64,000 nucleotides of DNA from Geminicoccaceae bacterium (lineage in GTDB: Bacteria > Pseudomonadota > Alphaproteobacteria > Geminicoccales > Geminicoccaceae): the NCBI GenBank assembly GCA_025999455.1, contig AP024683.1, positions 627,501 through 691,500 of the forward strand, read 5' to 3'. Positions 1 through 64,000 of this stretch are shown here, piece by piece; positions within the stretch are counted from its first letter, which is position 1, and the number at the start of each line of letters is the position of its first letter. The notes under the pieces are model-generated. The model was not told where the DNA came from. It did not search any database and saw only the letters and a list, made by a program, of their open reading frames with translations. The position numbers and the translations under genes are program-made.

Positions 1-878
1 AGGGCGAGGCGCTCGCGACCCTCGTCGTCAACAAGCTGCGTGGTGGTCTCAAGGTCGCCGCGGTCAAGGCGCCCGGCTTTGGTGATCGCCGCAAGGCGAT
101 GCTCGAGGACATCGCGATCCTCACCGCCGGCCAGGTCATCAGCGAGGATCTCGGCATCAAGCTCGAGAACGTCGGCCTCGACATGCTCGGGCGCGCCAAG
201 CGTGTGGTGATCGAGAAGGAGAACACCACGATCGTGGATGGCGCCGGGTCGAAGGAGGAGATCCAGGCTCGCTGCAACCAGATCCGGGCTCAGATCGAGG
301 AGACCACCTCGGACTACGATCGTGAGAAGCTGCAAGAGCGTCTCGCGAAGCTCGCGGGTGGTGTCGCCGTCATCCGCGTGGGTGGGGCGACCGAGGTCGA
401 GGTGAAGGAGCGGAAGGATCGCGTCGACGACGCGATGAACGCCACCCGGGCCGCCGTCGAAGAGGGCATCGTGCCCGGTGGTGGCGTGGCGCTCCTCCAC
501 GCGATGAAGGCTCTCGATGCCCTGAAGCCCGCCAACGACGACCAGGCGCACGGTATCAAGATCGTCCGCAAGGCGGTCCAGATGCCGGCGTGGCAGATCG
601 TCGAGAACGCCGGTCTCGACGGGTCGGTCGTGGTCGGGAAGCTCCTCGAGAGCAAGGACCCGAACTGGGGCTACGACGCGCAGGCGAACGAATATTGCGA
701 CCTCGTCGCGCGTGGCATCATCGACCCGACCAAGGTCGTCCGTACCGCGCTGCAGGATGCGGCCTCGGTTGCCGGCCTCTTGATCACGACCGAGGCGATG
801 GTCGCCGAGAAGCCCGAGAAGAAGCCCGCAGCGCCCGGTGGTGGTGCCGGCGCCGGCATGGGCGACATGGACTTCTGA
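1..878 (+). CDS. groEL: Chaperonin GroEL, C-terminal part (5' end outside window)
   Basis: The reading frame is open from base 3, so the gene begins before the window. It encodes the large subunit of the cytoplasmic GroEL/ES folding machine. Visible family blocks are the apical [13 protein letters not shown] segment, the intermediate-domain [22 protein letters not shown] block, the [13 protein letters not shown] stretch, and the C-terminal Gly/Met-rich tail ending GAGMGDMDF. About half the usual ~545 residues are present. A strong intrinsic terminator follows 26 bases after the stop. The identification is secure; the start and any upstream groES are not visible. Confidence 0.98.
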
Positions 879-904
879 GCTCTCGCGAGGGAGTTCACGA
901 GGAT

Positions 905-935
905 GGGCCGCGGTTCGCCGCGGCCCTTTTTCTTT
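905..935 (+). terminator. Rho-independent terminator of groEL
   Basis: A perfect 9-bp stem GGGCCGCGG / CCGCGGCCC closes a TTCG tetraloop and is followed directly by TTTTTCTTT. This is a textbook intrinsic terminator 26 bases after the groEL stop codon. The remainder of the gap (936-1221) shows nothing I can identify apart from the ribosome-binding area of the next gene. Confidence 0.93.
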
Positions 936-1221
936 ATGCGAGACCCTGGGCGAGCGCTCGAGCTGACGCCTCGGCATGCGGAAGGGGCATCGCCCGCCGT
1001 CGGGCGCGGGTGCCTGTGCTCGACCGATCGCCCGTTCGGGCGCCGACCTTCATCGGTGCGCGACCAGAGCGCAAAGTGGTACCCGACGCACCGGTCCGAC
1101 TCGGCTGCGTGTGCGCGTCCCGAGCCCGTGCTCTTCGCGGTGGTGACGGTCGGCATGTCGAGCTGCTAACCCGTCGCGCGCGCAGGGAACCGGACCGGCG
1201 ACGAGAGCGGGAGACGGAGGA

Positions 1222-2232
1222 ATGCCAAGCGAACTGCCGCGCGACATGATCGCGATCCGGTGCGAGGGTCACGGGCCACCCGAGGTGCTTCGGCCGGTTC
1301 GCGTTCCGGTTCCGAGCCCCGGACCGGGCGAGTTGCTGGTCGAGGTCGTGAGTGCCGGTGTCAACCGCCCCGATGTCCTCCAGCGCCAGGGCGGCTACCC
1401 GCCCCCGCCGGGTGTGACGGAGGTGCCCGGCCTCGAGGTGGCCGGCCGTGTCGTCGCCCGCGGCGCCGGTACGAGCCGTTTTCGCGAAGGGGATCTCGTG
1501 TGCGCGCTCGTGGCCGGCGGGGGCTATGCCGAATATTGTCTCGTACCCGAGCCGCAAGCGTTACCGCTGCCGCCGGGTGTGCCGATCGAGGTGGCGGGAG
1601 GGATACCCGAGACCTTTTTCACGGTGTGGACGAACGTCTTCGAGCGCGGCCGCTTGGTCGCCGGTGAGACGTTTTTGGTCCACGGTGGGAGTTCGGGGAT
1701 CGGGGTGACGGCCATCCAGCTCGCCAAGGCGTTCGGTGCGACCGTGTTCACGACCGTCGGCAACGCGGAGAAGGCCGAAGCCTGTCGGCGGTTGGGTGCC
1801 GACTTGGCGATCCTGTACCGCGAGGAAGATTTCGTGGCGGCGGTCAAGAAAGCGACGAGCGGTCGAGGCGTGGACCTCATCTTGGACATGGTCGGGGGCG
1901 ATTACGTCGCGCGCAACATGGAAGCGGCGGCCGTCGACGGCCGGATCGTCCAGATCGCCTGGCTCAAGGGCTCGACCGTGACGGCGGACTTCGCGCGCCT
2001 CATGGTCAAGCGGCTGACCTGGACCGGATCGACCCTCCGACCGCGGACGGTCGAGCAGAAAGGGGCGATCGCTCGGGCGCTCGAGGCGAACGTCTGGCCC
2101 TTGTTCGCACAAGGGCGGCTGCAGGTACCGGTCTACCGGACTTTCCTGCTCGAGCGGGCCGCCGAAGCGCATGCACTCATGGAGAGCAGCGCCCACATTG
2201 GGAAGATCCTCTTGCGCACCGGGCGCGGGTAA
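1222..2232 (+). CDS. Zinc-free quinone oxidoreductase (MDR superfamily, QOR/PIG3-like)
   Basis: This 336-residue protein is a probable NAD(P)H:quinone oxidoreductase of the medium-chain dehydrogenase/reductase superfamily. The N-terminal GroES-like domain contains VSAGVNRPDVLQRQGGYPPPPG, as in PIG3/TP53I3-type enzymes. The Rossmann fold has HGGSSGIGVTAIQLAKAFGA near residue 155 for the dinucleotide. The zinc-ligand cysteines of alcohol dehydrogenases are absent, as expected for QORs. A GGGAG eight bases upstream supports the ATG at 1222; the next ATG (1246) would remove only eight residues. It stands alone between the groEL terminator and a convergent gene. The substrate cannot be deduced. 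Confidence 0.88.
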   Translation: MPSELPRDMIAIRCEGHGPPEVLRPVRVPVPSPGPGELLVEVVSAGVNRPDVLQRQGGYPPPPGVTEVPGLEVAGRVVARGAGTSRFREGDLVCALVAGGGYAEYCLVPEPQALPLPPGVPIEVAGGIPETFFTVWTNVFERGRLVAGETFLVHGGSSGIGVTAIQLAKAFGATVFTTVGNAEKAEACRRLGADLAILYREEDFVAAVKKATSGRGVDLILDMVGGDYVARNMEAAAVDGRIVQIAWLKGSTVTADFARLMVKRLTWTGSTLRPRTVEQKGAIARALEANVWPLFAQGRLQVPVYRTFLLERAAEAHALMESSAHIGKILLRTGRG

Positions 2233-2250
2233 CCCTGCGTTCCCCCGATC

Positions 2251-3042
2251 TCAATCGTCGACGGACGCGAACGACGCCTCGCCGGGGCGGCCGTCCGCGT
2301 GGAGGAAGGTGGGCTTACGGTCGGGTCGCGAGGCGACGGCCACGAGGCTCGAGCTCAAGGTGCCGTAAGCGCCTTCCGTGACGATGCAGAGCGCATCGCG
2401 CGGATCGCCCGTGGCGCTCGCGCGGCTTCCGAGCAAGAGCTGCCAATCCGACCAGTCTTCGCGATCGGGATCAGGCACCGATGCCGCGGCGAAGAGGGGC
2501 CGGTACCGCCTGATCCTGGGACAGCCGACATCGTTGGGCTCCCGCGCCGTCACCATCGTGAGGCCGGGCTCGAGCCGGACGACGCGGATCGAGCCGTCGC
2601 CCGCGTGCCGCACGAAGAACAGATCGCGGGCATCGCCGATGACGAGGTTGAACGGCCGGAACGCGCGCGGATCCAGGTCGGCCAAAGCCGCGGCTGCGGA
2701 GGCGGCGTCGGGATGGTCGAGCGCTTCGAGCACGAGCTCGCCCCGCGACCTTTTGCCGTGGGCGGGGCCGAGCGTCCCGACGCGATTGAGGACGGCGGCT
2801 ACCACCCCCCAGTCGTTCACACCGAGCCAGCTACCACCGGCCGACAGATCCAGCCCGGCGCGGACTTCGGGCCGGTCGGGCCAGTGCCGTCCGGGCGGTC
2901 TGGCCGGGCGCGTCGCAAGCTCGTCCCGATTGGCCGCCAGGAGCAGGGGCCAGTCGTGGCCGGGGCGATGGAGAACGACGACCGTGCACAAAGTCGGCTG
3001 GCTCGCGGCAGGTTGCGCGGTGGAAGGGGATCGGCTCGACAC
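2251..3042 (-). CDS. NRDE family protein (TANGO2-like)
   Basis: This is a member of the NRDE/TANGO2 family (PF05742), named for the Asn-Arg-Asp-Glu motif seen here at residues 39-42 in LLAANRDELATRP. Downstream blocks GGSWLGVN and VVAAVLNR are also characteristic. The biochemical role of the family is unsettled; eukaryotic TANGO2 has been linked to mitochondrial metabolism. The open frame starts with GTG at 3042, but family members usually begin Met-Cys-Thr, which corresponds to a TTG at 2991 followed by Cys-Thr. That start would give a 246-residue protein with cysteine at position 2. Neither start has a good Shine-Dalgarno. It is divergent from the zeta inhibitor gene. Confidence 0.85.
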   Translation of the reverse strand: MSSRSPSTAQPAASQPTLCTVVVLHRPGHDWPLLLAANRDELATRPARPPGRHWPDRPEVRAGLDLSAGGSWLGVNDWGVVAAVLNRVGTLGPAHGKRSRGELVLEALDHPDAASAAAALADLDPRAFRPFNLVIGDARDLFFVRHAGDGSIRVVRLEPGLTMVTAREPNDVGCPRIRRYRPLFAAASVPDPDREDWSDWQLLLGSRASATGDPRDALCIVTEGAYGTLSSSLVAVASRPDRKPTFLHADGRPGEASFASVDD

Positions 3043-3086
3043 CTATATGAGCGGCGGCGAAGGAGAGACCAAGGGGGCCGCAACCG

Positions 3087-3410
3087 ATGAGCAGCTTCAA
3101 CGAGCGCGAGCGCACCGAAGAAGCCAAGTTCAAGCACGAACAAGAGCTCGCGTTCAAGATACGGAACCGCCGAAACAAGCTGTTCGGCCTCTGGCTCGCT
3201 GAAGAACATCTCGGGCTGAAGGGCGATGACGCGCTCGCTTATGCCAAAGACGTCGTCATGGCCGATTTCGATCTTCCTGGTGACGAGGACCTCTTCTCCA
3301 AGGTCAAGGCCGACTTGGCCAAGGCAGGCAAGAGTTTGTCCGACCACTTGTTGAAGAAGCATCTCGGCGAATGCGAGGCGGTCGCCAAACAGCAGGTCAT
3401 GCAGGAGTGA
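3087..3410 (+). CDS. ATP synthase inhibitor zeta subunit (DUF1476 family)
   Basis: This 107-residue protein matches the alphaproteobacterial zeta inhibitor of F1-ATPase (PF07345), which blocks ATP hydrolysis by inserting its N-terminal helix into F1. The start MSSFNERERTEEAKFKHEQE and the core NKLFGLWLAEEHLGLKGDDALAYAKDVV are family-typical, and the length matches. It acts on the cytoplasmic face of the membrane-bound ATP synthase. The stop codon overlaps the GTG start of the SDHAF4-like gene, so two respiratory-chain accessory factors are probably translationally coupled. This family is largely confined to alphaproteobacteria and helps place the organism. Confidence 0.93.
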   Translation: MSSFNERERTEEAKFKHEQELAFKIRNRRNKLFGLWLAEEHLGLKGDDALAYAKDVVMADFDLPGDEDLFSKVKADLAKAGKSLSDHLLKKHLGECEAVAKQQVMQE

Positions 3411-3598
3411 GCGAGACACGCCCGGCGCCGGCCGACCGTATCGACGATCGACCGACGGAGGCTTCGCGCCCCGCGGCGGCGTCGGAGCCGAAGCTGCGCG
3501 GTCCGGTGCAGCCTCCCGGCGAGGTCGACGGACCCACCGGGCCGGAACCCACGCGCTACGGGGATTGGGAGCGGGGCGGGCGTTGCTCCGATTTTTGA
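3407..3598 (+). CDS. Succinate dehydrogenase assembly factor 4-like protein (DUF1674)
   Basis: This 63-residue protein ends in GPEPTRYGDWERGGRCSDF, the conserved C-terminus of the SDHAF4/Sdh8/DUF1674 family, whose mitochondrial members stabilise flavinated SdhA before complex II assembly. The N-terminal half is low-complexity and Pro-rich, as usual. I place the start at the GTG of the GTGA overlap with the zeta-inhibitor stop; an ATG at 3371 would add 12 residues lying inside the upstream gene. No sdh genes are in the window, so the role rests on family membership only. Confidence 0.82.
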   Translation: MSETRPAPADRIDDRPTEASRPAAASEPKLRGPVQPPGEVDGPTGPEPTRYGDWERGGRCSDF

Positions 3599-3704
3599 AC
3601 GAGGCGACGCCGGCGCAACCCAGTTGCGCGCCGGTGACGCCTCCGGCCATCCATATCCAGGGCTAGCCTCCGCGCCGGGAGACGGCGCGGAGGAGTGCAA
3701 GAGA

Positions 3705-4640
3705 ATGCGGATTTCGGCGGGGCTCGCGTCGAGCCCGAGCGCACCCTCCACGAGCCGGGTGACCCTCGCCCTTCTGATCGTCGCAGTGACGATCCTCTGG
3801 GGCGCGAACTGGCCGGCCATGAAACTCGCCGTGGCCGAATTCGAGCCCTGGACGTTCCGAGTCGTCTCGGTCCTCGGCGCCGGGCTCACGCTGCTGATCC
3901 TGGCCAAGCTCTCGGGCGAGCCGATCCTGCTCGAGCGGCGCCTCGTGCTGCCGCACCTGGCGATCTCGTTCTTCGGCGTCACGCTTTGGCACATGTTGAC
4001 CGCTTACGGGCTGCTCTGGGTCGGTGGCGGACGTGCCGCGATCATCGCCTTCACCATGCCGATCTGGGCCACGTTGCTGTCCATCCTGTTCCTGCGCGAG
4101 CGGCTCACCCTTTTGGTCGGGCTCGCGCTCGTCCTCGGCACGATCGGACTCGCCGTTCTCATCGGACCCGACTTGATGCGGATCGGGCAAGAGCCACTGG
4201 GTGCGCTTTTGATCCTCGGTGCCGCGTTCGTCTGGGCGGTCCAGACGGTCGCGACGAAGCTCTACGATTGGCGGATCGGCACGATGGCGCTCTCGGGCTG
4301 GCAGTTGCTCGCGGGTGGGGTGCCGATCTTCCTCGTATGGCTCGGATTGGGCGAGTGGCCCGACCCCGAGCGGCTCACGCTCCAAGGGGTTCTCGCGCTC
4401 CTGTACGTCGTGTTCGTCGCCCTCGTCTTCTGCTTCACGACCTTTCTCAGGATCGTGCGGCTCCTGCCGGCGATCGCCGCCTCGTTGAGCACGCTCGCGA
4501 TTCCGGTCGTAGGGGTCGCGAGTTCGGCTTGGCTATTGAACGAGCCCGTCGGTCTTCGCGAGCTCGTCGCCCTTTTGCTGGTGCTCGCGGCGATCGGATC
4601 GGTCTTGCTTCCCGGCGCGATCGCTTCCCGCAGGAGTTGA
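3705..4640 (+). CDS. DMT-superfamily (EamA) transporter
   Basis: This 311-residue inner-membrane protein has two EamA repeats and about ten hydrophobic segments. The family signature AVTILWGANWPAMKLAV lies in the first segment and the second repeat begins near LGALLILGAAFVWAVQTVATKLY. EamA proteins export or import small metabolites; the substrate here is unknown. I chose the ATG at 3705 because GGAGGAG lies nine bases upstream; a TTG-initiated extension to 3624 has no such site. It sits between the SDHAF4-like gene and recA with ~85 bases to recA. Confidence 0.87.
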   Translation: MRISAGLASSPSAPSTSRVTLALLIVAVTILWGANWPAMKLAVAEFEPWTFRVVSVLGAGLTLLILAKLSGEPILLERRLVLPHLAISFFGVTLWHMLTAYGLLWVGGGRAAIIAFTMPIWATLLSILFLRERLTLLVGLALVLGTIGLAVLIGPDLMRIGQEPLGALLILGAAFVWAVQTVATKLYDWRIGTMALSGWQLLAGGVPIFLVWLGLGEWPDPERLTLQGVLALLYVVFVALVFCFTTFLRIVRLLPAIAASLSTLAIPVVGVASSAWLLNEPVGLRELVALLLVLAAIGSVLLPGAIASRRS

Positions 4641-4724
4641 TGGCGGCCGGAGGGGCCATTGGCCTGCGACCGGCGCTCCTCTATAACCGAGACGAGATCA
4701 CTTCTACCGAACCGGGGATCGGAT

Positions 4725-5789
<1,065 letters not shown>

Positions 5790-5801
5790 GACCTCGGCAT
5801 C

Positions 5802-5840
5802 GGGGAGAGAGCCGGCTCCGATCGAGAGCCGTCTCTCCCG
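5802..5840 (+). terminator. Possible terminator hairpin after recA
   Basis: The arms GGGGAGAGA-GCCGGCTC and GAGAGCC-G-TCTCTCCC can form an imperfect GC-rich stem around CGATC, starting about 12 bases after the recA stop. There is no T-tract, so termination, if any, would be weak. The alternative is a simple intergenic stem with no function. Confidence 0.35.
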
Positions 5841-5869
5841 ATCGGTCTCGCTCCGAAGGAGGAACGATC

Positions 5870-7351
5870 ATGGCCGCGGCAATCGACGACATCCGCGTCC
5901 GGCTCGCAGATCCGAACTTGTTCCGGGAGCGGTGCTACGTCGGCGGTGAATGGGTCGCGGCCGCCGACGGCCGAACGATCCCGGTGACCGACCCGGCCAC
6001 CGGCAAGGTCATCGGTACCGTGCCGTCGCTCGGGCTCGAAGAAACCCGCCGCGCGATCGACGCGGCCGAGCGGGCTCTGCCGATGTGGCGCGCCAAGACG
6101 GCCAAGGAGCGTGCGGCCATCTTGCGTCGCTGGTTCGAGCTCGTCACGGCCCACGCCGACGATCTCGCCTACATCATGACCCGCGAGCAGGGTAAGCCGC
6201 TCGCGGAAGCCAAAGGCGAGATCGCATATGGCGCCTCGTTCATCGAGTGGTTCGCCGAAGAGGCCAAAAGGGTCTACGGCGACGTGATCCCACAGACGGT
6301 CGCCTCGCGGCGGATCCTCGTTTTGAAACAGCCGGTCGGCGTTTGCGCGGCGATCACGCCCTGGAACTTCCCGAACGCGATGATCACCCGCAAATGCGCG
6401 CCGGGGCTCGCCGCGGGCTGCACGATGGTCGTCCGGCCGGCGTCCGCAACGCCCTTTTCCGCGCTCGCTTTGGCCGAGCTCGCCGCGCGGGCCGGCGTCC
6501 CCGCGGGTGTGTTCAACGTGGTCACGGGCGCTTCCCACGTCGTGGGGACCGAGCTCGCGACCAACAAGACCGTTCGGAAGCTCTCGTTCACCGGATCGAC
6601 CGAGGTCGGCAAGATTCTCTTGAAGCAGGCGGCCGATACGGTGAAACGTGTGAGCATGGAACTGGGTGGCCACGCACCGTTCATCGTGTTCGACGACGCC
6701 GACATCGATGCTGCCGTACAGGGCGCGCTCCTCTGCAAGTTCCGCAATTGCGGACAGACTTGCGTCTGCACGAACCGGATCTACGTCCAGGAATGCGTTT
6801 TCGACAGGTTCGCCGAGAAGCTCGCGGCGGCCGTGGCGAAGCTCAAAGTCGGACCGGGCACTGAACCCGGCGTGGAAATCGGGCCGCTCATCGACGACGC
6901 TGCGGTGGCGAAAGTCGAACAGCATGTGTCCGATGCGACGGCCAAAGGGGCGGTCGTGACGATCGGCGGCAAACGCCACGCTCTCGGCGGACGTTTCTTC
7001 GAGCCGACGGTGCTCGCGAACTGCAACGCATCGATGCTGGTCGCGCGCGAGGAGACCTTCGGGCCCGTGGCACCCCTGTTCCGCTTCCGCACCGAAGAGG
7101 AAGTGATCGCGATGGCGAACGACTCGGACGTGGGTCTCGCCGGATATTTCTACGCGCGCGACATCGGTCGTGTCTTCAGGGTCGCCGAGGCGCTCGAGGT
7201 CGGCCTCGTCGGCGTCAACGACGGGGTGATCTCGAACGAGGTCGCACCGTTCGGAGGCGTCAAGCAAAGTGGGCTCGGCCGCGAGGGCTCGAAGTACGGG
7301 ATCGATGAATATCTCGAGATCAAATATGTGAGCCTCGGGGGCATCAGCTGA
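5870..7351 (+). CDS. gabD: NAD(P)-dependent succinate-semialdehyde dehydrogenase
   Basis: This 493-residue aldehyde dehydrogenase of the GabD group is predicted to oxidise succinate semialdehyde to succinate (GABA shunt and related routes). Catalytic glutamate is in [14 protein letters not shown] and the catalytic cysteine in [11 protein letters not shown], with an adjacent second cysteine typical of redox-sensitive SSADHs. AAGGAGGA seven bases upstream of ATG 5870 fixes the start. The next gene, gor, begins nine bases after its stop, so the two are probably co-transcribed. Substrate assignment rests on family resemblance. Confidence 0.92.
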
Positions 7352-7359
7352 GATCGGCC

Positions 7360-8754
7360 GTGGCGGACGTCGATCTCCTCGTCATCGGGGCGGGTTCGGG
7401 AGGCGTCGCTTGCGCCCGCCGCGCCGCGCATTACGGCGCCAGAGTGGCGATCGCCGAGGCCGGTCGGGTCGGCGGAACGTGTGTGCTCCGCGGCTGCGTC
7501 CCGAAGAAGCTCATGCATCTGGGGGCCCATTTTCGAGAGCTCTTCCGGGCCGCTCGGGGTTACGGCTGGCGATCGGGCGAAACCCGGCTCGATTTCGAAG
7601 CCTTGCTCGAAGCGCGCAACGCCGAGATCGCGCGGCTCAATCGCGTCTACCTGGAGATGCTCGAGAGTGCGGGCGTGCGTCTGTTGCCCGGGCGAGCACG
7701 GATCCTGGCCAAAACCAGAGAGGGCTTCCGGGTCGACGTCGACGGCGTCGAGCTCCTCGCCGACCGTGTGCTGGTAGCGGTCGGCGCACGGCCGAGCCTG
7801 CCGGATATCCCCGGGGCGGAGCTTGCGGTCACCTCCGACGAGCTTCTGGAGGAGGTGTATCCGCTGCCTCGCCGGCTCGTCGTCGTCGGAGCCGGTTACA
7901 TCGGTGTCGAACTCGCGAGTATCTTCCGGGCCCTGGGATCGGACGTCACGCTGGTCTTCCGCGCCGAACAGCCGCTTCGGGGTTTCGACCACGAACTCCG
8001 TCTGGAGCTGTCGGGCGCTCTCGCTCGTGCCGGCGTTCGTCTGCTCGCCGGCAGCCACCCCGAGCGCATCGTTCCCGTCCAGGGTGGGCTCGTTCTGGAA
8101 ACGTCGGCGGGGTCCGTGGAAGCGGACCGCGTGCTGCTGGCGACCGGTCGGCGGCCGATCCCGAACACGCGTGGTCTCGGGCTCGAACCACTTGGCATCC
8201 AGCTCGCTCCCGACGGCGCGATCCCGGTCGATGCCGCGTATCGAACGAAGGTGCAGGGCCTCTTCGCGGTCGGTGACTGTTCGGACCACGCCGGGCACGG
8301 CTTCGATGCGACGCAGCACGATCTGACGCCCGTGGCGATCGCCGAAGGGCGGGCCGTCGCGGAACGGCTGTTCAACGCCAATCCGAAGACCGTCAATTAC
8401 GACACCGTGCCGACCGCCATCTTCAGCTTGCCACAGGCGGCCGCGGTCGGGCTTTCGCAGGAACGCGCCGTGGCCGAAGGTCGGCGGGTCGAGATCTACC
8501 GAACGCGGTTCCGGCCGATGCTCGAAACCCTCGGCGGCGGCGAAGAGAAGGTCTTCATGAAGCTGGTCGTCGACGCCGACGACGATCGAGTGCTGGGTGT
8601 TCACATCGTGGGCGGGGAAGCTGCCGAGATCGTCCAGGGCTTCGCGGTGGCCTTGACCTGTCGGGCCACGAAGGCGCAATTCGACGCCACGGTGGCGTTG
8701 CACCCGACCGCCGCGGAAGAGCTCGTCACGATGTGGCGACCCTCGGAAGCGTGA
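7360..8754 (+). CDS. gor: Glutathione-disulfide reductase
   Basis: This 464-residue FAD- and NADPH-dependent class I disulfide reductase maintains reduced glutathione in the cytoplasm. The FAD-binding GAGSGG is at residues 11-16, the redox pair Cys41/Cys46 in [12 protein letters not shown], the NADPH-binding GAGYIGVE in mid-protein, and the C-terminal [11 protein letters not shown] carries the catalytic His. The protein starts with GTG at 7360, nine bases after gabD. The interface motif and Cys spacing fit glutathione reductase better than dihydrolipoamide or mercuric reductase. Two GST genes elsewhere in the window imply active glutathione use. Confidence 0.95.
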
Positions 8755-8788
8755 GCACGGGCAAAGCGAGCCTCGAGCGAGGACGACG

Positions 8789-10165
8789 ATGACGACGGGG
8801 ACCTGGGCGCCGGACAGCTGGCGCGCCAAGCCGGCGCGGCAGATGCCGGTCTACGAGGACGAGGCGGCGCTCGCCGCTGTCGAGCGCGAGCTCGCGACCT
8901 ACCCCCCGCTCGTCTTCGCGGGCGAAGCACGCACCCTTCAAGAGAAACTCGCCGAGGTCGCTGCCGGACGCGCCTTCCTCCTGCAGGGCGGGGACTGCGC
9001 GGAATCTTTCGCGGAATTCAACGCCAATAAAATCCGTGATTGGCTCCGCGTCTTCCTCCAGATGGCGGTGGTGTTGACCTTCGGTGCCGGGCTACCGGTC
9101 GTCAAAGTCGGCCGGATCGCCGGCCAGTTCGCGAAGCCGCGCTCCTCGCCCACCGAGCGTCAAGGTGATCGCGAGCTTCCCGCCTATCGGGGCGACATCG
9201 TCAACGCGATGGAGTTCGACGAGGCCGCCCGACGGCCCGATCCGACGCGCATGCTGCGCGCTTACACACAGGCAGCCGCGACGCTCAACCTTCTCCGGGC
9301 CTTCACCGAGGGCGGCTACGCCTCGTTGACCCGGGTCCACACCTGGATGATCGACAACGTCGCGCGCTCCCCTTGGGGTCAGCGCTACCGCGACCTCGCC
9401 GATCGGATCAGCGAGACCCTCGACTTCATGCGGGCCTGCGGGATCTCGGATACGACCACGCCCGAGATCGCGCGCACCACGCTCTACACGTCGCACGAGG
9501 CCCTGCTCTTGGGCTTCGAGCAGGCGATGACGCGCGTCGATTCGACCACCGGCCGAGTGTACGACACCTCGGCACACTTTCTCTGGATCGGCGACCGCAC
9601 CCGCCAGCTCGACGGGGCCCATGTCGAATTTTGCCGCGGCATCGGCAACCCGCTCGGTGTGAAAGCGGGGCCGTCGATCACGGTCGACGAGCTCTTGCGC
9701 CTTTGCGACGTGCTCAACCCGAAGAACGAGCCCGGTCGACTGACCGTGATCAGCCGGATGGGTGCGGACAAGATCGAGGCCAAGCTGCCGCCGCTGGTCC
9801 GGGCGCTCCGGCGTGAAGGTCGGGCGGTGATCTGGGCGTGCGATCCCATGCACGGCAACACGGTGACGACGAACGGCTTCAAGACACGGCCCTTCGACCG
9901 GATCCGCGCCGAGGTCGAGAGCTTCTTCGCGATCCACAAGGCCGAAGGAACCCATGCGGGTGGCATCCACCTCGAGATGACCGGCGACGACGTCACGGAG
10001 TGTCTAGGCGGCTCGCAAGCCGTGACCGAAGCGTGTTTGGCCTCCCGATATCACACGCAATGCGACCCTAGGTTGAACGGACAACAGAGCCTCGAACTCG
10101 CCTTCATCATGGCCGAGGCGCTCAAGGAAGAGCGCCGCGCGCAGCGGGTGGCCGCCGCCTCGTGA
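8789..10165 (+). CDS. Class II 3-deoxy-7-phosphoheptulonate (DAHP) synthase
   Basis: This 458-residue plant/actinobacterial-type (class II) DAHP synthase condenses phosphoenolpyruvate with erythrose 4-phosphate in the first step of the shikimate pathway. The diagnostic [11 protein letters not shown] motif is near residue 70, with [10 protein letters not shown] and KTRPFDRI later on, holding metal and substrate residues. Class II enzymes share little sequence with E. coli AroFGH. It overlaps the nicotinate phosphoribosyltransferase gene by four bases (GTGA), indicating translational coupling of two otherwise unrelated pathways. Confidence 0.96.
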
Positions 10166-11403
10166 ACGAGCATCGTGAGCTGCCGAACGAGGCCGATCGG
10201 CCGGCGGCATTCCGTTCGAGCGAAATCGAGCCACCGGCGGCGGCTTCGAAGCCGCTCGGCGAAGATATCGTCCGCCACACGGATGCTTACTTCCGTAAGA
10301 CGAAGGCGATCATCGAGCGGTTCGGCGATTGTCGGGTCACCTACGCGATCTTCTTGCGCCGGCCCGTCGTGTCGGCGCCACGCCTCGCGGTCGAGTGGCT
10401 GTCCCGGGTCGCGCGTGAGCGAGGTACCCATTTCGAGGTCGAACTCCCGTTCGAAGAGGGGGATTGGGTCGGCGCCGGTGAACCGCTGATGTACGTCAGC
10501 GGCTCGTTCCGCCATTTGGTCGATCTCGAAACCAATCTCTTGCAAAAGATCGGTGCGACCTGCGTGGCCGCGTTCAACGCCTATTCGATGTGCACCGATC
10601 TGCCCTACGTGGCCTTCCTCGCCATGGACGCGCGGCACTGCGCCGGGCTCGAAATGGCGGAAATGATGGCCTATGCGGCGAGCGTCGGCTCGAAGCGCGC
10701 GCAGGCGGAGACGAACGCGATCGGCTTCATCGGCAACGCCACGGATGCGACCGCGCATTTCTTCGGGCGGACGCGCGGTCTCGGAACGATGCCGCACGCG
10801 CTCATCGGTTACGCCGGTTCGACCGTGCGTGCCGCGGAAATGTTCCACGCGACCTTCCCGGACGACCCGCTCTACGTTCTGGTCGACTATTTCGGGCGCG
10901 AGGTCACCGATGCGCTCGAAGTTTGCCGCAGGTTCCCGGACCTCGCCGCGGAGGGAAAGCTCGGGATCCGCCTCGACACTCACGGTGGCAGATTTCTCGA
11001 GGGGCTCGACGTAGCCGCCTCCTACGCGGTCCTCGAGCGCCACGCGCCCCAAGCGATCCGAACCTACCGGACGCCGGAAGAGCTCGCCTGGTTGACGGGC
11101 ACCGGCGTCACGGCCGCTGCCATTTTCCACATGCGCGAGCAGCTCGATGCCGCCGGCTTCAAGAACGTCAAGATCATCGCGAGTTCCGGGTTCTCGCCGC
11201 AGAAATGTAAACTGATGGCGAGCGTGCGCGCGCCGATCGACATCATCGGTACGGGATCGTACCTCCCCGAGCGTTGGAGCGAGACCTACGCGACGGCGGA
11301 CGTCATCGCCTATGACGGAGTGCCGCGCGTCAAGGTCGGGCGCGAGTTCTTGTTCGAGCGGGCACGCGGCGCCGTCGGCGGCACGTCGCGCCGATCACGC
11401 TGA
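10162..11403 (+). CDS. pncB: Nicotinate phosphoribosyltransferase
   Basis: This 413-residue enzyme of the NAPRTase/NAMPT fold converts nicotinate and PRPP to nicotinate mononucleotide in NAD salvage. Supporting blocks are HTDAYFRKT near the N-terminus, [41 protein letters not shown], and [12 protein letters not shown] followed by [11 protein letters not shown]. The length fits the family. The GTG start shares bases with the DAHP synthase stop codon, so translation is probably coupled. Quinolinate phosphoribosyltransferase is excluded by the distinct motif order. Confidence 0.88.
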
Positions 11404-11432
11404 CGGATCCGAAAGCCCGTCTTCGTTCGCGG

Positions 11433-12143
11433 TCAGCGGGGATGCCAGGCGAGGTCGCGGACGGCGCCTTTGGCGGCGCTTCCCGTGTCGTCGCTGTCGG
11501 CACCGACCCCGATCCGCTCGACCTCGGGCGGGTCTTCGCCGAAAGCGGCGCGATAGTCGGCCGACACGTCGACGCGCTCCTCGAGCCACGTGCCGAGGGG
11601 TGCCGAGGAGTCGCGCAGGACCCGGAGCTTCGCGCCGGCGGGAAGGTAGGGATTGTCGATCCAGCCGTCGTGGCGCCCGTTCCCGCCCCACACGTAGGTC
11701 AAGAGCCGTCCGGGCAGGTCCTGGCCGGCGAGCGAGCTCAGCACGGCGCGCACGCTCCGCTCCACTAAGCTCGCCTGCTCCGGCACCCACGCGAACGCGA
11801 GATAGACGGCCAGCGAGCGATCGTCCCCGCCTTTGCGCGTCAAGTCGGTCGGGGGGACCGGTAAATCGACGCGCCAAAGCCACCGTAGGATCGGCGTGCG
11901 ACGCGGATCGGCCGGCAGATCGCGCCAAGCGACCGAGACCGAGGCTCGGCTTTCGATCGTGACGGCCCCGCTCCCGTCCAGCCGGTAATGGTTGCCGGGC
12001 TTGTCACGGAAGGTCATCTCGCGCCAACCACCCGCTTCGAGGGCCGGATCCAGCGCTGCCAAAGGAGCGCGGGCCGACCAGAGGCTCACGGCCGACAATC
12101 CGACCAACAGGCGGCGGCGACCGACACGGCGCTTCGGTTGCAT
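11433..12143 (-). CDS. DUF3047 protein with signal peptide
   Basis: This 236-residue exported protein of unknown function matches DUF3047 (PF11249). The N-terminus [23 protein letters not shown] looks like a signal sequence with a twin-arginine-like RRR start. The family core is visible as [22 protein letters not shown] and TYVWGGN...[14 protein letters not shown] role in the periplasm or outer membrane is inferred only from the signal. The gene is divergent from acetoacetyl-CoA synthetase with 52 bases between starts, which must hold both promoters. Confidence 0.78.
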
Positions 12144-12195
12144 TCTGTGTCACGCTCCGGACAATGGTGCTGGAAGCGGCGGGCAGGAGATTAGA

Positions 12196-14136
12196 ATGAC
12201 CGAACCGATCTGGCGACCGGATCCGGAGAGAGCGGCGCGCACGCAGATCGTGCACTTCGCAGCCCAACACGGCTTCACGGGGGAGGATGCGATCCGGGAG
12301 CTGTGGCATTGGTCGGTCGAGCATCCGGAGCCCTTCTGGCGAGACGTCTGGAAAAGCTTCGGTGTCATCGCGAGTGAGGAGGCGGAACGGGTCCTGGAGA
12401 ACCCCGATGCGATGCCGGGCGCTCGTTGGTTCCCGGGAGCGCGGCTCAATTTCGCGCAGAACCTCCTTCGACGGCGAGACGACGTACCCGCTATCATCTT
12501 CGTCGGCGAAGATGGTCGACGGCGCGAATTGAGTTGGCGCGAACTCTGGAATTCCGTCGAGCGGCTCGCCGCGGCCTTCCGGTCCCGAGGTATCGGACTC
12601 GACGATCGGGTCGCAGGCTATCTTCCCAACATTCCCGAAACGATCGTCGCCATGCTCGCGACGTCGGCCGTGGGCGCGGTGTGGTCGTCTTGCTCGCCCG
12701 ATTTCGGCGTTCGCGGCGTCCTCGATCGCTTCGGTCAGATCGAGCCCAAACTTCTGATAACGGTGGATGGTTATCTTTACGGCGGCAAGAGGATCGACGT
12801 TCGTGAGAAGGTGGCAGCCGTCGCTGCCGAATTGAAAACTGTGGAAAACGTTGTCGTCGTACCGTTCCTCGAGGACCGGCCGCACATCGGTCCGATTCCG
12901 AAGGGGGTCCTCTTCGAGGATTTCCTGGGTCGGGGGGACGGCTCGCTCCGCTTCGAGCAACTGCCTTTCGATTTCCCACTTTACGTCCTGTACTCGTCGG
13001 GTACGACCGGCATGCCCAAGGCCATCGTCCACGGTCAAGGCGGGACGTTGCTCCAGCATCTGAAAGAACATCGCCTGCACTGCGACCTTCGCCCCGGTGA
13101 CCGGCTCTTCTACTACACGACCTGCGGTTGGATGATGTGGAACTGGCTCGCGTCCGGATTGGCGAGCGAGGCCACCCTCGTCCTCTACGACGGGTCGCCG
13201 TTCCACCCCGGGCCGGAAGTGCTCTGGGACCTCGCGCAGCGGGAGCGCATCACGATCTTCGGCACGAGTGCGAAGTATCTCCAGGCGTTGGAAAAGTCCG
13301 GGGCTGCGCCGATCGCGACACACGACCTCGGCAGCTTGAAGGCCATCCTGTCGACCGGTTCACCGCTGCTCGCGGAGTCCTTCGACTACGTCTATCGCAA
13401 GATCAAAACTGACGTCCACCTGGCGTCGATCTCCGGCGGAACCGACATCGTCTCTTGCTTCGTGCTAGGGAACCCTGCAGGGCCCGTCTGGCGCGGCGAG
13501 ATCCAAATGCGGGGGCTCGGCATGGCCGTCGACGTTTTCGACGAGCACGGCCGACCCGTTCGAGGCCAGCGCGGCGAACTCGTCTGCACGAAGCCCTTCC
13601 CTTCGATGCCGATCGGCTTTTGGAACGACCCGGACGGCAGCCGGTATCGGAAGGCTTATTTCGAGCGTTTCCCGAACGTCTGGTGCCACGGCGACTGGGC
13701 CGAACTGACCGAGCACGACGGAATCGTGATCTACGGTCGATCGGACGCGGTCTTGAACCCAGGTGGTGTGCGCATCGGTACGGCCGAGATCTACCGCCAG
13801 GTCGAACAAATCGACGAGGTGCTCGAATCCGTCTGTGTCGGTCAGGATTGGGAAGGGGACGTCCGCATCGTCCTGTTCGTGAAGCTTCGCGACGGGCTCG
13901 TTCTCGACGACGCCCTGCGCGAGCGGATCCGTCGTCGGATCCGCGAGAACACGACGCCGCGTCACGTTCCCGCCAAGATCATCCAGGTTGCGGACATACC
14001 CCGGACGATGAGCGGAAAGATCACCGAGCTCGCGGTTCGCGACGTGATCCACGGACGACCAGTGAAGAACACCGAGGCGCTCGCAAACCCGTCGGCGCTC
14101 GATCTGTTCCGCGATCTCCCAGAGTTGAAGGTCTGA
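12196..14136 (+). CDS. aacS: Acetoacetate--CoA ligase (acetoacetyl-CoA synthetase)
   Basis: This 646-residue adenylate-forming enzyme activates acetoacetate to acetoacetyl-CoA with ATP, linking ketone bodies and polyhydroxybutyrate breakdown to central metabolism. The P-loop-like motif [18 protein letters not shown] is near residue 270, [15 protein letters not shown] is diagnostic for acetoacetyl- over acetyl-CoA synthetases, and [20 protein letters not shown] and [16 protein letters not shown] form the C-terminal domain. The start at ATG 12196 follows AGGAGA by five bases; the open frame further upstream is not homologous. phoR begins only eight bases downstream. Confidence 0.95.
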
Positions 14137-14144
14137 GGCTCGCC

Positions 14145-15584
14145 GTGGCGGCGTCGCAGCCGTTGCGTGGGCCGGCGCCGACCGTCAGCCTCCTGCGCGA
14201 CACCGCCGTCGGCACCGGGCCGGCCGTGGCGGCGGTCCTGGTATCGGGCGTGCTCGGCGTCGAGGGGCTCTGGCCCGCGCTGGCCGGATTGCTCGCGGGT
14301 GCCCTCGTCGCACACCTCATCGCGCGCCTGTGGATCGGCCAGGCAGCCGCGCTCGCGACCTGGATCATCGGCCTCGGTGGGGGCGAGGAGGGCCGGCGTC
14401 CGGCCCTGGTCCTCGGCTCGGCCCTCGAATGGGTGATGTGGCCGGCGCTCGACCTGGCGCGGCGGGCCCGGCGGGCCGAACGGCAGGCGGCACTCCAAAG
14501 CCGGCGTCTCAAAACCGTCCTCGATGCCCTGTCGGATCCGGTCCTACTCGTCGATGCACGAGGGACGATCGTCGATGCCAACAAGGCGGCTCGAAGAACC
14601 TTCGGCCTCGACCGCACAGGCGTTCCGTTCGCGCGGGCGACGCGCGACCCCGGTGTCACCGCCGCGTTGCGCGCCGCCTTGGAAGCGGGAAACGCCAGCA
14701 CGGTCGTGTTCAGCCCGGTGGACGATCGGCTGAGACGCTTTGCCGCAAGGATCCAGCCGACCGAAAGCCCGGACGGTAGCCGCGGCGCCGTTCTCGCCCT
14801 GCGTGAACAGAGCGAGCAGCTCTTGATCGAGCGGATGCGTTCCGACTTCGTCGCCAACGCCAGCCACGAAATCAAGACACCACTCGCGGCGATCATCGGC
14901 ATCGTCGAAACGCTCCGCGGCCCGGCGCGTGACGACCCCGCCGCGCGCGAGATGTTCCTCGCGACCTTGGCCGACGAGGCCAACCGAATGCGGCGGCTGG
15001 TCGACGATCTCCTTTCGCTCTCGCAAATCGAACTCGCGGCACACCGGCCGCCTGCGACGCGGGTGTCGCTCGCCGATGTCCTCCAGGAGACCCTCGCTCG
15101 CATGCGCCCCGTGGCGGACGCAGGGAAGGTTCGGCTCGTCCTCGACGCCCCGCCTTCGCTGCCCGACGTGGTGGCCGACGCTGACCAACTTCACCAATTG
15201 CTCGGCAATCTCATCGACAACGCGATCAAATACGGGGGACCCGACAAGGACGTTCGGATCGAGGTCCGCTTGCTCGATGCCGCCCCGGCGACTGCCGGGC
15301 CCGTCGCTGGCCGGCCGGCGGTCGAGATCGCCGTCGTGGATCAGGGGGAAGGGATCGCACCGGAACATCTGCCCCGTCTGACGGAGCGCTTCTATCGCGT
15401 CGACAAGGGGCGCTCGCGAAAGGTCGGAGGCACCGGTCTCGGTCTCGCCATCGTCAAACACATCGTCCGCCGACATCAAGGACACCTCGCGATCGAGAGC
15501 GAGCTCGGCCGTGGCTCCCGGTTCGCGGTGTTCCTGCCTCTGCCGGCCGAAGGTGATCACGGAACTGTCACCGTTCGATCATAG
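14145..15584 (+). CDS. phoR: Phosphate regulon sensor histidine kinase PhoR
   Basis: This 479-residue inner-membrane sensor kinase pairs with the PhoB at 20122 to report phosphate availability through the Pst transporter and PhoU. Two hydrophobic segments lie at about residues 24-40 and 44-63. A PAS-like domain begins near 120 ([29 protein letters not shown]). The HisKA box [16 protein letters not shown] places the phospho-accepting His at 241. The ATPase domain has [36 protein letters not shown] and [15 protein letters not shown] use the GTG at 14145 with GAGG upstream; it lies eight bases after aacS, implying read-through. Confidence 0.94.
15565..15582 (+). promoter_or_regulatory. Candidate Pho box (PhoB site) upstream of pstS
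   Basis: CTGTCAC-CGTT-CGATCAT has the 7-4-7 layout of a PhoB-binding direct repeat (consensus CTGTCAT-N4-CTGTCAT), with 11 of 14 repeat positions matching. It overlaps the last codons of phoR and lies 62 bases before the pstS start, a normal position for a PhoB-activated promoter. No second unit is obvious. Confidence 0.6.
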
Positions 15585-15643
15585 AAGCCGCACGCGGGGC
15601 GGTCATTTCGACGTCGGTGTCCGCACTCCATGGAGGCATCGCG

Positions 15644-16636
15644 ATGAAGTTCGCTCTGTTCGGTGGCGCCGCCGCTGGGGCGCTGCTCGCCTCGCAAGTC
15701 GCATTCGCGGCGCCCGAGGTCAAAATCGACGGCTCGAGCACCGTCTATCCGGTCACCGAGGCAGTGGCCGAAGAGTTCCAGAAGGCCAAGAAGGGCGCGG
15801 TCCGCGTGACCGTCGGTATCTCGGGTACCGGTGGCGGCTTCAAGAAATTCTGCCGCGGTGAGACGGATATTTCCAACGCCTCGCGGCCGATCCTCGCCCA
15901 GGAGATGGAGGCCTGCAAGAACGCCGGTATCGACTACATCGAGCTGCCGGTGGCGTTCGACGCGTTGACCGTCGCGGTCAGTCCGAAAAACAATCTGATC
16001 AGCGAGATCACCGTCGACGAGCTGAAGAAGATCTGGGAGCCCGCCGCACAGGGCAAAATCACGAACTGGAAGCAGATCCGTCCCGAGTTTCCCGACATGA
16101 AGCTGAACTTGTACGGCGCCGGGTCGGACTCGGGAACGTTCGACTATTTCACCGAAGCGGTGGTCGGCAAGGCGAAGGCCAGCCGCGGTGATTACACGGC
16201 GAGCGAGGACGACAACGTCTTGGTCCAGGGGATCTCCGGAGATCCGCAGGCGCTGGGCTACGTCCCGTTCGCGTACGTGCACGAGAACCCGGGCAAGCTG
16301 AAGCCGCTCAAGGTGGTCGATCCGCAAACGGGCAAGGCGGTCGCGCCGAGTATGGAGACCGTGATCGACGGTACTTATCAACCGCTGTCGAGGCCCATCT
16401 TCATCTACGTGAACCGGAAGTCGGCGGATCGACCGGAGGTCAAAGAGTTCGTCGAGTTTTATCTCACGAAGGGTGCCGAACTCGCGCAGGAAGTGGGCTA
16501 CACGCCGCTGCCCGCCGAGGCCTACAAGGTCGCGATGGATCGCTTCGCCGCGAGGAAGACGGGGACGGCCTTCGGCGGCCACCCCGAAGTCGGCATGAAG
16601 ATCATGGATCTCCTCGCCCGCGAACTCAAGTCCTGA
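15644..16636 (+). CDS. pstS: Phosphate ABC transporter substrate-binding protein
   Basis: This 330-residue periplasmic phosphate-binding protein begins [22 protein letters not shown], a signal peptide with likely cleavage after residue 22 or so. The ligand-binding blocks [39 protein letters not shown] and [20 protein letters not shown] are typical of the PstS group found in alphaproteobacteria. The ATG at 15644 is preceded by TGGAGG, better placed than the upstream in-frame codon. It is the first gene of the pst operon, downstream of a candidate Pho box and followed by a strong stem-loop before pstC. Confidence 0.95.
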
Positions 16637-16664
16637 GCGGCATCACGATCGTCGAACGCGCGCC

Positions 16665-16693
16665 GAGGCCAGCCGGGATCCCCGGCTGGCCTC
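16665..16693 (+). other. Stem-loop between pstS and pstC
   Basis: A perfect 13-bp inverted repeat, GAGGCCAGCCGGG / CCCGGCTGGCCTC, closes a three-base loop and has no T-tract after it. Such intercistronic stems downstream of binding-protein genes commonly stabilise the upstream message or partly terminate, giving more binding protein than permease. That role is inferred from position. Confidence 0.65.
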
Positions 16694-16706
16694 CGAGGTC
16701 GAGGAA

Positions 16707-17624
16707 ATGGCCTACGCCCCCCGCTCCTTGATACGGCCGAAAATTCATCATCGACATCTGAAAGAGCGCTTCGTGGAGGCCGCTCTCTTTTTTTGTGCGG
16801 CATCGGCTGTCGCCGTCACGACGGCCATCGTGGTGGTGCTCGTTACCGAATCGGCGGGGTTTTTCACGCGCGTTTCCATCGTCGATTTTCTCACGGATAC
16901 GATGTGGACGCCGTTGTTCGCCGAGCCGCGTTATGGAATTCTTCCGCTCCTGTGCGGCACGCTACTGGCCGCCGGGGTGGCTCTTCTCGTCGCGATCCCG
17001 CTTGGGCTCCTCGTCGCCGTTTATTTGTCGGAGTTCGCGCCGACGAAAGTCCGCGAAACGGTCAAGCCGTTCTTGGAACTGCTGGAGGGCGTGCCGACGG
17101 TCGTCTACGGATACTTCGCGCTCCTTTTCGTGACGCCCATGCTTCAGACCGTGATCCCGGATCTTCCGGGTTTCAACGTGTTGAGCCCGGGCATCGTGAT
17201 CGGGATCATGATCGTTCCGTATGTCGGCTCGGTGAGCGAAGATGCGATGCGTGCCGTGCCGAACGCGTTGCGCGAAGCCTCTTATGCGTGTGGCGCAACC
17301 CGGCTGCAGACGACCGTGCGCGTCGTCATCCCGGCAGCCGCTTCGGGAATCGCAGCGGCGTTCGTGCTCGGGATCGCCCGGGCGACCGGGGAGACGATGG
17401 TCGTTGCCATCGCGGCGGGTCAGCAGCCCAATCTCACGCTCGACCCGACCGAGCCGGCCGCTACGATCACGGCGTACATCGTCCAGGTGGCGTTGGGTGA
17501 TCTTCCACACGGCTCGATCGGCTATCAGTCGATCTTCGCAGCCGGTCTCGTGCTTTTGATCATCACCCTTCTCTTCAACGTCTTGGCGCATCTTCTGCGG
17601 CTACGGTTCCGGGAGGCCTACTGA
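16707..17624 (+). CDS. pstC: Phosphate ABC transporter permease PstC
   Basis: This 305-residue inner-membrane permease forms a heterodimeric channel with PstA. About six transmembrane segments are visible, with the ABC-permease EAA-type loop in ALREASYACGATRLQTTVRVVIPAAASGIAAAFVLGIARATGETM. The family block LLEGVPTVVYGYFALLFVTP is present. The ATG at 16707 is followed directly, through a one-base TGATG overlap at its 3' end, by pstA. It depends on PstB for ATP hydrolysis and on PstS for phosphate delivery. Confidence 0.95.
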   Translation: MAYAPRSLIRPKIHHRHLKERFVEAALFFCAASAVAVTTAIVVVLVTESAGFFTRVSIVDFLTDTMWTPLFAEPRYGILPLLCGTLLAAGVALLVAIPLGLLVAVYLSEFAPTKVRETVKPFLELLEGVPTVVYGYFALLFVTPMLQTVIPDLPGFNVLSPGIVIGIMIVPYVGSVSEDAMRAVPNALREASYACGATRLQTTVRVVIPAAASGIAAAFVLGIARATGETMVVAIAAGQQPNLTLDPTEPAATITAYIVQVALGDLPHGSIGYQSIFAAGLVLLIITLLFNVLAHLLRLRFREAY

Positions 17625-18580
17625 TGGCGAGCCTTTCGCCCTCGATCTCGATCGAGGCCACGGGATCGGGCGTGGCGGACATTCGGGCGAACGTCGCTCG
17701 GCGGCGGCGTTGGGACGTTTTGTTCGCGGCGTTCGGACTGCTCGCCACCTCGGTGGGCGTCATCACGCTGTTGGCGCTGTTCATCGATCTCCTGATCGAC
17801 GGATACCACCGGCTCACCCCCGACTTTTTCTTGAGTTTTCCATCGCGACGAGCGTCCGAAGCGGGGATCTTGTCGGCGTGGGTCGGAACCTGCCTCGTCA
17901 TGTTGGTTACGGCAGTCGTCGGCGTTCCGATCGCCGTGTCGGCCGGTATCTACCTCGAAGAGTATGCGCCGAAAAACTGGGTGACGACGCTCATCGAAAT
18001 CAACGTGAGCAATTTGGCAGCCGTTCCGTCGATCGTCTACGGTCTCTTGGCGCTCGGGCTCTTCGTCTATGCCTTGGGCTTCGGTCAGAGCGTGCTTTCG
18101 GCCGGTCTGACGTTAGCTCTCATGATCATGCCGGTCATCGTGGTGGCGACCAGGGAAGCTGTGCGTGCCGTTCCTCACGCGATCCGGGAGGCGGCCTACG
18201 CCGCCGGAGCGACGCGTTGGCAGGTCACTCGCGACCATGTCTTGCCCTATTCGGTTCCCGGCATCGCGACAGGGGTCATCATCGGTCTCGCCCGGGCCAT
18301 CGGTGAGACGGCGCCGTTGATCACGATCGGAGCATTGACGTTCATCGCCTACCTCCCGGATCCTCCGTTGAGCACGACACCGCCTTACGTGAGCTTCGAT
18401 TGGCTTTGGTCGGGCTTCACGGTTCTACCGATCCAGATGTTCAATTGGGTGTCGCGGCCGGGTACGGCCTTCCACGCGAACGCGGCAGCCGCAGGGATCG
18501 TCATCGTCGTCCTGACACTCTTGATGAACGCCTTCGCGATCTACCTGCGCTATCGGCTACGCAAGAAAATCAATTGGTGA
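17624..18580 (+). CDS. pstA: Phosphate ABC transporter permease PstA
   Basis: This 318-residue partner permease of PstC has about six membrane segments. The EAA-like loop is [47 protein letters not shown]. The block [22 protein letters not shown] parallels the VPTVVYG block of PstC. The start ATG shares its A with the pstC stop codon, so the subunits are translationally coupled, which fits equimolar channel halves. pstB follows after eight bases. Confidence 0.95.
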
Positions 18581-18588
18581 GAGGCACG

Positions 18589-19404
18589 ATGGCCGCCATC
18601 TCCACCGCCGTACCGACCGCAGTCCACGCGGCGCACGCGGCTCCGAAGGTGAAGAGCAGCATCCGCAAGCTCAATTTTTTCTACGGGCACACGCAGGCCC
18701 TCAAGAACATCGAGATGGACATATACGAGCACGCGGTGACGGCGTTGATCGGACCCTCCGGGTGCGGAAAATCGACGCTGTTGCGTTGCTTCAATCGTAT
18801 GCACGACTTGACGCCGCATACTCGGTACGAAGGCGAGATCCGTCTTTATCCGGACGACGTCAACATCGTGAGCCCGGACGTCGATCCGATCGAAGTTCGC
18901 ATGCGGATTTCGATGGTCTTCCAGAAGCCCAACCCGTTCCCGAAATCGATCTACGAGAACGTCGCCTACGGTCTCCGCGTGCGTGGGGTGAAGGCGCGAA
19001 GCGAGCTCGATGGTCGGGTGGAAGCGGCCCTTCGTGGTGCGGCGCTCTGGGACGAGGTGAAGGATCGTCTGCAGGAACCCGGCACCGCCCTTTCGGGAGG
19101 ACAGCAGCAACGGCTCTGCATCGCCCGCGCGCTCGCGACCGATCCCGAGATCGTGCTGTTCGACGAGCCGACATCGGCATTGGACCCGATCGCGACTGCG
19201 AGCATCGAAGATCTGATCATCTCGATGGCCGGCAGCGTCACGGTCCTGATCGTCACGCACAACATGCAGCAGGCAGCGCGGGTCTCCAGCTACACGGCGT
19301 TCATGTACCTCGGTGAGCTCGTCGAATACGGCCCGACCAACGAGCTGTTCACGCGGCCGCGCGAGCAGAAGACGAGCGACTACTTGACCGGCCGGTTCGG
19401 CTGA
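18589..19404 (+). CDS. pstB: Phosphate ABC transporter ATP-binding protein
   Basis: This 271-residue ATPase powers PstSCA. Walker [10 protein letters not shown] lies near residue 55, the PstB-typical [11 protein letters not shown] follows, then the Q-loop [20 protein letters not shown], signature [15 protein letters not shown], Walker [15 protein letters not shown] and switch His in [15 protein letters not shown] ~25-residue Ala-rich N-terminal extension precedes the domain. The ATG at 18589 lies eight bases after pstA with GAGG nearby; a longer open frame inside pstA is not plausible. Confidence 0.96.
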
Positions 19405-19414
19405 AGGAGGCCGC

Positions 19415-20116
19415 ATGCCCGTGGGAAGCCAAGCGCTCGAGCATCAGCACATCGTCCGCGCCTTCGACGAGGAGTTGTCGCGACTGAAGAGTGCGATCGT
19501 CGAAATGGGTGGCCTCGCCGAGCGGCAGGTCGCGGACGCCGTGCGTGCGCTGGCGGAGCGCGACGTCGACCTCGCGGCGAAAGTCATCGAGACCGATCGG
19601 CGGGTCGACGAGCTCGAGGAGCGGATCGACCAGGACGCCATCAAGCTGCTGGCGCTGCGTCAGCCGATGGCGATCGATCTCCGGCTGATCGCGATGGCGC
19701 TCAAGATCACGAACGATCTGGAGCGTATGAGCGACTATGCCGTAAGTATCGCCAAGCGGTCGCAGCGTCTCGCCGAACTTCCCGAGCTGCGCCCGATGCA
19801 GCAGCTGCCACGGATCGGCCAGACCTGTTTGTCGATGGTCAAAGATGTCTTGGACGCGTACGTCGAGCGGAACCCCGATAAAGCGACGGCGGTGTGGCAC
19901 CGCGATCGTGACGTCGACGAGCAATATACCAGCCTGTTTCGTGAGCTCGTCACGTACATGTTGGAAGATCCGAGAACGATCAGCACGTGTATCGACCTTC
20001 TCTTCATCGCCAAGAATTTGGAACGTATTGCCGATCACGCGACGAACATAGCGGAAAAAATCGTGTACATCATTCACGGAACGGAGATCAACCGGCCGAG
20101 GCACGAAGTGGAGTGA
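19415..20116 (+). CDS. phoU: Phosphate signalling regulator PhoU
   Basis: This 233-residue all-helical cytoplasmic protein represses PhoR kinase activity and modulates Pst when phosphate is plentiful. It has two PhoU repeats, each with the metal-binding E/DxxxD signature: ITNDLERMSDYAVSIAKR in the first half and IAKNLERIADHATNIAEKIVY in the second. GGAGG sits six bases upstream of ATG 19415. Its stop overlaps or abuts the phoB start, so the whole phosphate block is probably one transcript from the Pho box. Confidence 0.96.
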   Translation: MPVGSQALEHQHIVRAFDEELSRLKSAIVEMGGLAERQVADAVRALAERDVDLAAKVIETDRRVDELEERIDQDAIKLLALRQPMAIDLRLIAMALKITNDLERMSDYAVSIAKRSQRLAELPELRPMQQLPRIGQTCLSMVKDVLDAYVERNPDKATAVWHRDRDVDEQYTSLFRELVTYMLEDPRTISTCIDLLFIAKNLERIADHATNIAEKIVYIIHGTEINRPRHEVE

Positions 20117-20121
20117 GGTTC

Positions 20122-20829
20122 GTGAAGCCGCTGATCCTGATCGTTGAGGACGAAGCGGCCCTGCAAAAGCTCCTGGCCTACAACTTGGAGGCGGCGGGCT
20201 TCGAGGTCGCTCAAGCGTTCGACGGCGAGGAGGCGTTGACGCTGTTGGCGGAGCGGACGCCGGATTTGATCGTCGTCGACTGGATGATCCCCCAGCTTTC
20301 CGGTTTGGAGCTCCTCCGTCGCATTCGTCGGCGCCCGGAACACGCGCACATTCCGGTCGTCATGCTCACGGCACGGACAGAAGAACCGGACCGGCTCCGA
20401 GGATTGGAGTTGGGTGCCGACGACTACGTCACGAAGCCCTTTTCACCGGCCGAGCTCATCGCGAGAATTCGTGCCGTCTTGCGCCGCGTGCGGCCGATGC
20501 TGACCGATCAAGTGCTGCAATTCCAGGATCTCCGGCTGGATCTGGCGGCGCATCGGGTCTTTCGCGGAACGCGGGAGGTCCATTTGTCGCCGACCGAGTT
20601 CCGCTTGTTGCGCTATCTTCTCGAGAACCCCGGGCGGGTATTCAGCCGAGCACAACTCCTCGACCGGGTCTGGGGTGGCGAGCTCGACATCGAGCTCCGA
20701 ACGGTGGATGCGACCATCCGCCGGCTACGGCGCGCGCTCAACGCGGCGGGAGAGGAAGATCTGATCCGGACGGTCCGCGCGGAGGGCTATGCTCTCGACA
20801 TGAAGTTCGCTTCGACGCCCACCAGGTGA
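20122..20829 (+). CDS. phoB: Phosphate regulon response regulator PhoB
   Basis: This 235-residue OmpR-family response regulator activates phosphate-starvation genes after phosphorylation by PhoR. The receiver domain has acidic residues at 9-10, phospho-accepting Asp53 in VVDWMIPQ, Thr in MLTAR and Lys in VTKPF. The winged-helix output domain is VHLSPTEFRLLRYLLENPGRVFSRAQLLDRVWG with TVDATIRRLRRAL. Two GTG starts are possible: 20113, overlapping the phoU stop, and 20122, which has GGAG eight bases upstream and is used here. Last gene of the phosphate cluster, convergent with rlmN. Confidence 0.95.
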   Translation: MKPLILIVEDEAALQKLLAYNLEAAGFEVAQAFDGEEALTLLAERTPDLIVVDWMIPQLSGLELLRRIRRRPEHAHIPVVMLTARTEEPDRLRGLELGADDYVTKPFSPAELIARIRAVLRRVRPMLTDQVLQFQDLRLDLAAHRVFRGTREVHLSPTEFRLLRYLLENPGRVFSRAQLLDRVWGGELDIELRTVDATIRRLRRALNAAGEEDLIRTVRAEGYALDMKFASTPTR

Positions 20830-20875
20830 GGCCGAGCACGCCGGTCAGCACTGGTCGCGACAGCGGCAGACGGGA

Positions 20876-22024
20876 TCAAGTTGCGGAGAGGTGAGCGATC
20901 GGTTCGGTCGGGTCGTGGCTCGATGAGACCGGAGCACGTCGACGCCGTTGCTCGACGGTCGTCTTGAGCTGACCGCAGGCGGCGAGAATGTCTCGGCCGC
21001 GGGGCGCCCGCACGGGGCTGGGATAACCTCCCGCCTCGACGATGGCGGCGAAGGCGCGAATCCGACCCGGCTCGGAGCAACGGTAGGGAGCGCCGGGCCA
21101 GGGATTGAACGGGATGAGATTGACCTTGGCCTTGAGCCCACGCAGCAAACGCACGAGCTCGCGGGCGTCGGCATCCGAATCGTTGATCCCACGAAGCATG
21201 ACGTACTCGAACGTGATCGGGCGCGGCGCAGGGTAGCGACGGCACGCCTCCAAGAGCTCGGCGATCGGCCACTTACGATTTATGGGCACGAGCTCGTCTC
21301 GAAGATCGTCCCGCACGGCGTGCAGCGAAATCGCCAGACCGGTCCCGAGATCTCGGCCCCAATCCGCGATGCGCGGAACCACACCGGACGTCGACAAAGT
21401 GACCCGCCGGCGAGAGATACCGATCCCCTCTCCATCGACCACGATGCGAAAGGCAGCCGCGACTTCGCGGTAGTTGAGGAGAGGCTCTCCCATGCCCATC
21501 ACGACGATGTTGGTGACGCGGCGATCGTTCCGCGCCGACGGCCAATCGTTCAAGCGATCGCGCGCGACGAGGATCTGCGCGAGGATTTCGCCGGCTTTGA
21601 GGTTGCGCGCGAGGCGCATCGTGCCGGTGTGGCAGAATTTACACGAAAGGCTGCAACCGACCTGCGTCGATACACAGAGAGCTGCTCGATCGTCTTCGGG
21701 GATGAAAACCGTCTCGACCTCCCGCCCGTCGCGGAAGCGGAGAAGCCACTTGCGGGTACCGTCGTGAGCCGTCTGTTCAGCGACGACAATCGGCCGGGCG
21801 AGGTCGGCGTGTTCCTCCAAGAGCTCACGGAGATGCCTCGGTAGCGTGGTCATCCGCGAAGGCGCTGTTTCGCCCCGCACGTACAACCAGTGATAGAGCT
21901 GCCGCGCGCGCAGCGAGCCGACCTCCGCGGGCTCGCCGAGTCCTGAGAGCCACTCGGTGAGCTCGGGACGGCTCATGCCGACGAGGGATCGCGCGAGCGG
22001 GCTTCGATCAGCGATGGATGGCAT
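20876..22024 (-). CDS. rlmN: 23S rRNA A2503 / tRNA A37 C2-methyltransferase RlmN
   Basis: This 382-residue radical-SAM methyltransferase methylates C2 of A2503 in 23S rRNA and A37 in some tRNAs. The radical-SAM cluster is the CxxxCxxC in [14 protein letters not shown], and the N-terminal accessory domain has [11 protein letters not shown] and [12 protein letters not shown]. The catalytic cysteine region near the C-terminus is [13 protein letters not shown]. The ATG at 22024 overlaps the end of the ialB-like gene by 17 bases on the same strand; an internal ATG at 21976 would lose part of the conserved N-terminus. Confidence 0.95.
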
Positions 22025-22553
22025 CTCGGCACGTTTCTGTCATGGCCCGGTGGGCTGCGGTGAAGCCGGCGAGGGAGTAGGTGTCGAGCGACCACGTATC
22101 TCGGGTGGAGGTTCCACGGACCTGGATTTGATCGCCGCGACGCATCGCCTCGATGAGCCGACCGTCTTCAGCGGCATTTTTCGCCCAGGCCCGGTCCCCT
22201 TCGGTGAAGAGCTCGAAGCGATCGCGCCCGATCGTAGCCTCGACCGTGCTACCTTTACGGTAAGTGTAGCCTGGATCGACGGAAACTTCTTGGCGAGGGT
22301 TGTTGCCGCCGAATTGGGTGACGAAGAGGCGAGGCTGGCCTCGACGTGAGAAGTTACCCTCTTGCTTGATGGGAACCGACGTGATGAAGCAAATTTTGCT
22401 GTTCGTGTCCTCGTGGACGTACAAACTCCAATCGCGAAACCGCTCGACGAAGGCGGCGAGCGACGGGTACGGGTCGGCGACGAGGCCGAGCACGATCCCC
22501 GCCGCAGCGATCGACGCGCGCGAACGCCACCATCGGCGAGCCATGCCGGTCAA
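22008..22553 (-). CDS. Invasion-associated locus B (IalB) family protein
   Basis: This 181-residue exported protein fits the IalB family (PF06776). It has an N-terminal signal ([20 protein letters not shown]...), then [84 protein letters not shown] and the closing [14 protein letters not shown]. In Bartonella the founding member is linked to erythrocyte invasion, but the family is widespread in free-living alphaproteobacteria, so no virulence role is implied. The start overlaps the upstream methyltransferase stop by four bases (ATGA). Confidence 0.87.
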
Positions 22554-23140
22554 GGCTCCGGTTCCCCGTTCGTCCGGCGAAGTTCCGTAGCTTCGGCGCG
22601 GCTGTCGGACCGTCGGAACAGCGGACGACCGTGGACATGAGGCGCGAGGTCCGCGATCGGTGCTCCCTCGTGGACCGGCCTTTCAGGGTAGCGCCCGTAA
22701 CACAGCCAGCGGTCGTACAATACGATGGCGACGGCGATACCGAGATTGAGGCTGAAGTGCGTGGGGATCCGCACGATCCAATCGCAACGGGCGGTCATCT
22801 CCGGAGACAGCGAACCGCGCTCGGGACCAAACACGTAGGCTGCATTCAGCGGGTGCCGGAAGCTCGGCAGCGGCACGGCATCGTCGGTGAGCTCCACGCC
22901 GACGAGCTTGCATCGCCGAGGCAAAACGAGCTCACCGGCCGACGCAACCTCGTACAAGGGAAGGCTGCGTTCCGCTTTGGAGGTGTCGGAGATCGCCTCC
23001 CGAACGCGCCAGTAGGCGTTCACGAAGAACAGAAAGCTCGCTCCGAACGCATGGGCCGTCCGGACCAGTGCGCCCAGGTTGCCCGGTTTGCTGATCCCTT
23101 CGGCTCCGACGCCGAAATATCCGCGCACGGCAAGGCTCAT
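22550..23140 (-). CDS. TrmH-family RNA 2'-O-methyltransferase
   Basis: This SPOUT-fold RNA methyltransferase has the family motifs KPGNLGALVRTAHAFGASFLFFV, AAYVFGPERGSLSPEM and the knot motif FSLNLGIAVAIVLYDRW. It probably methylates a ribose in tRNA or rRNA; the exact site is not predictable. I start at the internal ATG 23140, giving 196 residues, because AGGAG lies just before it and family members begin near this point (MSLAVRGYFGVGAEGISKP); an upstream ATG at 23194 adds 18 residues. It leads the trmH-ialB-rlmN minus-strand operon, which has 4- and 17-base overlaps. Confidence 0.88.
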   Translation of the reverse strand: MSLAVRGYFGVGAEGISKPGNLGALVRTAHAFGASFLFFVNAYWRVREAISDTSKAERSLPLYEVASAGELVLPRRCKLVGVELTDDAVPLPSFRHPLNAAYVFGPERGSLSPEMTARCDWIVRIPTHFSLNLGIAVAIVLYDRWLCYGRYPERPVHEGAPIADLAPHVHGRPLFRRSDSRAEATELRRTNGEPEP

Positions 23141-23320
23141 GGCTCCTAGGTAGGCTACCGAAGTGTGTGCCGCCAGGGCCCCGACGTCGACCATCTGCGC
23201 GAACGACGCCCCGGTGCGCGCGCCTGTCGGTCCGTTAGGGCACCGCTGGGAGGGACCGTCGTACGCAGCGGAGCGTCCGCGAGGGCCGAAGACGGTCCCG
23301 CTCGCCTCGAGGCAGGATGC

Positions 23321-23833
23321 TCAGTTCAGAACCACCGGCCGGGCGTCGTGCAACCGATAGAGAAGCCCGGACGGATCGTCGCGGAGCAGCTCGAAACGCC
23401 CTTCGAGCACGATGGCCTCGTAGGTGAACCGCACCGGGGTGCTCGCGAGCACTTCGACCATCTCCGTTGCGCCACCCGGGAGGCAGAAGGGACAGCTCGG
23501 GGGATAGGCAGCCAGGAGAAATCTCCGATGATCCTCCCCGGCCTCAGTCGGATAGATGAAGCCGATCAGCTTCACCGTCTTCCCGTCCAGCTCCAAAAGT
23601 GCGGACGTGAAGCTCGTCCGGAAATCCGTCATCCCGGGGCCTTTGGTCTCGTAGACGACGTCGAGTTCGCGGAGCGTATCCCACGAAACCACACCGGCAC
23701 GTTCGAGCTGCTTGGGGTCGTGATCGCGGCCGAACTGAACCGTCGGTTGTGTCAAGGTGAAACCCGGAGCGGTCGCCGGGGTCGCTACGGCGAGCAGCGA
23801 ACCGAGCACGAAGAGCAATCGGAGATTTTGCAT
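23321..23833 (-). CDS. DUF3299 periplasmic protein
   Basis: This 170-residue exported protein has an N-terminal signal (MQNLRLLFVLGSLLAVATPATA). The DUF3299 (PF11736) core is LDGKTVKLIGFIYPTEAGEDHRRFLLAAYPPSCPFCLPGG, containing a CxxC that could bind metal or form a disulfide. The start is ATG 23833; 40 more codons upstream run into the permease gene. It is the last gene of an ABC ATPase-permease-DUF3299 block (10 bases after the permease), a neighbourhood known for this family and suggestive of an envelope metal or lipoprotein function. That link is inference. Confidence 0.8.
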   Translation of the reverse strand: MQNLRLLFVLGSLLAVATPATAPGFTLTQPTVQFGRDHDPKQLERAGVVSWDTLRELDVVYETKGPGMTDFRTSFTSALLELDGKTVKLIGFIYPTEAGEDHRRFLLAAYPPSCPFCLPGGATEMVEVLASTPVRFTYEAIVLEGRFELLRDDPSGLLYRLHDARPVVLN

Positions 23834-23843
23834 CGGCGCCTCG

Positions 23844-25028
23844 CTACCTCTGGGCCAAGATCCGTACGAGGTTCGCCCGATAGAGCCGAACCGCGGGTAT
23901 CGCAGCCGCCGCGATCGCCAGCGCCAGGAGGGCAGGTACGAGCCATATTTCACCCGGAGCCAACACGAGACCGGACAAACCCGAAGCCCTCGCCTCCGGA
24001 AGCACGAGGACGAGAACCTCCAACGAAAGATGGGCCAAAAGAAGCCCGAGCGCGAGTCCCGATGTGGTCAACAGCACGGCTTCCAAGAGAAGGGCACGGA
24101 TCAAAAGACCACGTGTCGCACCGAGCGTCCGCATCAACGCCAAATCGGCACGACGCTCGGAAAGTGCGTTCGTCAGAGCCACGAGGATCGCGACGGCGGC
24201 GATGGCGAGGAGCACGCCGCCCAAGAACCGGAGGACCTCGAGACCGAGCCCGACGATGTTCAACAGCCGCGCCGCCTCGAACGCCGGCACCGCCGCGATC
24301 AGCGTCGGCCGCGCGTTGACGAGCCTGGGGAGTTGCACCGCGGCGAGCGGTGTGCGGTAGCGGACCAACAAGGCCGTGATGTCGCCCTGCTCGCCGTCGT
24401 GCGACGCGGTGGTTCTTGGCGCATGGACGTGCCACACGCCCTCGAGCGAGGTCAGGATCAGCCGATCGACGATCGTACCCGTACGAGCGGCGACCCCCAC
24501 GACGACATATGGGTGCTCGGCGTGCGCGATGCCTCCGGCCAGGCCGTGCGATCCGACGAACCGGGCGCCGACTTCGAGGCCGGTCGAGCGTGCGACCTCC
24601 GCCCCGAGGACAGCCTCCATCGGGGCTTGCCAGAGTCTTCCGGCGGCGATCGAAACACCCCGCTCTTCGAGCAGCTCGGGTTCGGTCCCGACGATGCGAT
24701 ATCCCCACGCACTGTCACCGAGCGCGATGGGGATCGCCCTCGCGACGAGCGGATGGTTGCGAAGAAACGCTACCTCGCCCGCGGAGACGTTGCCCGTCGG
24801 GACATCGAGATGAAAGACGGTCGACAAAATGAGCTGGAGCGGGCTGCCCTTGGCCCCGACCACCAGATCGATACCGCGGATCTCACGTTGCACCCGATCG
24901 CGCAGCTGGCTTCCGATCAGCAGGATCGATGTCAAGATCGCCACACCCAGCCCGATCAGCGTCACGTTGAGCAACGTCGTGCCGAGACGGATGCGGAGGT
25001 AGGCGAGACACAGTCTCGTGAGGCTCAT
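23844..25028 (-). CDS. FtsX/MacB-type ABC transporter permease
   Basis: This 394-residue permease has the type VII ABC (MacB/LolCE) layout. One N-terminal membrane helix (NVTLIGLGVAILTSILLIGS) precedes a ~200-residue periplasmic domain, and three C-terminal helices follow (FLGGVLLAIAAVAILVALTNAL, LIRALLLEAVLLTTSGLALGLLLAHL, WLVPALLALAIAAAAIPAVRLYR). Such transporters move no solute through the membrane but use ATP to do mechanical work on periplasmic partners. The block IDLVVGAKGSPLQLILSTVFHLDVPTGNV is typical of the subgroup paired with DUF3299 proteins. It overlaps the ATPase stop by four bases (ATGA). Confidence 0.86.
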   Translation of the reverse strand: MSLTRLCLAYLRIRLGTTLLNVTLIGLGVAILTSILLIGSQLRDRVQREIRGIDLVVGAKGSPLQLILSTVFHLDVPTGNVSAGEVAFLRNHPLVARAIPIALGDSAWGYRIVGTEPELLEERGVSIAAGRLWQAPMEAVLGAEVARSTGLEVGARFVGSHGLAGGIAHAEHPYVVVGVAARTGTIVDRLILTSLEGVWHVHAPRTTASHDGEQGDITALLVRYRTPLAAVQLPRLVNARPTLIAAVPAFEAARLLNIVGLGLEVLRFLGGVLLAIAAVAILVALTNALSERRADLALMRTLGATRGLLIRALLLEAVLLTTSGLALGLLLAHLSLEVLVLVLPEARASGLSGLVLAPGEIWLVPALLALAIAAAAIPAVRLYRANLVRILAQR

Positions 25029-25690
25029 CGTTCGACCCCGAGGGCGAGCCGCCGATCGAACGACCCGATGAGTCGCGAATCGTGCGTCGCGACCACGAGT
25101 GCCGCACCCCGATCCGCTGCGACCTTCAACAGGAGCTCGAGGATCGCGCGGGCGTTCCCATCGTCCAAGGCCGAGGTCGGTTCGTCGGCGAGGACGAGGC
25201 GGGGCTCGTTGACCAACGCTCGCGCGATGGCCACGCGCTGGGCTTCCCCGTGGCTGAGATCGATCGTGCTCGAATTCGCCCGGTCCTCGAGACCGACGCT
25301 CGCGAGAAGGTGGAGCAGCCGTTGGTCGGCGACACGGTTGCCCACGACGAAGGCGGCCAAGCGGAGATTGTCGAGAACGGAAAGCGACCTCACCAAATGC
25401 AAGGTCTGGTGAACGAAACCGATGTGGCGGCCGCGGAAGACGTCTCGTTGGGCTTCGGACATCCGAGCGAGGTCTCGGCCGCAAACCACCACGCGACCTT
25501 CATCGGCCAACCTCAGGCCTGCCAGGGTTTGCAGGAAGGTCGTTTTACCGCTGCCGGACGGGCCCACGATCGCGACACGCTCGCCCGCGGGGATCTCCCA
25601 ACGCTCCAGCTCGACCAGCGGGCGGCCATTCGCGGAAAGCCGTAGCTTCTCGACGAGGACAACGGGTGAGGTATCGCCGCTGCTCGCCAC
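25025..25690 (-). CDS. ABC transporter ATP-binding protein (LolD/MacB type)
   Basis: This is the nucleotide-binding partner of the FtsX-type permease downstream. Walker A GPSGSGKTT, Q-loop IGFVHQTLHLVRSLSVLDN, signature LSHGEAQRVAIARAL (an SHGE variant of LSGGQ), Walker [14 protein letters not shown] and switch His in VATHDSRL are all visible. The only reasonable start is GTG at 25690, giving 221 residues, the usual LolD size; the frame continues upstream into the cyclase gene without homology. A 10-bp hairpin at 25714-25737 lies just before it. Confidence 0.87.
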   Translation of the reverse strand: MASSGDTSPVVLVEKLRLSANGRPLVELERWEIPAGERVAIVGPSGSGKTTFLQTLAGLRLADEGRVVVCGRDLARMSEAQRDVFRGRHIGFVHQTLHLVRSLSVLDNLRLAAFVVGNRVADQRLLHLLASVGLEDRANSSTIDLSHGEAQRVAIARALVNEPRLVLADEPTSALDDGNARAILELLLKVAADRGAALVVATHDSRLIGSFDRRLALGVER

Positions 25691-25713
25691 CGGATGTACC
25701 CCTACGGACGTGA

Positions 25714-25737
25714 AGGGGGCGGCATTCGCCGCCCCCT
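25714..25737 (-). terminator. Hairpin between cyclase and ABC genes
   Basis: A perfect 10-bp stem, AGGGGGCGGC / GCCGCCCCCT, closes a four-base loop. It lies 31 bases after the cyclase stop and 24 bases before the ATPase start on the minus strand. The following tract is T-poor (TTCACG), so it may attenuate rather than fully stop transcription into the ABC genes. Confidence 0.6.
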
Positions 25738-25767
25738 CGCGCTGATCCGGATCGTTCGGAGGCCAGC

Positions 25768-26829
25768 TCAGTCGATGGCGATCGGGGCGCCGATCGAGCC
25801 CGTGGCGCCGACGATCGGAGCCGGGCTGTAAATGTAGGTGAAGACCCAAACCTTGTCGGCCACGAGCTCGTCGAGCTTGGCATTTTCTTGATTGACGATC
25901 CCGTGCCGGGTCTGGAGGTAGGTGTGCACACAGAACGCGCAGGCCGGATCCGGATTCGGCACGACCTCACCGGCCCACGTGTCCGCCACCGTCACGCCGA
26001 CCTTGACCGTCTCGGCCATCCAGCGGGCGACCTCCATACCGTAGCCCGGCTCGCCCGAATTGTATTTGGCGTTGTCTTTTTTCCAGAGCTTCGACCAACC
26101 CGTGTAGAACGCGATGGCGTCACCCTCGGCGAACTTGAAGTCCTTCATGCCCTGCTTTTCGAGGGCGAGGCGGACATCCGCCATCGTGATCTCGTAACCG
26201 GCGTCGAGCATCTCGACGCCTTTGGCACCGGCGATGTCGAGCAACACGCCCCGAGCGACGATCGGCCGAAGCTTTTCGGCACCGAGCTTCTTGAGGCCGT
26301 AAGCATCGCCGATTTCGGCTACCGTGAAACCATTGTAAAAACGCATGTTCGCTTTGTCGCCGGGCGCGCCGACTTGAACGCCGATATGACCCAACCCGTC
26401 GAACTGCGTGCCGACCTGGCCGATCTCGGTGGCCAAGAACTCGTCGTGCCATACGATCTTGTTCGCACCGAACGGGCCACCGGTCGGCGTCCCGGGGATC
26501 CGGAGCGAGAAACGGCGCGAGCCGAAGAGCGGCATCTCGCTGTCGTAGGGCTGCCCGAGTTTGTAAACCTTTCCTTTGTCCGCCTCGCGCAGAGCCCGCA
26601 ACACGACCTCGGGCTTAGCGTACCAGTTGGTCGAACCTGCCTCGTCTCCCGGACCCCAGATCGGGTGCGGCCACCATTTCGAGCCCAAAGGCGTCTCCAT
26701 GACGTCGCCGTCGACCCAGGCCTTTCCCTTGCAGGCCTGCCAATTCTCGGGTGTGCAAGCGTTGCTCTGACTGGCGCCCAGAACGGCGAGGCCGACCAGG
26801 GTGGACAAGAAGAGTGTGGTCTTCTGCAC
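25768..26829 (-). CDS. Exported cyclase-family (PF04199) metal hydrolase
   Basis: This 353-residue protein belongs to the cyclase/kynurenine-formamidase-like family and carries a signal peptide (MQKTTLFLSTLVGLAVLGASQSNA). The metal-site region appears as VGTQFDGLGHIG, where the usual HxGTHxDxPxH is partly altered (Gln for the middle His, Gly-Leu-Gly-His at the end). The GDAIAFYTGWSKLW block is family-typical. The GTG start at 26829 has GGGAGG eight bases upstream. Its periplasmic location separates it from cytosolic KynB; the substrate, perhaps an amide or cyclic compound, is unknown. Confidence 0.82.
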   Translation of the reverse strand: MQKTTLFLSTLVGLAVLGASQSNACTPENWQACKGKAWVDGDVMETPLGSKWWPHPIWGPGDEAGSTNWYAKPEVVLRALREADKGKVYKLGQPYDSEMPLFGSRRFSLRIPGTPTGGPFGANKIVWHDEFLATEIGQVGTQFDGLGHIGVQVGAPGDKANMRFYNGFTVAEIGDAYGLKKLGAEKLRPIVARGVLLDIAGAKGVEMLDAGYEITMADVRLALEKQGMKDFKFAEGDAIAFYTGWSKLWKKDNAKYNSGEPGYGMEVARWMAETVKVGVTVADTWAGEVVPNPDPACAFCVHTYLQTRHGIVNQENAKLDELVADKVWVFTYIYSPAPIVGATGSIGAPIAID

Positions 26830-27417
26830 GTCGCTTACCTCCCTTCGCTGGTTCTCTGCCGCTCAGCCGGACCGCTCGTCGGTCGCGATCCGGGCTCGAA
26901 ACCCTAACCGGTACATCTCGGAGAGCCGCGGTCGTCGATCTGCGTACCGAGGCCCCGGCCGCCGATGTCTTCGCCCATTCGGAGGCCTGACGAAACAAGA
27001 TCGGTGTGCATCACGAGGCGATGGTGTCTCGACCGAAATCCAACCAGGCTCGAAAGGCTCGTGACATCAGCCCGAAGAGGTAGGCACCGGGCTCCGCTCG
27101 CGGGCAGCAGACGCGGCCCCTCCCGTTCGCGGCTGAGGAGCGGTGTCGCCGAAAGACGGCGTCCTCGGGCCCGATATGCGAACCCTCGCCCGAGCGAGGG
27201 GCGACCGCTTGCCGGCTGGAGCACGGAGCCTCCCTGTTGCGAGCCCCAGATCCGAGAGCAAACATTACGTGCGTCGGGCCCCCGACGCAACGGAGCCGAG
27301 GCGTGAGGCGGAGCGGAGCCCGTCTCCTGCGCAAGGGTCCGTTGTGCGAGCGGGACACGCCGATCGGGATCGCCCGCAAGCCGCGATGGATGCACACCGC
27401 GAACGGAGCCTCGGAAT
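26830..27417. other. 588-base gene-free region rich in hairpins
   Basis: No convincing protein is encoded on either strand, and short open frames lack homology or ribosome sites. The stretch contains a 7-bp hairpin CCCTCGC/GCGAGGG (27183-27200), a 7-bp hairpin GCGTCGG/CCGACGC (27271-27288), a longer-range 7-bp pairing GGCTCCG (27090-27096) with CGGAGCC (27224-27230), and CACGAG/CTCGTG (27012-27063). This would fit a structured small RNA or a long leader. I could not match it to RNase P, tmRNA, SRP or 6S consensus elements by eye. Confidence 0.4.
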
Positions 27418-28209
27418 TTGGCAGAGCTGACCCTACTGATCGGCGAGCGGGCGAGCTGCGCTGCGTCGTTCCAGATATGGCTCGCGATGCGCGAAGTTGG
27501 ACTGCTGTTCCAGATCCGAAGTGCAGCGGTATCCGAGCCTCGCTACGCGGACGAGCTGTGCGCAGGGAAGCTACCCGTACTCCTCGTCGACGAGGTGCCG
27601 ATCTGGGAGCCTTTGGCCATCGGCGAGTTCCTCGCCGAACATGTGCCGAATCTCTGGCCGACCGAGCCTCGGGCGCGTGCGCTGGCCCGTTCCGTCACTT
27701 TCGAGGCACAGAGCGGGCTTCGTGCGATCCGGACGCTCCTCCCCTTCGACGTGACCCGCCGCTTCGCGACCAACCGCCTCGTCGGACCCGTACGAAACGA
27801 CCTCGATCGGATCACGACGATTTGGCGGGAGTGCAGGGTTCGGTTCCGGGGCGACGGACCGTTTCTGTTCGGCCGCTTCTCTTTGGCGGATGCTGTCCAC
27901 GCATCCTTGGCGCTGCGCTTGATCGGCCACTCGATCGAGCTCCCGGCAGAAGCGGGCGTCTATCTCGAGACGATCGCTACGCTCCCGGCCGTGTCCGAGT
28001 GGATCGAGGCTGCGAGGGATGAGCAAACCCGATCCTTGCAGCACAAGGCCCCAACGGGAACGCAACGCCCATCTCCGGCGGGCGAAGTACGACCCGGACC
28101 TTTCGAGCCGACCGCGAGCGCAACCAACGTCGAACAGAGCGTCGTCAAGTCTTCGGAAGGTGAGCCTGCCGTCAAGCCAATAGGTGCCGGAACTCGTCGA
28201 CGACACTGA
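27418..28209 (+). CDS. Glutathione S-transferase family protein
   Basis: This 263-residue GST-like protein has an N-terminal thioredoxin fold (LTLLIGERASCAASFQIWLAMREVGLLFQ), the cis-Pro block GKLPVLLVDEVPIWEPLAIGEFLAE that binds glutathione, and an all-helical C-terminal domain ending near WIEAARDEQ. The start appears to be TTG at 27418, since homology begins at the second codon. After about residue 200 the sequence becomes Pro/Ser/Thr-rich and non-homologous (60 residues), and its last 38 bases overlap the convergent rppH gene. Substrate unknown. Confidence 0.75.
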   Translation: MAELTLLIGERASCAASFQIWLAMREVGLLFQIRSAAVSEPRYADELCAGKLPVLLVDEVPIWEPLAIGEFLAEHVPNLWPTEPRARALARSVTFEAQSGLRAIRTLLPFDVTRRFATNRLVGPVRNDLDRITTIWRECRVRFRGDGPFLFGRFSLADAVHASLALRLIGHSIELPAEAGVYLETIATLPAVSEWIEAARDEQTRSLQHKAPTGTQRPSPAGEVRPGPFEPTASATNVEQSVVKSSEGEPAVKPIGAGTRRRH

Positions 28210-28669
28210 GGTAGACACACCGTTTGAACGGGACGGCGAGGTCGACCAGCTTGTCGGGTGGAACCCAACGCCATGCCGAGAATTCTGGGTGCGATGTATC
28301 CAGGACGATGTCGGCTTCCGTGCCGAGAAAGCGCATCGCCACCCACTTTTGGGTCTGTCCTCGATAGCGTCCGTTCCACATACGTGCCGCGATCGCCGGC
28401 GGAAGATCGTACGAGCGCCAGAGCCGGCTTTCCCCCAAGATTTCGGCGCGATCCGTTCCGATCTCTTCCTTGAGTTCGCGCAGAGCGGCCACGAGCGGTG
28501 TCTCGCCGGGATCGATGCCGCCCTGGGGCATTTGCCAGGCCTCCTCACGAGTGTCGCGACGTTGGCCCACGAACACTCCACGCGAGGGACCGATGAGGAA
28601 GATGCCCACGCAGGGTCTGTAGCCGGGCTTCGGTTCGTCGGATTCGGAGTAGCCTGGGTCCGCCGTCAT
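28172..28669 (-). CDS. rppH: RNA pyrophosphohydrolase RppH
   Basis: This 165-residue NUDIX hydrolase removes pyrophosphate from the 5' end of transcripts, starting RNase E-dependent decay. It begins GYRPCVGIFLIGPSRGVFVGQRRDT, the Nudix box is GGIDPGETPLVAALRELKEEIG, and RYRGQTQKWVAMRFLG is diagnostic for RppH over other NUDIX enzymes. The ATG at 28669 overlaps the stop of the polysaccharide deacetylase gene (ATGA), making it the last gene of the envelope operon. Thirty more upstream codons are open but not homologous. Confidence 0.95.
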   Translation of the reverse strand: MTADPGYSESDEPKPGYRPCVGIFLIGPSRGVFVGQRRDTREEAWQMPQGGIDPGETPLVAALRELKEEIGTDRAEILGESRLWRSYDLPPAIAARMWNGRYRGQTQKWVAMRFLGTEADIVLDTSHPEFSAWRWVPPDKLVDLAVPFKRCVYLSVVDEFRHLLA

Positions 28670-29667
28670 CGTACGCCGCCGATCGTTTCGCGGGGCTCTT
28701 CCAACAATTCGCCGATGCCCACCAAGCTGACGCCCTGCGAGGCGAGCCGGGCCGACCATTGCGCGATTCTGTCGAGCGTGATCTCGAACGGGCGACCGTA
28801 ACCGACGGCGGATCCGTTCGCGACCGCTCTGCTGCGCAGGGCTTCGAGGGATTCGTCGATGGCGGTCGGCGAGGGATCGCGATCGATCGGCTGCACCCCG
28901 CCGAGATAGGTGAGACCATGGCGTCGGGCGACCGGTTCGAGCGCATCCGCGTCGAGCTCAACGAGCGCCAATCCGCGGCGGGCCAGCGCCGCAGCGATCG
29001 GGCCGAAGGATCCGGGGGCGGCTTCGAAACTGCCCGCCTCGAGACAAACGCCCAGGTATCCGATCCCGCGCGCCAGGATCCGGTCGAGCGCCGAGGCCCC
29101 GTCGGGCTCCAGCGCCAAAGGCCCCCGCTCGTCGAGTGGGAACCGGCTCGGGCGAGTGGGCAGCTCGAGAAGGGTTTCATGTCCGGCCCATCTCGCGGAG
29201 CGGTTCCAACTGCCGGCCCGAGGGGCGTAGGGTGAGACGACGAGCGTCAACGCCGCGGACCCTGTGAGGGCGCGCGCCGAGGCTTTCTCGTCGAGGCCGA
29301 TCTCGACGAGGAGCAACCCTACGCGAGGGGCCGGGCTGCGCGGTGCTCGGCGCCGGAAGACGTCCCCGGGCCGCCGACCGTCGGGGGCGATCGTCGGCAC
29401 GAAGCCGTGCGACGTCGTTTCGAAGAGCGCTGCATCGAGGACGAGGGGCGGCCCCGCTTTTCCGGGAAAACCGGCGTCGCCGGCTTCGGCCGCGGGTCGG
29501 GAAACCCTACCGTCGGCCTCGGCCTGCAAAACGACGTGAACTGGGAGCGGATCGCCGACGCCCGAGGGGGTCTCCTGCAGAAATGTCACTCCCGCGATCG
29601 CCAGCGTTCCGCCGACGAGAGCCGTGGCGACAATCCACGGAACGACGGCGCCGCGAGCGAACGCCAA
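28666..29667 (-). CDS. Divergent polysaccharide deacetylase family protein
   Basis: This 333-residue protein has one N-terminal membrane anchor (VVPWIVATALVGGTLAIAGVTFL) and a periplasmic domain of the divergent polysaccharide deacetylase family (DUF610). Visible blocks are VGLLLVEIGLDEKASARAL, LTLVVSPYA, GHETLLELP, LARGIGYLGVCLEAGSFEA and GSAVGYGRPFEITLDRIAQW. The canonical metal-binding Asp-Asp-His-His of active NodB deacetylases is not evident, so enzymatic activity is doubtful. It follows ctpA by 36 bases in the gpmI-envC-ctpA cluster typical of alphaproteobacteria. Confidence 0.85.
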   Translation of the reverse strand: MAFARGAVVPWIVATALVGGTLAIAGVTFLQETPSGVGDPLPVHVVLQAEADGRVSRPAAEAGDAGFPGKAGPPLVLDAALFETTSHGFVPTIAPDGRRPGDVFRRRAPRSPAPRVGLLLVEIGLDEKASARALTGSAALTLVVSPYAPRAGSWNRSARWAGHETLLELPTRPSRFPLDERGPLALEPDGASALDRILARGIGYLGVCLEAGSFEAAPGSFGPIAAALARRGLALVELDADALEPVARRHGLTYLGGVQPIDRDPSPTAIDESLEALRSRAVANGSAVGYGRPFEITLDRIAQWSARLASQGVSLVGIGELLEEPRETIGGVR

Positions 29668-29703
29668 AATCGACCCCGGCTTACGTCCTGCGCCGGCGAT
29701 CCT

Positions 29704-31011
29704 TCAGCGTTGGGCCGTGTTTCGTCCCTCGTAAAGCGCGATACCACGAAGCAGATCGATCGCCCGAGCCAGTTGATAATCTCGCGCGTCCAATGTCCCC
29801 GAAGCTTTGGCCTGCTCACCACCTTTCGGCGAGGACGGGTCTTTGTCGTTGGTCAGACGGCCACGGAGATCGGCCTCGCGGCGGCTCGGGGTGTCGTCGA
29901 TCAACTCGACGTTCGCCTCGTGGACCTCGATGTCCGGCACGATACCCTTGGCTTGGATCGACGCTCCGGAAGGCGTGTAATATCGCGCCGTCGTCAACCG
30001 GATCGCGCCCTGCCCGGCAATCGGCATGATCGTCTGAACGGAACCCTTCCCGAACGACGGGGTGCCCATGACGATCGCGCGGCGGTGATCTTGAAGAGCA
30101 CCTGCCACGATCTCCGACGCCGAGGCCGACCCTCCGTTGATCAGGACCACCATCGGCAAGCCCTCGGCCAAGTCACCGGGCCGGGCATTGAAGCGCTGGA
30201 TGCTGTCCGGGCGTCGGCCTCGTGTCGACACGATCTCGCCGCGGTCCAGAAAGGCGTCGGCAACGGCCACCGCTTGGTCGAGCAACCCACCCGGATTGTT
30301 CCGAAGATCGAGGACGAAGCCGCGGAGCTTGCCGGCGTGCTGGCGTCGCAGCTCCTCGATCTTTTCCCGCATCGCGGTCGCGGTATGCTCGTTGAACGTC
30401 GTCAGCCGAATGTACCCGATGTCGCCCTCGAGCCGGGCCCGGACGGGCGAGATCTTGATCACGGCCCGGGTCAGCGTGACTTCGATGGGCTCTTCGCGGC
30501 CCCGACGGATCAAACGGAGCTGAATTTTCGTGTCGACCGGTCCGCGCATGCGCTCGACCGCTTCGCCGAGGCTCAGGCCGCTCACCGGCTCGCCGTCGAT
30601 GTGGGTGATCAGGTCACCGGCCTGGACGCCCGCTCGATGTGCCGGCGTGTCGTCGATCGGCGAAACGACCTTGACGAGCCCGTTCTCCATCGTGACCTCG
30701 ATGCCGAGGCCCCCGAACTCGCCCCGGGTCTGGACCTGCATGTCCCGATAGCGATTGGCATCGAGGTAGCCCGAATGGGGATCGAGCGCCGCGAGCATGC
30801 CGTTGATCGCGGCCTCGATGAGGGCCTGGTCACTCACCTCCTCGACATATTCGGCGCGAACGCGCTCGAAGATGTCGCCGAAAAGCTTGAGCGCGCGGAA
30901 GGTTTCGCTCGAGGAGGCCGGTGCCCCGGTCAGAGCGGCCGGCGCGAGCACGAACCCCACCGCCGTGCCCAAGAGCGCCGCAGCTCCCAACTTGCAGAGT
31001 GCATACCGCAT
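29704..31011 (-). CDS. ctpA: Carboxy-terminal processing protease (S41 family)
   Basis: This 435-residue periplasmic serine protease has a signal peptide (residues 1-25 or so), a PDZ domain (GLGIEVTMENGLVKVVSPIDDTPAHRAGVQAGDLITHIDG) and the S41 catalytic core. The nucleophile is in INGGSASASEIVAGAL and the general-base lysine in GTPSFGKGSVQT. CtpA enzymes trim C-termini of periplasmic proteins and, in several proteobacteria, control peptidoglycan hydrolases. The ATG at 31011 shares one base with the EnvC-like gene stop (TGATG), so it is coupled to a hydrolase activator. Confidence 0.95.
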   Translation of the reverse strand: MRYALCKLGAAALLGTAVGFVLAPAALTGAPASSSETFRALKLFGDIFERVRAEYVEEVSDQALIEAAINGMLAALDPHSGYLDANRYRDMQVQTRGEFGGLGIEVTMENGLVKVVSPIDDTPAHRAGVQAGDLITHIDGEPVSGLSLGEAVERMRGPVDTKIQLRLIRRGREEPIEVTLTRAVIKISPVRARLEGDIGYIRLTTFNEHTATAMREKIEELRRQHAGKLRGFVLDLRNNPGGLLDQAVAVADAFLDRGEIVSTRGRRPDSIQRFNARPGDLAEGLPMVVLINGGSASASEIVAGALQDHRRAIVMGTPSFGKGSVQTIMPIAGQGAIRLTTARYYTPSGASIQAKGIVPDIEVHEANVELIDDTPSRREADLRGRLTNDKDPSSPKGGEQAKASGTLDARDYQLARAIDLLRGIALYEGRNTAQR

Positions 31012-32141
31012 CAGCCTTCGACCTCGCCATCGTGTGCCGACAGGACCGGCATCGGATCGACCGGCTCCCCGACGCGGCGCAGTTCGAAATAGAGATCCAT
31101 GCTCCCCGACGGGCTCCGCTCCAACCAGCCGACGGCTTGCCCTTCGGTCACCACGTCCCCTGCCTGCACTTCGAGCCTGGAAGCTCCGATCACCAGGGAA
31201 TGATAGGCATCGCCATGTTCGATGATCAAGAGTAGGCCCATGTCTCGGAATCGACCAGCGTAGGCGACGATGCCGCGGGCAGGCGCCACGATCGGCTGCG
31301 GTCGATCGGCCGACACGACCAAGCCACGCGATCGCTGCCCGTCCCGGCGATCCCCGAACCGCTGCACAACGAAGCCCCGAAGCGGCAAGCGAAAGCGGTA
31401 GTCGCTCGGGGTCGGGCCGAAGGCGACACTCTTGCCGTCGAGCGGCGGCAAGCTGGAGACCCCAGGTGCCGCGTGTTCTTCCGCCTTCCGGGCTCGCTGT
31501 TCGAGGCTCACCGCGGTAGCGATCCGGCGGCGTTCCGCGTCCTCGAGCCGGAACCTTGCCTCGCGAAGCTCCTCGCTGACCCTTTTGAGCTGTGCCTCGG
31601 CGCGAGCCAAGTCGGCGCGGATGGTTTCGGTGACCGAGGAGAGCCAGTCGATGTCCGACTGGAGCTTGGACAGCCGGCCTCGAACATCGTCGGCCTCGGG
31701 TGCGGTCGTAACACGCGGCGAGCGAAGCTCCACCTCTCCTCGGAGAGCTACCGGAGCGGCGAGGAAATCGGGGCCAGCGCCGCGGCTCCGACGCAATTCT
31801 CCGAGCACGACGTTGGCGAGGAGCTCTCGGTGAATCTCCTTCGCTCGCCACGATGACTTACGAGCCTGCTCGGCTTCGTTGCGTTCGATCGCCAGGAGCT
31901 CCAAACGTTCGACGGCTTCGGCGAGCTCGATCCGAAGGCGGTTTCTCTCGGCCACGACGCTCTCGCGGCGCTCCTCGAGTTGCCGAGCTACCTCCGCGGC
32001 GGCCCATACGCGCTCGATCGCTCGTTCCACGACGGCCAAGCTCACCTCCGGCATCGTGGCGCTCGCGTTCGCGCGAGCCGGCGGCGGGAAGTGTGCCGAA
32101 GCCACTGCCGCCAGCAGCAGGACGAGGTTTGCCGGTCTCAT
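31011..32141 (-). CDS. EnvC-like murein hydrolase activator (degenerate M23)
   Basis: This 376-residue exported protein has a signal peptide (MRPANLVLLLAAVASAHFPPPARA), long coiled-coil helices at about residues 35-225, and a C-terminal LytM/M23 domain. The catalytic zinc ligands are missing: the HxxxD region reads RSRGLVVSA and the HxH region reads MDLYFELRR, as in E. coli EnvC, which activates amidases instead of cutting peptidoglycan itself. I infer that it activates a divisome amidase. The ATG at 32141 overlaps the gpmI stop (ATGA); further upstream codons belong to the gpmI region. Confidence 0.88.
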   Translation of the reverse strand: MRPANLVLLLAAVASAHFPPPARANASATMPEVSLAVVERAIERVWAAAEVARQLEERRESVVAERNRLRIELAEAVERLELLAIERNEAEQARKSSWRAKEIHRELLANVVLGELRRSRGAGPDFLAAPVALRGEVELRSPRVTTAPEADDVRGRLSKLQSDIDWLSSVTETIRADLARAEAQLKRVSEELREARFRLEDAERRRIATAVSLEQRARKAEEHAAPGVSSLPPLDGKSVAFGPTPSDYRFRLPLRGFVVQRFGDRRDGQRSRGLVVSADRPQPIVAPARGIVAYAGRFRDMGLLLIIEHGDAYHSLVIGASRLEVQAGDVVTEGQAVGWLERSPSGSMDLYFELRRVGEPVDPMPVLSAHDGEVEG

Positions 32142-33676
32142 ACCAGGAGCGAACGCCCGGTCATCTCGGAAGGCTGGGGGAGGCCCATCAACTGCAGAAC
32201 GGTGGGCGCGACGTCCGCCAGCCGGCCATCCCGAAGCGCAGCATGCGCCGGGCCGTTCACGAGGAGGCAGGGGACGGGGTTGTCCGTATGAGCGGTATGC
32301 GGCTGGCCGGTTTCGGGGTCGCGCATCGTCTCGCAGTTGCCGTGGTCCGCGGTGATCAGAAGGGTACCGCCGGCAGCGCGGGTTGCGGCTACCACCGATC
32401 CGAGGCATCGGTCGACGAACTCGACACAGCGGATCGCCGCCCGGAGATTGCCGGTGTGGCCGACCATGTCGGGATTGGCGAAATTGATCAGAACGAAATC
32501 GAACGGTTCGCCCCCGATCGCTTCCACGAACCGATCCGTCAAGGGACCTGCGGACATTTCCGGCTGGAGATCGTAGGTTGCCACTTTCGGTGAAGGTACG
32601 AGGATCCTCGTCTCGCCTGGAAACGGCTCTTCGCGACCACCGTTGAAAAAATATGTCACGTGGGGGTATTTTTCGGTTTCGGCCATACGCAACTGACGAA
32701 GTCCATTATCCGCGAGCACTTCGCCGAGAATGTTCCGCATCGATTGCGGCGGAAACAGCACGCCCATTTTTTCCGCGAGCTCATCCGAGTATCGGGTCAT
32801 GCCGATCGCCATCGAGAAATCGATTCGCCTCGCCGACGGGACGGTTCGCGGCCCCGGGTCGATTAGGGCGGTGAGCAGCTGCCGCACTCGATCAGCGCGA
32901 AAATTCGCGCAAACGAGGACGTCCCCGTCGCGCATGCCGTCGTACGCGCCGATCACGCCGGGCTCGACGAACTCGTCCGACTGCCCTCGATCGTAAGCGC
33001 TGGTGAGTGCCTCGCGCCAATCGCGATAGTGCGGGGCCGAAGCGTCGACGATCGCCGCGACGGCGCGCGCCGTCCGATCCCAGCGCCGATCGCGGTCCAT
33101 GGCCCAGTATCGACCGCAGAGGGTCGCGATCGTCGCGTTCCCGATGGTAGCTACATCGGTTTCGAGCCGAGCGAGGAATTGCTCGGCCGAACGCGGAGGC
33201 GTGTCGCGCCCGTCGAGAAAGGCGTGCACGGCGACACGACACCCCTTGCCGACGAACGCCTCGGCGAGCGCGGCGATGTGCGCTTGATGGGAGTGCACGC
33301 CGCCTGTCGAGACGAGCCCGAGAATGTGGACCGTCGATCGGTTGGCCGTGGCGAGGCTTGCCGCCTTCTCGATCAGTGGGCTCTTCGCCAGACTTCCGTC
33401 GGCAATCGCACGATCGATGCGCGGCAAGTCTTGCATGACGATCCGACCGGCACCGAGGTTCAGATGGCCGACCTCGGAATTGCCGAATTGACCTTCCGGA
33501 AGTCCGACGTGAGGGCCGTCGGTTCGCAACAGGCTACGCGGCGAGTTCCTCCAAAGTTCGGCGAAGAAGGGTTTGTCGGCGAGCGCGACGGCGTTGTCTT
33601 GCCTTTCCTCGCGCCAGCCCCAGCCGTCCAAGACGACCAAGACGAAAGGCCGACGCTCGAAGTTCGGGCCGCGCAC
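32138..33676 (-). CDS. gpmI: 2,3-bisphosphoglycerate-independent phosphoglycerate mutase
   Basis: This ~512-residue, Mn-dependent glycolytic mutase interconverts 3- and 2-phosphoglycerate. It starts FVLVVLDGWGWREERQDNAV, and the active-site serine is in EGQFGNSEVGHLNLGAGR. STGGVHSHQAHI, FLDGRDTPPRSA and the metal motif LLITADHGNCETM are also present. I place the start at GTG 33676, with GGGAGAC upstream, instead of a TTG at 33739 that would add 21 basic, non-homologous residues. It heads the envelope operon gpmI-envC-ctpA-deacetylase-rppH, an arrangement recurrent in alphaproteobacteria. Confidence 0.95.
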   Translation of the reverse strand: MRGPNFERRPFVLVVLDGWGWREERQDNAVALADKPFFAELWRNSPRSLLRTDGPHVGLPEGQFGNSEVGHLNLGAGRIVMQDLPRIDRAIADGSLAKSPLIEKAASLATANRSTVHILGLVSTGGVHSHQAHIAALAEAFVGKGCRVAVHAFLDGRDTPPRSAEQFLARLETDVATIGNATIATLCGRYWAMDRDRRWDRTARAVAAIVDASAPHYRDWREALTSAYDRGQSDEFVEPGVIGAYDGMRDGDVLVCANFRADRVRQLLTALIDPGPRTVPSARRIDFSMAIGMTRYSDELAEKMGVLFPPQSMRNILGEVLADNGLRQLRMAETEKYPHVTYFFNGGREEPFPGETRILVPSPKVATYDLQPEMSAGPLTDRFVEAIGGEPFDFVLINFANPDMVGHTGNLRAAIRCVEFVDRCLGSVVAATRAAGGTLLITADHGNCETMRDPETGQPHTAHTDNPVPCLLVNGPAHAALRDGRLADVAPTVLQLMGLPQPSEMTGRSLLV

Positions 33677-33899
33677 GGTCGTCGTCTCCCTTGCCTGCGC
33701 CTCGGTGCGATGCCGCTTGCGGATCGCTCGCCGGCTCAACTTGGCCAGAAACGGTCAATAATCGGTTAACGAACGGTGCCGAGACCGACAAGCCCGGATG
33801 GGTCGCGCGGTGGCAGAACCGGCGCCTGCCGCGGCGCTCCGACCACGGCTCGTGGCGAACCGGAGGAGCGCGGTACGAAGCGATCGTGTTCTTCGTCGA

Positions 33900-34292
33900 T
33901 CAGCTGGGCGGCATTTGGATCAGCAGCTCGACATCGGAAGGGAAGACCACCGTCGTCCCACTGCCGAGCGTCACGTAAGAACGAACGTCGGAGCCGGCAG
34001 CCGATTCGATCGTCTCTGGTGTAACCACGCCGCGGTCGACGACCTCCACGGTTCCCTCGAGGACGAGCGTCCGAACGCCGGGCCCGACGTCGATGACGAT
34101 CGCGCCGGCATCGTCGGCGACGAGTTCTTCGAGGCGCAGGACGGCTGCCGAGGAGCTCGGCAGTGCCTCCGAAGCCTCGTTCGCGGGGTGCCCAGCGAGA
34201 TTTTCGGCCGCGAGGCGTTCCAGAACCCCGAGCCGTCCGACGTTCTCCACCTCGTTTTCGCCCGAACACGAAGACAACGACTCATTCATCAC
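33900..34292 (-). CDS. Hypothetical 130-residue protein
   Basis: I do not recognise this protein. It is acidic and Val-rich in its second half (VIDVGPGVRTLVLEGTVEVVDRGVVTPETIES...), a pattern of short beta strands with glycines that could fit a cupin-like or other beta fold; the first half looks less ordered. AGGAG lies upstream of the paired start codons (ATG-ATG) at 34292. Overlapping frames on the other strand are Arg-rich and look like shadows. It sits alone between gpmI and the TolC-like gene, all on the minus strand. Confidence 0.5.
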   Translation of the reverse strand: MMNESLSSCSGENEVENVGRLGVLERLAAENLAGHPANEASEALPSSSAAVLRLEELVADDAGAIVIDVGPGVRTLVLEGTVEVVDRGVVTPETIESAAGSDVRSYVTLGSGTTVVFPSDVELLIQMPPS

Positions 34293-34496
34293 GAGCCCGC
34301 TCCTGATTTGGTCGGTCTCGTGAGACTCGTCGCAAAACGTCGTTGAAATTCGGCGAACCGACGCGCTTTTACCAGGGCAAGACGTAACGGAGTACTGCGC
34401 TGCCGGAGGGCCGACGCACCGCTTCGTCGAGAGGCCGAGAAACGCGTCGACGACGAACCGAAAGCGAGCCGGCCCTCGGTGCCGGTCCTCCGCTGC

Positions 34497-36023
34497 CTAC
34501 CGACGGGCGCTCGCGGGACGGTTGATCGCGTCCGCAGCGTCGGGCGCAGCAGGCGGCGGTTCTCCGGCCTCGGCGCCCCGAACGGGCCGCGGCTCGGCTC
34601 GGCTGTCGCTGAGCTGCTGGGACTTCTCTTTGATCACGACGGGTGTCTGTTGCCGGCCGGACGTGCGGTACACGTTGATGTGCTCGCGCGGGCGCGCGAC
34701 CTCCAACGTGTCCAACAGCGTTCCCGTCACCCCGAGAATCTTGTAAACGGCGAACCGTTCGGTGAACTCGGCCGTCACCAGCTGCACCCGAGCCAAAAAA
34801 AGTTCGTTTTCGGCGTCGAGGACGTCGAGGAGATCTCGCTGGCCGAGCTCGAATTGCGACACGTACGCATCACGGGTTCGACGCTGCGCTTCGACCCGGG
34901 CTCGCTGAGCAGCGACCCGTGCCTTGGCGGTTTCGTAGGCGTTGACGGCTTGTCGCGCCTGCTCTTCGGCTTTGAGACGTTGTTTGACGAGACCCGCGCG
35001 GGCTTCGTTCAGCCGGTGAAACGCCTCGCGTTCCCGCGCGACGTCCGCACCGCCGCGGAACAAGTTGTAACGGAGGACGAGCATCGCGGAGGCGGAGCTG
35101 TCGTCGCCCTCCGCACCGTCCACGTTGCGGAAGGTTTGCGCCGTGAGTTCGGCGTCGAGCCTCGGATAATAGCCGGCCCGGGAGCCGCGGAGTTCGGCGG
35201 CCGCGACGTCGACGTCGGCGGCAGCGATCAGAACGGTGGGGCTCTGAACGGAGGCGAGGGCGGCGGCGCTCTCCCGATCTTTCGGCAGCGCAGCCGTCGG
35301 TGGCGTGTCGAGGGTCAGGTTGTCCGGTTCGCGTCCGACGACGCGCTGGTAGAAGGCGATCGCGTCGGCGAGCGCTCCGTTCGCCTGCGCGAGCGTGGCC
35401 TGGGCATTCGCGAGCCGCGCCTCGGTTTGGCGAACGTCGGCCACGTCCGCCCGTCCGGCACGCTCCAGGCTGCGAACCTGTCGAAGGATACGTTCGTGGG
35501 CCGCGACGTTTTCGCGATTGAGCGCCACGATCTGCTGATTGCGGAGGACGTCCAGATGCGCCTCGATCGCATCGACCGCGACGAATTCCGCAGCCTCCTG
35601 CACGCGATAGGCGGCACTGTCGACGCGCGCGGTCTGCCGCTCGACCTCGGCTTGCGTGGCGTAGCCGTCGAAGAGCATCTGCGACAGCTTGAGCTGCGCC
35701 TCGGCGCGCGTCTGTTGCGTGGCATCCGTGCTACCGGGCCCGCGCCGGCGCGTAGCCGGCGTGCTCGCCACCTCGCCCCCGATCGCTCCCCGCAAATCGA
35801 GCGAAGGGAGGTAGCCTGCCCGGGCCTGACGCAACTCTTGATCGACGGCGCGACGATCGGCTTTGACGATCCCGATTTCGGGATTGGCCGACAGGGCCGC
35901 CCGCACGGTATCGGTGATCGAGCCCGCGAACGACGGTCCCGCGCCCACGACCAGCGCGGCCGAGGCCAGCAGCGTGGCGAGCTTGGGGCGACCCGGACGC
36001 GCGGTGTGTAGCAGCAGCCTCAT
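34497..36023 (-). CDS. TolC-family outer-membrane efflux/secretion protein
   Basis: This 508-residue outer-membrane channel component has a signal peptide (LATLLASAALVVGAGPSFA) followed by two OEP repeats of long helices and strands: ITDTVRAALSANPEIGIVKADRRAVDQELRQAR, LKLSQMLFDGYATQAEVERQ, LRYNLFRGGADVAREREA, and QFELGQRDLLDVLDAENELFLARVQLVTAEF. It forms a trimeric tunnel with an inner-membrane ABC protein and HlyD-type adaptor. Its divergent neighbours at 36330-39948 are exactly those, so it is probably the third component of that type I system. A Pro/Ala-rich C-terminal tail is present. Confidence 0.92.
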   Translation of the reverse strand: MRLLLHTARPGRPKLATLLASAALVVGAGPSFAGSITDTVRAALSANPEIGIVKADRRAVDQELRQARAGYLPSLDLRGAIGGEVASTPATRRRGPGSTDATQQTRAEAQLKLSQMLFDGYATQAEVERQTARVDSAAYRVQEAAEFVAVDAIEAHLDVLRNQQIVALNRENVAAHERILRQVRSLERAGRADVADVRQTEARLANAQATLAQANGALADAIAFYQRVVGREPDNLTLDTPPTAALPKDRESAAALASVQSPTVLIAAADVDVAAAELRGSRAGYYPRLDAELTAQTFRNVDGAEGDDSSASAMLVLRYNLFRGGADVAREREAFHRLNEARAGLVKQRLKAEEQARQAVNAYETAKARVAAQRARVEAQRRTRDAYVSQFELGQRDLLDVLDAENELFLARVQLVTAEFTERFAVYKILGVTGTLLDTLEVARPREHINVYRTSGRQQTPVVIKEKSQQLSDSRAEPRPVRGAEAGEPPPAAPDAADAINRPASARR

Positions 36024-36329
36024 CGTTCTTCAGCCCAGATGCTTGAGGTCGCTCGGAAGCCTTTGTAAGGACTGCGTTAACCTCTGGGCCTGATAGTGCG
36101 GGCCCATGGACGCGTCAACGGAGACACCGATGACCGGCTGCCCGGCGGGGCGAACGGCCCCGCCCCGCAAGTGCTTGCGCCGTCGGAAGTTCCTGCGACC
36201 CGATCCGGTCGCCCGTGCGCGCGTCGGACGGACGGCTTCCTCGGGGGTGTGGTTTGTGCCCGTGAAAGCACATAGTCTCCAGGCGCTCTTCCCCGAAGCG
36301 AGCGCGCTCTGCTCGCGCGAAGGTGCTCG
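36024..36329. promoter_or_regulatory. Divergent intergenic region of the type I secretion locus
   Basis: These 306 bases separate the tolC-like gene from the ABC gene and must hold both promoters. A perfect 8-bp hairpin GGCGGGGC / GCCCCGCC with a GAACG loop lies at 36144-36164, lacking a T-tract. No clear -35/-10 pair or known riboswitch stands out. AAGG before the ATG at 36330 is the likely ribosome site of the ABC gene. Confidence 0.4.
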
Positions 36330-38588
36330 ATGACCGAGATTGCGCCCAGCTCGCCCGCCCCGGCGACCGTTCGAGACGGGGAAGCGCCGCCGGCGGTGCA
36401 CACTTCGGCACCGGACCGCGGCGAGACGCAAGGATCCGGCGCGGGCGACTGGCGGATCCGCCGCCCCGACGCCGCCCTGGACGACCCACTGCTCGGCAGC
36501 TTGGTGGCCCTCACGCATCTCCTCGAGCGTCCGGCGTCGCCCAAAGCGTTGACGGCAGGGTTGCCGCTCGTCGACGGCCTGTTGACTCCGGATCTCTTTC
36601 CCCGCGCGGCCGAGCGCGCAGGGCTCAGCGCACGGCTCTTGCGACGGCGCTTGGACTCGATCGACGACCTCGTCCTTCCCTGCGTGTTGTTGCTGAAGAA
36701 TCGGCGCGCCGCCGTTCTCGTTCGATGCCTGGCCGAGGATCGTTACGAACTGATCCTTCCCGAGGCGGGCAGCGGAGCCATCGAGATCGGCGGGGAAGAA
36801 CTGCGCTCACAATACACCGGCTACGCTTTCTTCGCGAAACCCGTAGCGAATTTCGTCCAACGTGATCGCGAGCTGCGGGAGGCGACGAGCGGCCATTGGT
36901 TCTGGTCGACGATCCTCGCGCAATGGCCGATTTACGGTGAGGTTCTGCTCGCCTCCGTTCTGATCAATTGCTTCGCCATTGCCACATCGCTCTTCGCGAT
37001 GAACGTGTACGATCGTGTCGTCCCCAACAGCGCGCTCGAAACGTTGTGGGTGCTCACGATCGGCATGCTCATCGTGCTCGGCTTCGATTTTCTTCTCAAG
37101 ATGTTGCGGGGTTATTTCGTGGACGCTGCTGGCAAAATTGCAGACATCAAGATGGCGAGTAAGATATTCGAGCACGTATTGCAAATTCGCATGTCGGCTC
37201 GGCCCAGGTCGGCTGGAGCCTTCGCGAGCAACCTGCGCGAGTTCGAAACATTGCGAGATTTTTTCACCTCGGCAACGATGACGACGTTGGTCGATTTGCC
37301 ATTTTTGTTGTTGTTCGTCGCCATCATCTGGGTGATCGGCGGCATCGTAGCCGTGGTTCCCCTCGTGGGCATCCCGATCGTGATTGGTGCCGGCCTGCTG
37401 TTGCAGATCCCCCTCAATCGTATCGTACGACGCATCTTCCGCGAGGCGTCCCAAAAGCACGGCGTGCTCGTCGAAGCGATCAACGGGCTCGAGACGATCA
37501 AGAGCATCGGCGCCGAAGGTCGGATGCAGCGAGCCTGGGAGGCGCTCGTGAGTGCGACCGCGGAGTCCGCGAACAAGAGCCGACTGCTCTCGGCGGTCAC
37601 CGTCAATCTCGCGAACCTCGTGGGCAATGCGGTCTACGTCGGCGTGATCGTCGTCGGTGTCTACGAAATCGCGGCGGGACGTTTGACGACCGGTGGCCTC
37701 ATCGCCTGCAGTATTCTCGCTGGGCGAGCCATGGCTCCCCTCGGCCAAGTGGCCGCCGTCCTGACCCGCTATCATCAAGCGCGCACCTCGTTGGACACGC
37801 TGAACGGGATCATGCAGCTGCCCAACGAACGACCGCCGGAGCGGATCTTCGTGCACCGTCCGGTGATCAAGGGCGCGATCGAATTCAAGTCCGTTTCGTT
37901 CAGCTATCCCGGCCAGAAGCTGCCGGCACTCAGCGACGTCTCGTTCCGCATCGCTCCGGGTGAGCGCGTCGGCCTGATCGGTCGCATCGGTTCGGGAAAG
38001 TCGACGATCGAAAAGCTCGTGCTCGGGCTCTACGAGCCGGACACGGGTGCCGTACTCGTCGACGGGATCGACGTTCGGCAGATCGATCCTGCCGACCTCC
38101 GACGCAACATCGGCTGTGTCCCGCAGGACGTCGTCCTCTTCCAAGGCTCGATACGTGAAAACATCACGCTCGGGGCGCCGTTCGTCGACGACGCAGCCGT
38201 GTTGCGTGCCGCCTTCGTTGCCGGTGTCGAAGAGTTCGTCGGCCGCCACCCGGCCGGCTACGATTTGAATGTCGGGGAGCGTGGCGAGGCGCTCTCCGGC
38301 GGCCAGCGCCAAGCGGTGGCGATCGCACGGGCCCTTCTGCTGGATCCTCCGGTGCTCGTTCTCGACGAGCCGACGAGTGCCATGGACAACGGCGCCGAGA
38401 GCCGTTTCATCCAAAGAATTGCCCGAGAGCTCGCAGGGCGGACCCTTCTTCTGGTCACCCATCGCGCATCGTTGTTGGCTCTGGTCGAGCGGCTCATCGT
38501 CTTGGAGGGCGGTCGCGTCGTCGCCGATGGTCCCAAAGACAAGGTATTGAAGGCCCTGGCGGCCGGGCAAATTCGAGGAGAAACCTGA
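36330..38588 (+). CDS. Type I secretion ABC transporter/permease (LapB/RTX-type)
   Basis: This 752-residue inner-membrane exporter has three parts. Residues ~45-160 form a C39-like domain without the catalytic cysteine motif, which in this class recognises the substrate instead of cleaving it. A six-helix membrane domain contains the conserved ATSLFAMNVYDRVVPNSALETLWVLT and FVDAAGKIADIKMASKIFEHVL blocks of LapB-type exporters. The ATPase has Walker A GRIGSGKST, signature LSGGQRQAVAIARAL and Walker B VLVLDEPTSAMD. It works with the adaptor at 38590 and the TolC-like channel to move large repeat proteins. No substrate gene is in the window. Confidence 0.94.
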   Translation: MTEIAPSSPAPATVRDGEAPPAVHTSAPDRGETQGSGAGDWRIRRPDAALDDPLLGSLVALTHLLERPASPKALTAGLPLVDGLLTPDLFPRAAERAGLSARLLRRRLDSIDDLVLPCVLLLKNRRAAVLVRCLAEDRYELILPEAGSGAIEIGGEELRSQYTGYAFFAKPVANFVQRDRELREATSGHWFWSTILAQWPIYGEVLLASVLINCFAIATSLFAMNVYDRVVPNSALETLWVLTIGMLIVLGFDFLLKMLRGYFVDAAGKIADIKMASKIFEHVLQIRMSARPRSAGAFASNLREFETLRDFFTSATMTTLVDLPFLLLFVAIIWVIGGIVAVVPLVGIPIVIGAGLLLQIPLNRIVRRIFREASQKHGVLVEAINGLETIKSIGAEGRMQRAWEALVSATAESANKSRLLSAVTVNLANLVGNAVYVGVIVVGVYEIAAGRLTTGGLIACSILAGRAMAPLGQVAAVLTRYHQARTSLDTLNGIMQLPNERPPERIFVHRPVIKGAIEFKSVSFSYPGQKLPALSDVSFRIAPGERVGLIGRIGSGKSTIEKLVLGLYEPDTGAVLVDGIDVRQIDPADLRRNIGCVPQDVVLFQGSIRENITLGAPFVDDAAVLRAAFVAGVEEFVGRHPAGYDLNVGERGEALSGGQRQAVAIARALLLDPPVLVLDEPTSAMDNGAESRFIQRIARELAGRTLLLVTHRASLLALVERLIVLEGGRVVADGPKDKVLKALAAGQIRGET

Positions 38589-38589
38589 C

Positions 38590-39948
38590 GTGGGCACGGT
38601 CGTTTCGATCGGGGGACGCCCCGCCAGCCGGAGGGTCGATCCGGAGCTCGCGGAGTTCGTCGTCGGCGCGGCCGCGGCCGATCGGTTGCAACCGCGTGCG
38701 CTCAGCCACGCCCTGCTGCTCGCCATCGTCGCCTTTTTCGTCGTGTTCCTGCTGTGGGCCAATTGGGCGCACGTCGACGAAGTGACGCGGGGCGAAGGTC
38801 GTGTAATTCCCTCACGACAAGTCCAGATCGTCCAAAATCTGGAGGGTGGTATACTCGCCGAGTTGTTCGTCAGGGAAGGGCAAGTCGTCGAGGAGGGACA
38901 AATTCTCCTCCGGATCGACAACATTCGAGCGGAAAGTGATTACAAAGAAAAGCGCGCCCGATATCTGGCTCTTCTCGCGGGTATCGCGCGACTCCAAGCC
39001 GAGATCGAGGATTCCAAGCTCGTCTTCCCGCCGGAGGTCTTGGCGGAGGCCCGCGAGGTCGCCGAAAAAGAAATGATGCTGTTCACGAGCCGGCAGGAAA
39101 ATCTCGACAAAGAAATTCAAATTCTCAGGACCCAGGCGCAGCAACGAGAGTTCGAACTGAAGGAGCTCGAGACCAAACTCGCGCAGTACGAACGTTCCCT
39201 CGAACTGGCGAGAGAGGAGTTGCGCCTGGCCGAACCAGCCGCCCGCCGGGGTGACGTCGCACAATCCGTGTTCATCAAGCTGCAGCGCGAGGTGAACGAT
39301 CTCCGTGGCGCCGTCGAGAGCACGCGCGCCTCGATCGTACGCGTGCGCGCAGCGATACGCGAGGCCAATCAGAAGGTCGAACGGGCCTATTCGAATTTCC
39401 GGTCGCAGGCTCAAGAGGAACTCACGCAAAAGGCCGCCGAACTGGCCGGGATCCGAGAGATCGTGCTGGCCGGAGCCGACCGCGTGCGGCGAACAGAAGT
39501 GCGTGCGCCGTTGCGGGGAACGATCAAGCAAATCAAGATCAACACGATCGGCGGGGTGGTCCAGCCCGGTCAGGACATCCTCGAAATCGTGCCCCTCGAG
39601 GATACGCTGCTTCTCGAGGCTCACATTCGACCTTCGGACATCGCGTTCATCCGCCCGGGTCTGCCTGCGACGATCAAAATCACCGCCTACGATTATTCGA
39701 TCTACGGTGGATTGAAAGGGGAAGTCGAAGATATCAGTGCGGATACGATCACCAACGAGCGCGGCGAGAGTTTCTATAGAGTGCGGGTGCGCACACACAA
39801 AAATCATCTCGGATCGGACGAGCATCCACTCGTGATCATACCCGGCATGACCGCCGAGATCGACGTACTGACCGGACGCAAGACGGTCCTGCATTACCTC
39901 ATGAAGCCCTTGATCAAAGCCAAAGATCGTGCGTTGAGGGAGCGCTGA
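38590..39948 (+). CDS. HlyD-family type I secretion adaptor
   Basis: This 452-residue membrane-fusion protein bridges the ABC exporter and the outer-membrane channel. It has a short cytoplasmic N-terminus, one membrane helix (LLLAIVAFFVVFLLWANWAHV), a lipoyl-like half (GRVIPSRQVQIVQNLEGGILAELFVREGQVVEEGQILLRID), a long coiled coil (~residues 110-290), and the C-terminal half with VRAPLRGTIKQIKINTIGGVVQPG. The GTG start lies two bases after the ABC stop. The subgroup is the one used for giant RTX adhesins and related substrates. Confidence 0.93.
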   Translation: MGTVVSIGGRPASRRVDPELAEFVVGAAAADRLQPRALSHALLLAIVAFFVVFLLWANWAHVDEVTRGEGRVIPSRQVQIVQNLEGGILAELFVREGQVVEEGQILLRIDNIRAESDYKEKRARYLALLAGIARLQAEIEDSKLVFPPEVLAEAREVAEKEMMLFTSRQENLDKEIQILRTQAQQREFELKELETKLAQYERSLELAREELRLAEPAARRGDVAQSVFIKLQREVNDLRGAVESTRASIVRVRAAIREANQKVERAYSNFRSQAQEELTQKAAELAGIREIVLAGADRVRRTEVRAPLRGTIKQIKINTIGGVVQPGQDILEIVPLEDTLLLEAHIRPSDIAFIRPGLPATIKITAYDYSIYGGLKGEVEDISADTITNERGESFYRVRVRTHKNHLGSDEHPLVIIPGMTAEIDVLTGRKTVLHYLMKPLIKAKDRALRER

Positions 39949-40447
39949 ACGCTCAAGCGCGGGCGCCGGCTCTGTTGGTCTCGTGGGCGCTGTCGCGAGA
40001 AAGTGTGAGGCTGCCGGCACGACACAAGTCCCGGGTCCGACCAGATCGGAGATCCAGCCGCATCAGGTGCGGACCGGGCGTGACGAACGGAGATCGCGAG
40101 CGGCGGCAGCCGAAGTCGCGGATTTACGAGGCAGGTGGAGCCTCACGCGACGGCGCTTCAGGATGACGGACCGAGGCGGTTCCTGATCGCCGCGGCCGTG
40201 TCGGTGCGCGTCGATCGGAAGCGGTGCGATGCAGCGAGAAGAGCCGAACGAGGAGAGCTGGCATCGGACGGTGTTACTCGTCGCAGAGTTCGTACCTGGC
40301 CCGGTAGTGTCGCAATCAGGGTTGAGCAATTCGGAAGTTCGCGGTCTCCGGCTCGCCGCCACCGCGGCATCGGGCGGTTCGTACGTTCCGCGAAAGCCTT
40401 GACGGTGGAGTTGCCGTGCCGGACGCGAAAGCGGCCACGCCAGTGGC
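39949..40447. other. Gene-free region between hlyD-like gene and livG
   Basis: About 500 bases separate two convergent genes. Short open frames exist on both strands, but they are Arg/Ser-rich and resemble nothing known to me. The hlyD stop codon sits in a small stem (GAGCG/CGCTC, 39940-39954). I see no RNA gene, repeat or secretion substrate here; the space may hold two terminators or a decayed gene. Confidence 0.35.
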
Positions 40448-41191
40448 TCAGAAATCCCCGAGATAGGCTTCCCGGACCGCGAGATCGGATCGGATCGTTT
40501 CGGGCGGGCCGCTCGCGATGCAGCGCCCGTACACGAGAACCGTGATGCGGTCGGCGATGCGGAAGACCGCCTGCATGTCGTGCTCGACGAGCAACATGCC
40601 GAGGGTGCCGCGCGTCGATCGGAGAACGTCGAGGAGCCGCTCGCTTTCGCCCGGTGCCACGCCGGCGAGAGGTTCGTCGAGAAGGAGGACTTTGGGTTCC
40701 TGGGCGAGGGCGAGCGCGAGCTCCAAGAGCCGCCGCTCTCCGTGCGAGAGGTCGGAGGCTCGTCGATCCTCTGCGTCACCGAGCGACAGCCGGGTGAGGA
40801 TCCGGCGGGCCCTGTCGTTCAGCTCGGCGTCGTCGGCAGCCTCGCGCAGCAGCCGGACGATGCCGCGTGATCGTGCTTGAACCGCGGTCGCGACGTTCTC
40901 GAGAACGGTGAAGCTCGAGATCACGCTCGAAACCTGGAAGGTTCGGCCGAGGCCGAGCCGGGCCCTCTTGTGGACCGGCAGGCGCGACACGTCACGACCA
41001 TCGAAGAGGATGCGGCCAGCATCGGGGCGAAGCTCGCCGGCGAGCAAGGCCAACAGCGTCGACTTGCCGGCCCCGTTGGGTCCGATCACGGCGTGGATCT
41101 CGCCGGCTCGGACTTCGATGTCGACATCGGCTGCAGCGACCACTGCGCCGAAACGTTTCCAAAGCCCTCGCGCGAGCAGGAGGGTGCTCAC
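40448..41191 (-). CDS. livG: Branched-chain-type ABC transporter ATPase LivG
   Basis: This 247-residue ATPase is one of the two nucleotide-binding subunits of a LIV-type importer. Walker A GPNGAGKST, LivG-typical RLGLGRTFQVSSVISSFTVLENV, signature LSHGERRLLELALALAQEP, Walker B VLLLDEPLAGVAP and switch His LLVEHDMQAVF are visible. The start overlaps the livM stop by four bases (ATGA). Its partner ATPase LivF lies 4.4 kb away at 45625, past livM, livH, the binding protein and an opposing CoA-transferase gene. Confidence 0.93.
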   Translation of the reverse strand: MSTLLLARGLWKRFGAVVAAADVDIEVRAGEIHAVIGPNGAGKSTLLALLAGELRPDAGRILFDGRDVSRLPVHKRARLGLGRTFQVSSVISSFTVLENVATAVQARSRGIVRLLREAADDAELNDRARRILTRLSLGDAEDRRASDLSHGERRLLELALALAQEPKVLLLDEPLAGVAPGESERLLDVLRSTRGTLGMLLVEHDMQAVFRIADRITVLVYGRCIASGPPETIRSDLAVREAYLGDF

Positions 41192-42150
41192 GGCTGCGGC
41201 TTGCGCCGGACCGAGCGAAGAAGCGCCGCTCCCCGCTCACTCAAAACCGCGACGATCAAAAATGGGCCGAAAATCAAAGCCCAATGTGTCGTGAAACGAG
41301 ACAATGCCTCCTCGATGACGACGAACAAAAAGGCTCCGAAAATAGCTCCGTGTAGGCTGCCGAGCCCGCCCAGTACGACCATGGCGAGGAGCTCCCCGGA
41401 ACGATGCCATGACATGTAGGCGGGGGCCACGTATTCGGTGAGGTTGGCGAGAAGGGCTCCGGCCAAGCCCGTGAGGCCGCCGGCGAGTACGAAGGCCGCG
41501 AGCCGATAGTGTTGCACCGCGAACCCCAGGGCCAGCATCCGGCGCTCGTTTTCCTTGGCGCCGCGTAGGACGCGACCGAAGCGAGCCCGCCGCAGATGCA
41601 CGAGAGCGAGATGAGCCGAAAGAAGAAACGCGAAGGACAGCCACGCGAGCGTTTCCGGGTCCGACAAGGAAATCCCGCCCGGTAACTGGGCCGATGACCA
41701 AATCGTCATGCCGTCGTTGCCGCCGTAGCGCGTGAGCGAGTTCGCGACGAAATAGAGCATCTGGGCGAAGGCCAATGTGATCATGATGAAATGTACGCCC
41801 CGTGTGCGCAGGCTCGGCACGCCCACGAGGAGCGCGACGAAACCGGCCGCCGCCATGGCCACGACCCACTGGATCGGCGCGCTGTCGACGCCGTGCTCGG
41901 CGAGGATCGCGACCGCGTAGGCGCCGACGCCCAGGAACGCCGCCTGACCGAGGCTCACGAGGCCCGCAACACCGACGAGGAGATCGAGGGCGAGTGCTGC
42001 GAGAGCCAAAATCGCGGCACGTGTGACGAGTTTGAGGTAAAACGTCTGCTCGAAGAATCCGAACAGGACCAAGAGCAGCGCCATCACGACGAACAAGAAG
42101 GGCGCCGGCCCGAACGATATCCGGCGGGGCGGGTGCGATCGGTAACTCAA
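41188..42150 (-). CDS. livM: Branched-chain-type ABC transporter permease LivM
   Basis: This 320-residue inner-membrane permease has about nine hydrophobic segments. It carries the LivM core ALALDLLVGVAGLVSLGQAAFLGVGAYAVAIL and the loop GRVLRGAKENERRMLALGFAVQHYRLAAFVLAGGLTGLAGAL. It forms the channel with LivH. It overlaps livH (upstream) and livG (downstream) by four bases each, so the three are translationally coupled. The substrate class is uncertain: LIV-type importers also carry amides, urea and aromatic acids. Confidence 0.92.
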   Translation of the reverse strand: MSYRSHPPRRISFGPAPFLFVVMALLLVLFGFFEQTFYLKLVTRAAILALAALALDLLVGVAGLVSLGQAAFLGVGAYAVAILAEHGVDSAPIQWVVAMAAAGFVALLVGVPSLRTRGVHFIMITLAFAQMLYFVANSLTRYGGNDGMTIWSSAQLPGGISLSDPETLAWLSFAFLLSAHLALVHLRRARFGRVLRGAKENERRMLALGFAVQHYRLAAFVLAGGLTGLAGALLANLTEYVAPAYMSWHRSGELLAMVVLGGLGSLHGAIFGAFLFVVIEEALSRFTTHWALIFGPFLIVAVLSERGAALLRSVRRKPQP

Positions 42151-43076
42151 GAGTGGGAGCGACCCACGGGAAAGAGCCCTCGGGGCTTCACGAGGAGAAC
42201 CGCGGCCATCACGACGTAAACGAGCATCGAAGCGACAGCTGGACCGAACTCCGCCGCCGCCGCCGGAGGCAGGGCCAGACGCGCGAGATCGCTCAGGAAC
42301 GACCGGCCGAGGGTGTCCGTGAGACCCACGAGCAGCGAGCCGACCAGCGCGCCGCGGACCGATCCCGTCCCGCCGGTCACGATGACGACGAAAGCCAGGA
42401 TCAAGACGTGATCACCCATGCCCGGCTGGATCGCGACGATCGGTCCCGCCATGGCTCCCGCGAAGCCTGCGAGAGCGGCGCCCAGGCCGAGCGTCACGAG
42501 AAGAAGGCGGCGGACGTCGATGCCCAGCATCTCGAGCATCGACGCGTTCGTGGCAGCCGCACGGACGAGCATGCCGAACTTCGTGCGGCCCAGGAGCCAC
42601 GCCAGGGCAACGGCCGTCGACGCGCCTGCCAAGATGATGGCGAGCCGCCACGCCGGATAAGTGACGCCGGCGGGAAGAGCGAGGCTCCAATCCAGAGCAG
42701 CCGGCAACGGGAACGGCTGTGCCGCGGCGCCGAACACGGCGCGCGCGAGCTCGTTCATGAAAAGTAAGACGCCGAAGGTCGCGAGCACTTGGTCGAGATG
42801 ATCGCGATCGTAAAGCCAGCGGAGAACCAACCGATCGAGCAAGATCCCGACGACGAACGCCACCGTGGGTGCGGCGATCAAGGCTGCGAGCAACGAGCCG
42901 CTCGTCACCATGGTCAAGGCGCCGACATAGGCCCCCACCATGAAAAGTGCGCCGTGGGCCAGATTGATGACGTCCAGGATACCGAAAACCAACGTCAGGC
43001 CGGACGCTACGAGAAAGAGCAAGATGCCGACCTGCAGGCCATTGAGAACCTGGACGAGGAAAAACCCCGCATCCAA
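42147..43076 (-). CDS. livH: Branched-chain-type ABC transporter permease LivH
   Basis: This 309-residue permease, partner of LivM, has about eight membrane segments. FLVQVLNGLQVGILLFLVASGLTLVFGILDVINLAHGALFMVGAYV at the N-terminus is the classic LivH signature, and GIDVRRLLLVTLGLGAALAGFAGAMAGP contains the coupling loop. It overlaps livM by four bases. The binding protein gene ends 21 bases upstream, in the order livK-livH-livM-livG. Confidence 0.93.
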   Translation of the reverse strand: MDAGFFLVQVLNGLQVGILLFLVASGLTLVFGILDVINLAHGALFMVGAYVGALTMVTSGSLLAALIAAPTVAFVVGILLDRLVLRWLYDRDHLDQVLATFGVLLFMNELARAVFGAAAQPFPLPAALDWSLALPAGVTYPAWRLAIILAGASTAVALAWLLGRTKFGMLVRAAATNASMLEMLGIDVRRLLLVTLGLGAALAGFAGAMAGPIVAIQPGMGDHVLILAFVVIVTGGTGSVRGALVGSLLVGLTDTLGRSFLSDLARLALPPAAAAEFGPAVASMLVYVVMAAVLLVKPRGLFPVGRSHS

Positions 43077-43097
43077 CGTCGGGACTTCCCGAGCCTG

Positions 43098-44261
43098 TCA
43101 CCAGCGCATCGGGCAGTCTTTGGCGTTCTCGTCGGCGTAGTTCGGGAAAACCAGCTCTTTGTGCACCATCGCGCGCGTGCCGTCGGCCAACTTACCCGGC
43201 GTCACCAGATAGAAGTCGCTGATCGGAAAATGGTTCGTGTTGAGCTTCCAGCTTCCTCGGACCGACGGGAAATTCACTTTCCGCAGCGCATCGCGGAGTG
43301 CCGTCTTGTCGTCGAGCCGACCACCGGCGGCCTTGATGCCCGCGTCGAGGAAAAGGGCGGCGTCGTACGCTTGGGCGGCGAAATAGGAGGGGACGTACCC
43401 GTAGCGGGCACGAAACGCGGCAACGAACCGCTGATTGGCCGGGTTCGGTAGATCGGCCGCCCATTGCGAAGCCGAGATCATGCCGTCGGCCACCTCACCG
43501 ACCGCCGGCAGCGAGGTGTCGTCCACGGTGAACGCGGAAAGGAAGGGGATCCGTTTGTTGAGACCGGCCTGGGCATATTGCTTGATCAAGGCGATGCCGG
43601 AGCCGCCCGGCATGAAAGCGTACACGGCCTCGGGCTTCAGCGACTGGATCTTGGCGAGCTCCGCGGAAAAGTCGACCGACCCGAGCGGTGTGTAAATCTC
43701 GTCGACGATCGTACCCTTGTAATAACGCTTGAAACCGTTCAAAGCGTCTTTGCCGGCTTGATAATTCGGCGCCAACAACAACACGTTGCGGAAGCCCTTG
43801 TCCTGCGCATATTTGCCGACCACGCCGTGGGTCTGGTCGTTCTGCCACGAGGTCGAGAAAAACCGTTCCGAGCAGAGCTGGCCGGCGATCGGAGACGGGC
43901 CGGCATTCGCAGAGATCAAAAAGGCGCCGGATTCGATCACCGGTTTGTAAATGGCCATGAGAACATTCGAAAAGACGACGCCGACGACAAAATGAACCTT
44001 GTCCCGTGTCAAAAGTTTGTCGACCTCTTGGCGCGCGATGTCAGGCTTCAATTGATCGTCACTGACGATGACGCGCGTTTCCAGGCCACCGACCTTCCCG
44101 CCTACGTGCTCGACGCCCAAGAGAAAACCGTCGCGCAGATGCTGGCCGAGATTGGCGCCCGGGCCGGTGAACGTCGCCATGAAGCCGATTCGCAGCTCGT
44201 CGGCCTGCGCGATGGAGAGCGACAGGGTGGCGGCAATAATGGAAGCAGCGGTGACGCGCAC
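43098..44261 (-). CDS. LIV-type ABC transporter substrate-binding protein
   Basis: This 387-residue periplasmic binding protein (type I fold, Peripla_BP_6) has signal peptide MRVTAASIIAATLSLSIAQA. Family blocks include ELRIGFMATFTGPGANLGQHLRDGFLLGVEHVGGKVGG, LLTRDKVHFVVGVVFSNVLMAI and YFAAQAYDAALFLDAGIKAAGG. The GTG start at 44261 has GGGAGGGA upstream. In this window it serves the LivHMGF transporter. Its ligand cannot be read from sequence; many relatives bind aromatic or short organic acids instead of leucine. Confidence 0.9.
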   Translation of the reverse strand: MRVTAASIIAATLSLSIAQADELRIGFMATFTGPGANLGQHLRDGFLLGVEHVGGKVGGLETRVIVSDDQLKPDIARQEVDKLLTRDKVHFVVGVVFSNVLMAIYKPVIESGAFLISANAGPSPIAGQLCSERFFSTSWQNDQTHGVVGKYAQDKGFRNVLLLAPNYQAGKDALNGFKRYYKGTIVDEIYTPLGSVDFSAELAKIQSLKPEAVYAFMPGGSGIALIKQYAQAGLNKRIPFLSAFTVDDTSLPAVGEVADGMISASQWAADLPNPANQRFVAAFRARYGYVPSYFAAQAYDAALFLDAGIKAAGGRLDDKTALRDALRKVNFPSVRGSWKLNTNHFPISDFYLVTPGKLADGTRAMVHKELVFPNYADENAKDCPMRW

Positions 44262-44413
44262 GATCGTCCCTCCCTATCTCGCGCCCGAGGCTCACTACGG
44301 GGAGCTTGCCAGACGCCGCGTCGAGGCTCCAGCCCCTGCTTGGCAGCCTCGTCGCTCGCCGCCTAGATGGACCCGACGGCGACGTTTCGCCGAACCCTCG
44401 TCGAAGGTTTCTC

Positions 44414-45640
44414 ATGGCCGACGCTCGCGATCGCCCGGGATCGGGTATGCTCACCGGGATCAAGGTCATCGACTTGACCCGGGTTCTGGGAGGGCCGTTC
44501 TGTACGCAGATTCTCGCCGATCACGGCGCCGACGTGATTAAGGTCGAACCGCCGCAAGGCGACGAGGTCCGTGATTGGGGCCCGCCCTTCCTCGACGGCG
44601 ACGCGTCCTACTTTCTGGGCATCAACCGAAACAAGCGGTCGATCGGGCTCGATCTCACCAAGTCCGCGGGGCGAGAGCTGTTGCTGGCCCTTCTCGAGGG
44701 CGCGGACGTGCTCGTCGAGAACTTGAAGCCCGGCACGCTCGAAGGTTGGGGGATCGGCCGATCGGTCCTGGCGGAGCGGTTCCCGCGGCTCGTGCACTGC
44801 AGCATCACGGGCTTCGGGCCCGACGGGCCGCTCGGCGGTCGGCCCGGCTACGATGCCGTCATCCAGGGCCTGGTCGGCATGTTCTCGGTGAACGGCACGC
44901 CCGATTCCGGGCCCGTCCGCATCGGCATTCCCCTCGTGGACATCGGCACCGGCCTTTATGCGGCGATCGCCATCTTGATGGCGTTGATCGAACGGCAACG
45001 GTCCGGCCGTGGCCAGCATCTCGACGTCAGTCTGTTCGATTGCGGCCACGCGATGATGCACCCCCACGCGGCGAACTTCTTCTTGTCCGGGAAGGAGCCC
45101 GAACTCACCGGGAGCGCGCACCCCAACATCAGCCCCTACGACACCTTCCGGACCGCGACGGTTCCGCTGTTCCTGGCCGTCGGCAACGAGCGCGCGTTCC
45201 GGCGCCTGTGCGAGATCATCGGCGCCCCCGAGCTCGCCGACGACCCACGTTTCGGCTCGAATGCCGATCGCGTCGTAAATCGGGCGGCGCTCAAGGACGC
45301 GCTCGAGCGCGTCCTCGCCCGGCACGACGGCAGCGAGCTTTGGCGCACGCTGATCGATGCGGGTGTACCGGCCGGGCCGATCTTCGGGCTGCGCGCCGCG
45401 ACAACCCATCCCCACACGGTTCATCGGGGCATGATCGTCGAGGTCGGCGAGTACCGAGCGATGGCGACGCCCATCAAGCCGGAGCGGAGCCGGCCGGTCC
45501 TCCGCAACGCTCCGCCGCGGTTCGCCGAGCATACCGACGAGGTGCTGAGGGACGAGCGGATTTCGCCGAATCTTCAGCGCCGTGCCGAGGAGAGTGACGC
45601 GCTTCCGCGGACCCGGCGCCGGGGTCAGACGCCGAGATAA
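44414..45640 (+). CDS. Class III (CaiB/BaiF) CoA-transferase
   Basis: This 408-residue family III CoA-transferase moves CoA between carboxylic acids through an aspartyl-CoA intermediate. Visible blocks are IKVIDLTRVLGGPFCTQILADHGADVIKVEPPQGDEVRDWGPPF, NRNKRSIGLDLTKSAGRELLLALLEGADVLVENLKPGT, and FGPDGPLGGRPGYDAVIQG, in which the Asp of GYD is the catalytic residue. GAAGG precedes ATG 44414. It lies in opposite orientation between the binding protein gene and livF of an importer and overlaps the livF 3' end by 16 bases, which hints that the transporter brings in its acid substrate. Confidence 0.92.
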   Translation: MADARDRPGSGMLTGIKVIDLTRVLGGPFCTQILADHGADVIKVEPPQGDEVRDWGPPFLDGDASYFLGINRNKRSIGLDLTKSAGRELLLALLEGADVLVENLKPGTLEGWGIGRSVLAERFPRLVHCSITGFGPDGPLGGRPGYDAVIQGLVGMFSVNGTPDSGPVRIGIPLVDIGTGLYAAIAILMALIERQRSGRGQHLDVSLFDCGHAMMHPHAANFFLSGKEPELTGSAHPNISPYDTFRTATVPLFLAVGNERAFRRLCEIIGAPELADDPRFGSNADRVVNRAALKDALERVLARHDGSELWRTLIDAGVPAGPIFGLRAATTHPHTVHRGMIVEVGEYRAMATPIKPERSRPVLRNAPPRFAEHTDEVLRDERISPNLQRRAEESDALPRTRRRGQTPR

Positions 45641-46365
45641 CGGTCCACGACGTCGCGCGCGGCCAGCAGCGCCTCCGGTCGCCCTTCCCAGACGAGCCGG
45701 CCTTTTTCGAGGACGCAGAAACGGTCGGCGACCTGCGCGAGGGCAGCCACGTTCTTGTCGACCACGAGGATCGAGTGTCCGTCCTTTTTGAGCTGGCCCA
45801 GAACGTTCCAAATTTCCCGACGAACGAGAGGTGCGAGACCCTCGGTCGCCTCGTCGAGCAACAAAAGACGGGGATTCGTCATGAGCGCTCGGCCGATCGC
45901 GAGCATTTGTTGTTCGCCACCGGACAGCCGATGGGCCAATTGATCGGCACGCTCGGCGAGACGGGGGAACAGATCGAACACGGCTTCGACTGTCCAGCCG
46001 GGCCGATCGCCGCGGGGGACACGCGCCACGGCCAGAAGATTTTCCCGGACCGTCAGGTTGGCGAAAACCTGCCGGCCCTCGGGCACGAGGCCGATCCCGA
46101 GACGGGCGATCCGGAACGGCGGGAGCTCGTTCAGCCGCCGGCCCGCGAACGAAATCGAACCCGTCTCCGGCCGAATTCGGCCCATGATCGTCAAGAGCGT
46201 CGTGGTCTTGCCCATGCCGTTGCGGCCGAGCAGGGCGACCACCTCGCCGTCGCCCACGGTCAAATCGAGATCGTAGAGGACGCGGCCGGTCGGGTAGCCG
46301 GCGGAGACGGCTCGGAGCTCGAGGAGCGGTTCGAACGATTGGTCGGGGCGGCGTGATTCGAACAC
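45625..46365 (-). CDS. livF: Branched-chain-type ABC transporter ATPase LivF (start inside tRNA-Pro)
   Basis: This second LIV-type ATPase has Walker A GRNGMGKTT, LivF-typical GLVPEGRQVFANLTVRENL, signature LSGGEQQMLAIGRAL, Walker B LLLLDEATEGLAP and VDKNVAALAQVAD. Family homology begins at LLELRAVSAGY, but no ATG, GTG or TTG occurs in frame between that point and the end of the adjacent tRNA gene. The nearest candidates lie within the tRNA: GTG at 46365 (used here, 246 residues) or TTG in the anticodon loop. A rare start codon or a sequence error at the CTC codons remains possible. Confidence 0.8.
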   Translation of the reverse strand: MFESRRPDQSFEPLLELRAVSAGYPTGRVLYDLDLTVGDGEVVALLGRNGMGKTTTLLTIMGRIRPETGSISFAGRRLNELPPFRIARLGIGLVPEGRQVFANLTVRENLLAVARVPRGDRPGWTVEAVFDLFPRLAERADQLAHRLSGGEQQMLAIGRALMTNPRLLLLDEATEGLAPLVRREIWNVLGQLKKDGHSILVVDKNVAALAQVADRFCVLEKGRLVWEGRPEALLAARDVVDRYLGV

Positions 46366-46416
46366 GCGACATCCAGCTCCCAAAGCTGGCGCTCTACCAG
46401 GCTGAGCTACGCCCCG
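46340..46416 (-). tRNA. tRNA-Pro (anticodon UGG), CCA encoded
   Basis: The minus strand folds as a complete cloverleaf. Acceptor CGGGGCG/CGCCCCG is followed by discriminator A and an encoded CCA. The D-arm is GCTC...GAGC, the anticodon stem CCAGC/GCTGG encloses loop TTTGGGA with anticodon TGG, and the T-arm GCGTG-TTCGAAT-CACGC completes it. Length is 77 bases. The livF coding region begins immediately downstream on the same strand, so processing of the tRNA 3' end would cut the livF transcript. Confidence 0.97.
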
Positions 46417-46425
46417 CCCCACGAC

Positions 46426-46454
46426 GCTCTAGGCGATCGCCCGCCCTTCGGCAA
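46426..46454 (-). promoter_or_regulatory. Candidate sigma-70 promoter of tRNA-Pro/livF
   Basis: TTGCCG (-35) and TAGAGC (-10) are separated by exactly 17 bases and lie about 10 bases before the tRNA 5' end. Matches are 4/6 and 3/6 to consensus. Position is the main support. Confidence 0.4.
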
Positions 46455-46528
46455 CGCGTTCGCCGCACGCGCCGGCGGGACGCGGCGGCCGCGCTTGACA
46501 AGTCCTGCCCCCGTCGCTCGATCGGGGC

Positions 46529-47425
46529 ATGCCGCCGATGCCCTTCGCCTTTCTCGACGGACCCTGGAAGCTCTCGATGGGGGTCCGAACGCTCGACCTT
46601 CGCCACTGGCTCGTTCTCGACGATCGTTGGGAGGAGGAGATCCAGGAGCGCCGGCGGCTCAGCCGCGAATGTCGAGACCTGGTCTACGACGTGGAGCCCG
46701 GAGCGGAACCGGCATGCCGTGAGCTTCTCGCACTTGCCGCCGAGTGGCTGGGCACCCATGCCGCGGACCGATTCGAGCGTGTCCCGGACGGTCTTCGGGT
46801 GAAGATGACGGGGGAGTTGGTTCGGCTGGACGTGCGCGATCCGCTCCTCGCTCTCGGATGCCTCGTCCAGGAGGACCTCTTGCTCCTGGAGCAAGCCGAG
46901 GACGGTTCGTACTACCTGCGCGCCGGACATCTCTGCTTCCCTCTCCACTGGAAGCTCGCGGACAAGATCGGCCGCACGGTGGGCCACATCCACGACCCGG
47001 TACCGAGGTCCGATGAGCGGCTCGCTTCGCCCCTCCAGCGGCTGTTCCAGACCCTCGAGCCGGAACGGCCGGTCTGGCGCGCGAATTGGACGCTGACCTC
47101 GACCCCCGAACTTTGTCGGCCGGACCGCTCGGACCATCTCGCTCATCTCGACGAAGAAAGGGTCGGGCGCGCGCTGTGGCTACGCGTCGAGCGGCAAACC
47201 CTGCGCCGTCTGCCGCGCACCCGGGCCGTGCTGTTCACGGTCAAGACCTACGTCACCCCGCTCGAGGAGATCGCCCGCGAGCCCGACATCGCTGCCGCGA
47301 TCGCGGCTCGATTGCGAGAGATGCCCGACGCCGTGGCCGCTTACAAAGGTCTCTCGGCGATCCGTGAGCCGGTCCTGCGCTGGCTCGATGCGCGTGCCAT
47401 CGGCCCGCAGGAGCTCCCCTCCTGA
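46529..47425 (+). CDS. Heme-dependent oxidative N-demethylase family protein (DUF3445)
   Basis: This 298-residue protein of the HODM family (PF11927) has the blocks VQEDLLLLEQAEDGSYYLRAGHLCFPLHWKLADKIGRTVGHIHDPVP and LWLRVERQTLRRLPRTRAVLFTVKTYVTPL. Characterised members use heme and oxygen to demethylate amines such as dimethylamine-derived substrates. TTGACA lies 28 bases upstream of the ATG as a possible -35 element, without a convincing -10. Its last 246 bases lie opposite an unusually long tail of the convergent GNAT gene. Confidence 0.85.
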   Translation: MPPMPFAFLDGPWKLSMGVRTLDLRHWLVLDDRWEEEIQERRRLSRECRDLVYDVEPGAEPACRELLALAAEWLGTHAADRFERVPDGLRVKMTGELVRLDVRDPLLALGCLVQEDLLLLEQAEDGSYYLRAGHLCFPLHWKLADKIGRTVGHIHDPVPRSDERLASPLQRLFQTLEPERPVWRANWTLTSTPELCRPDRSDHLAHLDEERVGRALWLRVERQTLRRLPRTRAVLFTVKTYVTPLEEIAREPDIAAAIAARLREMPDAVAAYKGLSAIREPVLRWLDARAIGPQELPS

Positions 47426-47878
47426 GGGCGGGAGCTCGGCGCCGCCGAGACCTCGCCACTGCACTCGCGAGGGATCCTCCCCGGGCATGACGACGGTCAC
47501 GGGCACGCGGGCGAAGCCGAACCGTCGATAGTAGTTCTCGTCGCCCACGAGGAAGACGAGCTTCCAGCCGAGATCCGCGGCCCGAGCCAAGGTTTCGAAG
47601 ACGAGTGCCCGACCGATACCGATCGCCCGCCGGCTCGGATCGGTCGCGACGGGGCCCAAGAGCAGCGCCGGGGCCTCGCCCAAGCGGATCGGCCAATAGC
47701 GGATGGTGCCGACGATGCGCCCGGCCTCCTCGGCGACCCAGCAGAGATCGGCGACCCGCTCGACCCCGTCGCGATAGCGGTAGGAGATCTTCCGCTTCCG
47801 CTCGGCGCCGAATGCCGCATCCAAAAGAGCTTCGACGACGGGCTCGTCGGACTCGCGTTCGAGGCGGAGCTGGAGCAT
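47180..47878 (-). CDS. GNAT N-acetyltransferase with unusual C-terminal extension
   Basis: The first ~155 residues form a GNAT domain of the YhbS type: LRLERESDEPVVEALLDAAFG, CWVAEEAGRIVGTIRYWPI, LLLGPVATDPSRRAIGIGRALVFETLARA (acetyl-CoA loop) and LVFLVGDENYYRRFGFAR. Relatives end shortly after the GLGGAELPPSGG region. Here no stop occurs, and about 75 polar, non-homologous residues follow, encoded antisense to the HODM gene end. Either the tail is real or a stop codon was lost by mutation or sequence error. The acyl acceptor is unknown. Confidence 0.82.
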   Translation of the reverse strand: MLQLRLERESDEPVVEALLDAAFGAERKRKISYRYRDGVERVADLCWVAEEAGRIVGTIRYWPIRLGEAPALLLGPVATDPSRRAIGIGRALVFETLARAADLGWKLVFLVGDENYYRRFGFARVPVTVVMPGEDPSRVQWRGLGGAELPPSGGELLRADGTRIEPAQDRLTDRRETFVSGHGVGHLSQSSRDRGSDVGLAGDLLERGDVGLDREQHGPGARQTAQGLPLDA

Positions 47879-48083
47879 GGGGCCGGGTCCCTAGCCGGGA
47901 AGACGGAGACGTCACACCCGCCGAGCGACCGACCCTCTCGAAGGCTGACCGCTCAGCGGCGCGTCGAGCGACGCTGTGACCGACGTCGTCGGTCACGCGC
48001 GAGCCCGGCCGAGGTTTGGCCCCGCAACATGGCGGGAGCGGGTATCACGACGCCCCGCGCTGTCAAGCACGCCCGCGCGGCGT

Positions 48084-48623
48084 TCATCCCTCGCCTTCTA
48101 CCGGATTGAAAACGGTGACGAGAGGCCCGGGCTCGCCCTGGAGCGCCCGGCTCCGGCGCAGGACCCAGTGGACCGTGGGAAAGGCGAGTTCACCCCAGGG
48201 GACGTCGTCCCAGTGGACCAAACGCACTTCGAGGCTCTCGGGACCCGGCTCCACCTTCGGGTCGAGCAGTCGGGCGCGGTAGAGAAGTTGCACTTGCTCC
48301 GCCCGGGGCACGCTGTAGACCGCGATCAACCCGTCGATCTCGATCGTGGCCCGCGCTTCCTCCCAGGCTTCCCGCCTTGCACCTTCCTCTGCGGATTCGC
48401 CGAGCTCGAGATATCCCGCCGGGATGGTCCAGTAGCCGGCCCGCGGCTCGATCGCCCGTCGGCAGAGCAGCACGTGGTCCTTCCAACTGCAAACCGCCCC
48501 GACGACGACTTTCGGGTTGCGGTAATGGACCATCCCGCAGCCGGTGCAGACGTGTCGGTCCCGATCGTCACCGGCCGGCCGTGTGAGCTCGAGGGGCGCG
48601 GCGCAGCTCGTGCAGAAGCGCAT
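48084..48623 (-). CDS. NUDIX hydrolase with N-terminal zinc ribbon
   Basis: This 179-residue protein begins with a zinc ribbon ([10 protein letters not shown]...[12 protein letters not shown], two CxxC pairs) followed by a NUDIX domain with box [21 protein letters not shown]. The arrangement recalls NudC-type NADH pyrophosphatases and ADP-ribose pyrophosphatases; without the SQPWPFPxS motif of NudC, a nucleoside-diphosphate or ADP-sugar substrate is more likely. It lies nine bases after a DUF1192 gene on the same strand. Confidence 0.85.
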
Positions 48624-48632
48624 GCGCCGGGG

Positions 48633-48833
48633 TCACCGCCGCTCGCCGGAAGGCGGGCGGAACAGCGCCTCCGCGGCGCCGCGGACCGATTGTCGCCGGG
48701 CGAGCTCGGCACGGACACGCTCGATTTCGCGCTCCAACGCTTCGCGGTAGGCCTCGAGATCGGCCACCGACAAGGCTTCGAGGGGCCGTGGCAAGCCCGG
48801 TGCCGCTCGAGGGACGAACTCGTCGTCGTCCAA
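48633..48833 (-). CDS. DUF1192 family protein
   Basis: This 66-residue protein matches DUF1192: an acidic start ([19 protein letters not shown]), the motif [24 protein letters not shown], and [11 protein letters not shown] at the end. It is a predicted short coiled coil of unknown function, frequent in alphaproteobacteria. The start is TTG at 48833, preceded by GGGAGGA about seven bases upstream; no ATG or GTG fits. It precedes the NUDIX gene by nine bases. Confidence 0.82.
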
Positions 48834-48904
48834 GGGTCGTCCTCCCGGCCCGGAAGCGTCCGGGCGATCTCCGCACGCCGCGATCAAGCCGCATCGGGCC
48901 TGCC

Positions 48905-48933
48905 TTGACAAGCGCGGTTCCGGCTTGCGAGTT
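48905..48933 (+). promoter_or_regulatory. Possible promoter of gpt
   Basis: A perfect TTGACA lies at 48905-48910. At a 17-base spacing the -10 position reads CGAGTT, a poor match. It sits 54 bases before the gpt start, so it is plausible by position only. Confidence 0.3.
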
Positions 48934-48963
48934 CGGCGGCGGCGTGAGCGGGGCCAGATCACG

Positions 48964-49446
48964 ATGTCCGACCGGGCGGTTCGATATTTTCCCGTATCGT
49001 GGGAGCAGCTCCATCGTGACGCCAAAGCTCTGGCGTGGCGGCTCGCCGAGCTCGGACCGTTCGAGCGGATCGTCGCGGTGACGCGAGGGGGATTGGTTCC
49101 GGCCCACATCATCGCGCGCGAGCTCGACATCCGGATCATCGATACGGTTTGCATCAGCTCGTACGACGAGACGACGCAGCGGGAGGCGGTGGTGCTGAAG
49201 TCGGTCGCCGGCGACGGTACCGGCTGCCTCATCGTCGACGACCTCGTCGACACCGGCACCACCGGTCGGATCGTCCGGGACATGCTCCCGAAAGCCCATT
49301 TCGCGACGGTGTACGCCAAACCGGCCGGTCGGCCGATCGTCGACACCTTCGTGACCGAGGTCAGCCAGGACACCTGGATCCTGTTTCCCTGGGATACCGA
49401 GCCGCGCTACGCGCAACCCATCGCGAAGTCGCGCCACGGCGGCTGA
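48964..49446 (+). CDS. gpt: Xanthine-guanine phosphoribosyltransferase
   Basis: This 160-residue purine salvage enzyme converts xanthine, guanine and hypoxanthine to nucleotides using PRPP. The start region [20 protein letters not shown] is very close to E. coli Gpt, [31 protein letters not shown] follows, the PRPP loop is [19 protein letters not shown], and the protein ends with [13 protein letters not shown]. The ATG at 48964 restores the family's normal length; an upstream start would add 13 Arg-rich residues. It converges with the L,D-transpeptidase gene 18 bases away. Confidence 0.96.
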
Positions 49447-49464
49447 CCGCGGTCCGTCCCGACT

Positions 49465-51066
49465 TCAATCGAGCGTCGTCGTCGATTCGCTCGGTCGCGA
49501 AGCCAAGCGAGGGCCTACCGTGTCGCGCCCGATCGTGGGAGGCCGCACCGACGCCGAGCTCGCGTCCCCCGATCTCGCGGCCGCATTCGTGGATGCCGTA
49601 CGGTCGTGGCCGTAGATGTCCGCAAAGAGGCGGAGGCGACCCTCGGGGTCGAGTTCGGCCGTTCGATAATCGAGGAAGACCGGCACCGGCTCGGCCAGCT
49701 CGATGCGCCGCGTCCGCCGCGTCGCGAGCGCCTGCTCGAGCCGAGCCGCGTCCCAACCTTGCTCGGCCAGAAGGGCGAGGGCGAGTTCGGCGGGTCGCTC
49801 CACGCGCACACATCCGTGGCTGAGTGCCTGGTCGGCCCGGCCGAAAAGCCCCCGTTGGGCGGTGTCGTGAAGGTAGACCGCGTGGTGGTTCGGGAACACG
49901 AATTTGAACCGGCCGAGCGCGTTTTCCGGTCCCGGTCGTTGAACGAGGCGGGGCCGACCCGCGTCGCGGTTCTGCCAGACGAAGCCGGCCCGCTCGAGAT
50001 AACCGGGATTCCGCTTCTCGCGTTCGATCAGCTCGTTGACGATGCTCGGTGGAACGTACCAGACCGGGTCTAGATCGATGTAGCGGATGACGTCGTCGAA
50101 AATCGGCGTCGGCGTCTTGTCGTCGCCGACGATGACGCGCGATCGTAGGACCACGGCGCCGTCCCGAACGAGGCGCAGCTCGAACGCCGGAACGTTGACC
50201 TCCACGTAGCGGCGGAGCGAGTCGCGCGAGGCCTGAGCTCCCATCCGAGCCAAGTTCACGCGAACCCGCGCGAGTTGATCCCCGACCGGCTCGCTGAGCG
50301 CCGCCAGCGTCCGGTTGCCGACGGTACCGTCGGGTTCGAGTCCGTGCCGCTTCTGGAAGCGGCGAACGGCTTGGCTCAAAACGGCTGCCGGTGCCTCGGT
50401 CGCCAGATATTTCGCCGGCAGGTCGAGGGACTGCACGAGTCGCCGCTGGAGCCGGGTGCGGTCCACCACCAACCGCCGGCGGGGTGGCTCGATATCGGGT
50501 CCGATCCCTGCTGCTTCGAGCGCCGGCGGCTCGGGCAGGGGTTCGAGGCGCGCCGGTACGGCTCGCCATCCGCCGAGGGCTTCGACGATCGCGAGCTCGA
50601 GTGCCACGATGCCGAGTTCGCTCGCGAGCTCGGTTCGCTCCAGAAGCGGCAGGACACGTGATGCCTCGGCAACCGGAACGAGCTCGTTCGAGCCGCGACG
50701 CCGCGCGAGATAGCCGAGCCACGCCTTCGTGAGCGCGCGATCGGCCCGCACGAGGCTCGTTCCTTCCGCTGCCTCGAAACCTCGGGCCAGCGCCGCCACG
50801 TCGTCCTTGACCGAGGGGTCGAGCCGCCGCTCGCGCTCGAGCAGCCGGAGCGCCGCCGTTCGACGCGAAACAGCAGCAGCATCGCCGGTCCAGAGGAGCT
50901 CGCGGTCCTGCGTGTAGAGCGCGCGCAGCGTCGGATCGGGATCGAGCCGATCCCTTGCCGTCGTGGTCCGAGGGCCGGACTCGGGCGCTGCCGCCGCCGC
51001 CGTGTCCGCTTCCACGACGACCAGCGTCAAGACGGTGATACCGGCCAATGCCGCCCTCAGGCCCAT
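49465..51066 (-). CDS. L,D-transpeptidase (YcbB/LdtD type)
   Basis: This 533-residue exported enzyme forms 3-3 cross-links in peptidoglycan. It has a signal peptide (ALAGITVLTLVVVEADTAAAA), an N-terminal scaffold domain, a peptidoglycan-binding domain (QAVRRFQKRHGLEPDGTVGNRTLAALS) and a YkuD catalytic domain with HDTAQRGLFGRADQALSHGCVRVERP, where Cys is the nucleophile. The size and the lid before the active site match YcbB rather than short ErfK types. The C-terminal ~40 residues are Ala/Ser-rich and not conserved. Confidence 0.92.
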   Translation of the reverse strand: MGLRAALAGITVLTLVVVEADTAAAAAPESGPRTTTARDRLDPDPTLRALYTQDRELLWTGDAAAVSRRTAALRLLERERRLDPSVKDDVAALARGFEAAEGTSLVRADRALTKAWLGYLARRRGSNELVPVAEASRVLPLLERTELASELGIVALELAIVEALGGWRAVPARLEPLPEPPALEAAGIGPDIEPPRRRLVVDRTRLQRRLVQSLDLPAKYLATEAPAAVLSQAVRRFQKRHGLEPDGTVGNRTLAALSEPVGDQLARVRVNLARMGAQASRDSLRRYVEVNVPAFELRLVRDGAVVLRSRVIVGDDKTPTPIFDDVIRYIDLDPVWYVPPSIVNELIEREKRNPGYLERAGFVWQNRDAGRPRLVQRPGPENALGRFKFVFPNHHAVYLHDTAQRGLFGRADQALSHGCVRVERPAELALALLAEQGWDAARLEQALATRRTRRIELAEPVPVFLDYRTAELDPEGRLRLFADIYGHDRTASTNAAARSGDASSASVRPPTIGRDTVGPRLASRPSESTTTLD

Positions 51067-51211
51067 CGCTCACTCCTCGTGAGGCCCATCGGGCGACCTA
51101 ACGGAGGGATCGAGGGCCGCCAAGTGCGAGCCGGCATCGATCCTACTCGGAGGCGACCGCGGGCGAGGCCGGCCGTCTCCAGAGGCCGGGTCGGCGGGAC
51201 GGACGCGACGC

Positions 51212-51832
51212 TCAGGTGACCGGTAGCATGACGTGGGCCCGGTAGGCGGGCCGGCTGGCGAGGCGTTCGAACCACGCCTCGATGTGGGGTTGCGGTGGGC
51301 GGTCGATCGGCAAGTTCCGATACCGCCACCAGGCGCAGCCGACCGGAATGTCACCCATCGTGAAGGTCGAACCGCCCACGAAGGGCCGATCCGCGAGGTG
51401 CCCGTCGAGCACGGCCCAAATGGGCCCGAGCCGTTCGGCCGCGGCCCGGACGGCTGGCATGTCGCGCTTTTCGGGCGGCGTTCGGATCGTCTGCCAAAAG
51501 ACGATCGTCATGTCGGGCATCAAGGTCGTGAGCATCCAATCCATCCAGCGGTCCGCTTCGGATCGGAGACCGGGATCCTCGGGCCAAAGCGAACCCGCCC
51601 CGTATTTGGCGGCGAGGTAGCGCACGCAGCTGTTCGATTCCCAGACGACCGTGTTGCCGTCGAGGATCGTCGGGATCTTGCGATTCGGATTCATGCGCCG
51701 GTATTCGGGCGTGTCGAGCCCGCCGAACGGCCCACCCGCATCGATCCGCTCGAAGTCCAGGCCGAGCTCCCCGATCGTCCACATCACTTTTTGAACGTTG
51801 ATGGAGTTGGTGCGCCCCCAGACTTTGATCAT
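51212..51832 (-). CDS. Glutathione S-transferase
   Basis: This 206-residue GST has an N-terminal thioredoxin fold MIKVWGRTNSINVQKVMWTIGELGLDFERID with a conserved Ser-Ile-Asn in the catalytic area, cis-Pro motif NRKIPTILDGNTVVWESNSCVRYLAAKYG, and a helical C-terminal domain with FTMGDIPVGCAWWRY, containing the N-capping box. It resembles the GstB/beta-type bacterial GSTs that detoxify electrophiles. It follows the SDR gene on the same strand by 42 bases. Confidence 0.9.
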   Translation of the reverse strand: MIKVWGRTNSINVQKVMWTIGELGLDFERIDAGGPFGGLDTPEYRRMNPNRKIPTILDGNTVVWESNSCVRYLAAKYGAGSLWPEDPGLRSEADRWMDWMLTTLMPDMTIVFWQTIRTPPEKRDMPAVRAAAERLGPIWAVLDGHLADRPFVGGSTFTMGDIPVGCAWWRYRNLPIDRPPQPHIEAWFERLASRPAYRAHVMLPVT

Positions 51833-51874
51833 CTCGTCTCTCCGCGCGGCTCGGTCGAGGCTGGTTTACCTCGT

Positions 51875-52630
51875 TCAGATGCAGCGTCCCCCGTCGACTT
51901 CGAGCGCGACACCGGTGAGGAACTCGGCCTCGTCGGACGCGAGGAACAGCGTCGCGCGGGCCACGTCGAGGGGGGTGGACAGGCGCCCGAGCGGAACCGA
52001 CTGGCGGAACCGCTCGCGCAGCTCGGGCGTGTCACCACCCATGAAGGCGGGAAGAAGCGGCGTCTCGCCGGCCACCGGACAGACGCAATTCACGCGGATG
52101 CGGTCGGGTGCCAGCTCGATCGCCAAGGCTTTCGTGGCGGTGATGCACGCGCCCTTCGAGGCGTTGTACCAGACGAGGCCGGGGCGCGGACGGATGCCGG
52201 CGGTCGACGCCGTGTTGACGATGACGCCCCCGCCCTGGCGGCGCATCACGGGCACGGTGTGCTTCACCGCCCAAAAGAGCGCCTTCACGTTGACGGCCAT
52301 CACTCGATCGAAGTCGGCTTCGCTGACTTCGGTACAGGGCTGGTTGACGTGGGTGACGCCCGCGTTGTTGACGAGAACGTCGACCCGGCCGAACCGATCC
52401 AGGGCCGTCCCGATCATGCGCGCGGTGTCGGCGTCGCGGCTGACGTCGCAACCGACGGCAGCGGCTCGTCCGCCCCGCTCGGTGATGAGGTCGGCCACGC
52501 GACGAGCGGCCGCCTCGTCGATGTCGGCGACGACGACCGCCGCGCCCTCGGCAGCGAACAGGGTCGCAATTCCTTCCCCGAAGCCTCGACCGGCTCCGGT
52601 GACGACGGCGATCTTGTCGTGAAGCCGCAT
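51875..52630 (-). CDS. Short-chain dehydrogenase/reductase (glucose/3-ketoacyl reductase type)
   Basis: This 251-residue classical SDR has cofactor motif TGAGRGFGEG, VLVNNAGVTH, the Ser-Tyr-Lys triad in NTASTAGIRPRPGLVWYNASKGA, and the C-terminal EFLTGVALEVDGGRCI. Asp in VVVADIDEAAA after the second strand suggests NAD(H) preference. Substrate is not predictable; relatives oxidise sugars, sterols or hydroxyacyl compounds. It lies upstream of the GST gene on the minus strand and could be co-transcribed. Confidence 0.9.
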   Translation of the reverse strand: MRLHDKIAVVTGAGRGFGEGIATLFAAEGAAVVVADIDEAAARRVADLITERGGRAAAVGCDVSRDADTARMIGTALDRFGRVDVLVNNAGVTHVNQPCTEVSEADFDRVMAVNVKALFWAVKHTVPVMRRQGGGVIVNTASTAGIRPRPGLVWYNASKGACITATKALAIELAPDRIRVNCVCPVAGETPLLPAFMGGDTPELRERFRQSVPLGRLSTPLDVARATLFLASDEAEFLTGVALEVDGGRCI

Positions 52631-52767
52631 GTGGTTCCTCCCCTCGACCGGTGGCGATCAAGCCGGCGGCTCCGGATCGGGTCAAGCGGGCGGCCCGAAC
52701 GGCGGACCTGCAATTCCGGCCCCGGAGCCCTTCGACGAGATTTGCCCGGGCCCGCGCCGGGAGCCGA

Positions 52768-53565
52768 CTAACCCATGAATTTGCGGAGCGCGTTCAAGGT
52801 CGCTTCGGGCTGCTCGACCATCATCATGTGCCCGGCTTCGTCGATCTCGACGCAAGCCGCACCGGGGATCCGTTCGGCCAGCTCCCGTCCCGCCCGCGGC
52901 GGCGTCATCCGGTCCTCCGCTCCCACCAGAACGAGCGTGGGGCAGCGGACCGCCTCGGCCGCACGCTCGCCGTTCCGGTACGCGTCGCACGCCGCGAGAT
53001 CGTTCGCGAGGACGGCCGGATCGCCACGGAGCAACAGCCCGCGAGCCGTGCCCATGAGCCAACCCCCGGGCAGGGGATTGCCACCCAGGTGGCCGCGCGT
53101 GCCGAACGCCCAATCGCAGATGAGGTCGACCGCGCGGCGGTCGTGACGTCGGGCCAAGTCCAAGAGTTCGGGATGGACGGGCATGCGTGCCGCCGCGCCC
53201 AACAGCGCAAGCTGCGAGACCCGTTCGGGATGTCGTGCCGCGAGCTCGAGGGCCGCGAGGGCACCCATCGAATGGCCGACGACCGCCGCGCGCTCCACGC
53301 CGATCGCCTCGACGAGGGCGGCGAGCCAATCCGCGATCTCGCCGATCGACCCGAGCGCCGGCTGGTTCTTGGCGCGGCCGTGGCCCGGCAGGTCGACCGC
53401 GACCGCGTTCCAGCCGTGGAACGCCAAATAGCGACCTTGCAGCGTCCAGACGCTCTGATCCATGCCCGCACCGTGGACGAGCACCGCAGTGCGGGCACCA
53501 CGCACGACCGCGCGGCCGTAGGTGGAGATGGCGATCGGGGCCTGGGGACCCGAGGGGGCGGACAT
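52768..53565 (-). CDS. Alpha/beta-fold hydrolase
   Basis: This 265-residue alpha/beta hydrolase has an oxyanion-region HGAGMDQSVW, nucleophile elbow GHSMGALAAL (Ser), acid Asp in VGAEDRMTPP, and the catalytic His in DEAGHMMMVEQPEAT. It belongs to the broad esterase / C-C hydrolase group; no specific substrate can be named. It starts seven bases after the metY stop on the same strand, so it is likely co-transcribed with metY, which might suggest a homoserine-ester role, although it lacks the size of MetX. Confidence 0.88.
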   Translation of the reverse strand: MSAPSGPQAPIAISTYGRAVVRGARTAVLVHGAGMDQSVWTLQGRYLAFHGWNAVAVDLPGHGRAKNQPALGSIGEIADWLAALVEAIGVERAAVVGHSMGALAALELAARHPERVSQLALLGAAARMPVHPELLDLARRHDRRAVDLICDWAFGTRGHLGGNPLPGGWLMGTARGLLLRGDPAVLANDLAACDAYRNGERAAEAVRCPTLVLVGAEDRMTPPRAGRELAERIPGAACVEIDEAGHMMMVEQPEATLNALRKFMG

Positions 53566-53572
53566 CGCGGTC

Positions 53573-54871
53573 TCAGCTCCGCCGCTGCGCGGCGCGGAGC
53601 GCCCGGTCGAGATCGGCGATGATGTCGTCGGGATCTTCGAGACCGACGGAAAGCCGGATCATGTCGTCGCGGAGACCGACGGCGGCGAGCTGCTCTTCAC
53701 CGAGCTGGAGGTGGGTCGTCGAGGCCGGGTGGATGACCAGGGTCTTGGCGTCGCCGACATTGGCGAGATGCGAGGCGAGCCGGCAGCTCTCGATGAAACG
53801 CGCGCCGGCCGCCCGCCCGCCCTTGACGCCGAAGCTCACGATCGACCCGGCGCCGCGCGGCAGCAGTCGCTTGGCGAGGTCGTGATCCGGATGATCCGGG
53901 AGGCTCGGGTGGATCACGTAGCCGACCGCGGGATGGTCGACCAGGAAGCGCAGGACGCGCTCGGTGTTGGCGACGTGCCGCGCCATTCGAAGGGGCAGGG
54001 TCTCCACGCCTTGCAGGATGTAGAACGCGTTGTGCGGGCTCAAACACGCACCGAAGTCGCGCAATCCCTCGGTACGGGCGCGGGCGGCGAAGGCCGCGGG
54101 CCCGAAGGTCTCGGCATAGGTCACGCCGAGATAACCTTCGTAAGGACGGCTCAAGGTCGGGAACTTGTCGTTCGCCGTCCAATCGAAACGCCCGCCGTCG
54201 ATCAGGATGCCGCCGATCGCCACACCGTGCCCGCCGAGCCACTTGGTGGCCGAATGAATCACTAGGTCGGCGCCGAGCTCGATCGGCCGCGCGAGGTAGG
54301 GGGTGGCGAAGGTGTTGTCGATCGCGAGCGGCAGGCCGTGCACGTGGGCGATCTCGGCGAGCCTCGGGATGTCGAGAACTTCGAGGCCGGGATTGCCGAT
54401 CGTCTCGCCGAACAGGAGGCGCGTATTGGGGCGGATCGCCGCTTCGAACGCGCGGAGATCGCGCGGATCGACGAAGGTCGTCTCGATGCCGAAGCGGGGC
54501 AGGGTGAGCCGAAGCAAGTTGACGCTGCCGCCGTAGAGGTTACGGGCGGCCACGATGTGACCGCCCGCCCCCATCAACGTGACGATCAAAAGATGGAGGG
54601 CAGCCTGCCCGCTCGCCGTGGCGACCGCGGCGACACCGCCCTCGAGCGCGGCCAGACGTTCCTCGAGGACGGCCACCGTCGGGTTCGAGATCCGCGTGTA
54701 GATGTGGCCGGCACGCTCCAGGTTGAACAGCCCGGCGGCCTGATCCGTGTCGCGAAAGACGTAAGAGGTCGTCTGATAGATCGGCACGGCACGCGCGCCG
54801 GTCGTCGGGTCCGGGACCTGACCGGCGTGCAGCGCCAGCGTGTCGAACTTGAGGATCTTCGGGTCGGCCAT
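53573..54871 (-). CDS. metY: O-acetylhomoserine sulfhydrylase / aminocarboxypropyltransferase
   Basis: This 432-residue PLP enzyme of the Cys/Met metabolism family makes homocysteine from O-acetylhomoserine and sulfide. Key blocks are FDTLALHAGQVPDPTTGARAVPIYQTTSYVF, TRISNPTVAVLEERLAALEGG, AIDNTFATPYL, the PLP lysine in VIHSATKWLGGHG, and SLGVEDPDDI-like SVGLEDPDDIIADL at the end. Length and sequence favour MetY over MetZ or MetB. ATG 54871 has GGTGGAG eight bases upstream. A stem-loop lies in the leader at 54888-54917. Confidence 0.93.
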   Translation of the reverse strand: MADPKILKFDTLALHAGQVPDPTTGARAVPIYQTTSYVFRDTDQAAGLFNLERAGHIYTRISNPTVAVLEERLAALEGGVAAVATASGQAALHLLIVTLMGAGGHIVAARNLYGGSVNLLRLTLPRFGIETTFVDPRDLRAFEAAIRPNTRLLFGETIGNPGLEVLDIPRLAEIAHVHGLPLAIDNTFATPYLARPIELGADLVIHSATKWLGGHGVAIGGILIDGGRFDWTANDKFPTLSRPYEGYLGVTYAETFGPAAFAARARTEGLRDFGACLSPHNAFYILQGVETLPLRMARHVANTERVLRFLVDHPAVGYVIHPSLPDHPDHDLAKRLLPRGAGSIVSFGVKGGRAAGARFIESCRLASHLANVGDAKTLVIHPASTTHLQLGEEQLAAVGLRDDMIRLSVGLEDPDDIIADLDRALRAAQRRS

Positions 54872-54887
54872 GGCCCGCTCCACCGAC

Positions 54888-54917
54888 GAACGCGGGCAAC
54901 TTAGCTCTTCCGCGTTC
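54888..54917 (-). promoter_or_regulatory. Stem-loop in the metY leader
   Basis: On the minus strand GAACGCGG and CCGCGTTC form a perfect 8-bp stem around a 14-base loop AAGAGCTAAGTTGC, ending 16 bases before the metY start and just upstream of its ribosome site. The AGCTAAG loop recalls conserved elements of S-adenosylmethionine-sensing leaders common before alphaproteobacterial met genes, but other SAM-II hallmarks are missing. A regulatory role is inferred from position. Confidence 0.4.
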
Positions 54918-54951
54918 AGGGCGACAGGGTGATCCGGCCGACCCGCCCCGA

Positions 54952-55161
54952 TCAGCCGCGCCCCGTGCGATCGTTCGGCGCGGGCCCGAGGATCATCGTG
55001 CCGAGCTGACCCACGACCGCCCGCCGCGCATCCTCGTCCAGGCCGAGCGCGTCGACAGCGGTCTGGATCGCAGTGAGAGCGGCCCTTACGACGCCGAGCC
55101 AAAGCGTATCGAGAAGAACCTTCCAAGCGCGCGCGAGGGAGAAGCTCGACATCGGGCTCAT
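54952..55161 (-). CDS. Hypothetical small protein downstream of tailspike
   Basis: This 69-residue protein is not recognised. It starts MSPMSSFSLARAWKVLLDTLWLGVVRAALTAIQTAV, with an amphipathic or weakly hydrophobic helix, followed by a polar tail. The ATG overlaps the tailspike stop by four bases (ATGA), so it belongs to the prophage minus-strand operon as its last gene. The position is where lysis or membrane proteins can occur, but the hydrophobic segment is too short and charged to call a holin. Confidence 0.55.
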   Translation of the reverse strand: MSPMSSFSLARAWKVLLDTLWLGVVRAALTAIQTAVDALGLDEDARRAVVGQLGTMILGPAPNDRTGRG

Positions 55162-57521
55162 CCTTCGATGTAGATCGAGTTGGGTTGCGAGGAATCGCTC
55201 GTGACGAGGTGGACCGTCACGACACGACCGAGCTCGGTGATCTCGAAGCAAGGCACGCCACCGGGGCTCACGACGTTGGACCGACGGAGCGTGAGCTGCG
55301 GTGAGCTACCGGATCGCGCCATGATGCGGATCGGATTGTTGACGGTCACGATCCGGAACATGGCCGCGGTGAGGCCCGCGGGCATGCTCGCCGCTTCGAA
55401 CGCCACGTAGCTCACCGGGTCGGACGAGCTGATCCGCAGGAGCTGCCCGACACGGCTCGAAGGAACGACGTAGGGTGTCGTCTCCGAGTTGCTGCCCTGG
55501 CTCGCGTTGGTCCAGCCCAGCGTCTCTTCGTAAGCGAACTCGCCGTCCGGCAACGTCGTTCCGTAAACCTCGATTTTGCCGGATGTCGGATTGTGTCGGA
55601 GGAGGATCGTGACGAGCTGGTGTTGGCGGCGGATCACGAGGGTGCTGCCACCGTTCGGGCTCTTGATCTCGACGTTCGCGTCGCCGGCTTGGACCGTGAC
55701 GCTGCCGGTGCCCTGCCGGATCAGCCAGAACATCGCCGAGGGATCGCCCGCTTCCAACAGCGGCAGCGTGTTGCCGCCGATCGTGTAGGTGGAAGCGATC
55801 GTGATCGTGATCGGGTTCGCGTTGTTGATCCGGTGAACCCGGCCGAAGTCGGCCGGCGAGAGATTGAAGCTGGCGTTACGCTCGCGTTCGGGAACCCGAC
55901 CCGGCAAGCTGACGCCCGGGCTCCAGCCGTTGGCCAAGCGGGTGTACCAGCCCGGACCGGCCCAGGGCGTGCCGGCGGGCAAGGCCGACGGTGTCTCGCA
56001 ATAGACGACGAACCCGTTGCGCGGTTGGCTCGGCTCGGCGGTGCGTGGCGGGAGATAGAGCGGATCGGCGATCTCGACCCGGTGCAGCGGACCGGCGGGG
56101 TGCCCCTCGCCGTTGCCGATCGCGATCCGGCTCTCCTGGCCGGACGCGTAGCCTCGCGGGCGATAGATCCGGGCGACGTTGAACGAGGTGACGTCGATAC
56201 CGAGGGCTTGGCGCGGGCTCGCGTTCTTGATGTTGCCGTCGCGCGTCGGGCTCGTCCCGTCGTGGAAATCGCCCGTGAACAGGAGCTGCCCGACATTGGG
56301 GGCGCGCAGCTGCACGGCGGCGCTGCCTTGGCTCGGCTCGTTGAACCAGAGGGCCGACGGCAGGAAAGTGTCCCCTTCGCCGGCACGGGCCGCGCCGTCG
56401 TCGCTCGCCACGCCCACCGGATTGAGCTGTCCGAAGCCGTTGCAGTTGGCGAAGAAGCAGCGCATCACCGAGCCGGGCAGCGTCGCGTTGCTGTCGACCC
56501 ACGGCGTCGTACAGTTGAGCACGTAGCAATTGATGAAGCTCACGTGCCGCGTGCTGCCGGAATTGCCGCCGCCGGCCGCACCTTCGACACGGAACGCCGT
56601 CTCCAGGAACTCGACGTCGCAATTGACGAGCGCCGAGCGCATGACGCGCTTGAGCCAGATACCCGTGCTCCCGGCCGGTGCTCCGGCACTGTTGACCTGG
56701 ACGCGGTTCAACAGGAGATTGTTCATGACGTAGAGCTTGCCGGCGACGGCCGAGCCCGTGTGCTCGATGAGGATGCCGGTCGTGCCCGCGCCCTTGAGCT
56801 TGATCGCGACTTCCTCGATCAGGCCGTCGCCGTAGTTCACGCCGGCCCCGGCCTCGTCGGCATAGAGGCGGATGCCGCTCGCGTAGAGATCGTGCGCGCC
56901 ACCACCCGGTCCGGCCGAAATTTCGCGGATGCAGCACTCGTTGGCGTTCTCGAGCTCGAGGCACCAGCCGGTGGGTGCACCCCCTTCGAAACGCAGCTTC
57001 TCGGCGAAGAACTCGTGGCCCTTGGCGAGAATCCCGGACAGGGTCATGCGGATCGAGAGGTCCTCGATCGAGGAGCGGTTCCAGTCGTTGGTCGCCGAAG
57101 GCTCGACCGTGTAGGGGCCGTCGTTGCGGTGGAAGACGAAGGCACGCTCGGCTGCGGCTTCGATGATCGTCACGTCTCGCCCGGCGCCGACGATCCGGCG
57201 GCGCGGCTTGACCTGGACCACGCTCGCGAGCCGATAACGGCCCGCCGGAACGTGGACCTCGAGCGCCGCGTCGAGTGCCGCCTGGAAGGCCGGGGCGTCG
57301 TCGGTCGTGCCGTCACCGACGGCGCCGAAGTCGCGGACGGAGACCCGCTCGGCGAGCTTGTCGCGCACCAGTCGGCGTGGGGTCGCGCCGGACAGGCGCC
57401 AGGCCAGAGCGCCGACCGAGGCGCGGCGCGTCAGGTTGCCCGCCGCGGTCGACAACACGAGCTGATCGTCGGGCTCGGCGACGGCCGCAGCCGGGAGCTC
57501 GTGGATCTGTCGCGTGCTCAT
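55158..57521 (-). CDS. Phage tailspike with pectate-lyase-like beta-helix
   Basis: This 787-residue receptor-binding protein has a short particle-binding N-terminus (MSTRQIHELPAAAVAEPDDQLVLST, TRRASVGALAWRL). A Pectate_lyase_3-type helix entry VRDFGAVGDGTTDDAPAFQAALDAALEVHVPAGRY follows, then a long right-handed beta-helix with repeating short strands to about residue 400. The C-terminal part holds two repeated modules with NPITITIASTY and NPIRIMARSG patterns. Such spikes bind or depolymerise surface polysaccharide. It is on the opposite strand from the head genes. Confidence 0.88.
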   Translation of the reverse strand: MSTRQIHELPAAAVAEPDDQLVLSTAAGNLTRRASVGALAWRLSGATPRRLVRDKLAERVSVRDFGAVGDGTTDDAPAFQAALDAALEVHVPAGRYRLASVVQVKPRRRIVGAGRDVTIIEAAAERAFVFHRNDGPYTVEPSATNDWNRSSIEDLSIRMTLSGILAKGHEFFAEKLRFEGGAPTGWCLELENANECCIREISAGPGGGAHDLYASGIRLYADEAGAGVNYGDGLIEEVAIKLKGAGTTGILIEHTGSAVAGKLYVMNNLLLNRVQVNSAGAPAGSTGIWLKRVMRSALVNCDVEFLETAFRVEGAAGGGNSGSTRHVSFINCYVLNCTTPWVDSNATLPGSVMRCFFANCNGFGQLNPVGVASDDGAARAGEGDTFLPSALWFNEPSQGSAAVQLRAPNVGQLLFTGDFHDGTSPTRDGNIKNASPRQALGIDVTSFNVARIYRPRGYASGQESRIAIGNGEGHPAGPLHRVEIADPLYLPPRTAEPSQPRNGFVVYCETPSALPAGTPWAGPGWYTRLANGWSPGVSLPGRVPERERNASFNLSPADFGRVHRINNANPITITIASTYTIGGNTLPLLEAGDPSAMFWLIRQGTGSVTVQAGDANVEIKSPNGGSTLVIRRQHQLVTILLRHNPTSGKIEVYGTTLPDGEFAYEETLGWTNASQGSNSETTPYVVPSSRVGQLLRISSSDPVSYVAFEAASMPAGLTAAMFRIVTVNNPIRIMARSGSSPQLTLRRSNVVSPGGVPCFEITELGRVVTVHLVTSDSSQPNSIYIEG

Positions 57522-57688
57522 GGCTCGGGCTCCACGGCCAGCCGCTCGCCCGTTTCGGTGACGAGGGGCTCGCCGAATTCGGTTGCGAGGACGGGAGGAG
57601 CGGAGGGCGGCGGAGGCGGCCTCACGTCGCTGCGGTCGCGGCTCGTGATGCGCAGCCCCGCCGCCGTCGGCGCGAGGCAGAGCGGCAT
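57518..57688 (-). CDS. Small prophage protein (56 residues)
   Basis: This short gene lies between two phage genes and fits the spacing exactly. Its stop overlaps the tailspike ATG (ATGA) and its ATG lies one base after the preceding stop. The product begins MPLCLAPTAAGLRITSRDRS, has a Pro-run in the middle (PPPPPSAPP), and ends TEFGEPLVTETGERLAVEPEP. Small proteins of this kind precede tailspikes in related phages; function unknown. Confidence 0.65.
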   Translation of the reverse strand: MPLCLAPTAAGLRITSRDRSDVRPPPPPSAPPVLATEFGEPLVTETGERLAVEPEP

Positions 57689-57689
57689 G

Positions 57690-58016
57690 TCAGATGCGAC
57701 CGATCACGTAGGCATCGCAGGCGTCGCCCTCGGCGATGAAGGCGACGTGCCGCTCGCCTCGGCGGAGCGGAATGTCGAGATAGTGGCCCGGGGCCAGGAA
57801 GGGGCTGGAGACCGGGTCGGCCGTGACGGTCTCGTCGCCGATCTCGAACCGGCAGGGCCCGGTCGCGTAGAGGGTGACGACCTCGATGTCGCTCGGGATC
57901 GGGATCGGATTGCGGACCGAAGTGGCGCCGACGGCGATCTTCTGGGTTCCGCGGTAGTCGAACCCGAGGATGCCGATCGGGTTGCCGTTGTCGTCGAGGG
58001 GTAGGAGCAAGCTCAT
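57690..58016 (-). CDS. Small conserved prophage protein (108 residues)
   Basis: This 108-residue protein is predicted to be mainly beta: MSLLLPLDDNGNPIGILGFDYRG, then NPIPIPSDIEVVTLYATGPCRFEIGDETVTADPVSSPFLAPGHYLDIPL and a closing HVAFIAEGDACDAYVIGRI. The pattern (value, tolerance, beta-sandwich) resembles small phage decoration or tail accessory proteins, but I cannot name it. It is the first gene of the minus-strand tailspike operon, 53 bases after the promoter at 58069-58097. Confidence 0.6.
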   Translation of the reverse strand: MSLLLPLDDNGNPIGILGFDYRGTQKIAVGATSVRNPIPIPSDIEVVTLYATGPCRFEIGDETVTADPVSSPFLAPGHYLDIPLRRGERHVAFIAEGDACDAYVIGRI

Positions 58017-58068
58017 GGGGGCGTCTCCGAGCGGACCCGGCGACCCGCCGGGCGACGATCGCGAGCGC

Positions 58069-58097
58069 ACCCTACCGGCGCATAGGATGATTGTCAA
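58069..58097 (-). promoter_or_regulatory. Promoter of the prophage tailspike operon with ATCCTA motifs
   Basis: On the minus strand TTGACA (58097-58092) and TAGGGT (58074-58069) are separated by 17 bases. ATCCTA occurs three bases after the -35 hexamer (58088-58083), and a second copy (58107-58102) lies just before it. The same TTGACA-N3-ATCCTA layout recurs at the portal promoter, suggesting a shared operator. Confidence 0.6.
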
Positions 58098-58180
58098 GGT
58101 ATAGGATCATTTACAGGTGCGGGCACCCCACGAACCGCCGACTCCGCCTCGTCGTAGCCCCCTTTTCGCCGTGACGGGCG

Positions 58181-58822
58181 TTACTGGCTCACCCAGAGGA
58201 TTCGCGCGAGCCAAGCGAGCTTGTCGGCTTCGATCGCCTCTTCGCCCTTGTCGGCACCGAGCTCGGTCAAGACGACCCGCTGCGCCGTCCGGCGAACCAC
58301 GACCCCGAAGAGCACCTGGCCCGCACGCAACCGCGCGATCACCCGATCGCCGCGCCGGATGCTGCTGCCGGGCGAGACCACCACGATGTCGCCCGATCGG
58401 TAAAAGGGGGGTGCCACGTCGCGATCGAGCTCGATCGCGTAGGCGTGCTCGTCGTCGATCGCCGGATAGTCGATCTCTTCCCAGCCGCCGGCTTGCGGGA
58501 ACCCGGCCGCGTCGAGACAGGCGCCCCGCTCGACTTCGCCGAGGCCCGTGCACCGCAGGCGGAAGCCGTGACCGACGGGACTGCCCGGCGTGCCACCCTG
58601 CATGAGCTCGACGAACTCGCGCATCGAGGTCGAGGTCGCATCGAGTACCTTGGCGACACTCTCGGTGCTCGGCCAGCGCGGCTTACCCTGCTTCGTGATC
58701 CGTTTGCTCTTGTTGAAGGTGGTCGGGTCGAGGCCGGCCCGCTTGGCGAGGCCGGACGCGGAGAGATTGTGGCGCGCGGCCAAGCGATCGATCCCGTCCC
58801 AGACCTGCTTGTGGGTGAGCAT
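58181..58822 (-). CDS. XRE/S24-type transcriptional regulator lacking the catalytic dyad
   Basis: This 213-residue regulator has an N-terminal helix-turn-helix domain (IDRLAARHNLSASGLAKRAGLDPTTFNKSKR, then RWPSTESVAKVLDATSTSMREFVELM) and a C-terminal S24/LexA-like domain (EHAYAIELDRDVAPPFYRSGDIVVVSPGSSIRRGDRVIARLRAG). Related alphaproteobacterial proteins carry DSMxPxYRDGD and a later VMAK lysine. Here the Ser position reads Val (DVAPP) and the Lys position Gly (VLFGVV), so self-cleavage should be impossible. An ATCCTA motif abuts its start codon, hinting at autoregulation. It is divergent from the head operon. Confidence 0.85.
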   Translation of the reverse strand: MLTHKQVWDGIDRLAARHNLSASGLAKRAGLDPTTFNKSKRITKQGKPRWPSTESVAKVLDATSTSMREFVELMQGGTPGSPVGHGFRLRCTGLGEVERGACLDAAGFPQAGGWEEIDYPAIDDEHAYAIELDRDVAPPFYRSGDIVVVSPGSSIRRGDRVIARLRAGQVLFGVVVRRTAQRVVLTELGADKGEEAIEADKLAWLARILWVSQ

Positions 58823-58875
58823 TAGGATGACGCTCCGACGATGGGGAGTCTTCCGTTTCCTCCCGGCCTATTCTC

Positions 58876-58904
58876 TTGACAGGAATGCGTCCTGTCAGTA
58901 GGTA
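58876..58904 (+). promoter_or_regulatory. Promoter/operator upstream of the 58912 gene
   Basis: TTGACA at 58876-58881 overlaps a perfect 7-bp inverted repeat GACAGGA-ATGCG-TCCTGTC (58878-58896). An AT-rich TAGGTAAAAAT follows at the -10 region. The repeat covers the -35 box and spacer, where a bound repressor would block transcription. It differs from the ATCCTA motif at the other two prophage promoters. Confidence 0.6.
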
Positions 58905-58911
58905 AAAATGC

Positions 58912-59358
58912 ATGCAACGCCTCCGGCCTCCGCCGAGCCGCGGCCACGCCTGCGAGCCGTGCGCCGACGGTCCCCGCGCGATCGTCGTCTTCGAAGACCG
59001 TGCCGCAGCGCTCAGCCTGAAATGGTTGCGCCCCGGTTTTCGACACTGCTTCTGCCTCGTCCGTCGCCCGGCCGGCTGGATCGTCTGCGATCCACTCAAA
59101 TCGGTGACGCGTCTCGAGGTCGTATCGTGCTACGAAGAGCGGGAGCTCTTGGCGCATTATCGCGCCCTGAACATGAAAGCTCTGGTCGGTAGCTGTTTTT
59201 CGGTCCAACCGAAATTGCCGGTCTTCAGGCCGCTGACCTGTGTCGAGATCGTGAAGCGCGTCATCGGGCTACACGCGGCGACCGTGTGGACGCCCCATCA
59301 GCTCTACCGAGCCCTGCGTCGGGCGGGCTTCGTGGACGAGCCTTCGGCGGCCCTCTAG
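58912..59358 (+). CDS. Prophage protein, possible permuted NlpC/P60-like peptidase
   Basis: This 148-residue protein is not firmly recognised. A His-containing strand GFRHCFCLVRRPAGWIVCDP is followed ~70 residues later by LTCVEIVKRVIGLHAATVWTPHQLYRAL, where Cys starts a helix. His before a helix-initial Cys is the order found in circularly permuted NlpC/P60 (YiiX/LRAT-like) enzymes, which cut peptide or acyl bonds. If correct it may act on the cell wall during infection or lysis. It is divergent from the regulator and precedes the portal gene. Confidence 0.55.
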   Translation: MQRLRPPPSRGHACEPCADGPRAIVVFEDRAAALSLKWLRPGFRHCFCLVRRPAGWIVCDPLKSVTRLEVVSCYEERELLAHYRALNMKALVGSCFSVQPKLPVFRPLTCVEIVKRVIGLHAATVWTPHQLYRALRRAGFVDEPSAAL

Positions 59359-59362
59359 CCGG

Positions 59363-59391
59363 TTGACAAAAATCCTAAAACGGTAAATGAT
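59363..59391 (+). promoter_or_regulatory. Promoter of the prophage head operon
   Basis: TTGACA (59363-59368) and AATGAT (59386-59391) are 17 bases apart, 30 bases before the portal start. ATCCTA (59372-59377) lies three bases after the -35 box, the same arrangement as in the tailspike-operon promoter on the other strand. Confidence 0.65.
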
Positions 59392-59420
59392 CCGTGACGT
59401 CGGACCAAGAAAGGTGCATC

Positions 59421-60947
59421 ATGGCGCCGGAACCCCTGGAGCTCCTCGCCGCGCGTGTCGCTCGGGCGAAGGCGCGACGTGCGGCTTGGGAGCCGCTGTG
59501 GCAGGAATGCTACGGCTTCGCACTTCCCCAGCGCGCCGGCGGCTTCGCCGCGGGTGGGGCCCTTCGGCTCGCCGATCGCTTGTTCGACGGCACGGCGATC
59601 GACGCCGTCGAGCAGCTCGCGGCGAGCTTGATGGCGGAACTCGTTCCGCCCTGGTCGGAATGGTTCGGACTGCGCCCGGGGATCGACGTGCCGCCCGACG
59701 AGCGGGGCGTCGTCGCCGAGCTGCTCGAGACGGTCGCGCGCCGGCTGCAGGGCCATTTCGATCGGTCGAACTTCGCCGTCGAAATCCACCAATGCTTCCT
59801 CGATCTCGTGACCTGTGGGACGGCGCACCTCCTCTTCGAGGAAGCACCTCCTGGAAGCGGCTCGGCCTTCCGCTTCACCGCCGTGCCCGTCGCCGAAATG
59901 TTCCTCGACGGTGATCACGGTGGCGAGATCACGCGCTTCTATCGCGTGACCACCCACACGGCCAAAGGCCTCGTCGAGCGGACGCCGGCATCGGCGTTGC
60001 CGGCCCAGCTGGTCGACCGCTTGGCACGCGATCCCGACCGGCCGATCGAAGTCGTCGAGGCGGTGGAGCCGGAGCCGGGTCGCGGCATGCGCTTCGTCCG
60101 GTTCCTGCGCCCCGGTGAAGCCGGGTTCGAGAGCGGCATCGTCCTCGGCGAGGGGCATTTCGAGACCTGCCCCTTCCATTGCTTCCGCTGGGTGAAGGGT
60201 GCGGGCGAGCTCTACGGTCGTTCGCCGGTCATGGCGGCCCTGCCGGACATCAAGACCGCCAACAAGGTCGTCGAGCTCATCCTCAAGAACGCCTCGATCG
60301 CCGTCACCGGCATCTGGCTCGCCGAAGACGACGGCGTCTTGAACCCCGCCAACATTCGGCTCCAGCCGGGCGCCATCATCCCGAAGGCCGTTGGCTCGGC
60401 GGGTCTCACGCCGTTGCAAGCGCCCGGACGGTTCGACGTCTCCCAGCTCGTCCTCGAGGACCTGCGCGCGCGCATCCGCCACACGCTCCTCGTCGATCGG
60501 CTCGGGCCCGTGCGCGGGCCGAAGATGACCGCGACGGAAGTCCTCGAGCGGTCCGCCGAAACCTCGCGGCTCCTGGGTGCCGTGTTCGGGCGGCTTCAAG
60601 CCGAGCTGCTCGTCCCGCTCGTCCAACGCGGTCTCGCGATCCTGCGCCGCCGCGGCGAGGTGCCGGCCCTGCCGATCGACGGGCGGGCGGTCGAGATCGA
60701 CTACCGCTCCCCGCTGGCCCGCGCCCAGGCCCGCGCCGACGTGCAGAACACCCTCATGTGGCTCGACACCGTCTCGCGGTTGGGGCCCGAGGCGCGTGCC
60801 GTGGTCGACGCCCGCGCGGCGGCGATCTGGCTCGCCCGCTCGCTCGGGGTCGCGGGCGAGCTGGTCCGCGAGGACGGTGAGCCGAGCGGGACGACGAGCG
60901 CCGCGTCGCTCGCGGGCCTCACCGCGGAGGATCGCGATGCGACGTGA
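59421..60947 (+). CDS. Phage portal (T7-type head-tail connector) protein
   Basis: This 508-residue portal protein forms the dodecameric DNA gate of the capsid. Features of the podovirus connector family (PF12236) include RRAAWEPLWQECYGFALPQR, LFDGTAIDAVEQLAASLMAELVPPWSEWFGL, GTAHLLFEEAP, WVKGAGELYGRSPVMAALPDIKTANKVVELILKNASIAVTG, and GPKMTATEVLERSAETSRLLGAVFGRLQAELL. AAAGGTG precedes ATG 59421; an upstream GTG would add nine residues. It is the first gene of the head operon. No terminase gene precedes it. Confidence 0.93.
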   Translation: MAPEPLELLAARVARAKARRAAWEPLWQECYGFALPQRAGGFAAGGALRLADRLFDGTAIDAVEQLAASLMAELVPPWSEWFGLRPGIDVPPDERGVVAELLETVARRLQGHFDRSNFAVEIHQCFLDLVTCGTAHLLFEEAPPGSGSAFRFTAVPVAEMFLDGDHGGEITRFYRVTTHTAKGLVERTPASALPAQLVDRLARDPDRPIEVVEAVEPEPGRGMRFVRFLRPGEAGFESGIVLGEGHFETCPFHCFRWVKGAGELYGRSPVMAALPDIKTANKVVELILKNASIAVTGIWLAEDDGVLNPANIRLQPGAIIPKAVGSAGLTPLQAPGRFDVSQLVLEDLRARIRHTLLVDRLGPVRGPKMTATEVLERSAETSRLLGAVFGRLQAELLVPLVQRGLAILRRRGEVPALPIDGRAVEIDYRSPLARAQARADVQNTLMWLDTVSRLGPEARAVVDARAAAIWLARSLGVAGELVREDGEPSGTTSAASLAGLTAEDRDAT

Positions 60948-61209
60948 GCCGTCGACCGAGGGCTGGAACGCGCTGGCCGACGTGCCCCCCGCGGTCGAGC
61001 CGATCGACGACCTCGCCCGGGCCTTCGCCCACTGCTTTCGCGACGGGGCCGGCGCCGTCGTCCTCGAGCACCTCCGCAAGGTGTTCCTCGATCGGCGTCT
61101 CGGACCCTCGGCCAGCGACGCCGAGCTCCGCCACGTCGAAGGCCAGCGATCGGTCGTGGCCCACATCCTCGCGTTGATCGAGCGCGGGCGAGGGCCGACC
61201 AACGAATGA
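60937..61209 (+). CDS. Bbp19-like phage protein
   Basis: This 90-residue protein matches the Bbp19-type phage family by its core AFAHCFRDGAGAVVLEHLRKVFLDRRLGPSASDAELRHVEGQRSVVAHILALIERG. Its place between portal and scaffold genes is the usual one in T7-like prophages of proteobacteria; the function is unknown. GGAGG lies eight bases before ATG 60937. It overlaps the portal gene by 11 bases and the scaffold gene by four (ATGA). Confidence 0.78.
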   Translation: MRREPSTEGWNALADVPPAVEPIDDLARAFAHCFRDGAGAVVLEHLRKVFLDRRLGPSASDAELRHVEGQRSVVAHILALIERGRGPTNE

Positions 61210-61985
61210 AGGAACCTGCCGTGAACAGTGAAAACGAGGAACTCTCGGAGGTCGAGCGGACCGCCTCTGCCGACGAGGCCACGCCGGCGCCGACGAAACC
61301 GTCCCGGCCGGCCGAGATCCCGGAGAAGTTCTGGGATCCGGAAGCGGGAACGGTCCGCGTCGACGCCCTCTTGCGTTCCTATCTCGAGCTCGAGCGCAAA
61401 CTCGGTCGCAGCCTGCCGCAACCCGAAGGGCCCGACGACGCGGCCGCGCGGGAACGGCTCTTGGCGGCACTCGGGCGTCCGGCCCGGCCCGAGGATTACA
61501 CGATCGAGACCCGGAGCGAACTGCTCGCTCCCGATCCCGACCTCAATGCGCGATTGCACGCCGCCGGCTTCACCCAGAGCCAGGTCCAGCTCGTTTACGA
61601 CCTGGCCGCCGAGCGCTTGCTCCCGATGGTCGCCCGCTTGAGCGAGGAGGCGGAGGTCTCCCGCCAGGTCGAGCGCCTCGCCACGCATTTCGGGGGTCAC
61701 GATCGCTGGCGCGAGGTCGCGCGTGAGATCAAGACCTGGGCACGAGCCAATCTGGAGCCCGAGGTCTACGAAGCTTTGGCGAGCAGCTACCAGGGAGTTT
61801 TGGCACTGCACTGGATGATGCGGAGCAGCGAGCCCGAACTCCTCGGTCGCGCCGAAGACACGAGCGGACAGCTCGACGAGCAGACTCTCGATCGTATGGT
61901 CCGCGATCCGCGCTACTGGCGGGATCGAGACCCGAACTTCATCGCGCGCGTCACCGAGGGCTTCAAGAGCCTGTACGGCGACTGA
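61206..61985 (+). CDS. Phage scaffolding / capsid assembly protein
   Basis: This 259-residue acidic protein is predicted to be highly helical. The block IPEKFWDPEAGTVRVDALLRSYLELERKLG is a hallmark of T7-like scaffold (gp9-type) proteins, which guide coat assembly and then leave the prohead. An N-terminal low-complexity region is rich in Glu, Pro and Thr. It sits between the Bbp19-like and coat genes as in other podoviruses. The ATG overlaps the previous stop by four bases. Confidence 0.85.
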   Translation: MKEPAVNSENEELSEVERTASADEATPAPTKPSRPAEIPEKFWDPEAGTVRVDALLRSYLELERKLGRSLPQPEGPDDAAARERLLAALGRPARPEDYTIETRSELLAPDPDLNARLHAAGFTQSQVQLVYDLAAERLLPMVARLSEEAEVSRQVERLATHFGGHDRWREVAREIKTWARANLEPEVYEALASSYQGVLALHWMMRSSEPELLGRAEDTSGQLDEQTLDRMVRDPRYWRDRDPNFIARVTEGFKSLYGD

Positions 61986-62017
61986 CGCGCCGCGCCGGTC
62001 GGACAACCGGAAGGCCC

Positions 62018-62078
62018 GACCCGGCACCGTTCCTCGGCGGCGCGCGGCCCCGCGCGGACAACCGCGGCGCGCCGGGTC
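62018..62078 (+). other. Structured leader before the major capsid gene
   Basis: A perfect 8-bp long-range pairing, GACCCGGC (62018-62025) with GCCGGGTC (62071-62078), encloses further GC-rich hairpins such as CGCGCGG/CCGCGCG (62041-62056). It fills most of the 120-base gap between scaffold and coat genes, the largest gap in the head operon. Partial termination or message stabilisation to raise coat output is plausible but not shown. Confidence 0.45.
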
Positions 62079-62105
62079 CGAGCGACACCAACCACGAGGA
62101 TGCCG

Positions 62106-62924
62106 ATGTCGACGAGCATCGATCAAGCCTTCGTCAAGCAATTCGAGCGTGAGGTCCACGCCGCTTACCAGCGGCAGGGCTCCAAGCTGCGACCGACCGT
62201 TCGCAACAAGACCAACGTCCGCGGCAGCACGACCGTCTTCCAAAAGGTCGGCAAGGGCATGGCCGGCACGAAGGCGCGCCACGGCCTCGTTCCGGTGATG
62301 GACCTCGAGTTCGACAACGTCGAGGCCGTCCTGGTCGATTATTACGCCGGCGAGTGGGTCGATCGGCTGGACGAGCTCAAGACCAACATCGACGAGCGTC
62401 AGGTTCTCGCGAGCGCCGGTGCCTACGCGCTCGGCCGCAAGACCGACGAACTCATCATCGCGGCGCTGGCCCAGAGCCCCCACTCGGTGGGTTCGCCCAG
62501 CGAGGGCCTGACCAAGCAGAAGGTCCTCGCCGCCTTCGAGCTCTTGGGTAGCCACGACGTCCCTGACGACGGTCAGCGCTTCGCCGTCGTCGGCTGGAAG
62601 CAGTGGTCGGAACTCCTCGCGCTGCCGGAGTTCGCGAGCGCCCAGTTCGTCGGCGAAGATCAGCTGCCCTGGCGCGGTGCCCAGGCCAAGACCTGGCTCG
62701 GTACGGTCTGGATCGCCCATTCGGGCCTGCCGATCCAGGGCGGTGTCCGCACCTGCTTCTGGTACCACCGCAGCGCCGTCGGCCATGCGGTCGGCCAGGA
62801 AGTGACCACCGACATCACCTGGCACGGCGATCGCGCCGCCCACTTCGTCGCCAACTGGATGTCCCAGGGCGCCGTGCTGATCGACGCCCAGGGCGTCGTC
62901 AAAATGCCCTGCCTGGAGGCGTGA
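62106..62924 (+). CDS. Phage major capsid protein
   Basis: This 272-residue coat protein resembles the Phage_capsid_2-type HK97-fold family: MSTSIDQAFVKQFEREVHAAYQRQGSKLRPTVRNKTNVRGSTTVFQKVGKGMA, DDYYAGEWV-like VDYYAGEWVDRLDELKTNIDERQVLASAGAYALGRKTDELII, and the C-terminal ITWHGDRAAHFVANWMSQGAVLIDAQGVVKM. GAGG precedes ATG 62106; a codon pair earlier at 62100 is less well spaced. It should be the most abundant product of the head operon. Confidence 0.9.
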   Translation: MSTSIDQAFVKQFEREVHAAYQRQGSKLRPTVRNKTNVRGSTTVFQKVGKGMAGTKARHGLVPVMDLEFDNVEAVLVDYYAGEWVDRLDELKTNIDERQVLASAGAYALGRKTDELIIAALAQSPHSVGSPSEGLTKQKVLAAFELLGSHDVPDDGQRFAVVGWKQWSELLALPEFASAQFVGEDQLPWRGAQAKTWLGTVWIAHSGLPIQGGVRTCFWYHRSAVGHAVGQEVTTDITWHGDRAAHFVANWMSQGAVLIDAQGVVKMPCLEA

Positions 62925-62926
62925 TC

Positions 62927-63196
62927 ATGGCCTTCGACCCGAAAAACCTGAGCGCTCTCGCCTACGCCAACGGCTTCACGCTCTGGCACTACCGCACCGC
63001 CGACACGATGGCCGACGTGAGTGCCGCCGGTTACTTCAACGCCGCCTCGGCGATGCTCCGGGTGGGCGATTTCGTGATCGCCAACGCGGGCATCGGGGTG
63101 GTGCCCACGCACGGCCTGCTCGTCGTGCGCGGTAACGCCGGCGGGGTCGTCGACCTCTCCGACGTGACCCCGGTCGGCTCGACCAACGCCACCTGA
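62927..63196 (+). CDS. Small phage head protein (decoration-like)
   Basis: This 89-residue protein begins MAFDPKNLSALAYANGFTLWHYRTADTMADVSAAGYFNAASAMLRVGDFVIANAG, a pattern seen in small proteins directly after podovirus coat genes that probably decorate or stabilise the capsid. It is Gly/Ala/Val-rich with predicted beta strands. It begins three bases after the coat stop. The role is inferred from position and family resemblance. Confidence 0.72.
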   Translation: MAFDPKNLSALAYANGFTLWHYRTADTMADVSAAGYFNAASAMLRVGDFVIANAGIGVVPTHGLLVVRGNAGGVVDLSDVTPVGSTNAT

Positions 63197-63288
63197 ACCG
63201 CAGGGTCCAGCGGACCCGATCCGGCCGGCACGGTCGCGGCCGCCGACCCGGCGCGGCCGTGCCGGCTCACCCATCGGAGGTTTTCGCC

Positions 63289-63666
63289 GTGGGACCGACA
63301 GCTCGTCGCTCTTGGCGCGCGGTGTCGTGCCTCGTCGTCGCGCTCGCCGCGGCCGTGCCCTCTCCGTCGCGGGCGGACGAGGCATCGTCTTGCGAGGGGC
63401 CCGGGCTCGAGGCGCTCGCCCGGCACCTGCCGCAGGCGAACCGCTTCGTCGCGGCGCGCGACATGCTCCCGGCTCTCGTGGGCCTTTGGCCGGTCGATCC
63501 GGCCCTGGCCGCCCGCCTCGAGCCCGACGGCGCCACGATCTTCGCCCGCGACGGCCGGCCCCTCCTCGTCGCGCTCACCCGCGGGGACTGCCTCGTGGCT
63601 GCCTTCGAGACCGATCCCGCCGCCCTCTGGCGTCGCCTTCGCGAGACGCTCGGACCGGCGATCTGA
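63289..63666 (+). CDS. Secreted small protein within the phage operon
   Basis: This 125-residue protein has a clear signal peptide (RRSWRAVSCLVVALAAAVPSPSRA) and then an unknown ~100-residue domain containing two cysteines, one in EASSCEGPG and one in LTRGDCLVAAFE, that could form a disulfide. The start is GTG at 63289 with GGAGG eight bases upstream; a longer frame from 63259 lacks a site. A periplasmic protein between the head and tail genes is unusual; possibilities are a lysis accessory, superinfection factor or host-beneficial cargo. Confidence 0.62.
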   Translation: MGPTARRSWRAVSCLVVALAAAVPSPSRADEASSCEGPGLEALARHLPQANRFVAARDMLPALVGLWPVDPALAARLEPDGATIFARDGRPLLVALTRGDCLVAAFETDPAALWRRLRETLGPAI

Positions 63667-63694
63667 GCCGCTCCCGCGTGAAACGGAGCCTGCC

Positions 63695-64000
63695 ATGCCG
63701 CAAACCGACGTGACCTTGTGCGCGACCGCGCTCGCCAAGCTCGGCGCGCGGCCGATCACCTCGTTCGACGAGCCCACGGCCGAGGCCGAGACGGCGGCAC
63801 GATTGTACCCCGTCGTCCGCGATGCGACGCTCATGGCGCATCCCTGGACCTTCACGTTGGCCCAGGCGTGGCTCGAGCGGGATCCGGAGCCTCCGGCGGG
63901 CGATTTCTCCTTCGCGTTCCGCCTGCCGCCCGACATCTTGCGCACCCTGTCGGCGGGCAGTGGTGGCAGCGGGCGGGGTTTGGTCTACCGCGTCTTCGGT
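63695..64000 (+). CDS. Phage tail tubular / head-tail adaptor protein, N-terminal part
   Basis: The first 102 codons are visible and the gene continues beyond the window. MPQTDVTLCATALAKLGARPITSFDEPTAEAETAARLYPVVRDATLMAHPWTFTLAQA matches the start of T7 gp11-like tail tubular protein A / head-tail adaptors, which attach below the portal. ACGGAG precedes the ATG by eight bases. Downstream tail genes presumably follow outside the window. Confidence 0.82.
   Translation, partial: MPQTDVTLCATALAKLGARPITSFDEPTAEAETAARLYPVVRDATLMAHPWTFTLAQAWLERDPEPPAGDFSFAFRLPPDILRTLSAGSGGSGRGLVYRVFG

Follow-up and report, generated by a model that had tools for sequence, protein, structure and literature searches.

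A T7-like phage structural cluster of Geminicoccaceae is probably a domesticated gene transfer agent

A stretch of 64,000 nucleotides (hereafter the window) from the single-contig genome of Geminicoccaceae bacterium (GCA_025999455.1, contig AP024683.1, positions 627,501 to 691,500) was analyzed. Caudoviricete-derived head, tail, and packaging genes are encoded there in the host chromosome; we regard this module with good confidence as a domesticated T7-like, podovirus-derived particle with a short tail, working as a gene transfer agent (GTA). Judged from sequence, the particle is predicted to package and transfer DNA. The cluster starts with a divergent repressor and a protein resembling cysteine hydrolases; portal, Bbp19, scaffold, capsid, and a small post-capsid protein follow, then two tail proteins of gp11- and gp12-like type, a gp14-like protein of minimal size, and the T7-type terminase. 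Structural genes and terminase stand in T7 order, with matches to PF12236, PF05396, PF19821, and phrog_38; a match to PF22530 falls just under its cut-off.

The core gene of an S24-type (CI/LexA-like) repressor (58181..58822, minus strand; PF00717, 2e-5; phrog_4) is divergent to the structural operon. On the plus strand follow a core ORF of 148 aa (58912..59358), the portal or head-to-tail connector (508 aa, 59421..60947 with ATG at 59421; PF12236, 3.9e-132), a Bbp19-like protein (90 aa, 60937..61209; PF25181, 8.5e-17), the T7-type capsid assembly scaffold (259 aa, 61206..61985; PF05396, 8.1e-18), and the major capsid protein (272 aa, 62106..62924; PF19821, 2.7e-77; omega 0.08-0.12). The next core ORF (89 aa, 62927..63196, plus strand; phrog_18004, 3.1e-22) is present in the 17 genera compared, and across the loci compared its protein follows the capsid nearly always. 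A non-core ORF of 114 aa (63322..63666, plus strand) with a signal-peptide-like N-terminus is under weak constraint (omega 0.32-0.39), and the gp11-like tail adaptor (190 aa, 63695..64267, plus strand; phrog_394, 1.7e-41) runs beyond the end of the window at 64000. The first-pass annotation had described portal, Bbp19-like, scaffold, coat, and adaptor genes as intact, ordered, and tightly packed; the frames are indeed open and so arranged, except that the window ends within the adaptor gene.

Past the window, another 4.2 kb of the module encode a gp12-like tail protein (L007:6764-8719; phrog_376, 3.9e-105), a short gp14-like ORF (L007:8719-9156), and, as its last gene, an intact T7-type large terminase of 491 aa (L007:9233-10708; phrog_38, 8e-75); a host nucleoside-uptake and salvage operon lies downstream. 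The terminase, previously thought to be absent, begins 2.7 kb past the window. Its apparent absence is therefore an effect of the window edge; in T7-like phages, the structural genes have the terminase gene at their 3' end. Of the two relics suggested earlier, GTA or tailocin-like, the presence of capsid, portal, and intact terminase speaks for the former.

To the left of the repressor, three further genes were found on the minus strand: a genus-conserved ORF of 108 aa (57690..58016; omega 0.08-0.15), a beta-helix (pectate-lyase-like) tailspike of 787 aa (55158..57521; PF12708, 6.6e-13; PHROG tail-spike matches), and, adjoining the latter, a small, fast-evolving ORF of 66 aa seen in this genus only (54952..55152; omega 0.17-0.36). 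The tailspike thus stands on the opposite strand, as had been noted, with the regulator between it and the head genes. Each of the six genomes of the genus has it next to the module, and it is maintained there (omega 0.11-0.14); its likeness to in-cluster tailspikes of other families is restricted to about 80-100 aa. It is probably the receptor-binding or depolymerase part. The GC content is 0.69 in the module and 0.66 in the remainder of the window; the description as host-like can stand, but as an argument for domestication it proves little.

For most core genes omega was 0.06-0.2, comparable to neighbouring host genes, and Walker A, Walker B, and nuclease acidic residues of the terminase were invariant in 21 proteins. 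Constraint on the terminase extends to three species with 0.9-Mb genomes in which it consists of two intact ORFs with the host gene dnaB between them; the two halves are kept under constraint, synonymous sites being mostly saturated there. An Rfam scan of this region revealed no intron family. A paper from 2022 about GTAs of protist endosymbionts reportedly deals with RcGTA-like genes and may overlap with these 0.9-Mb genomes.

A domesticated T7-like particle might also serve competitor killing, protein delivery, or degradation of biofilm by the tailspike, its filling with DNA being incidental. The tailspike conserved in the genus would suit such a role, as would the 89-aa protein encoded after the capsid gene, and a 2026 preprint (PMC13420450) reports a biofilm-degrading GTA tailspike. 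However, portal, scaffold, and both the ATPase and nuclease of the terminase are constrained, even in the split terminase, and a packaging nuclease is unnecessary for killing or delivery; we consider this explanation unlikely.

Inheritance of the cluster was analyzed within the family and beyond. The same host genes flank the cluster in each of the six genomes of the genus, and an 11-gene core recurs in the genera compared with host genes immediately outside. Of 30 family genomes, 26 have a capsid relative, full-length and in a single copy, and most of these 26 contain the full cluster. The core tree shares 13 of 17 splits with the RpoB tree (label shuffles: mean 0.26, maximum 3) and contradicts none of the RpoB nodes with support of at least 95. 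These data and the omega values indicate that the cluster is vertically inherited and under purifying selection. The checks proposed in the first-pass annotation, dN/dS and synteny, hence gave purifying selection and identical host flanks in six congeners; strain-specific presence was looked for and not found.

Relatives of the cluster extend over much of the Alphaproteobacteria, being present in many genomes of Azospirillum, Elioraea, Roseomonas, and others; the host gene pyrD is often their neighbour, and a locus before DUF952-pyrD is shared by Azospirillaceae, Acetobacteraceae, and other families. Core and PyrD trees have 14 of 25 splits in common, as compared to a null maximum of 4. A. lipoferum has its cluster at two loci, with the halves 277 kb apart on one contig.

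Genes for integration or replication do not accompany the cluster at any of the loci compared. The two tyrosine recombinases of the genome are both more than 400 kb away, and the longest flank-to-flank direct repeat is 12 bp, as compared to 11.3 bp expected by chance; the claims that integrase and att repeats are missing were therefore borne out. Extension to the right, which had been proposed as a check, added the terminase, and no integrase, replication genes, or att sites were found. Within the cluster there is neither an RNA polymerase nor a DNA replication gene of its own, host genes flank both sides, the cluster of the window lacks a lysis gene, and no small terminase or packaging-specificity subunit was recognized. 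In relatives a SleB-type endolysin adjoins the terminase, and in other families an ORF of about 105 aa precedes it (phrog_31793; no Pfam match), which by its position is a small terminase candidate.

A temperate podophage or satellite that is active or depends on a helper, its integrase and replication genes being encoded elsewhere or supplied by that helper, is very unlikely. In IMG/VR, many relatives are classed as viral, a large number of them as contigs of about 18 kb, the CI/LexA-type repressor of relatives retains its dyad, real phages have related capsids, and lysogenic phages, too, can stay at one site. Yet none of these clusters has its own integrase, inheritance is vertical, clusters are divided, and the terminase gene is interrupted by dnaB, an interruption which a mobile phage could not afford. 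Furthermore, none of 50,697 phage records contained a close relative (identity of the capsid at most 59% and of the terminase about 31% among the best matches listed). The earlier proposal that the host has retained a particle, as opposed to harbouring an active prophage, is thus supported by the common locus in six of six congeners, the congruence of core and host trees, purifying selection, the lack of integration and replication genes, and the division or interruption of relatives' clusters by host genes.

The cluster is dispensable, since the capsid is missing from the family genomes G009, G014, G015, and G030 and the gp11 and terminase frames are split in G018; in G045 the capsid gene is broken and the cluster is on two contigs. 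The damage in G018 and G045 and the lack of lysis and replication genes here would fit a decaying, functionless cryptic prophage, but this is the least probable explanation, as low omega values in most structural genes, invariant catalytic residues, and retention in most family genomes and in 0.9-Mb genomes argue strongly against it.

Examination of the repressor by alignment and a dyad survey confirmed that the regulator of Geminicoccaceae lacks the Ser/Lys cleavage dyad. The dyad is kept outside this family, where the repressor is probably SOS-inducible via its LexA/CI-type dyad, and lost inside; hence, the trigger in Geminicoccaceae must differ. The 148-aa core protein has an invariant His45 and Cys110, and sequence comparison with Pfam and PDB yielded nothing useful for it. 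The match of its AlphaFold model to papain-like proteases is weak (best PDB E 0.05), as is that to unannotated phage proteins (best E 1e-6), and the protein is a weak candidate for a permuted papain-like cysteine hydrolase.

For the GTA proposed here, relief of the repressor would lead to expression of the structural genes, and heads would assemble around the scaffold. The terminase, with no recognizable specificity subunit in the cluster, would then pack pieces of the chromosome into these heads. In relatives the SleB-type hydrolase may bring about lysis, and in Geminicoccaceae bacterium the lytic enzyme would be encoded elsewhere; the short-tailed particle with its beta-helix tailspike would attach to kin and deliver DNA.

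We lean towards the view that these clusters represent a third, previously unrecognized GTA lineage of Alphaproteobacteria, that arose from a T7-like podophage prior to the divergence of several Rhodospirillales-like families and that fills orders without RcGTA-like clusters, explains the ~10-kb particles of Azospirillum, and has a split ATPase/nuclease motor in one genus with 0.9-Mb genomes. GTAs with known genes are few, and both recognized alphaproteobacterial types have HK97-type capsids. If true, the T7-type lineage would go back to an independent domestication and follow a structural logic of its own, in orders for which a published survey listed none. It would provide gene targets for the Azospirillum particle, unassigned since it was seen in 2008, a natural case in which regulation by cleavable and by non-cleavable repressors can be compared as before and after, and a naturally split terminase motor. 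Many "viral" contigs of IMG/VR and predicted prophages of the T7-like cluster type would probably be host genes.

Known classes of element were also considered and rejected: active temperate podophages (integrase, att sites, and replication genes not found), tailocins (capsid, portal, scaffold, and terminase intact), and RcGTA-like elements (capsid of PF19821; no PF05065 match in the genome of Geminicoccaceae bacterium). The cluster resembles T7-like podophages (T7, pelagiphages, Vibrio podophages) in portal, scaffold, capsid, gp11/gp12-like tail, gp14-like protein, T7-type terminase, and T7 order, but it lacks polymerase, replication genes, and large internal virion proteins and is chromosomal and vertically inherited; the nearest phages share 51-59% identity in the capsid and about 31% in the terminase among the best matches listed. 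Like RcGTA (Rhodogtaviriformidae, type I), it is an alphaproteobacterial cluster of phage structural genes that is compact, inherited vertically, and subject to purifying selection, and that includes a terminase but neither integrase nor replication genes; RcGTA, however, has an HK97-family capsid and a siphovirus-type tail, in contrast to the PF19821 capsid and T7-type terminase found here. RcGTA-like clusters are absent from Acetobacterales, Azospirillales, and Rhodospirillales in a published survey (PMC6821227, Table 3), orders in which the T7-like cluster is common. BaGTA of Bartonella (Bartogtaviriformidae, type II) is likewise an independent alphaproteobacterial GTA co-evolving with its host; its capsid family differs by annotation, and according to the published description it has an HK97-MCP and is scattered over a 79-kb region which also holds secretion-system genes and a replication origin derived from a phage (PMC9662315). 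FpGTA of Faecalibacterium prausnitzii is similar by description, being a GTA-like element, probably podovirus-like, with two operons (PMC12946183), but its host belongs to the Firmicutes.

Mitomycin-induced particles with random host DNA of about 10 kb were described for A. lipoferum and Azospirillum sp. B510, their genes not being established as far as the statements of PMC3899980 on these particles go (Boyer et al. 2008, cited therein); for A. lipoferum, the authors of that paper proposed an RcGTA-like prophage region, AZOLI_1757-1794. A. lipoferum and relatives also carry the T7-like cluster, with an apparently cleavable repressor. The cluster is a candidate source of these particles, a hypothesis that connects the two by taxon only, and the intact dyad of the A. 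lipoferum repressor fits their induction by mitomycin.

Gene calling on the adjoining 50 kb revealed that the T7-like head module starting at position 58181 runs on past the right edge of the window, which spans bases 627501-691500 of a 3.76-Mb genome assembled as one contig. Beyond this edge, the gp11-like adaptor gene is followed by genes encoding a gp12-like tail protein of 651 aa (phrog_376, 3.9e-105), a gp14-like protein of 145 aa, relatives of which weakly match the T7 gp14 internal-virion family (PF24072, 6e-4; phrog_805), and a large terminase of 491 aa (phrog_38, 8e-75; the T7 terminase RNase-H domain PF22530 is slightly under the cut-off). Portal, scaffold, and coat proteins matched their Pfam families well over the cut-off. 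In T7, the terminase gene comes last, 3' to the structural genes, as it does here; therefore, the strongest argument of the first-pass annotation, the absence of a terminase, has to be abandoned. Its conclusion that the particle is kept by the host holds, on evidence other than this absence.

As named by eye from translations, a host BMP/ABC-transporter and nucleoside-salvage operon lies directly right of the terminase gene, and the left neighbor of the tailspike gene is a host amino-acid enzyme gene. Right of the element, an 889-aa host protein (L008:2273-4942) contains a papain-like domain (PF00112, at the cut-off) and an N-terminal stretch that appears lysozyme-like by eye. An ordinary host cell-wall gene about 4 kb to the left of the tailspike gene (window 49465-51066) encodes an L,D-transpeptidase (YkuD, PF03734) that also has a peptidoglycan-binding domain.

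A search of 60 related genomes identified the capsid protein, one copy each, in 26 of 30 Geminicoccaceae genomes. The core consists of 11 genes encoding a divergently oriented S24-type regulator, a 148-aa protein (58912-59358, + strand), portal, Bbp19, scaffold, capsid, an 89-aa protein, gp11, gp12, the gp14-like protein, and terminase; every one was found in 12-17 genera. Beyond this core, hardly any gene is common to different genera, and host genes start directly outside. Within the genus of the window, the genomes share the left-hand host gene and the tailspike; the right side carries the same transporter/salvage operon, which is partly lost in two genomes and lies past the contig end in one. 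A tree of concatenated core proteins and the RpoB tree had 13 of 17 splits in common, compared with a mean of 0.26 and a maximum of 3 after label shuffling. None of the RpoB nodes supported at ≥95 was contradicted, and one core-tree node at 95 was absent from the RpoB tree. Pairwise dN/dS within the genus was 0.06-0.20 for most core genes, the range of neighboring host genes; looser values were obtained for Bbp19 (0.18-0.34), the 148-aa ORF (0.18-0.26), and a non-core 114-aa ORF (0.32-0.39).

The element is very unlikely to be a mobile phage. The two tyrosine recombinase genes of the genome, at 0.28 and 3.32 Mb, are both distant from the element (0.682-0.696 Mb), and the longest direct repeat between its two flanks, as a possible att site, was at chance level. 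Among the matches listed from 50,697 phage records, the best for the capsid was an unannotated 5-kb faecal contig (59%), followed by a pelagiphage (51%); the best terminase matches reached about 31%. IMG/VR contains hundreds of relatives, and many of those derived from isolates are predicted prophage pieces of ~18 kb with the same gene set.

A capsid relative is encoded by at least 529 stretches in genome_contigs. Taxa were taken from the best 80, which include Geminicoccaceae, many Azospirillum species, Niveispirillum, Oleisolibacter, Elioraea, Roseomonas-type bacteria, Rhodovibrio, Caenispirillum, Haematospirillum, and Defluviicoccus. Among 385 alphaproteobacterial genomes sampled across the class, 89 gave a capsid match: a strong group of about 58 (E <1e-110), almost all of which carry a single full-length copy, and a weak group resembling ordinary phage capsids. 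The capsid relatives in L047 (G008; about 69%) and L068 (G046; about 54%) are accompanied by an 89-aa-type protein in a markedly different gene context and may belong to phages or to additional divided clusters. The cluster has a greater length outside Geminicoccaceae, where two small ORFs adjoin the 148-aa ORF and the stretch before the terminase gene often holds a tailspike-type gene plus a ~105-aa ORF. After the terminase gene come a ~102-aa ORF, apparently with a single membrane stretch at the N-terminus, and often a SleB-type cell-wall hydrolase gene (PF07486; PHROG endolysin). In many of these clusters, host DUF952 and pyrD come next (Azospirillaceae, Acetobacteraceae, one Hyphomicrobiales genome, and several further families). 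The trees of core proteins and of PyrD had 14 of 25 splits in common (null maximum 4). The simplest explanation is that the cluster ancestrally lay before pyrD and was relocated in Geminicoccaceae.

Several clusters are rearranged. In A. lipoferum Sp59b, a distance of 277 kb on one contig separates the repressor-to-scaffold half from the capsid-to-terminase half; other genomes likewise have separated halves, either on two contigs or with 244 kb between them. Three species of one genus with 0.9-Mb genomes (L279, L280, L281) have a permuted gene order, and their terminase is split between two ORFs, one for the ATPase (200-216 aa) and one for the nuclease (282 aa). Between these lie about 3.4 kb that contain host dnaB, a gene for an HTH regulator, and a 226-aa gene on the other strand. 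Catalytic motifs are kept in both halves in all three species, with a dN of 0.13-0.24 and mostly saturated synonymous sites. Such a layout is not expected for a self-propagating phage. Additionally, a GGDEF-EAL (c-di-GMP) sensor gene is located between scaffold and capsid genes at L085:7382-9724 and at the corresponding position in many Azospirillum loci; in A. lipoferum, the division point of the cluster adjoins this gene. In Azospirillum cavernae (L314, L315), and likewise in A. griseum, ~17 kb are inserted within the portal gene; the A. cavernae insert begins with a gene resembling tyrosine integrases, includes genes similar to phage terminase and portal genes, and is apparently a real prophage or satellite. 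In G045 (L069, L071), the cluster is broken within the capsid gene with its halves on different contigs, and the repressor dyad is kept.

The Ser-Lys cleavage dyad was present in 49 surveyed S24-type repressors, all from outside Geminicoccaceae; both residues are missing in nearly all Geminicoccaceae repressors and in two other lineages. The A. lipoferum repressor combines the dyad with an Ala-Gly sequence resembling a LexA cleavage site. Judged from sequence, control was therefore probably SOS-linked ancestrally and then uncoupled in Geminicoccaceae.

Gene set, intact motifs, selection, and inheritance of the cluster are thus demonstrated, and we favor a domesticated podovirus-derived gene transfer agent (GTA). 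The structural proteins would assemble into a particle, headful packaging would proceed without a pac-specific small subunit, a SleB-type enzyme may lyse the cell, and tailspike-mediated binding would lead to DNA delivery. The sole PF07486 gene of the window's genome is located at 1.157 Mb, away from the cluster.

Formal classification distinguishes three groups of GTAs (PMC9662315), and a 2026 paper presents a Faecalibacterium element as the first podovirus-like one (PMC12946183). In the openly accessible literature that we searched, no T7-type GTA of Alphaproteobacteria was described; such a GTA is therefore likely, but not certainly, new. Published counts list no RcGTA-like clusters in Acetobacterales, Azospirillales, and Rhodospirillales (PMC6821227); judged from these counts by order, both systems therefore look complementary in distribution. 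Genomes outside Geminicoccaceae with HK97-type (PF05065) and with T7-type capsids did not overlap in a small sample, which is suggestive of mutual exclusion. Furthermore, A. lipoferum and strain B510 are reported to form mitomycin-induced particles that contain random pieces of host DNA of ~10 kb and for which the responsible genes are not established (PMC3899980); the present cluster can be tested as a candidate for their source.

Follow-up and report, generated by a model that had tools for sequence, protein, structure and literature searches.

The S24 auto-repressors LexA and lambda cI combine a helix-turn-helix (HTH) with an S24-fold domain and lie divergent to the genes that they control. 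Gene-transfer agents (GTAs) of the RcGTA type are, in the cited part of PMC10883770, mostly vertically inherited in Alphaproteobacteria, and the RcGTA-like, BaGTA-like and Brachyspira GTAs are treated in the cited part of PMC9662315 as independent exaptations. The same source, as excerpted, gives the cluster of BaGTA, the type II GTA of Bartonella, a size of ~14 kb in its first description and traces it by an HK97-type capsid protein. In Caulobacter, the GTA activator gafYZ is repressed by Xre proteins, according to the cited section of PMC10688885. FpGTA of Faecalibacterium has a podovirus-like gene set in two operons, and the available extract of PMC12946183 calls it the first podovirus-like GTA-like element and mentions neither a repressor nor an integrase. 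In the open PMC literature, as excerpted, we found no report of a podovirus-like GTA of Alphaproteobacteria or Geminicoccaceae, which is weak evidence of novelty given that subscription papers and preprints lie outside that scope.

The locus described here lies in a window of 64,000 nucleotides, the whole stretch that was analysed, from a 3.76-Mb Geminicoccaceae genome. Its regulator gene (58181-58822, minus strand) resembles LexA and lambda cI in domain composition and divergent orientation, but Ser, Lys and Ala-Gly are replaced in its product and it adjoins structural rather than replication genes. The block around it, one contiguous stretch of about 13 kb in the window genome, shares with RcGTA-like elements a vertical mode of inheritance, structural genes that have no replication or integration genes close by and, in some genomes, residence at several loci, and differs from RcGTA in its podovirus-like portal, scaffold and capsid families. 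It would join BaGTA as an alphaproteobacterial GTA cluster, from which the HK97-type capsid protein of the latter would set it apart, and it shares a podovirus-like gene set with FpGTA, whose host, unlike ours, belongs to the Bacillota.

On the plus strand, the block runs from a small conserved protein, u148 (58912-59358), through the portal or head-to-tail connector (59421-60947, PF12236), a Bbp19-like phage protein (60937-61209, PF25181), a T7-type capsid assembly or scaffold protein (61206-61985, PF05396) and the major capsid protein (62106-62924, PF19821 and phrog_3437) to a small conserved block protein (62927-63196, phrog_18004). Homologue comparison identified the next two genes as a small protein kept in the genus and rare beyond it (63322-63666) and a conserved 190-aa block protein of which only the start lies in the window, whose end it crosses (63695-64000). 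Past that end follow a 651-aa tail protein (phrog_376), a 145-aa protein and the large terminase (phrog_38), extending to 68208 in continued window numbering. On the minus strand, a 108-aa protein (57690-58016) leads the leftward tail arm, with a 56-aa ORF kept in five of five congeners (57518-57688), a tail-spike-like pectate-lyase protein (55158-57521, PF12708) and a 66-aa ORF with no assigned function and low-identity homologues in all five congeners (54952-55152). Among 64 fetched loci, many of which end early at contig or fetched ends, u148 was present in 63, the scaffold gene in 56, the capsid gene in 44 and the terminase gene in 35. The u148 protein has an invariant His45 and Cys110 and matched no Pfam or NCBIfam family; a Foldseek search gave nothing significant (best E 0.25). 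Its model aligned in VIA-align with TseH (6v98; Z 7.4, 4.3 Å over 119 residues) and with a cysteine peptidase (3kw0; Z 5.6, 4.0 Å over 101 residues). This weak papain-like or permuted NlpC-P60-like resemblance gives a lead to a possible cell-wall peptidase.

The initial annotation had described the regulator as an S24-type protein with Val at the nucleophile and Gly at the general-base position, and proposed structure prediction and S24 alignment as a check. The 213-aa product matches Pfam Peptidase_S24 at E=2e-5 and 24.7 bits, barely over the cut-off of 23.3 (a dyad-intact relative, L093, scores 82.5 bits), and its HTH_26 match falls below the Pfam threshold. Searching the PDB with phmmer gave no significant match, and the similarity came from a fold search. 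AlphaFold2 predicted an HTH followed by a LexA/cI-type domain (pLDDT 87.7, pTM 0.57), in which residues 1-77 resemble Xre HTH proteins (2b5a; Z 8.4, 2.3 Å, 69 aligned) and residues 87-213 resemble RecA-bound lambda cI (8gmu; Z 12.1, 3.0 Å, 117 residues) and Thermotoga maritima LexA (3k2z; Z 12.0, 2.8 Å, 114 residues). The HTH and S24 fold that mark S24/LexA-like regulators are thus both present, and the Ser-Lys dyad and the Ala-Gly (or Cys-Gly) linker are both missing. In an alignment with 43 relatives (44 rows), the catalytic region contains no gaps; the GDSMxP column pairs with RDVAPP, which puts V136 at the nucleophile position, and VMAK pairs with VLFG, which puts G173 at the general-base position, both as annotated. 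The annotation had overlooked that the linker Ala-Gly (QAG in relatives) is replaced by V97-E98, so that the scissile site is gone as well. No stand-in Lys is evident: among 24 Geminicoccaceae homologues no Lys is conserved from residue 103 on, and 11 have none at all in that stretch. An alternative active site was rejected on this ground, and the alignment placed no other Ser/Lys pair in the site. RecA-stimulated self-cleavage is therefore unlikely for an S24 fold without Ser and Lys, as the annotation had argued, and more unlikely still because the Ala-Gly site is also lost.

The genome's own LexA (L065) has kept GDSM and, at the matching place, a Lys, which makes the loss specific to the block regulator. 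The regulator gene occurs once in the window genome, even at E up to 1, and a paralogue of a host regulator was thereby ruled out. Its dN/dS within the genus is 0.075-0.149, and the degenerate C-terminal domain by itself, at 0.08-0.20, is under purifying selection, consistent with a role kept in dimer formation or ligand binding. Since the predicted fold is kept and the gene is under purifying selection, we regard the protein as a maintained and probably non-cleavable regulator.

We next consider what it regulates. Homologues of the regulator were found in 38 of 60 relatives, including all five congeners and 23 of 25 further Geminicoccaceae, and homologues of the portal in 33 of 60, including all five congeners and 21 of 25 further family members. 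The named contigs nearest to the regulator are Geminicoccaceae MAGs at 81-90% identity. The five congeners have homologues of every gene between the 54952 ORF and the terminase, both included, in unchanged order, with the left-flank host genes in common and the right flank common in part. Two genomes of other genera (G006 and G017) retain the regulator, u148, portal, Bbp19-like, scaffold, capsid, tail and terminase proteins and two further conserved proteins, but the tail-spike arm is absent from them.

Six block proteins were concatenated (50 genomes, 2333 columns), and the resulting tree was compared with an RpoB tree. The two have 29 of 47 splits in common, against a mean of 0.22 and a maximum of 2 for shuffled labels, and their distances correlate with a Mantel r of 0.74 that none of 999 permutations reached. 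The RpoB tree contains 22 of the 27 block branches with support of at least 95, and the 17 Geminicoccaceae form one clade in both trees with support of 100 each. Four pairs of well-supported splits conflict, all of them deep (G092, G165/G265/G346 and G247), and reflect either transfer or long-branch error. In its inheritance the block has thus largely followed the host tree across the class, and it occupies one locus in the genus; these deep conflicts aside, its descent is vertical, as expected of a GTA. Rough genus-level dN/dS values, calculated with synonymous sites near saturation, are 0.10-0.18 for the capsid, 0.10-0.26 for the portal and 0.07-0.18 for the terminase gene, next to 0.05-0.11 for the adjoining host gene at 53573. 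The cluster in the window genome comes with no integration or replication module, and the only two PF00589 (integrase) matches in that genome lie ~410 kb and 2.63 Mb away.

These results bear on the reading in which the block belongs to a true temperate podovirus family with a decayed repressor and is a prophage, or a remnant to be lost. Every structural gene of the block is a phage gene, IMG/VR lists many such contigs as viruses, and in other genomes the portal or capsid gene can be split or interrupted by stops (for example G070, G165, G371, G045, G230, G081, G214 and G384). Yet the portal reaches E < 1e-160 in 26 of the 30 genomes compared within the genus and the family, with the block at the same locus in the genus; its tree is host-like, and dN/dS of the capsid, portal and terminase genes is well under 1. 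Its G+C (0.689) lies between those of the host flanks (0.660 and 0.701), and the closest sequenced isolated phage, the 34-kb Pelagibacter phage EXVC031P (Hodr), shares 36% identity in the portal and 51% in the capsid. The regulator was found in none of the phage records searched. In some genomes the modules are dispersed over the chromosome with their genes intact. The capsid profile matched in 66 of 70 genomes and singly in 65, the exception (G045) being two pieces of a broken gene. On the same contig, capsid and portal lie ~70 kb (G081), 134 kb (G247), 153 kb (G204), ~244 kb (G329), 1.2 Mb (G406) and 1.9 Mb (G008) apart. The second locus in split genomes holds the capsid, small, 190-aa and tail proteins and usually the terminase, and in G008 only the capsid and the small protein. 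In these genomes, genes so far apart cannot be packaged as one viral genome; the window genome has its block in one piece. Four further apparent capsid splits (G080, G051, G182 and G076) were not counted, because block genes sit at contig edges there and the splits are probably contig ends. Neither an integrase near the block of the window genome nor the mobile, sporadic distribution of an active temperate prophage was found, and a prophage repressor in the usual sense, as the initial annotation had it, was rejected on distribution, synteny and the host-like tree: regulator and structural genes are co-inherited at one locus in the genus. Overall, we consider a temperate podovirus unlikely.

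We therefore favor as the probable explanation that the regulator is dedicated to an ancient alphaproteobacterial cluster that derives from a podovirus, is passed on vertically and is most likely GTA-like. The fold, the loss of Ser, Lys and Ala-Gly, the divergent linkage, the co-inheritance and the purifying selection on which we draw were all established by computation; the role of a particle that packages host DNA would follow from the anatomy of the cluster.

The linkage survey covered 385 alphaproteobacterial genomes, of which 101 matched the portal query at E 1e-10 or better and 115 the regulator query at E 1e-5 or better. A portal was called strong from a score of 310 bits upward, with the split copies in G081 and G214 added (a cut-off set after the table had been seen), and 55 genomes qualified. 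The regulator lay within 5 kb of the portal in 44, divergently in every one, and these 44 represent 25 family codes, counted by eye. In the other 11, the regulator was elsewhere or on another contig (seven) or without a match (four), some of these cases being explained by contig ends. IMG/VR includes no fewer than 547 contigs with the capsid gene and 135 with u148, and the regulator was present in 32 of 34 IMG/VR or named-contig loci having u148 and more than 1.3 kb of upstream sequence. Many IMG/VR proviruses of 10-20 kb (for example L190, L211 and L266) have their start 3 bases ahead of the final codon of the regulator, so the virus caller sets its border there; such catalogued proviruses look like the host-inherited cluster.

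Candidate operators were found at the block's own promoters. An inverted repeat, TGACAGGA-N5-TCCTGTCA (58877-58897, unstranded), between the divergent genes overlaps a TTGACA, and its outer part is kept in six of six congeneric genomes; it would likely be an operator/promoter. By eye, the regulator/u148 spacer reads CCTACTGACAGGA..CTGTCAA in all six genomes of the genus. A second candidate, AGGATTTTTGTC (59365-59376, minus strand), overlaps a TTGACA upstream of the portal gene, whose promoter reads by eye as TTGACA-N4-(T/A)CCTA in all six genomes. The third, AGGATGATTGTC (58084-58095, plus strand), lies upstream of the 57690-58016 gene, whose promoter, also read by eye, is TTGAC(A/G)-N4-TCCTAT in four of the six. 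Of 63 loci, 25 contain AGGAWNWTNNTC in their S24-proximal 150 nt, compared with 0.4 (maximum 3) in shuffles. The window genome contains six TAGGAWNWTNNTC sites, AGGATGATTGTC among them, two in the block (at 58083 and 59365) and four outside, and two of the reversed control pattern. By number, two sites in the window are not above chance (at least two were found in 22 of 100 shuffles), and the operator case therefore draws on position and conservation. The overlap of candidate sites with TTGACA suggests repression.

These data also weigh on a reading in which the regulator acts as a general transcription factor of the chromosome, stands beside the block by accident and mainly controls other genes. 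Strong portal homologues are lacking in 64 of the 115 genomes with a regulator, Hyphomicrobiales copies (L036-L043) show no block gene in the fetched flanks, and four of the six TAGGAWNWTNNTC sites lie outside the block. We fetched 40 of the 68 non-linked regulator loci; four of these 'solo' loci (L131, L142, L152 and L166) had block genes nearby, so that solo counts are upper bounds. Against accident stand a divergent linkage held in 25 families while the flanks change and the conserved candidate operators at the block's own promoters, and we judge this reading quite improbable.

Returning to a regulator that serves a GTA-like cluster, we scored the dyad in 112 regulators, that is, 117 rows minus five: G346 and G265 with S24 replaced, the truncated G030, the too distant G289 and the IMG/VR row L044. 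It was intact in 68; another 38 had lost it and six had lost half of it. Ala-Gly was retained in 67 of the 68 intact proteins versus one of the 38 lacking both residues. All 24 Geminicoccaceae proteins lack the dyad, 23 of them both residues, with G024 having the column Ser and no Lys; outside the family, 68 of 88 homologues keep it. The absence in Geminicoccaceae is thus more than chance. In an S24 tree calculated without the catalytic columns, the lost state needs six changes, at least five of them forced by starred branches, which indicates that the dyad was also lost independently in other lineages. G051 and G182 (lost) adjoin the intact G279 in this tree, and G213 (lost) adjoins the intact G094. 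Within one genus (g190), the dyad is intact in G232 (L072), half-lost in G323 (L089) and lost in G400 (L106). The G323 block is itself broken, with no capsid and a truncated portal. Comparison with LexA and cI suggests that the intact triad is ancestral. In family f136, G346 and G265 have no S24 domain; in its place, a complete orotate phosphoribosyltransferase (NF001729; 318 and 317 bits against a cut-off of 245) is joined in frame to the HTH. The S24 domain is intact in their sister G165. The PyrE-fused, block-linked regulators, at L109:3323-4231 (minus strand) and L110:15773-16693 (plus strand), come from two genera of one family. Some repressors are degraded by proteases such as ClpXP, but with a core devoid of conserved Lys and a linker devoid of Ala-Gly, continued SOS control through cleavage of the regulator, by another residue pair or a host protease, is highly improbable.

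We propose that the regulator, which we take to be a repressor and not an activator, would bind TAGGA-type operators that cover the TTGACA in three promoters (its own, that of the portal and that of the tail arm) and, dimerized by the LexA-like domain that it has kept, would repress them. The intact regulator of most relatives could be cleaved through RecA, presumably the ancestral state; in Geminicoccaceae and several other lineages, this release step appears to have been lost. With self-cleavage gone, release must come from another input, and derepression might arise from a drop in the amount of regulator, from a ligand or partner protein, or from an activator acting upstream; the initial annotation had suggested a ligand, an antirepressor or growth state. 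This suggests a domesticated particle, possibly a gene-transfer agent, that is no longer wired to SOS. A broader reading, in our view evenly balanced between right and wrong, is that the cluster is a further class-wide, ancient podovirus-derived GTA, independent of RcGTA, whose ancestral master regulator was a LexA-like, DNA-damage-cleavable repressor. SOS control would then have been lost repeatedly, with Geminicoccaceae and at least three other lineages dropping dyad and cleavage site together and f136 swapping S24 for orotate phosphoribosyltransferase. If true, GTA production in many non-RcGTA Alphaproteobacteria would rely on another kind of particle, one with a short tail, and many of the 'proviruses' of 10-20 kb that viral databases list would probably be host machinery. 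The natural series of intact, half-lost, lost and domain-swapped regulators would let the evolution of SOS control in a domesticated virus be tested, and the f136 swap would tie the system to pyrimidine metabolism.

We also searched for TIGR02218, which we take to be an RcGTA protein marker. The control search matched only Caulobacter, and the window genome and its five congeners contain no TIGR02218 match. In the class survey, it was found in 55 of 385 genomes, and the 55 strong-portal genomes were all free of it (Fisher p 2.2e-4, with no correction for shared ancestry). Among the 64 genomes with a regulator and no strong portal, 22 carry TIGR02218 (G033, G034, G039 and others), and a solo regulator might serve an RcGTA-type GTA.

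A 5-kb phage record from the human gut (MT838907.1, 'Bacteriophage sp.') shows 53% portal and 59% capsid identity to the block and might represent, instead of a phage, a cluster of this kind from an alphaproteobacterium of the gut. Finally, beyond the window and ~10.6 kb downstream of the terminase, an 889-aa protein (G000:C1:706273-708942; L046:14773-17442), found in four of the five congeners, has endolysin-like (phrog_7) and papain-like peptidase matches and is possibly a lysis or entry part of the system.
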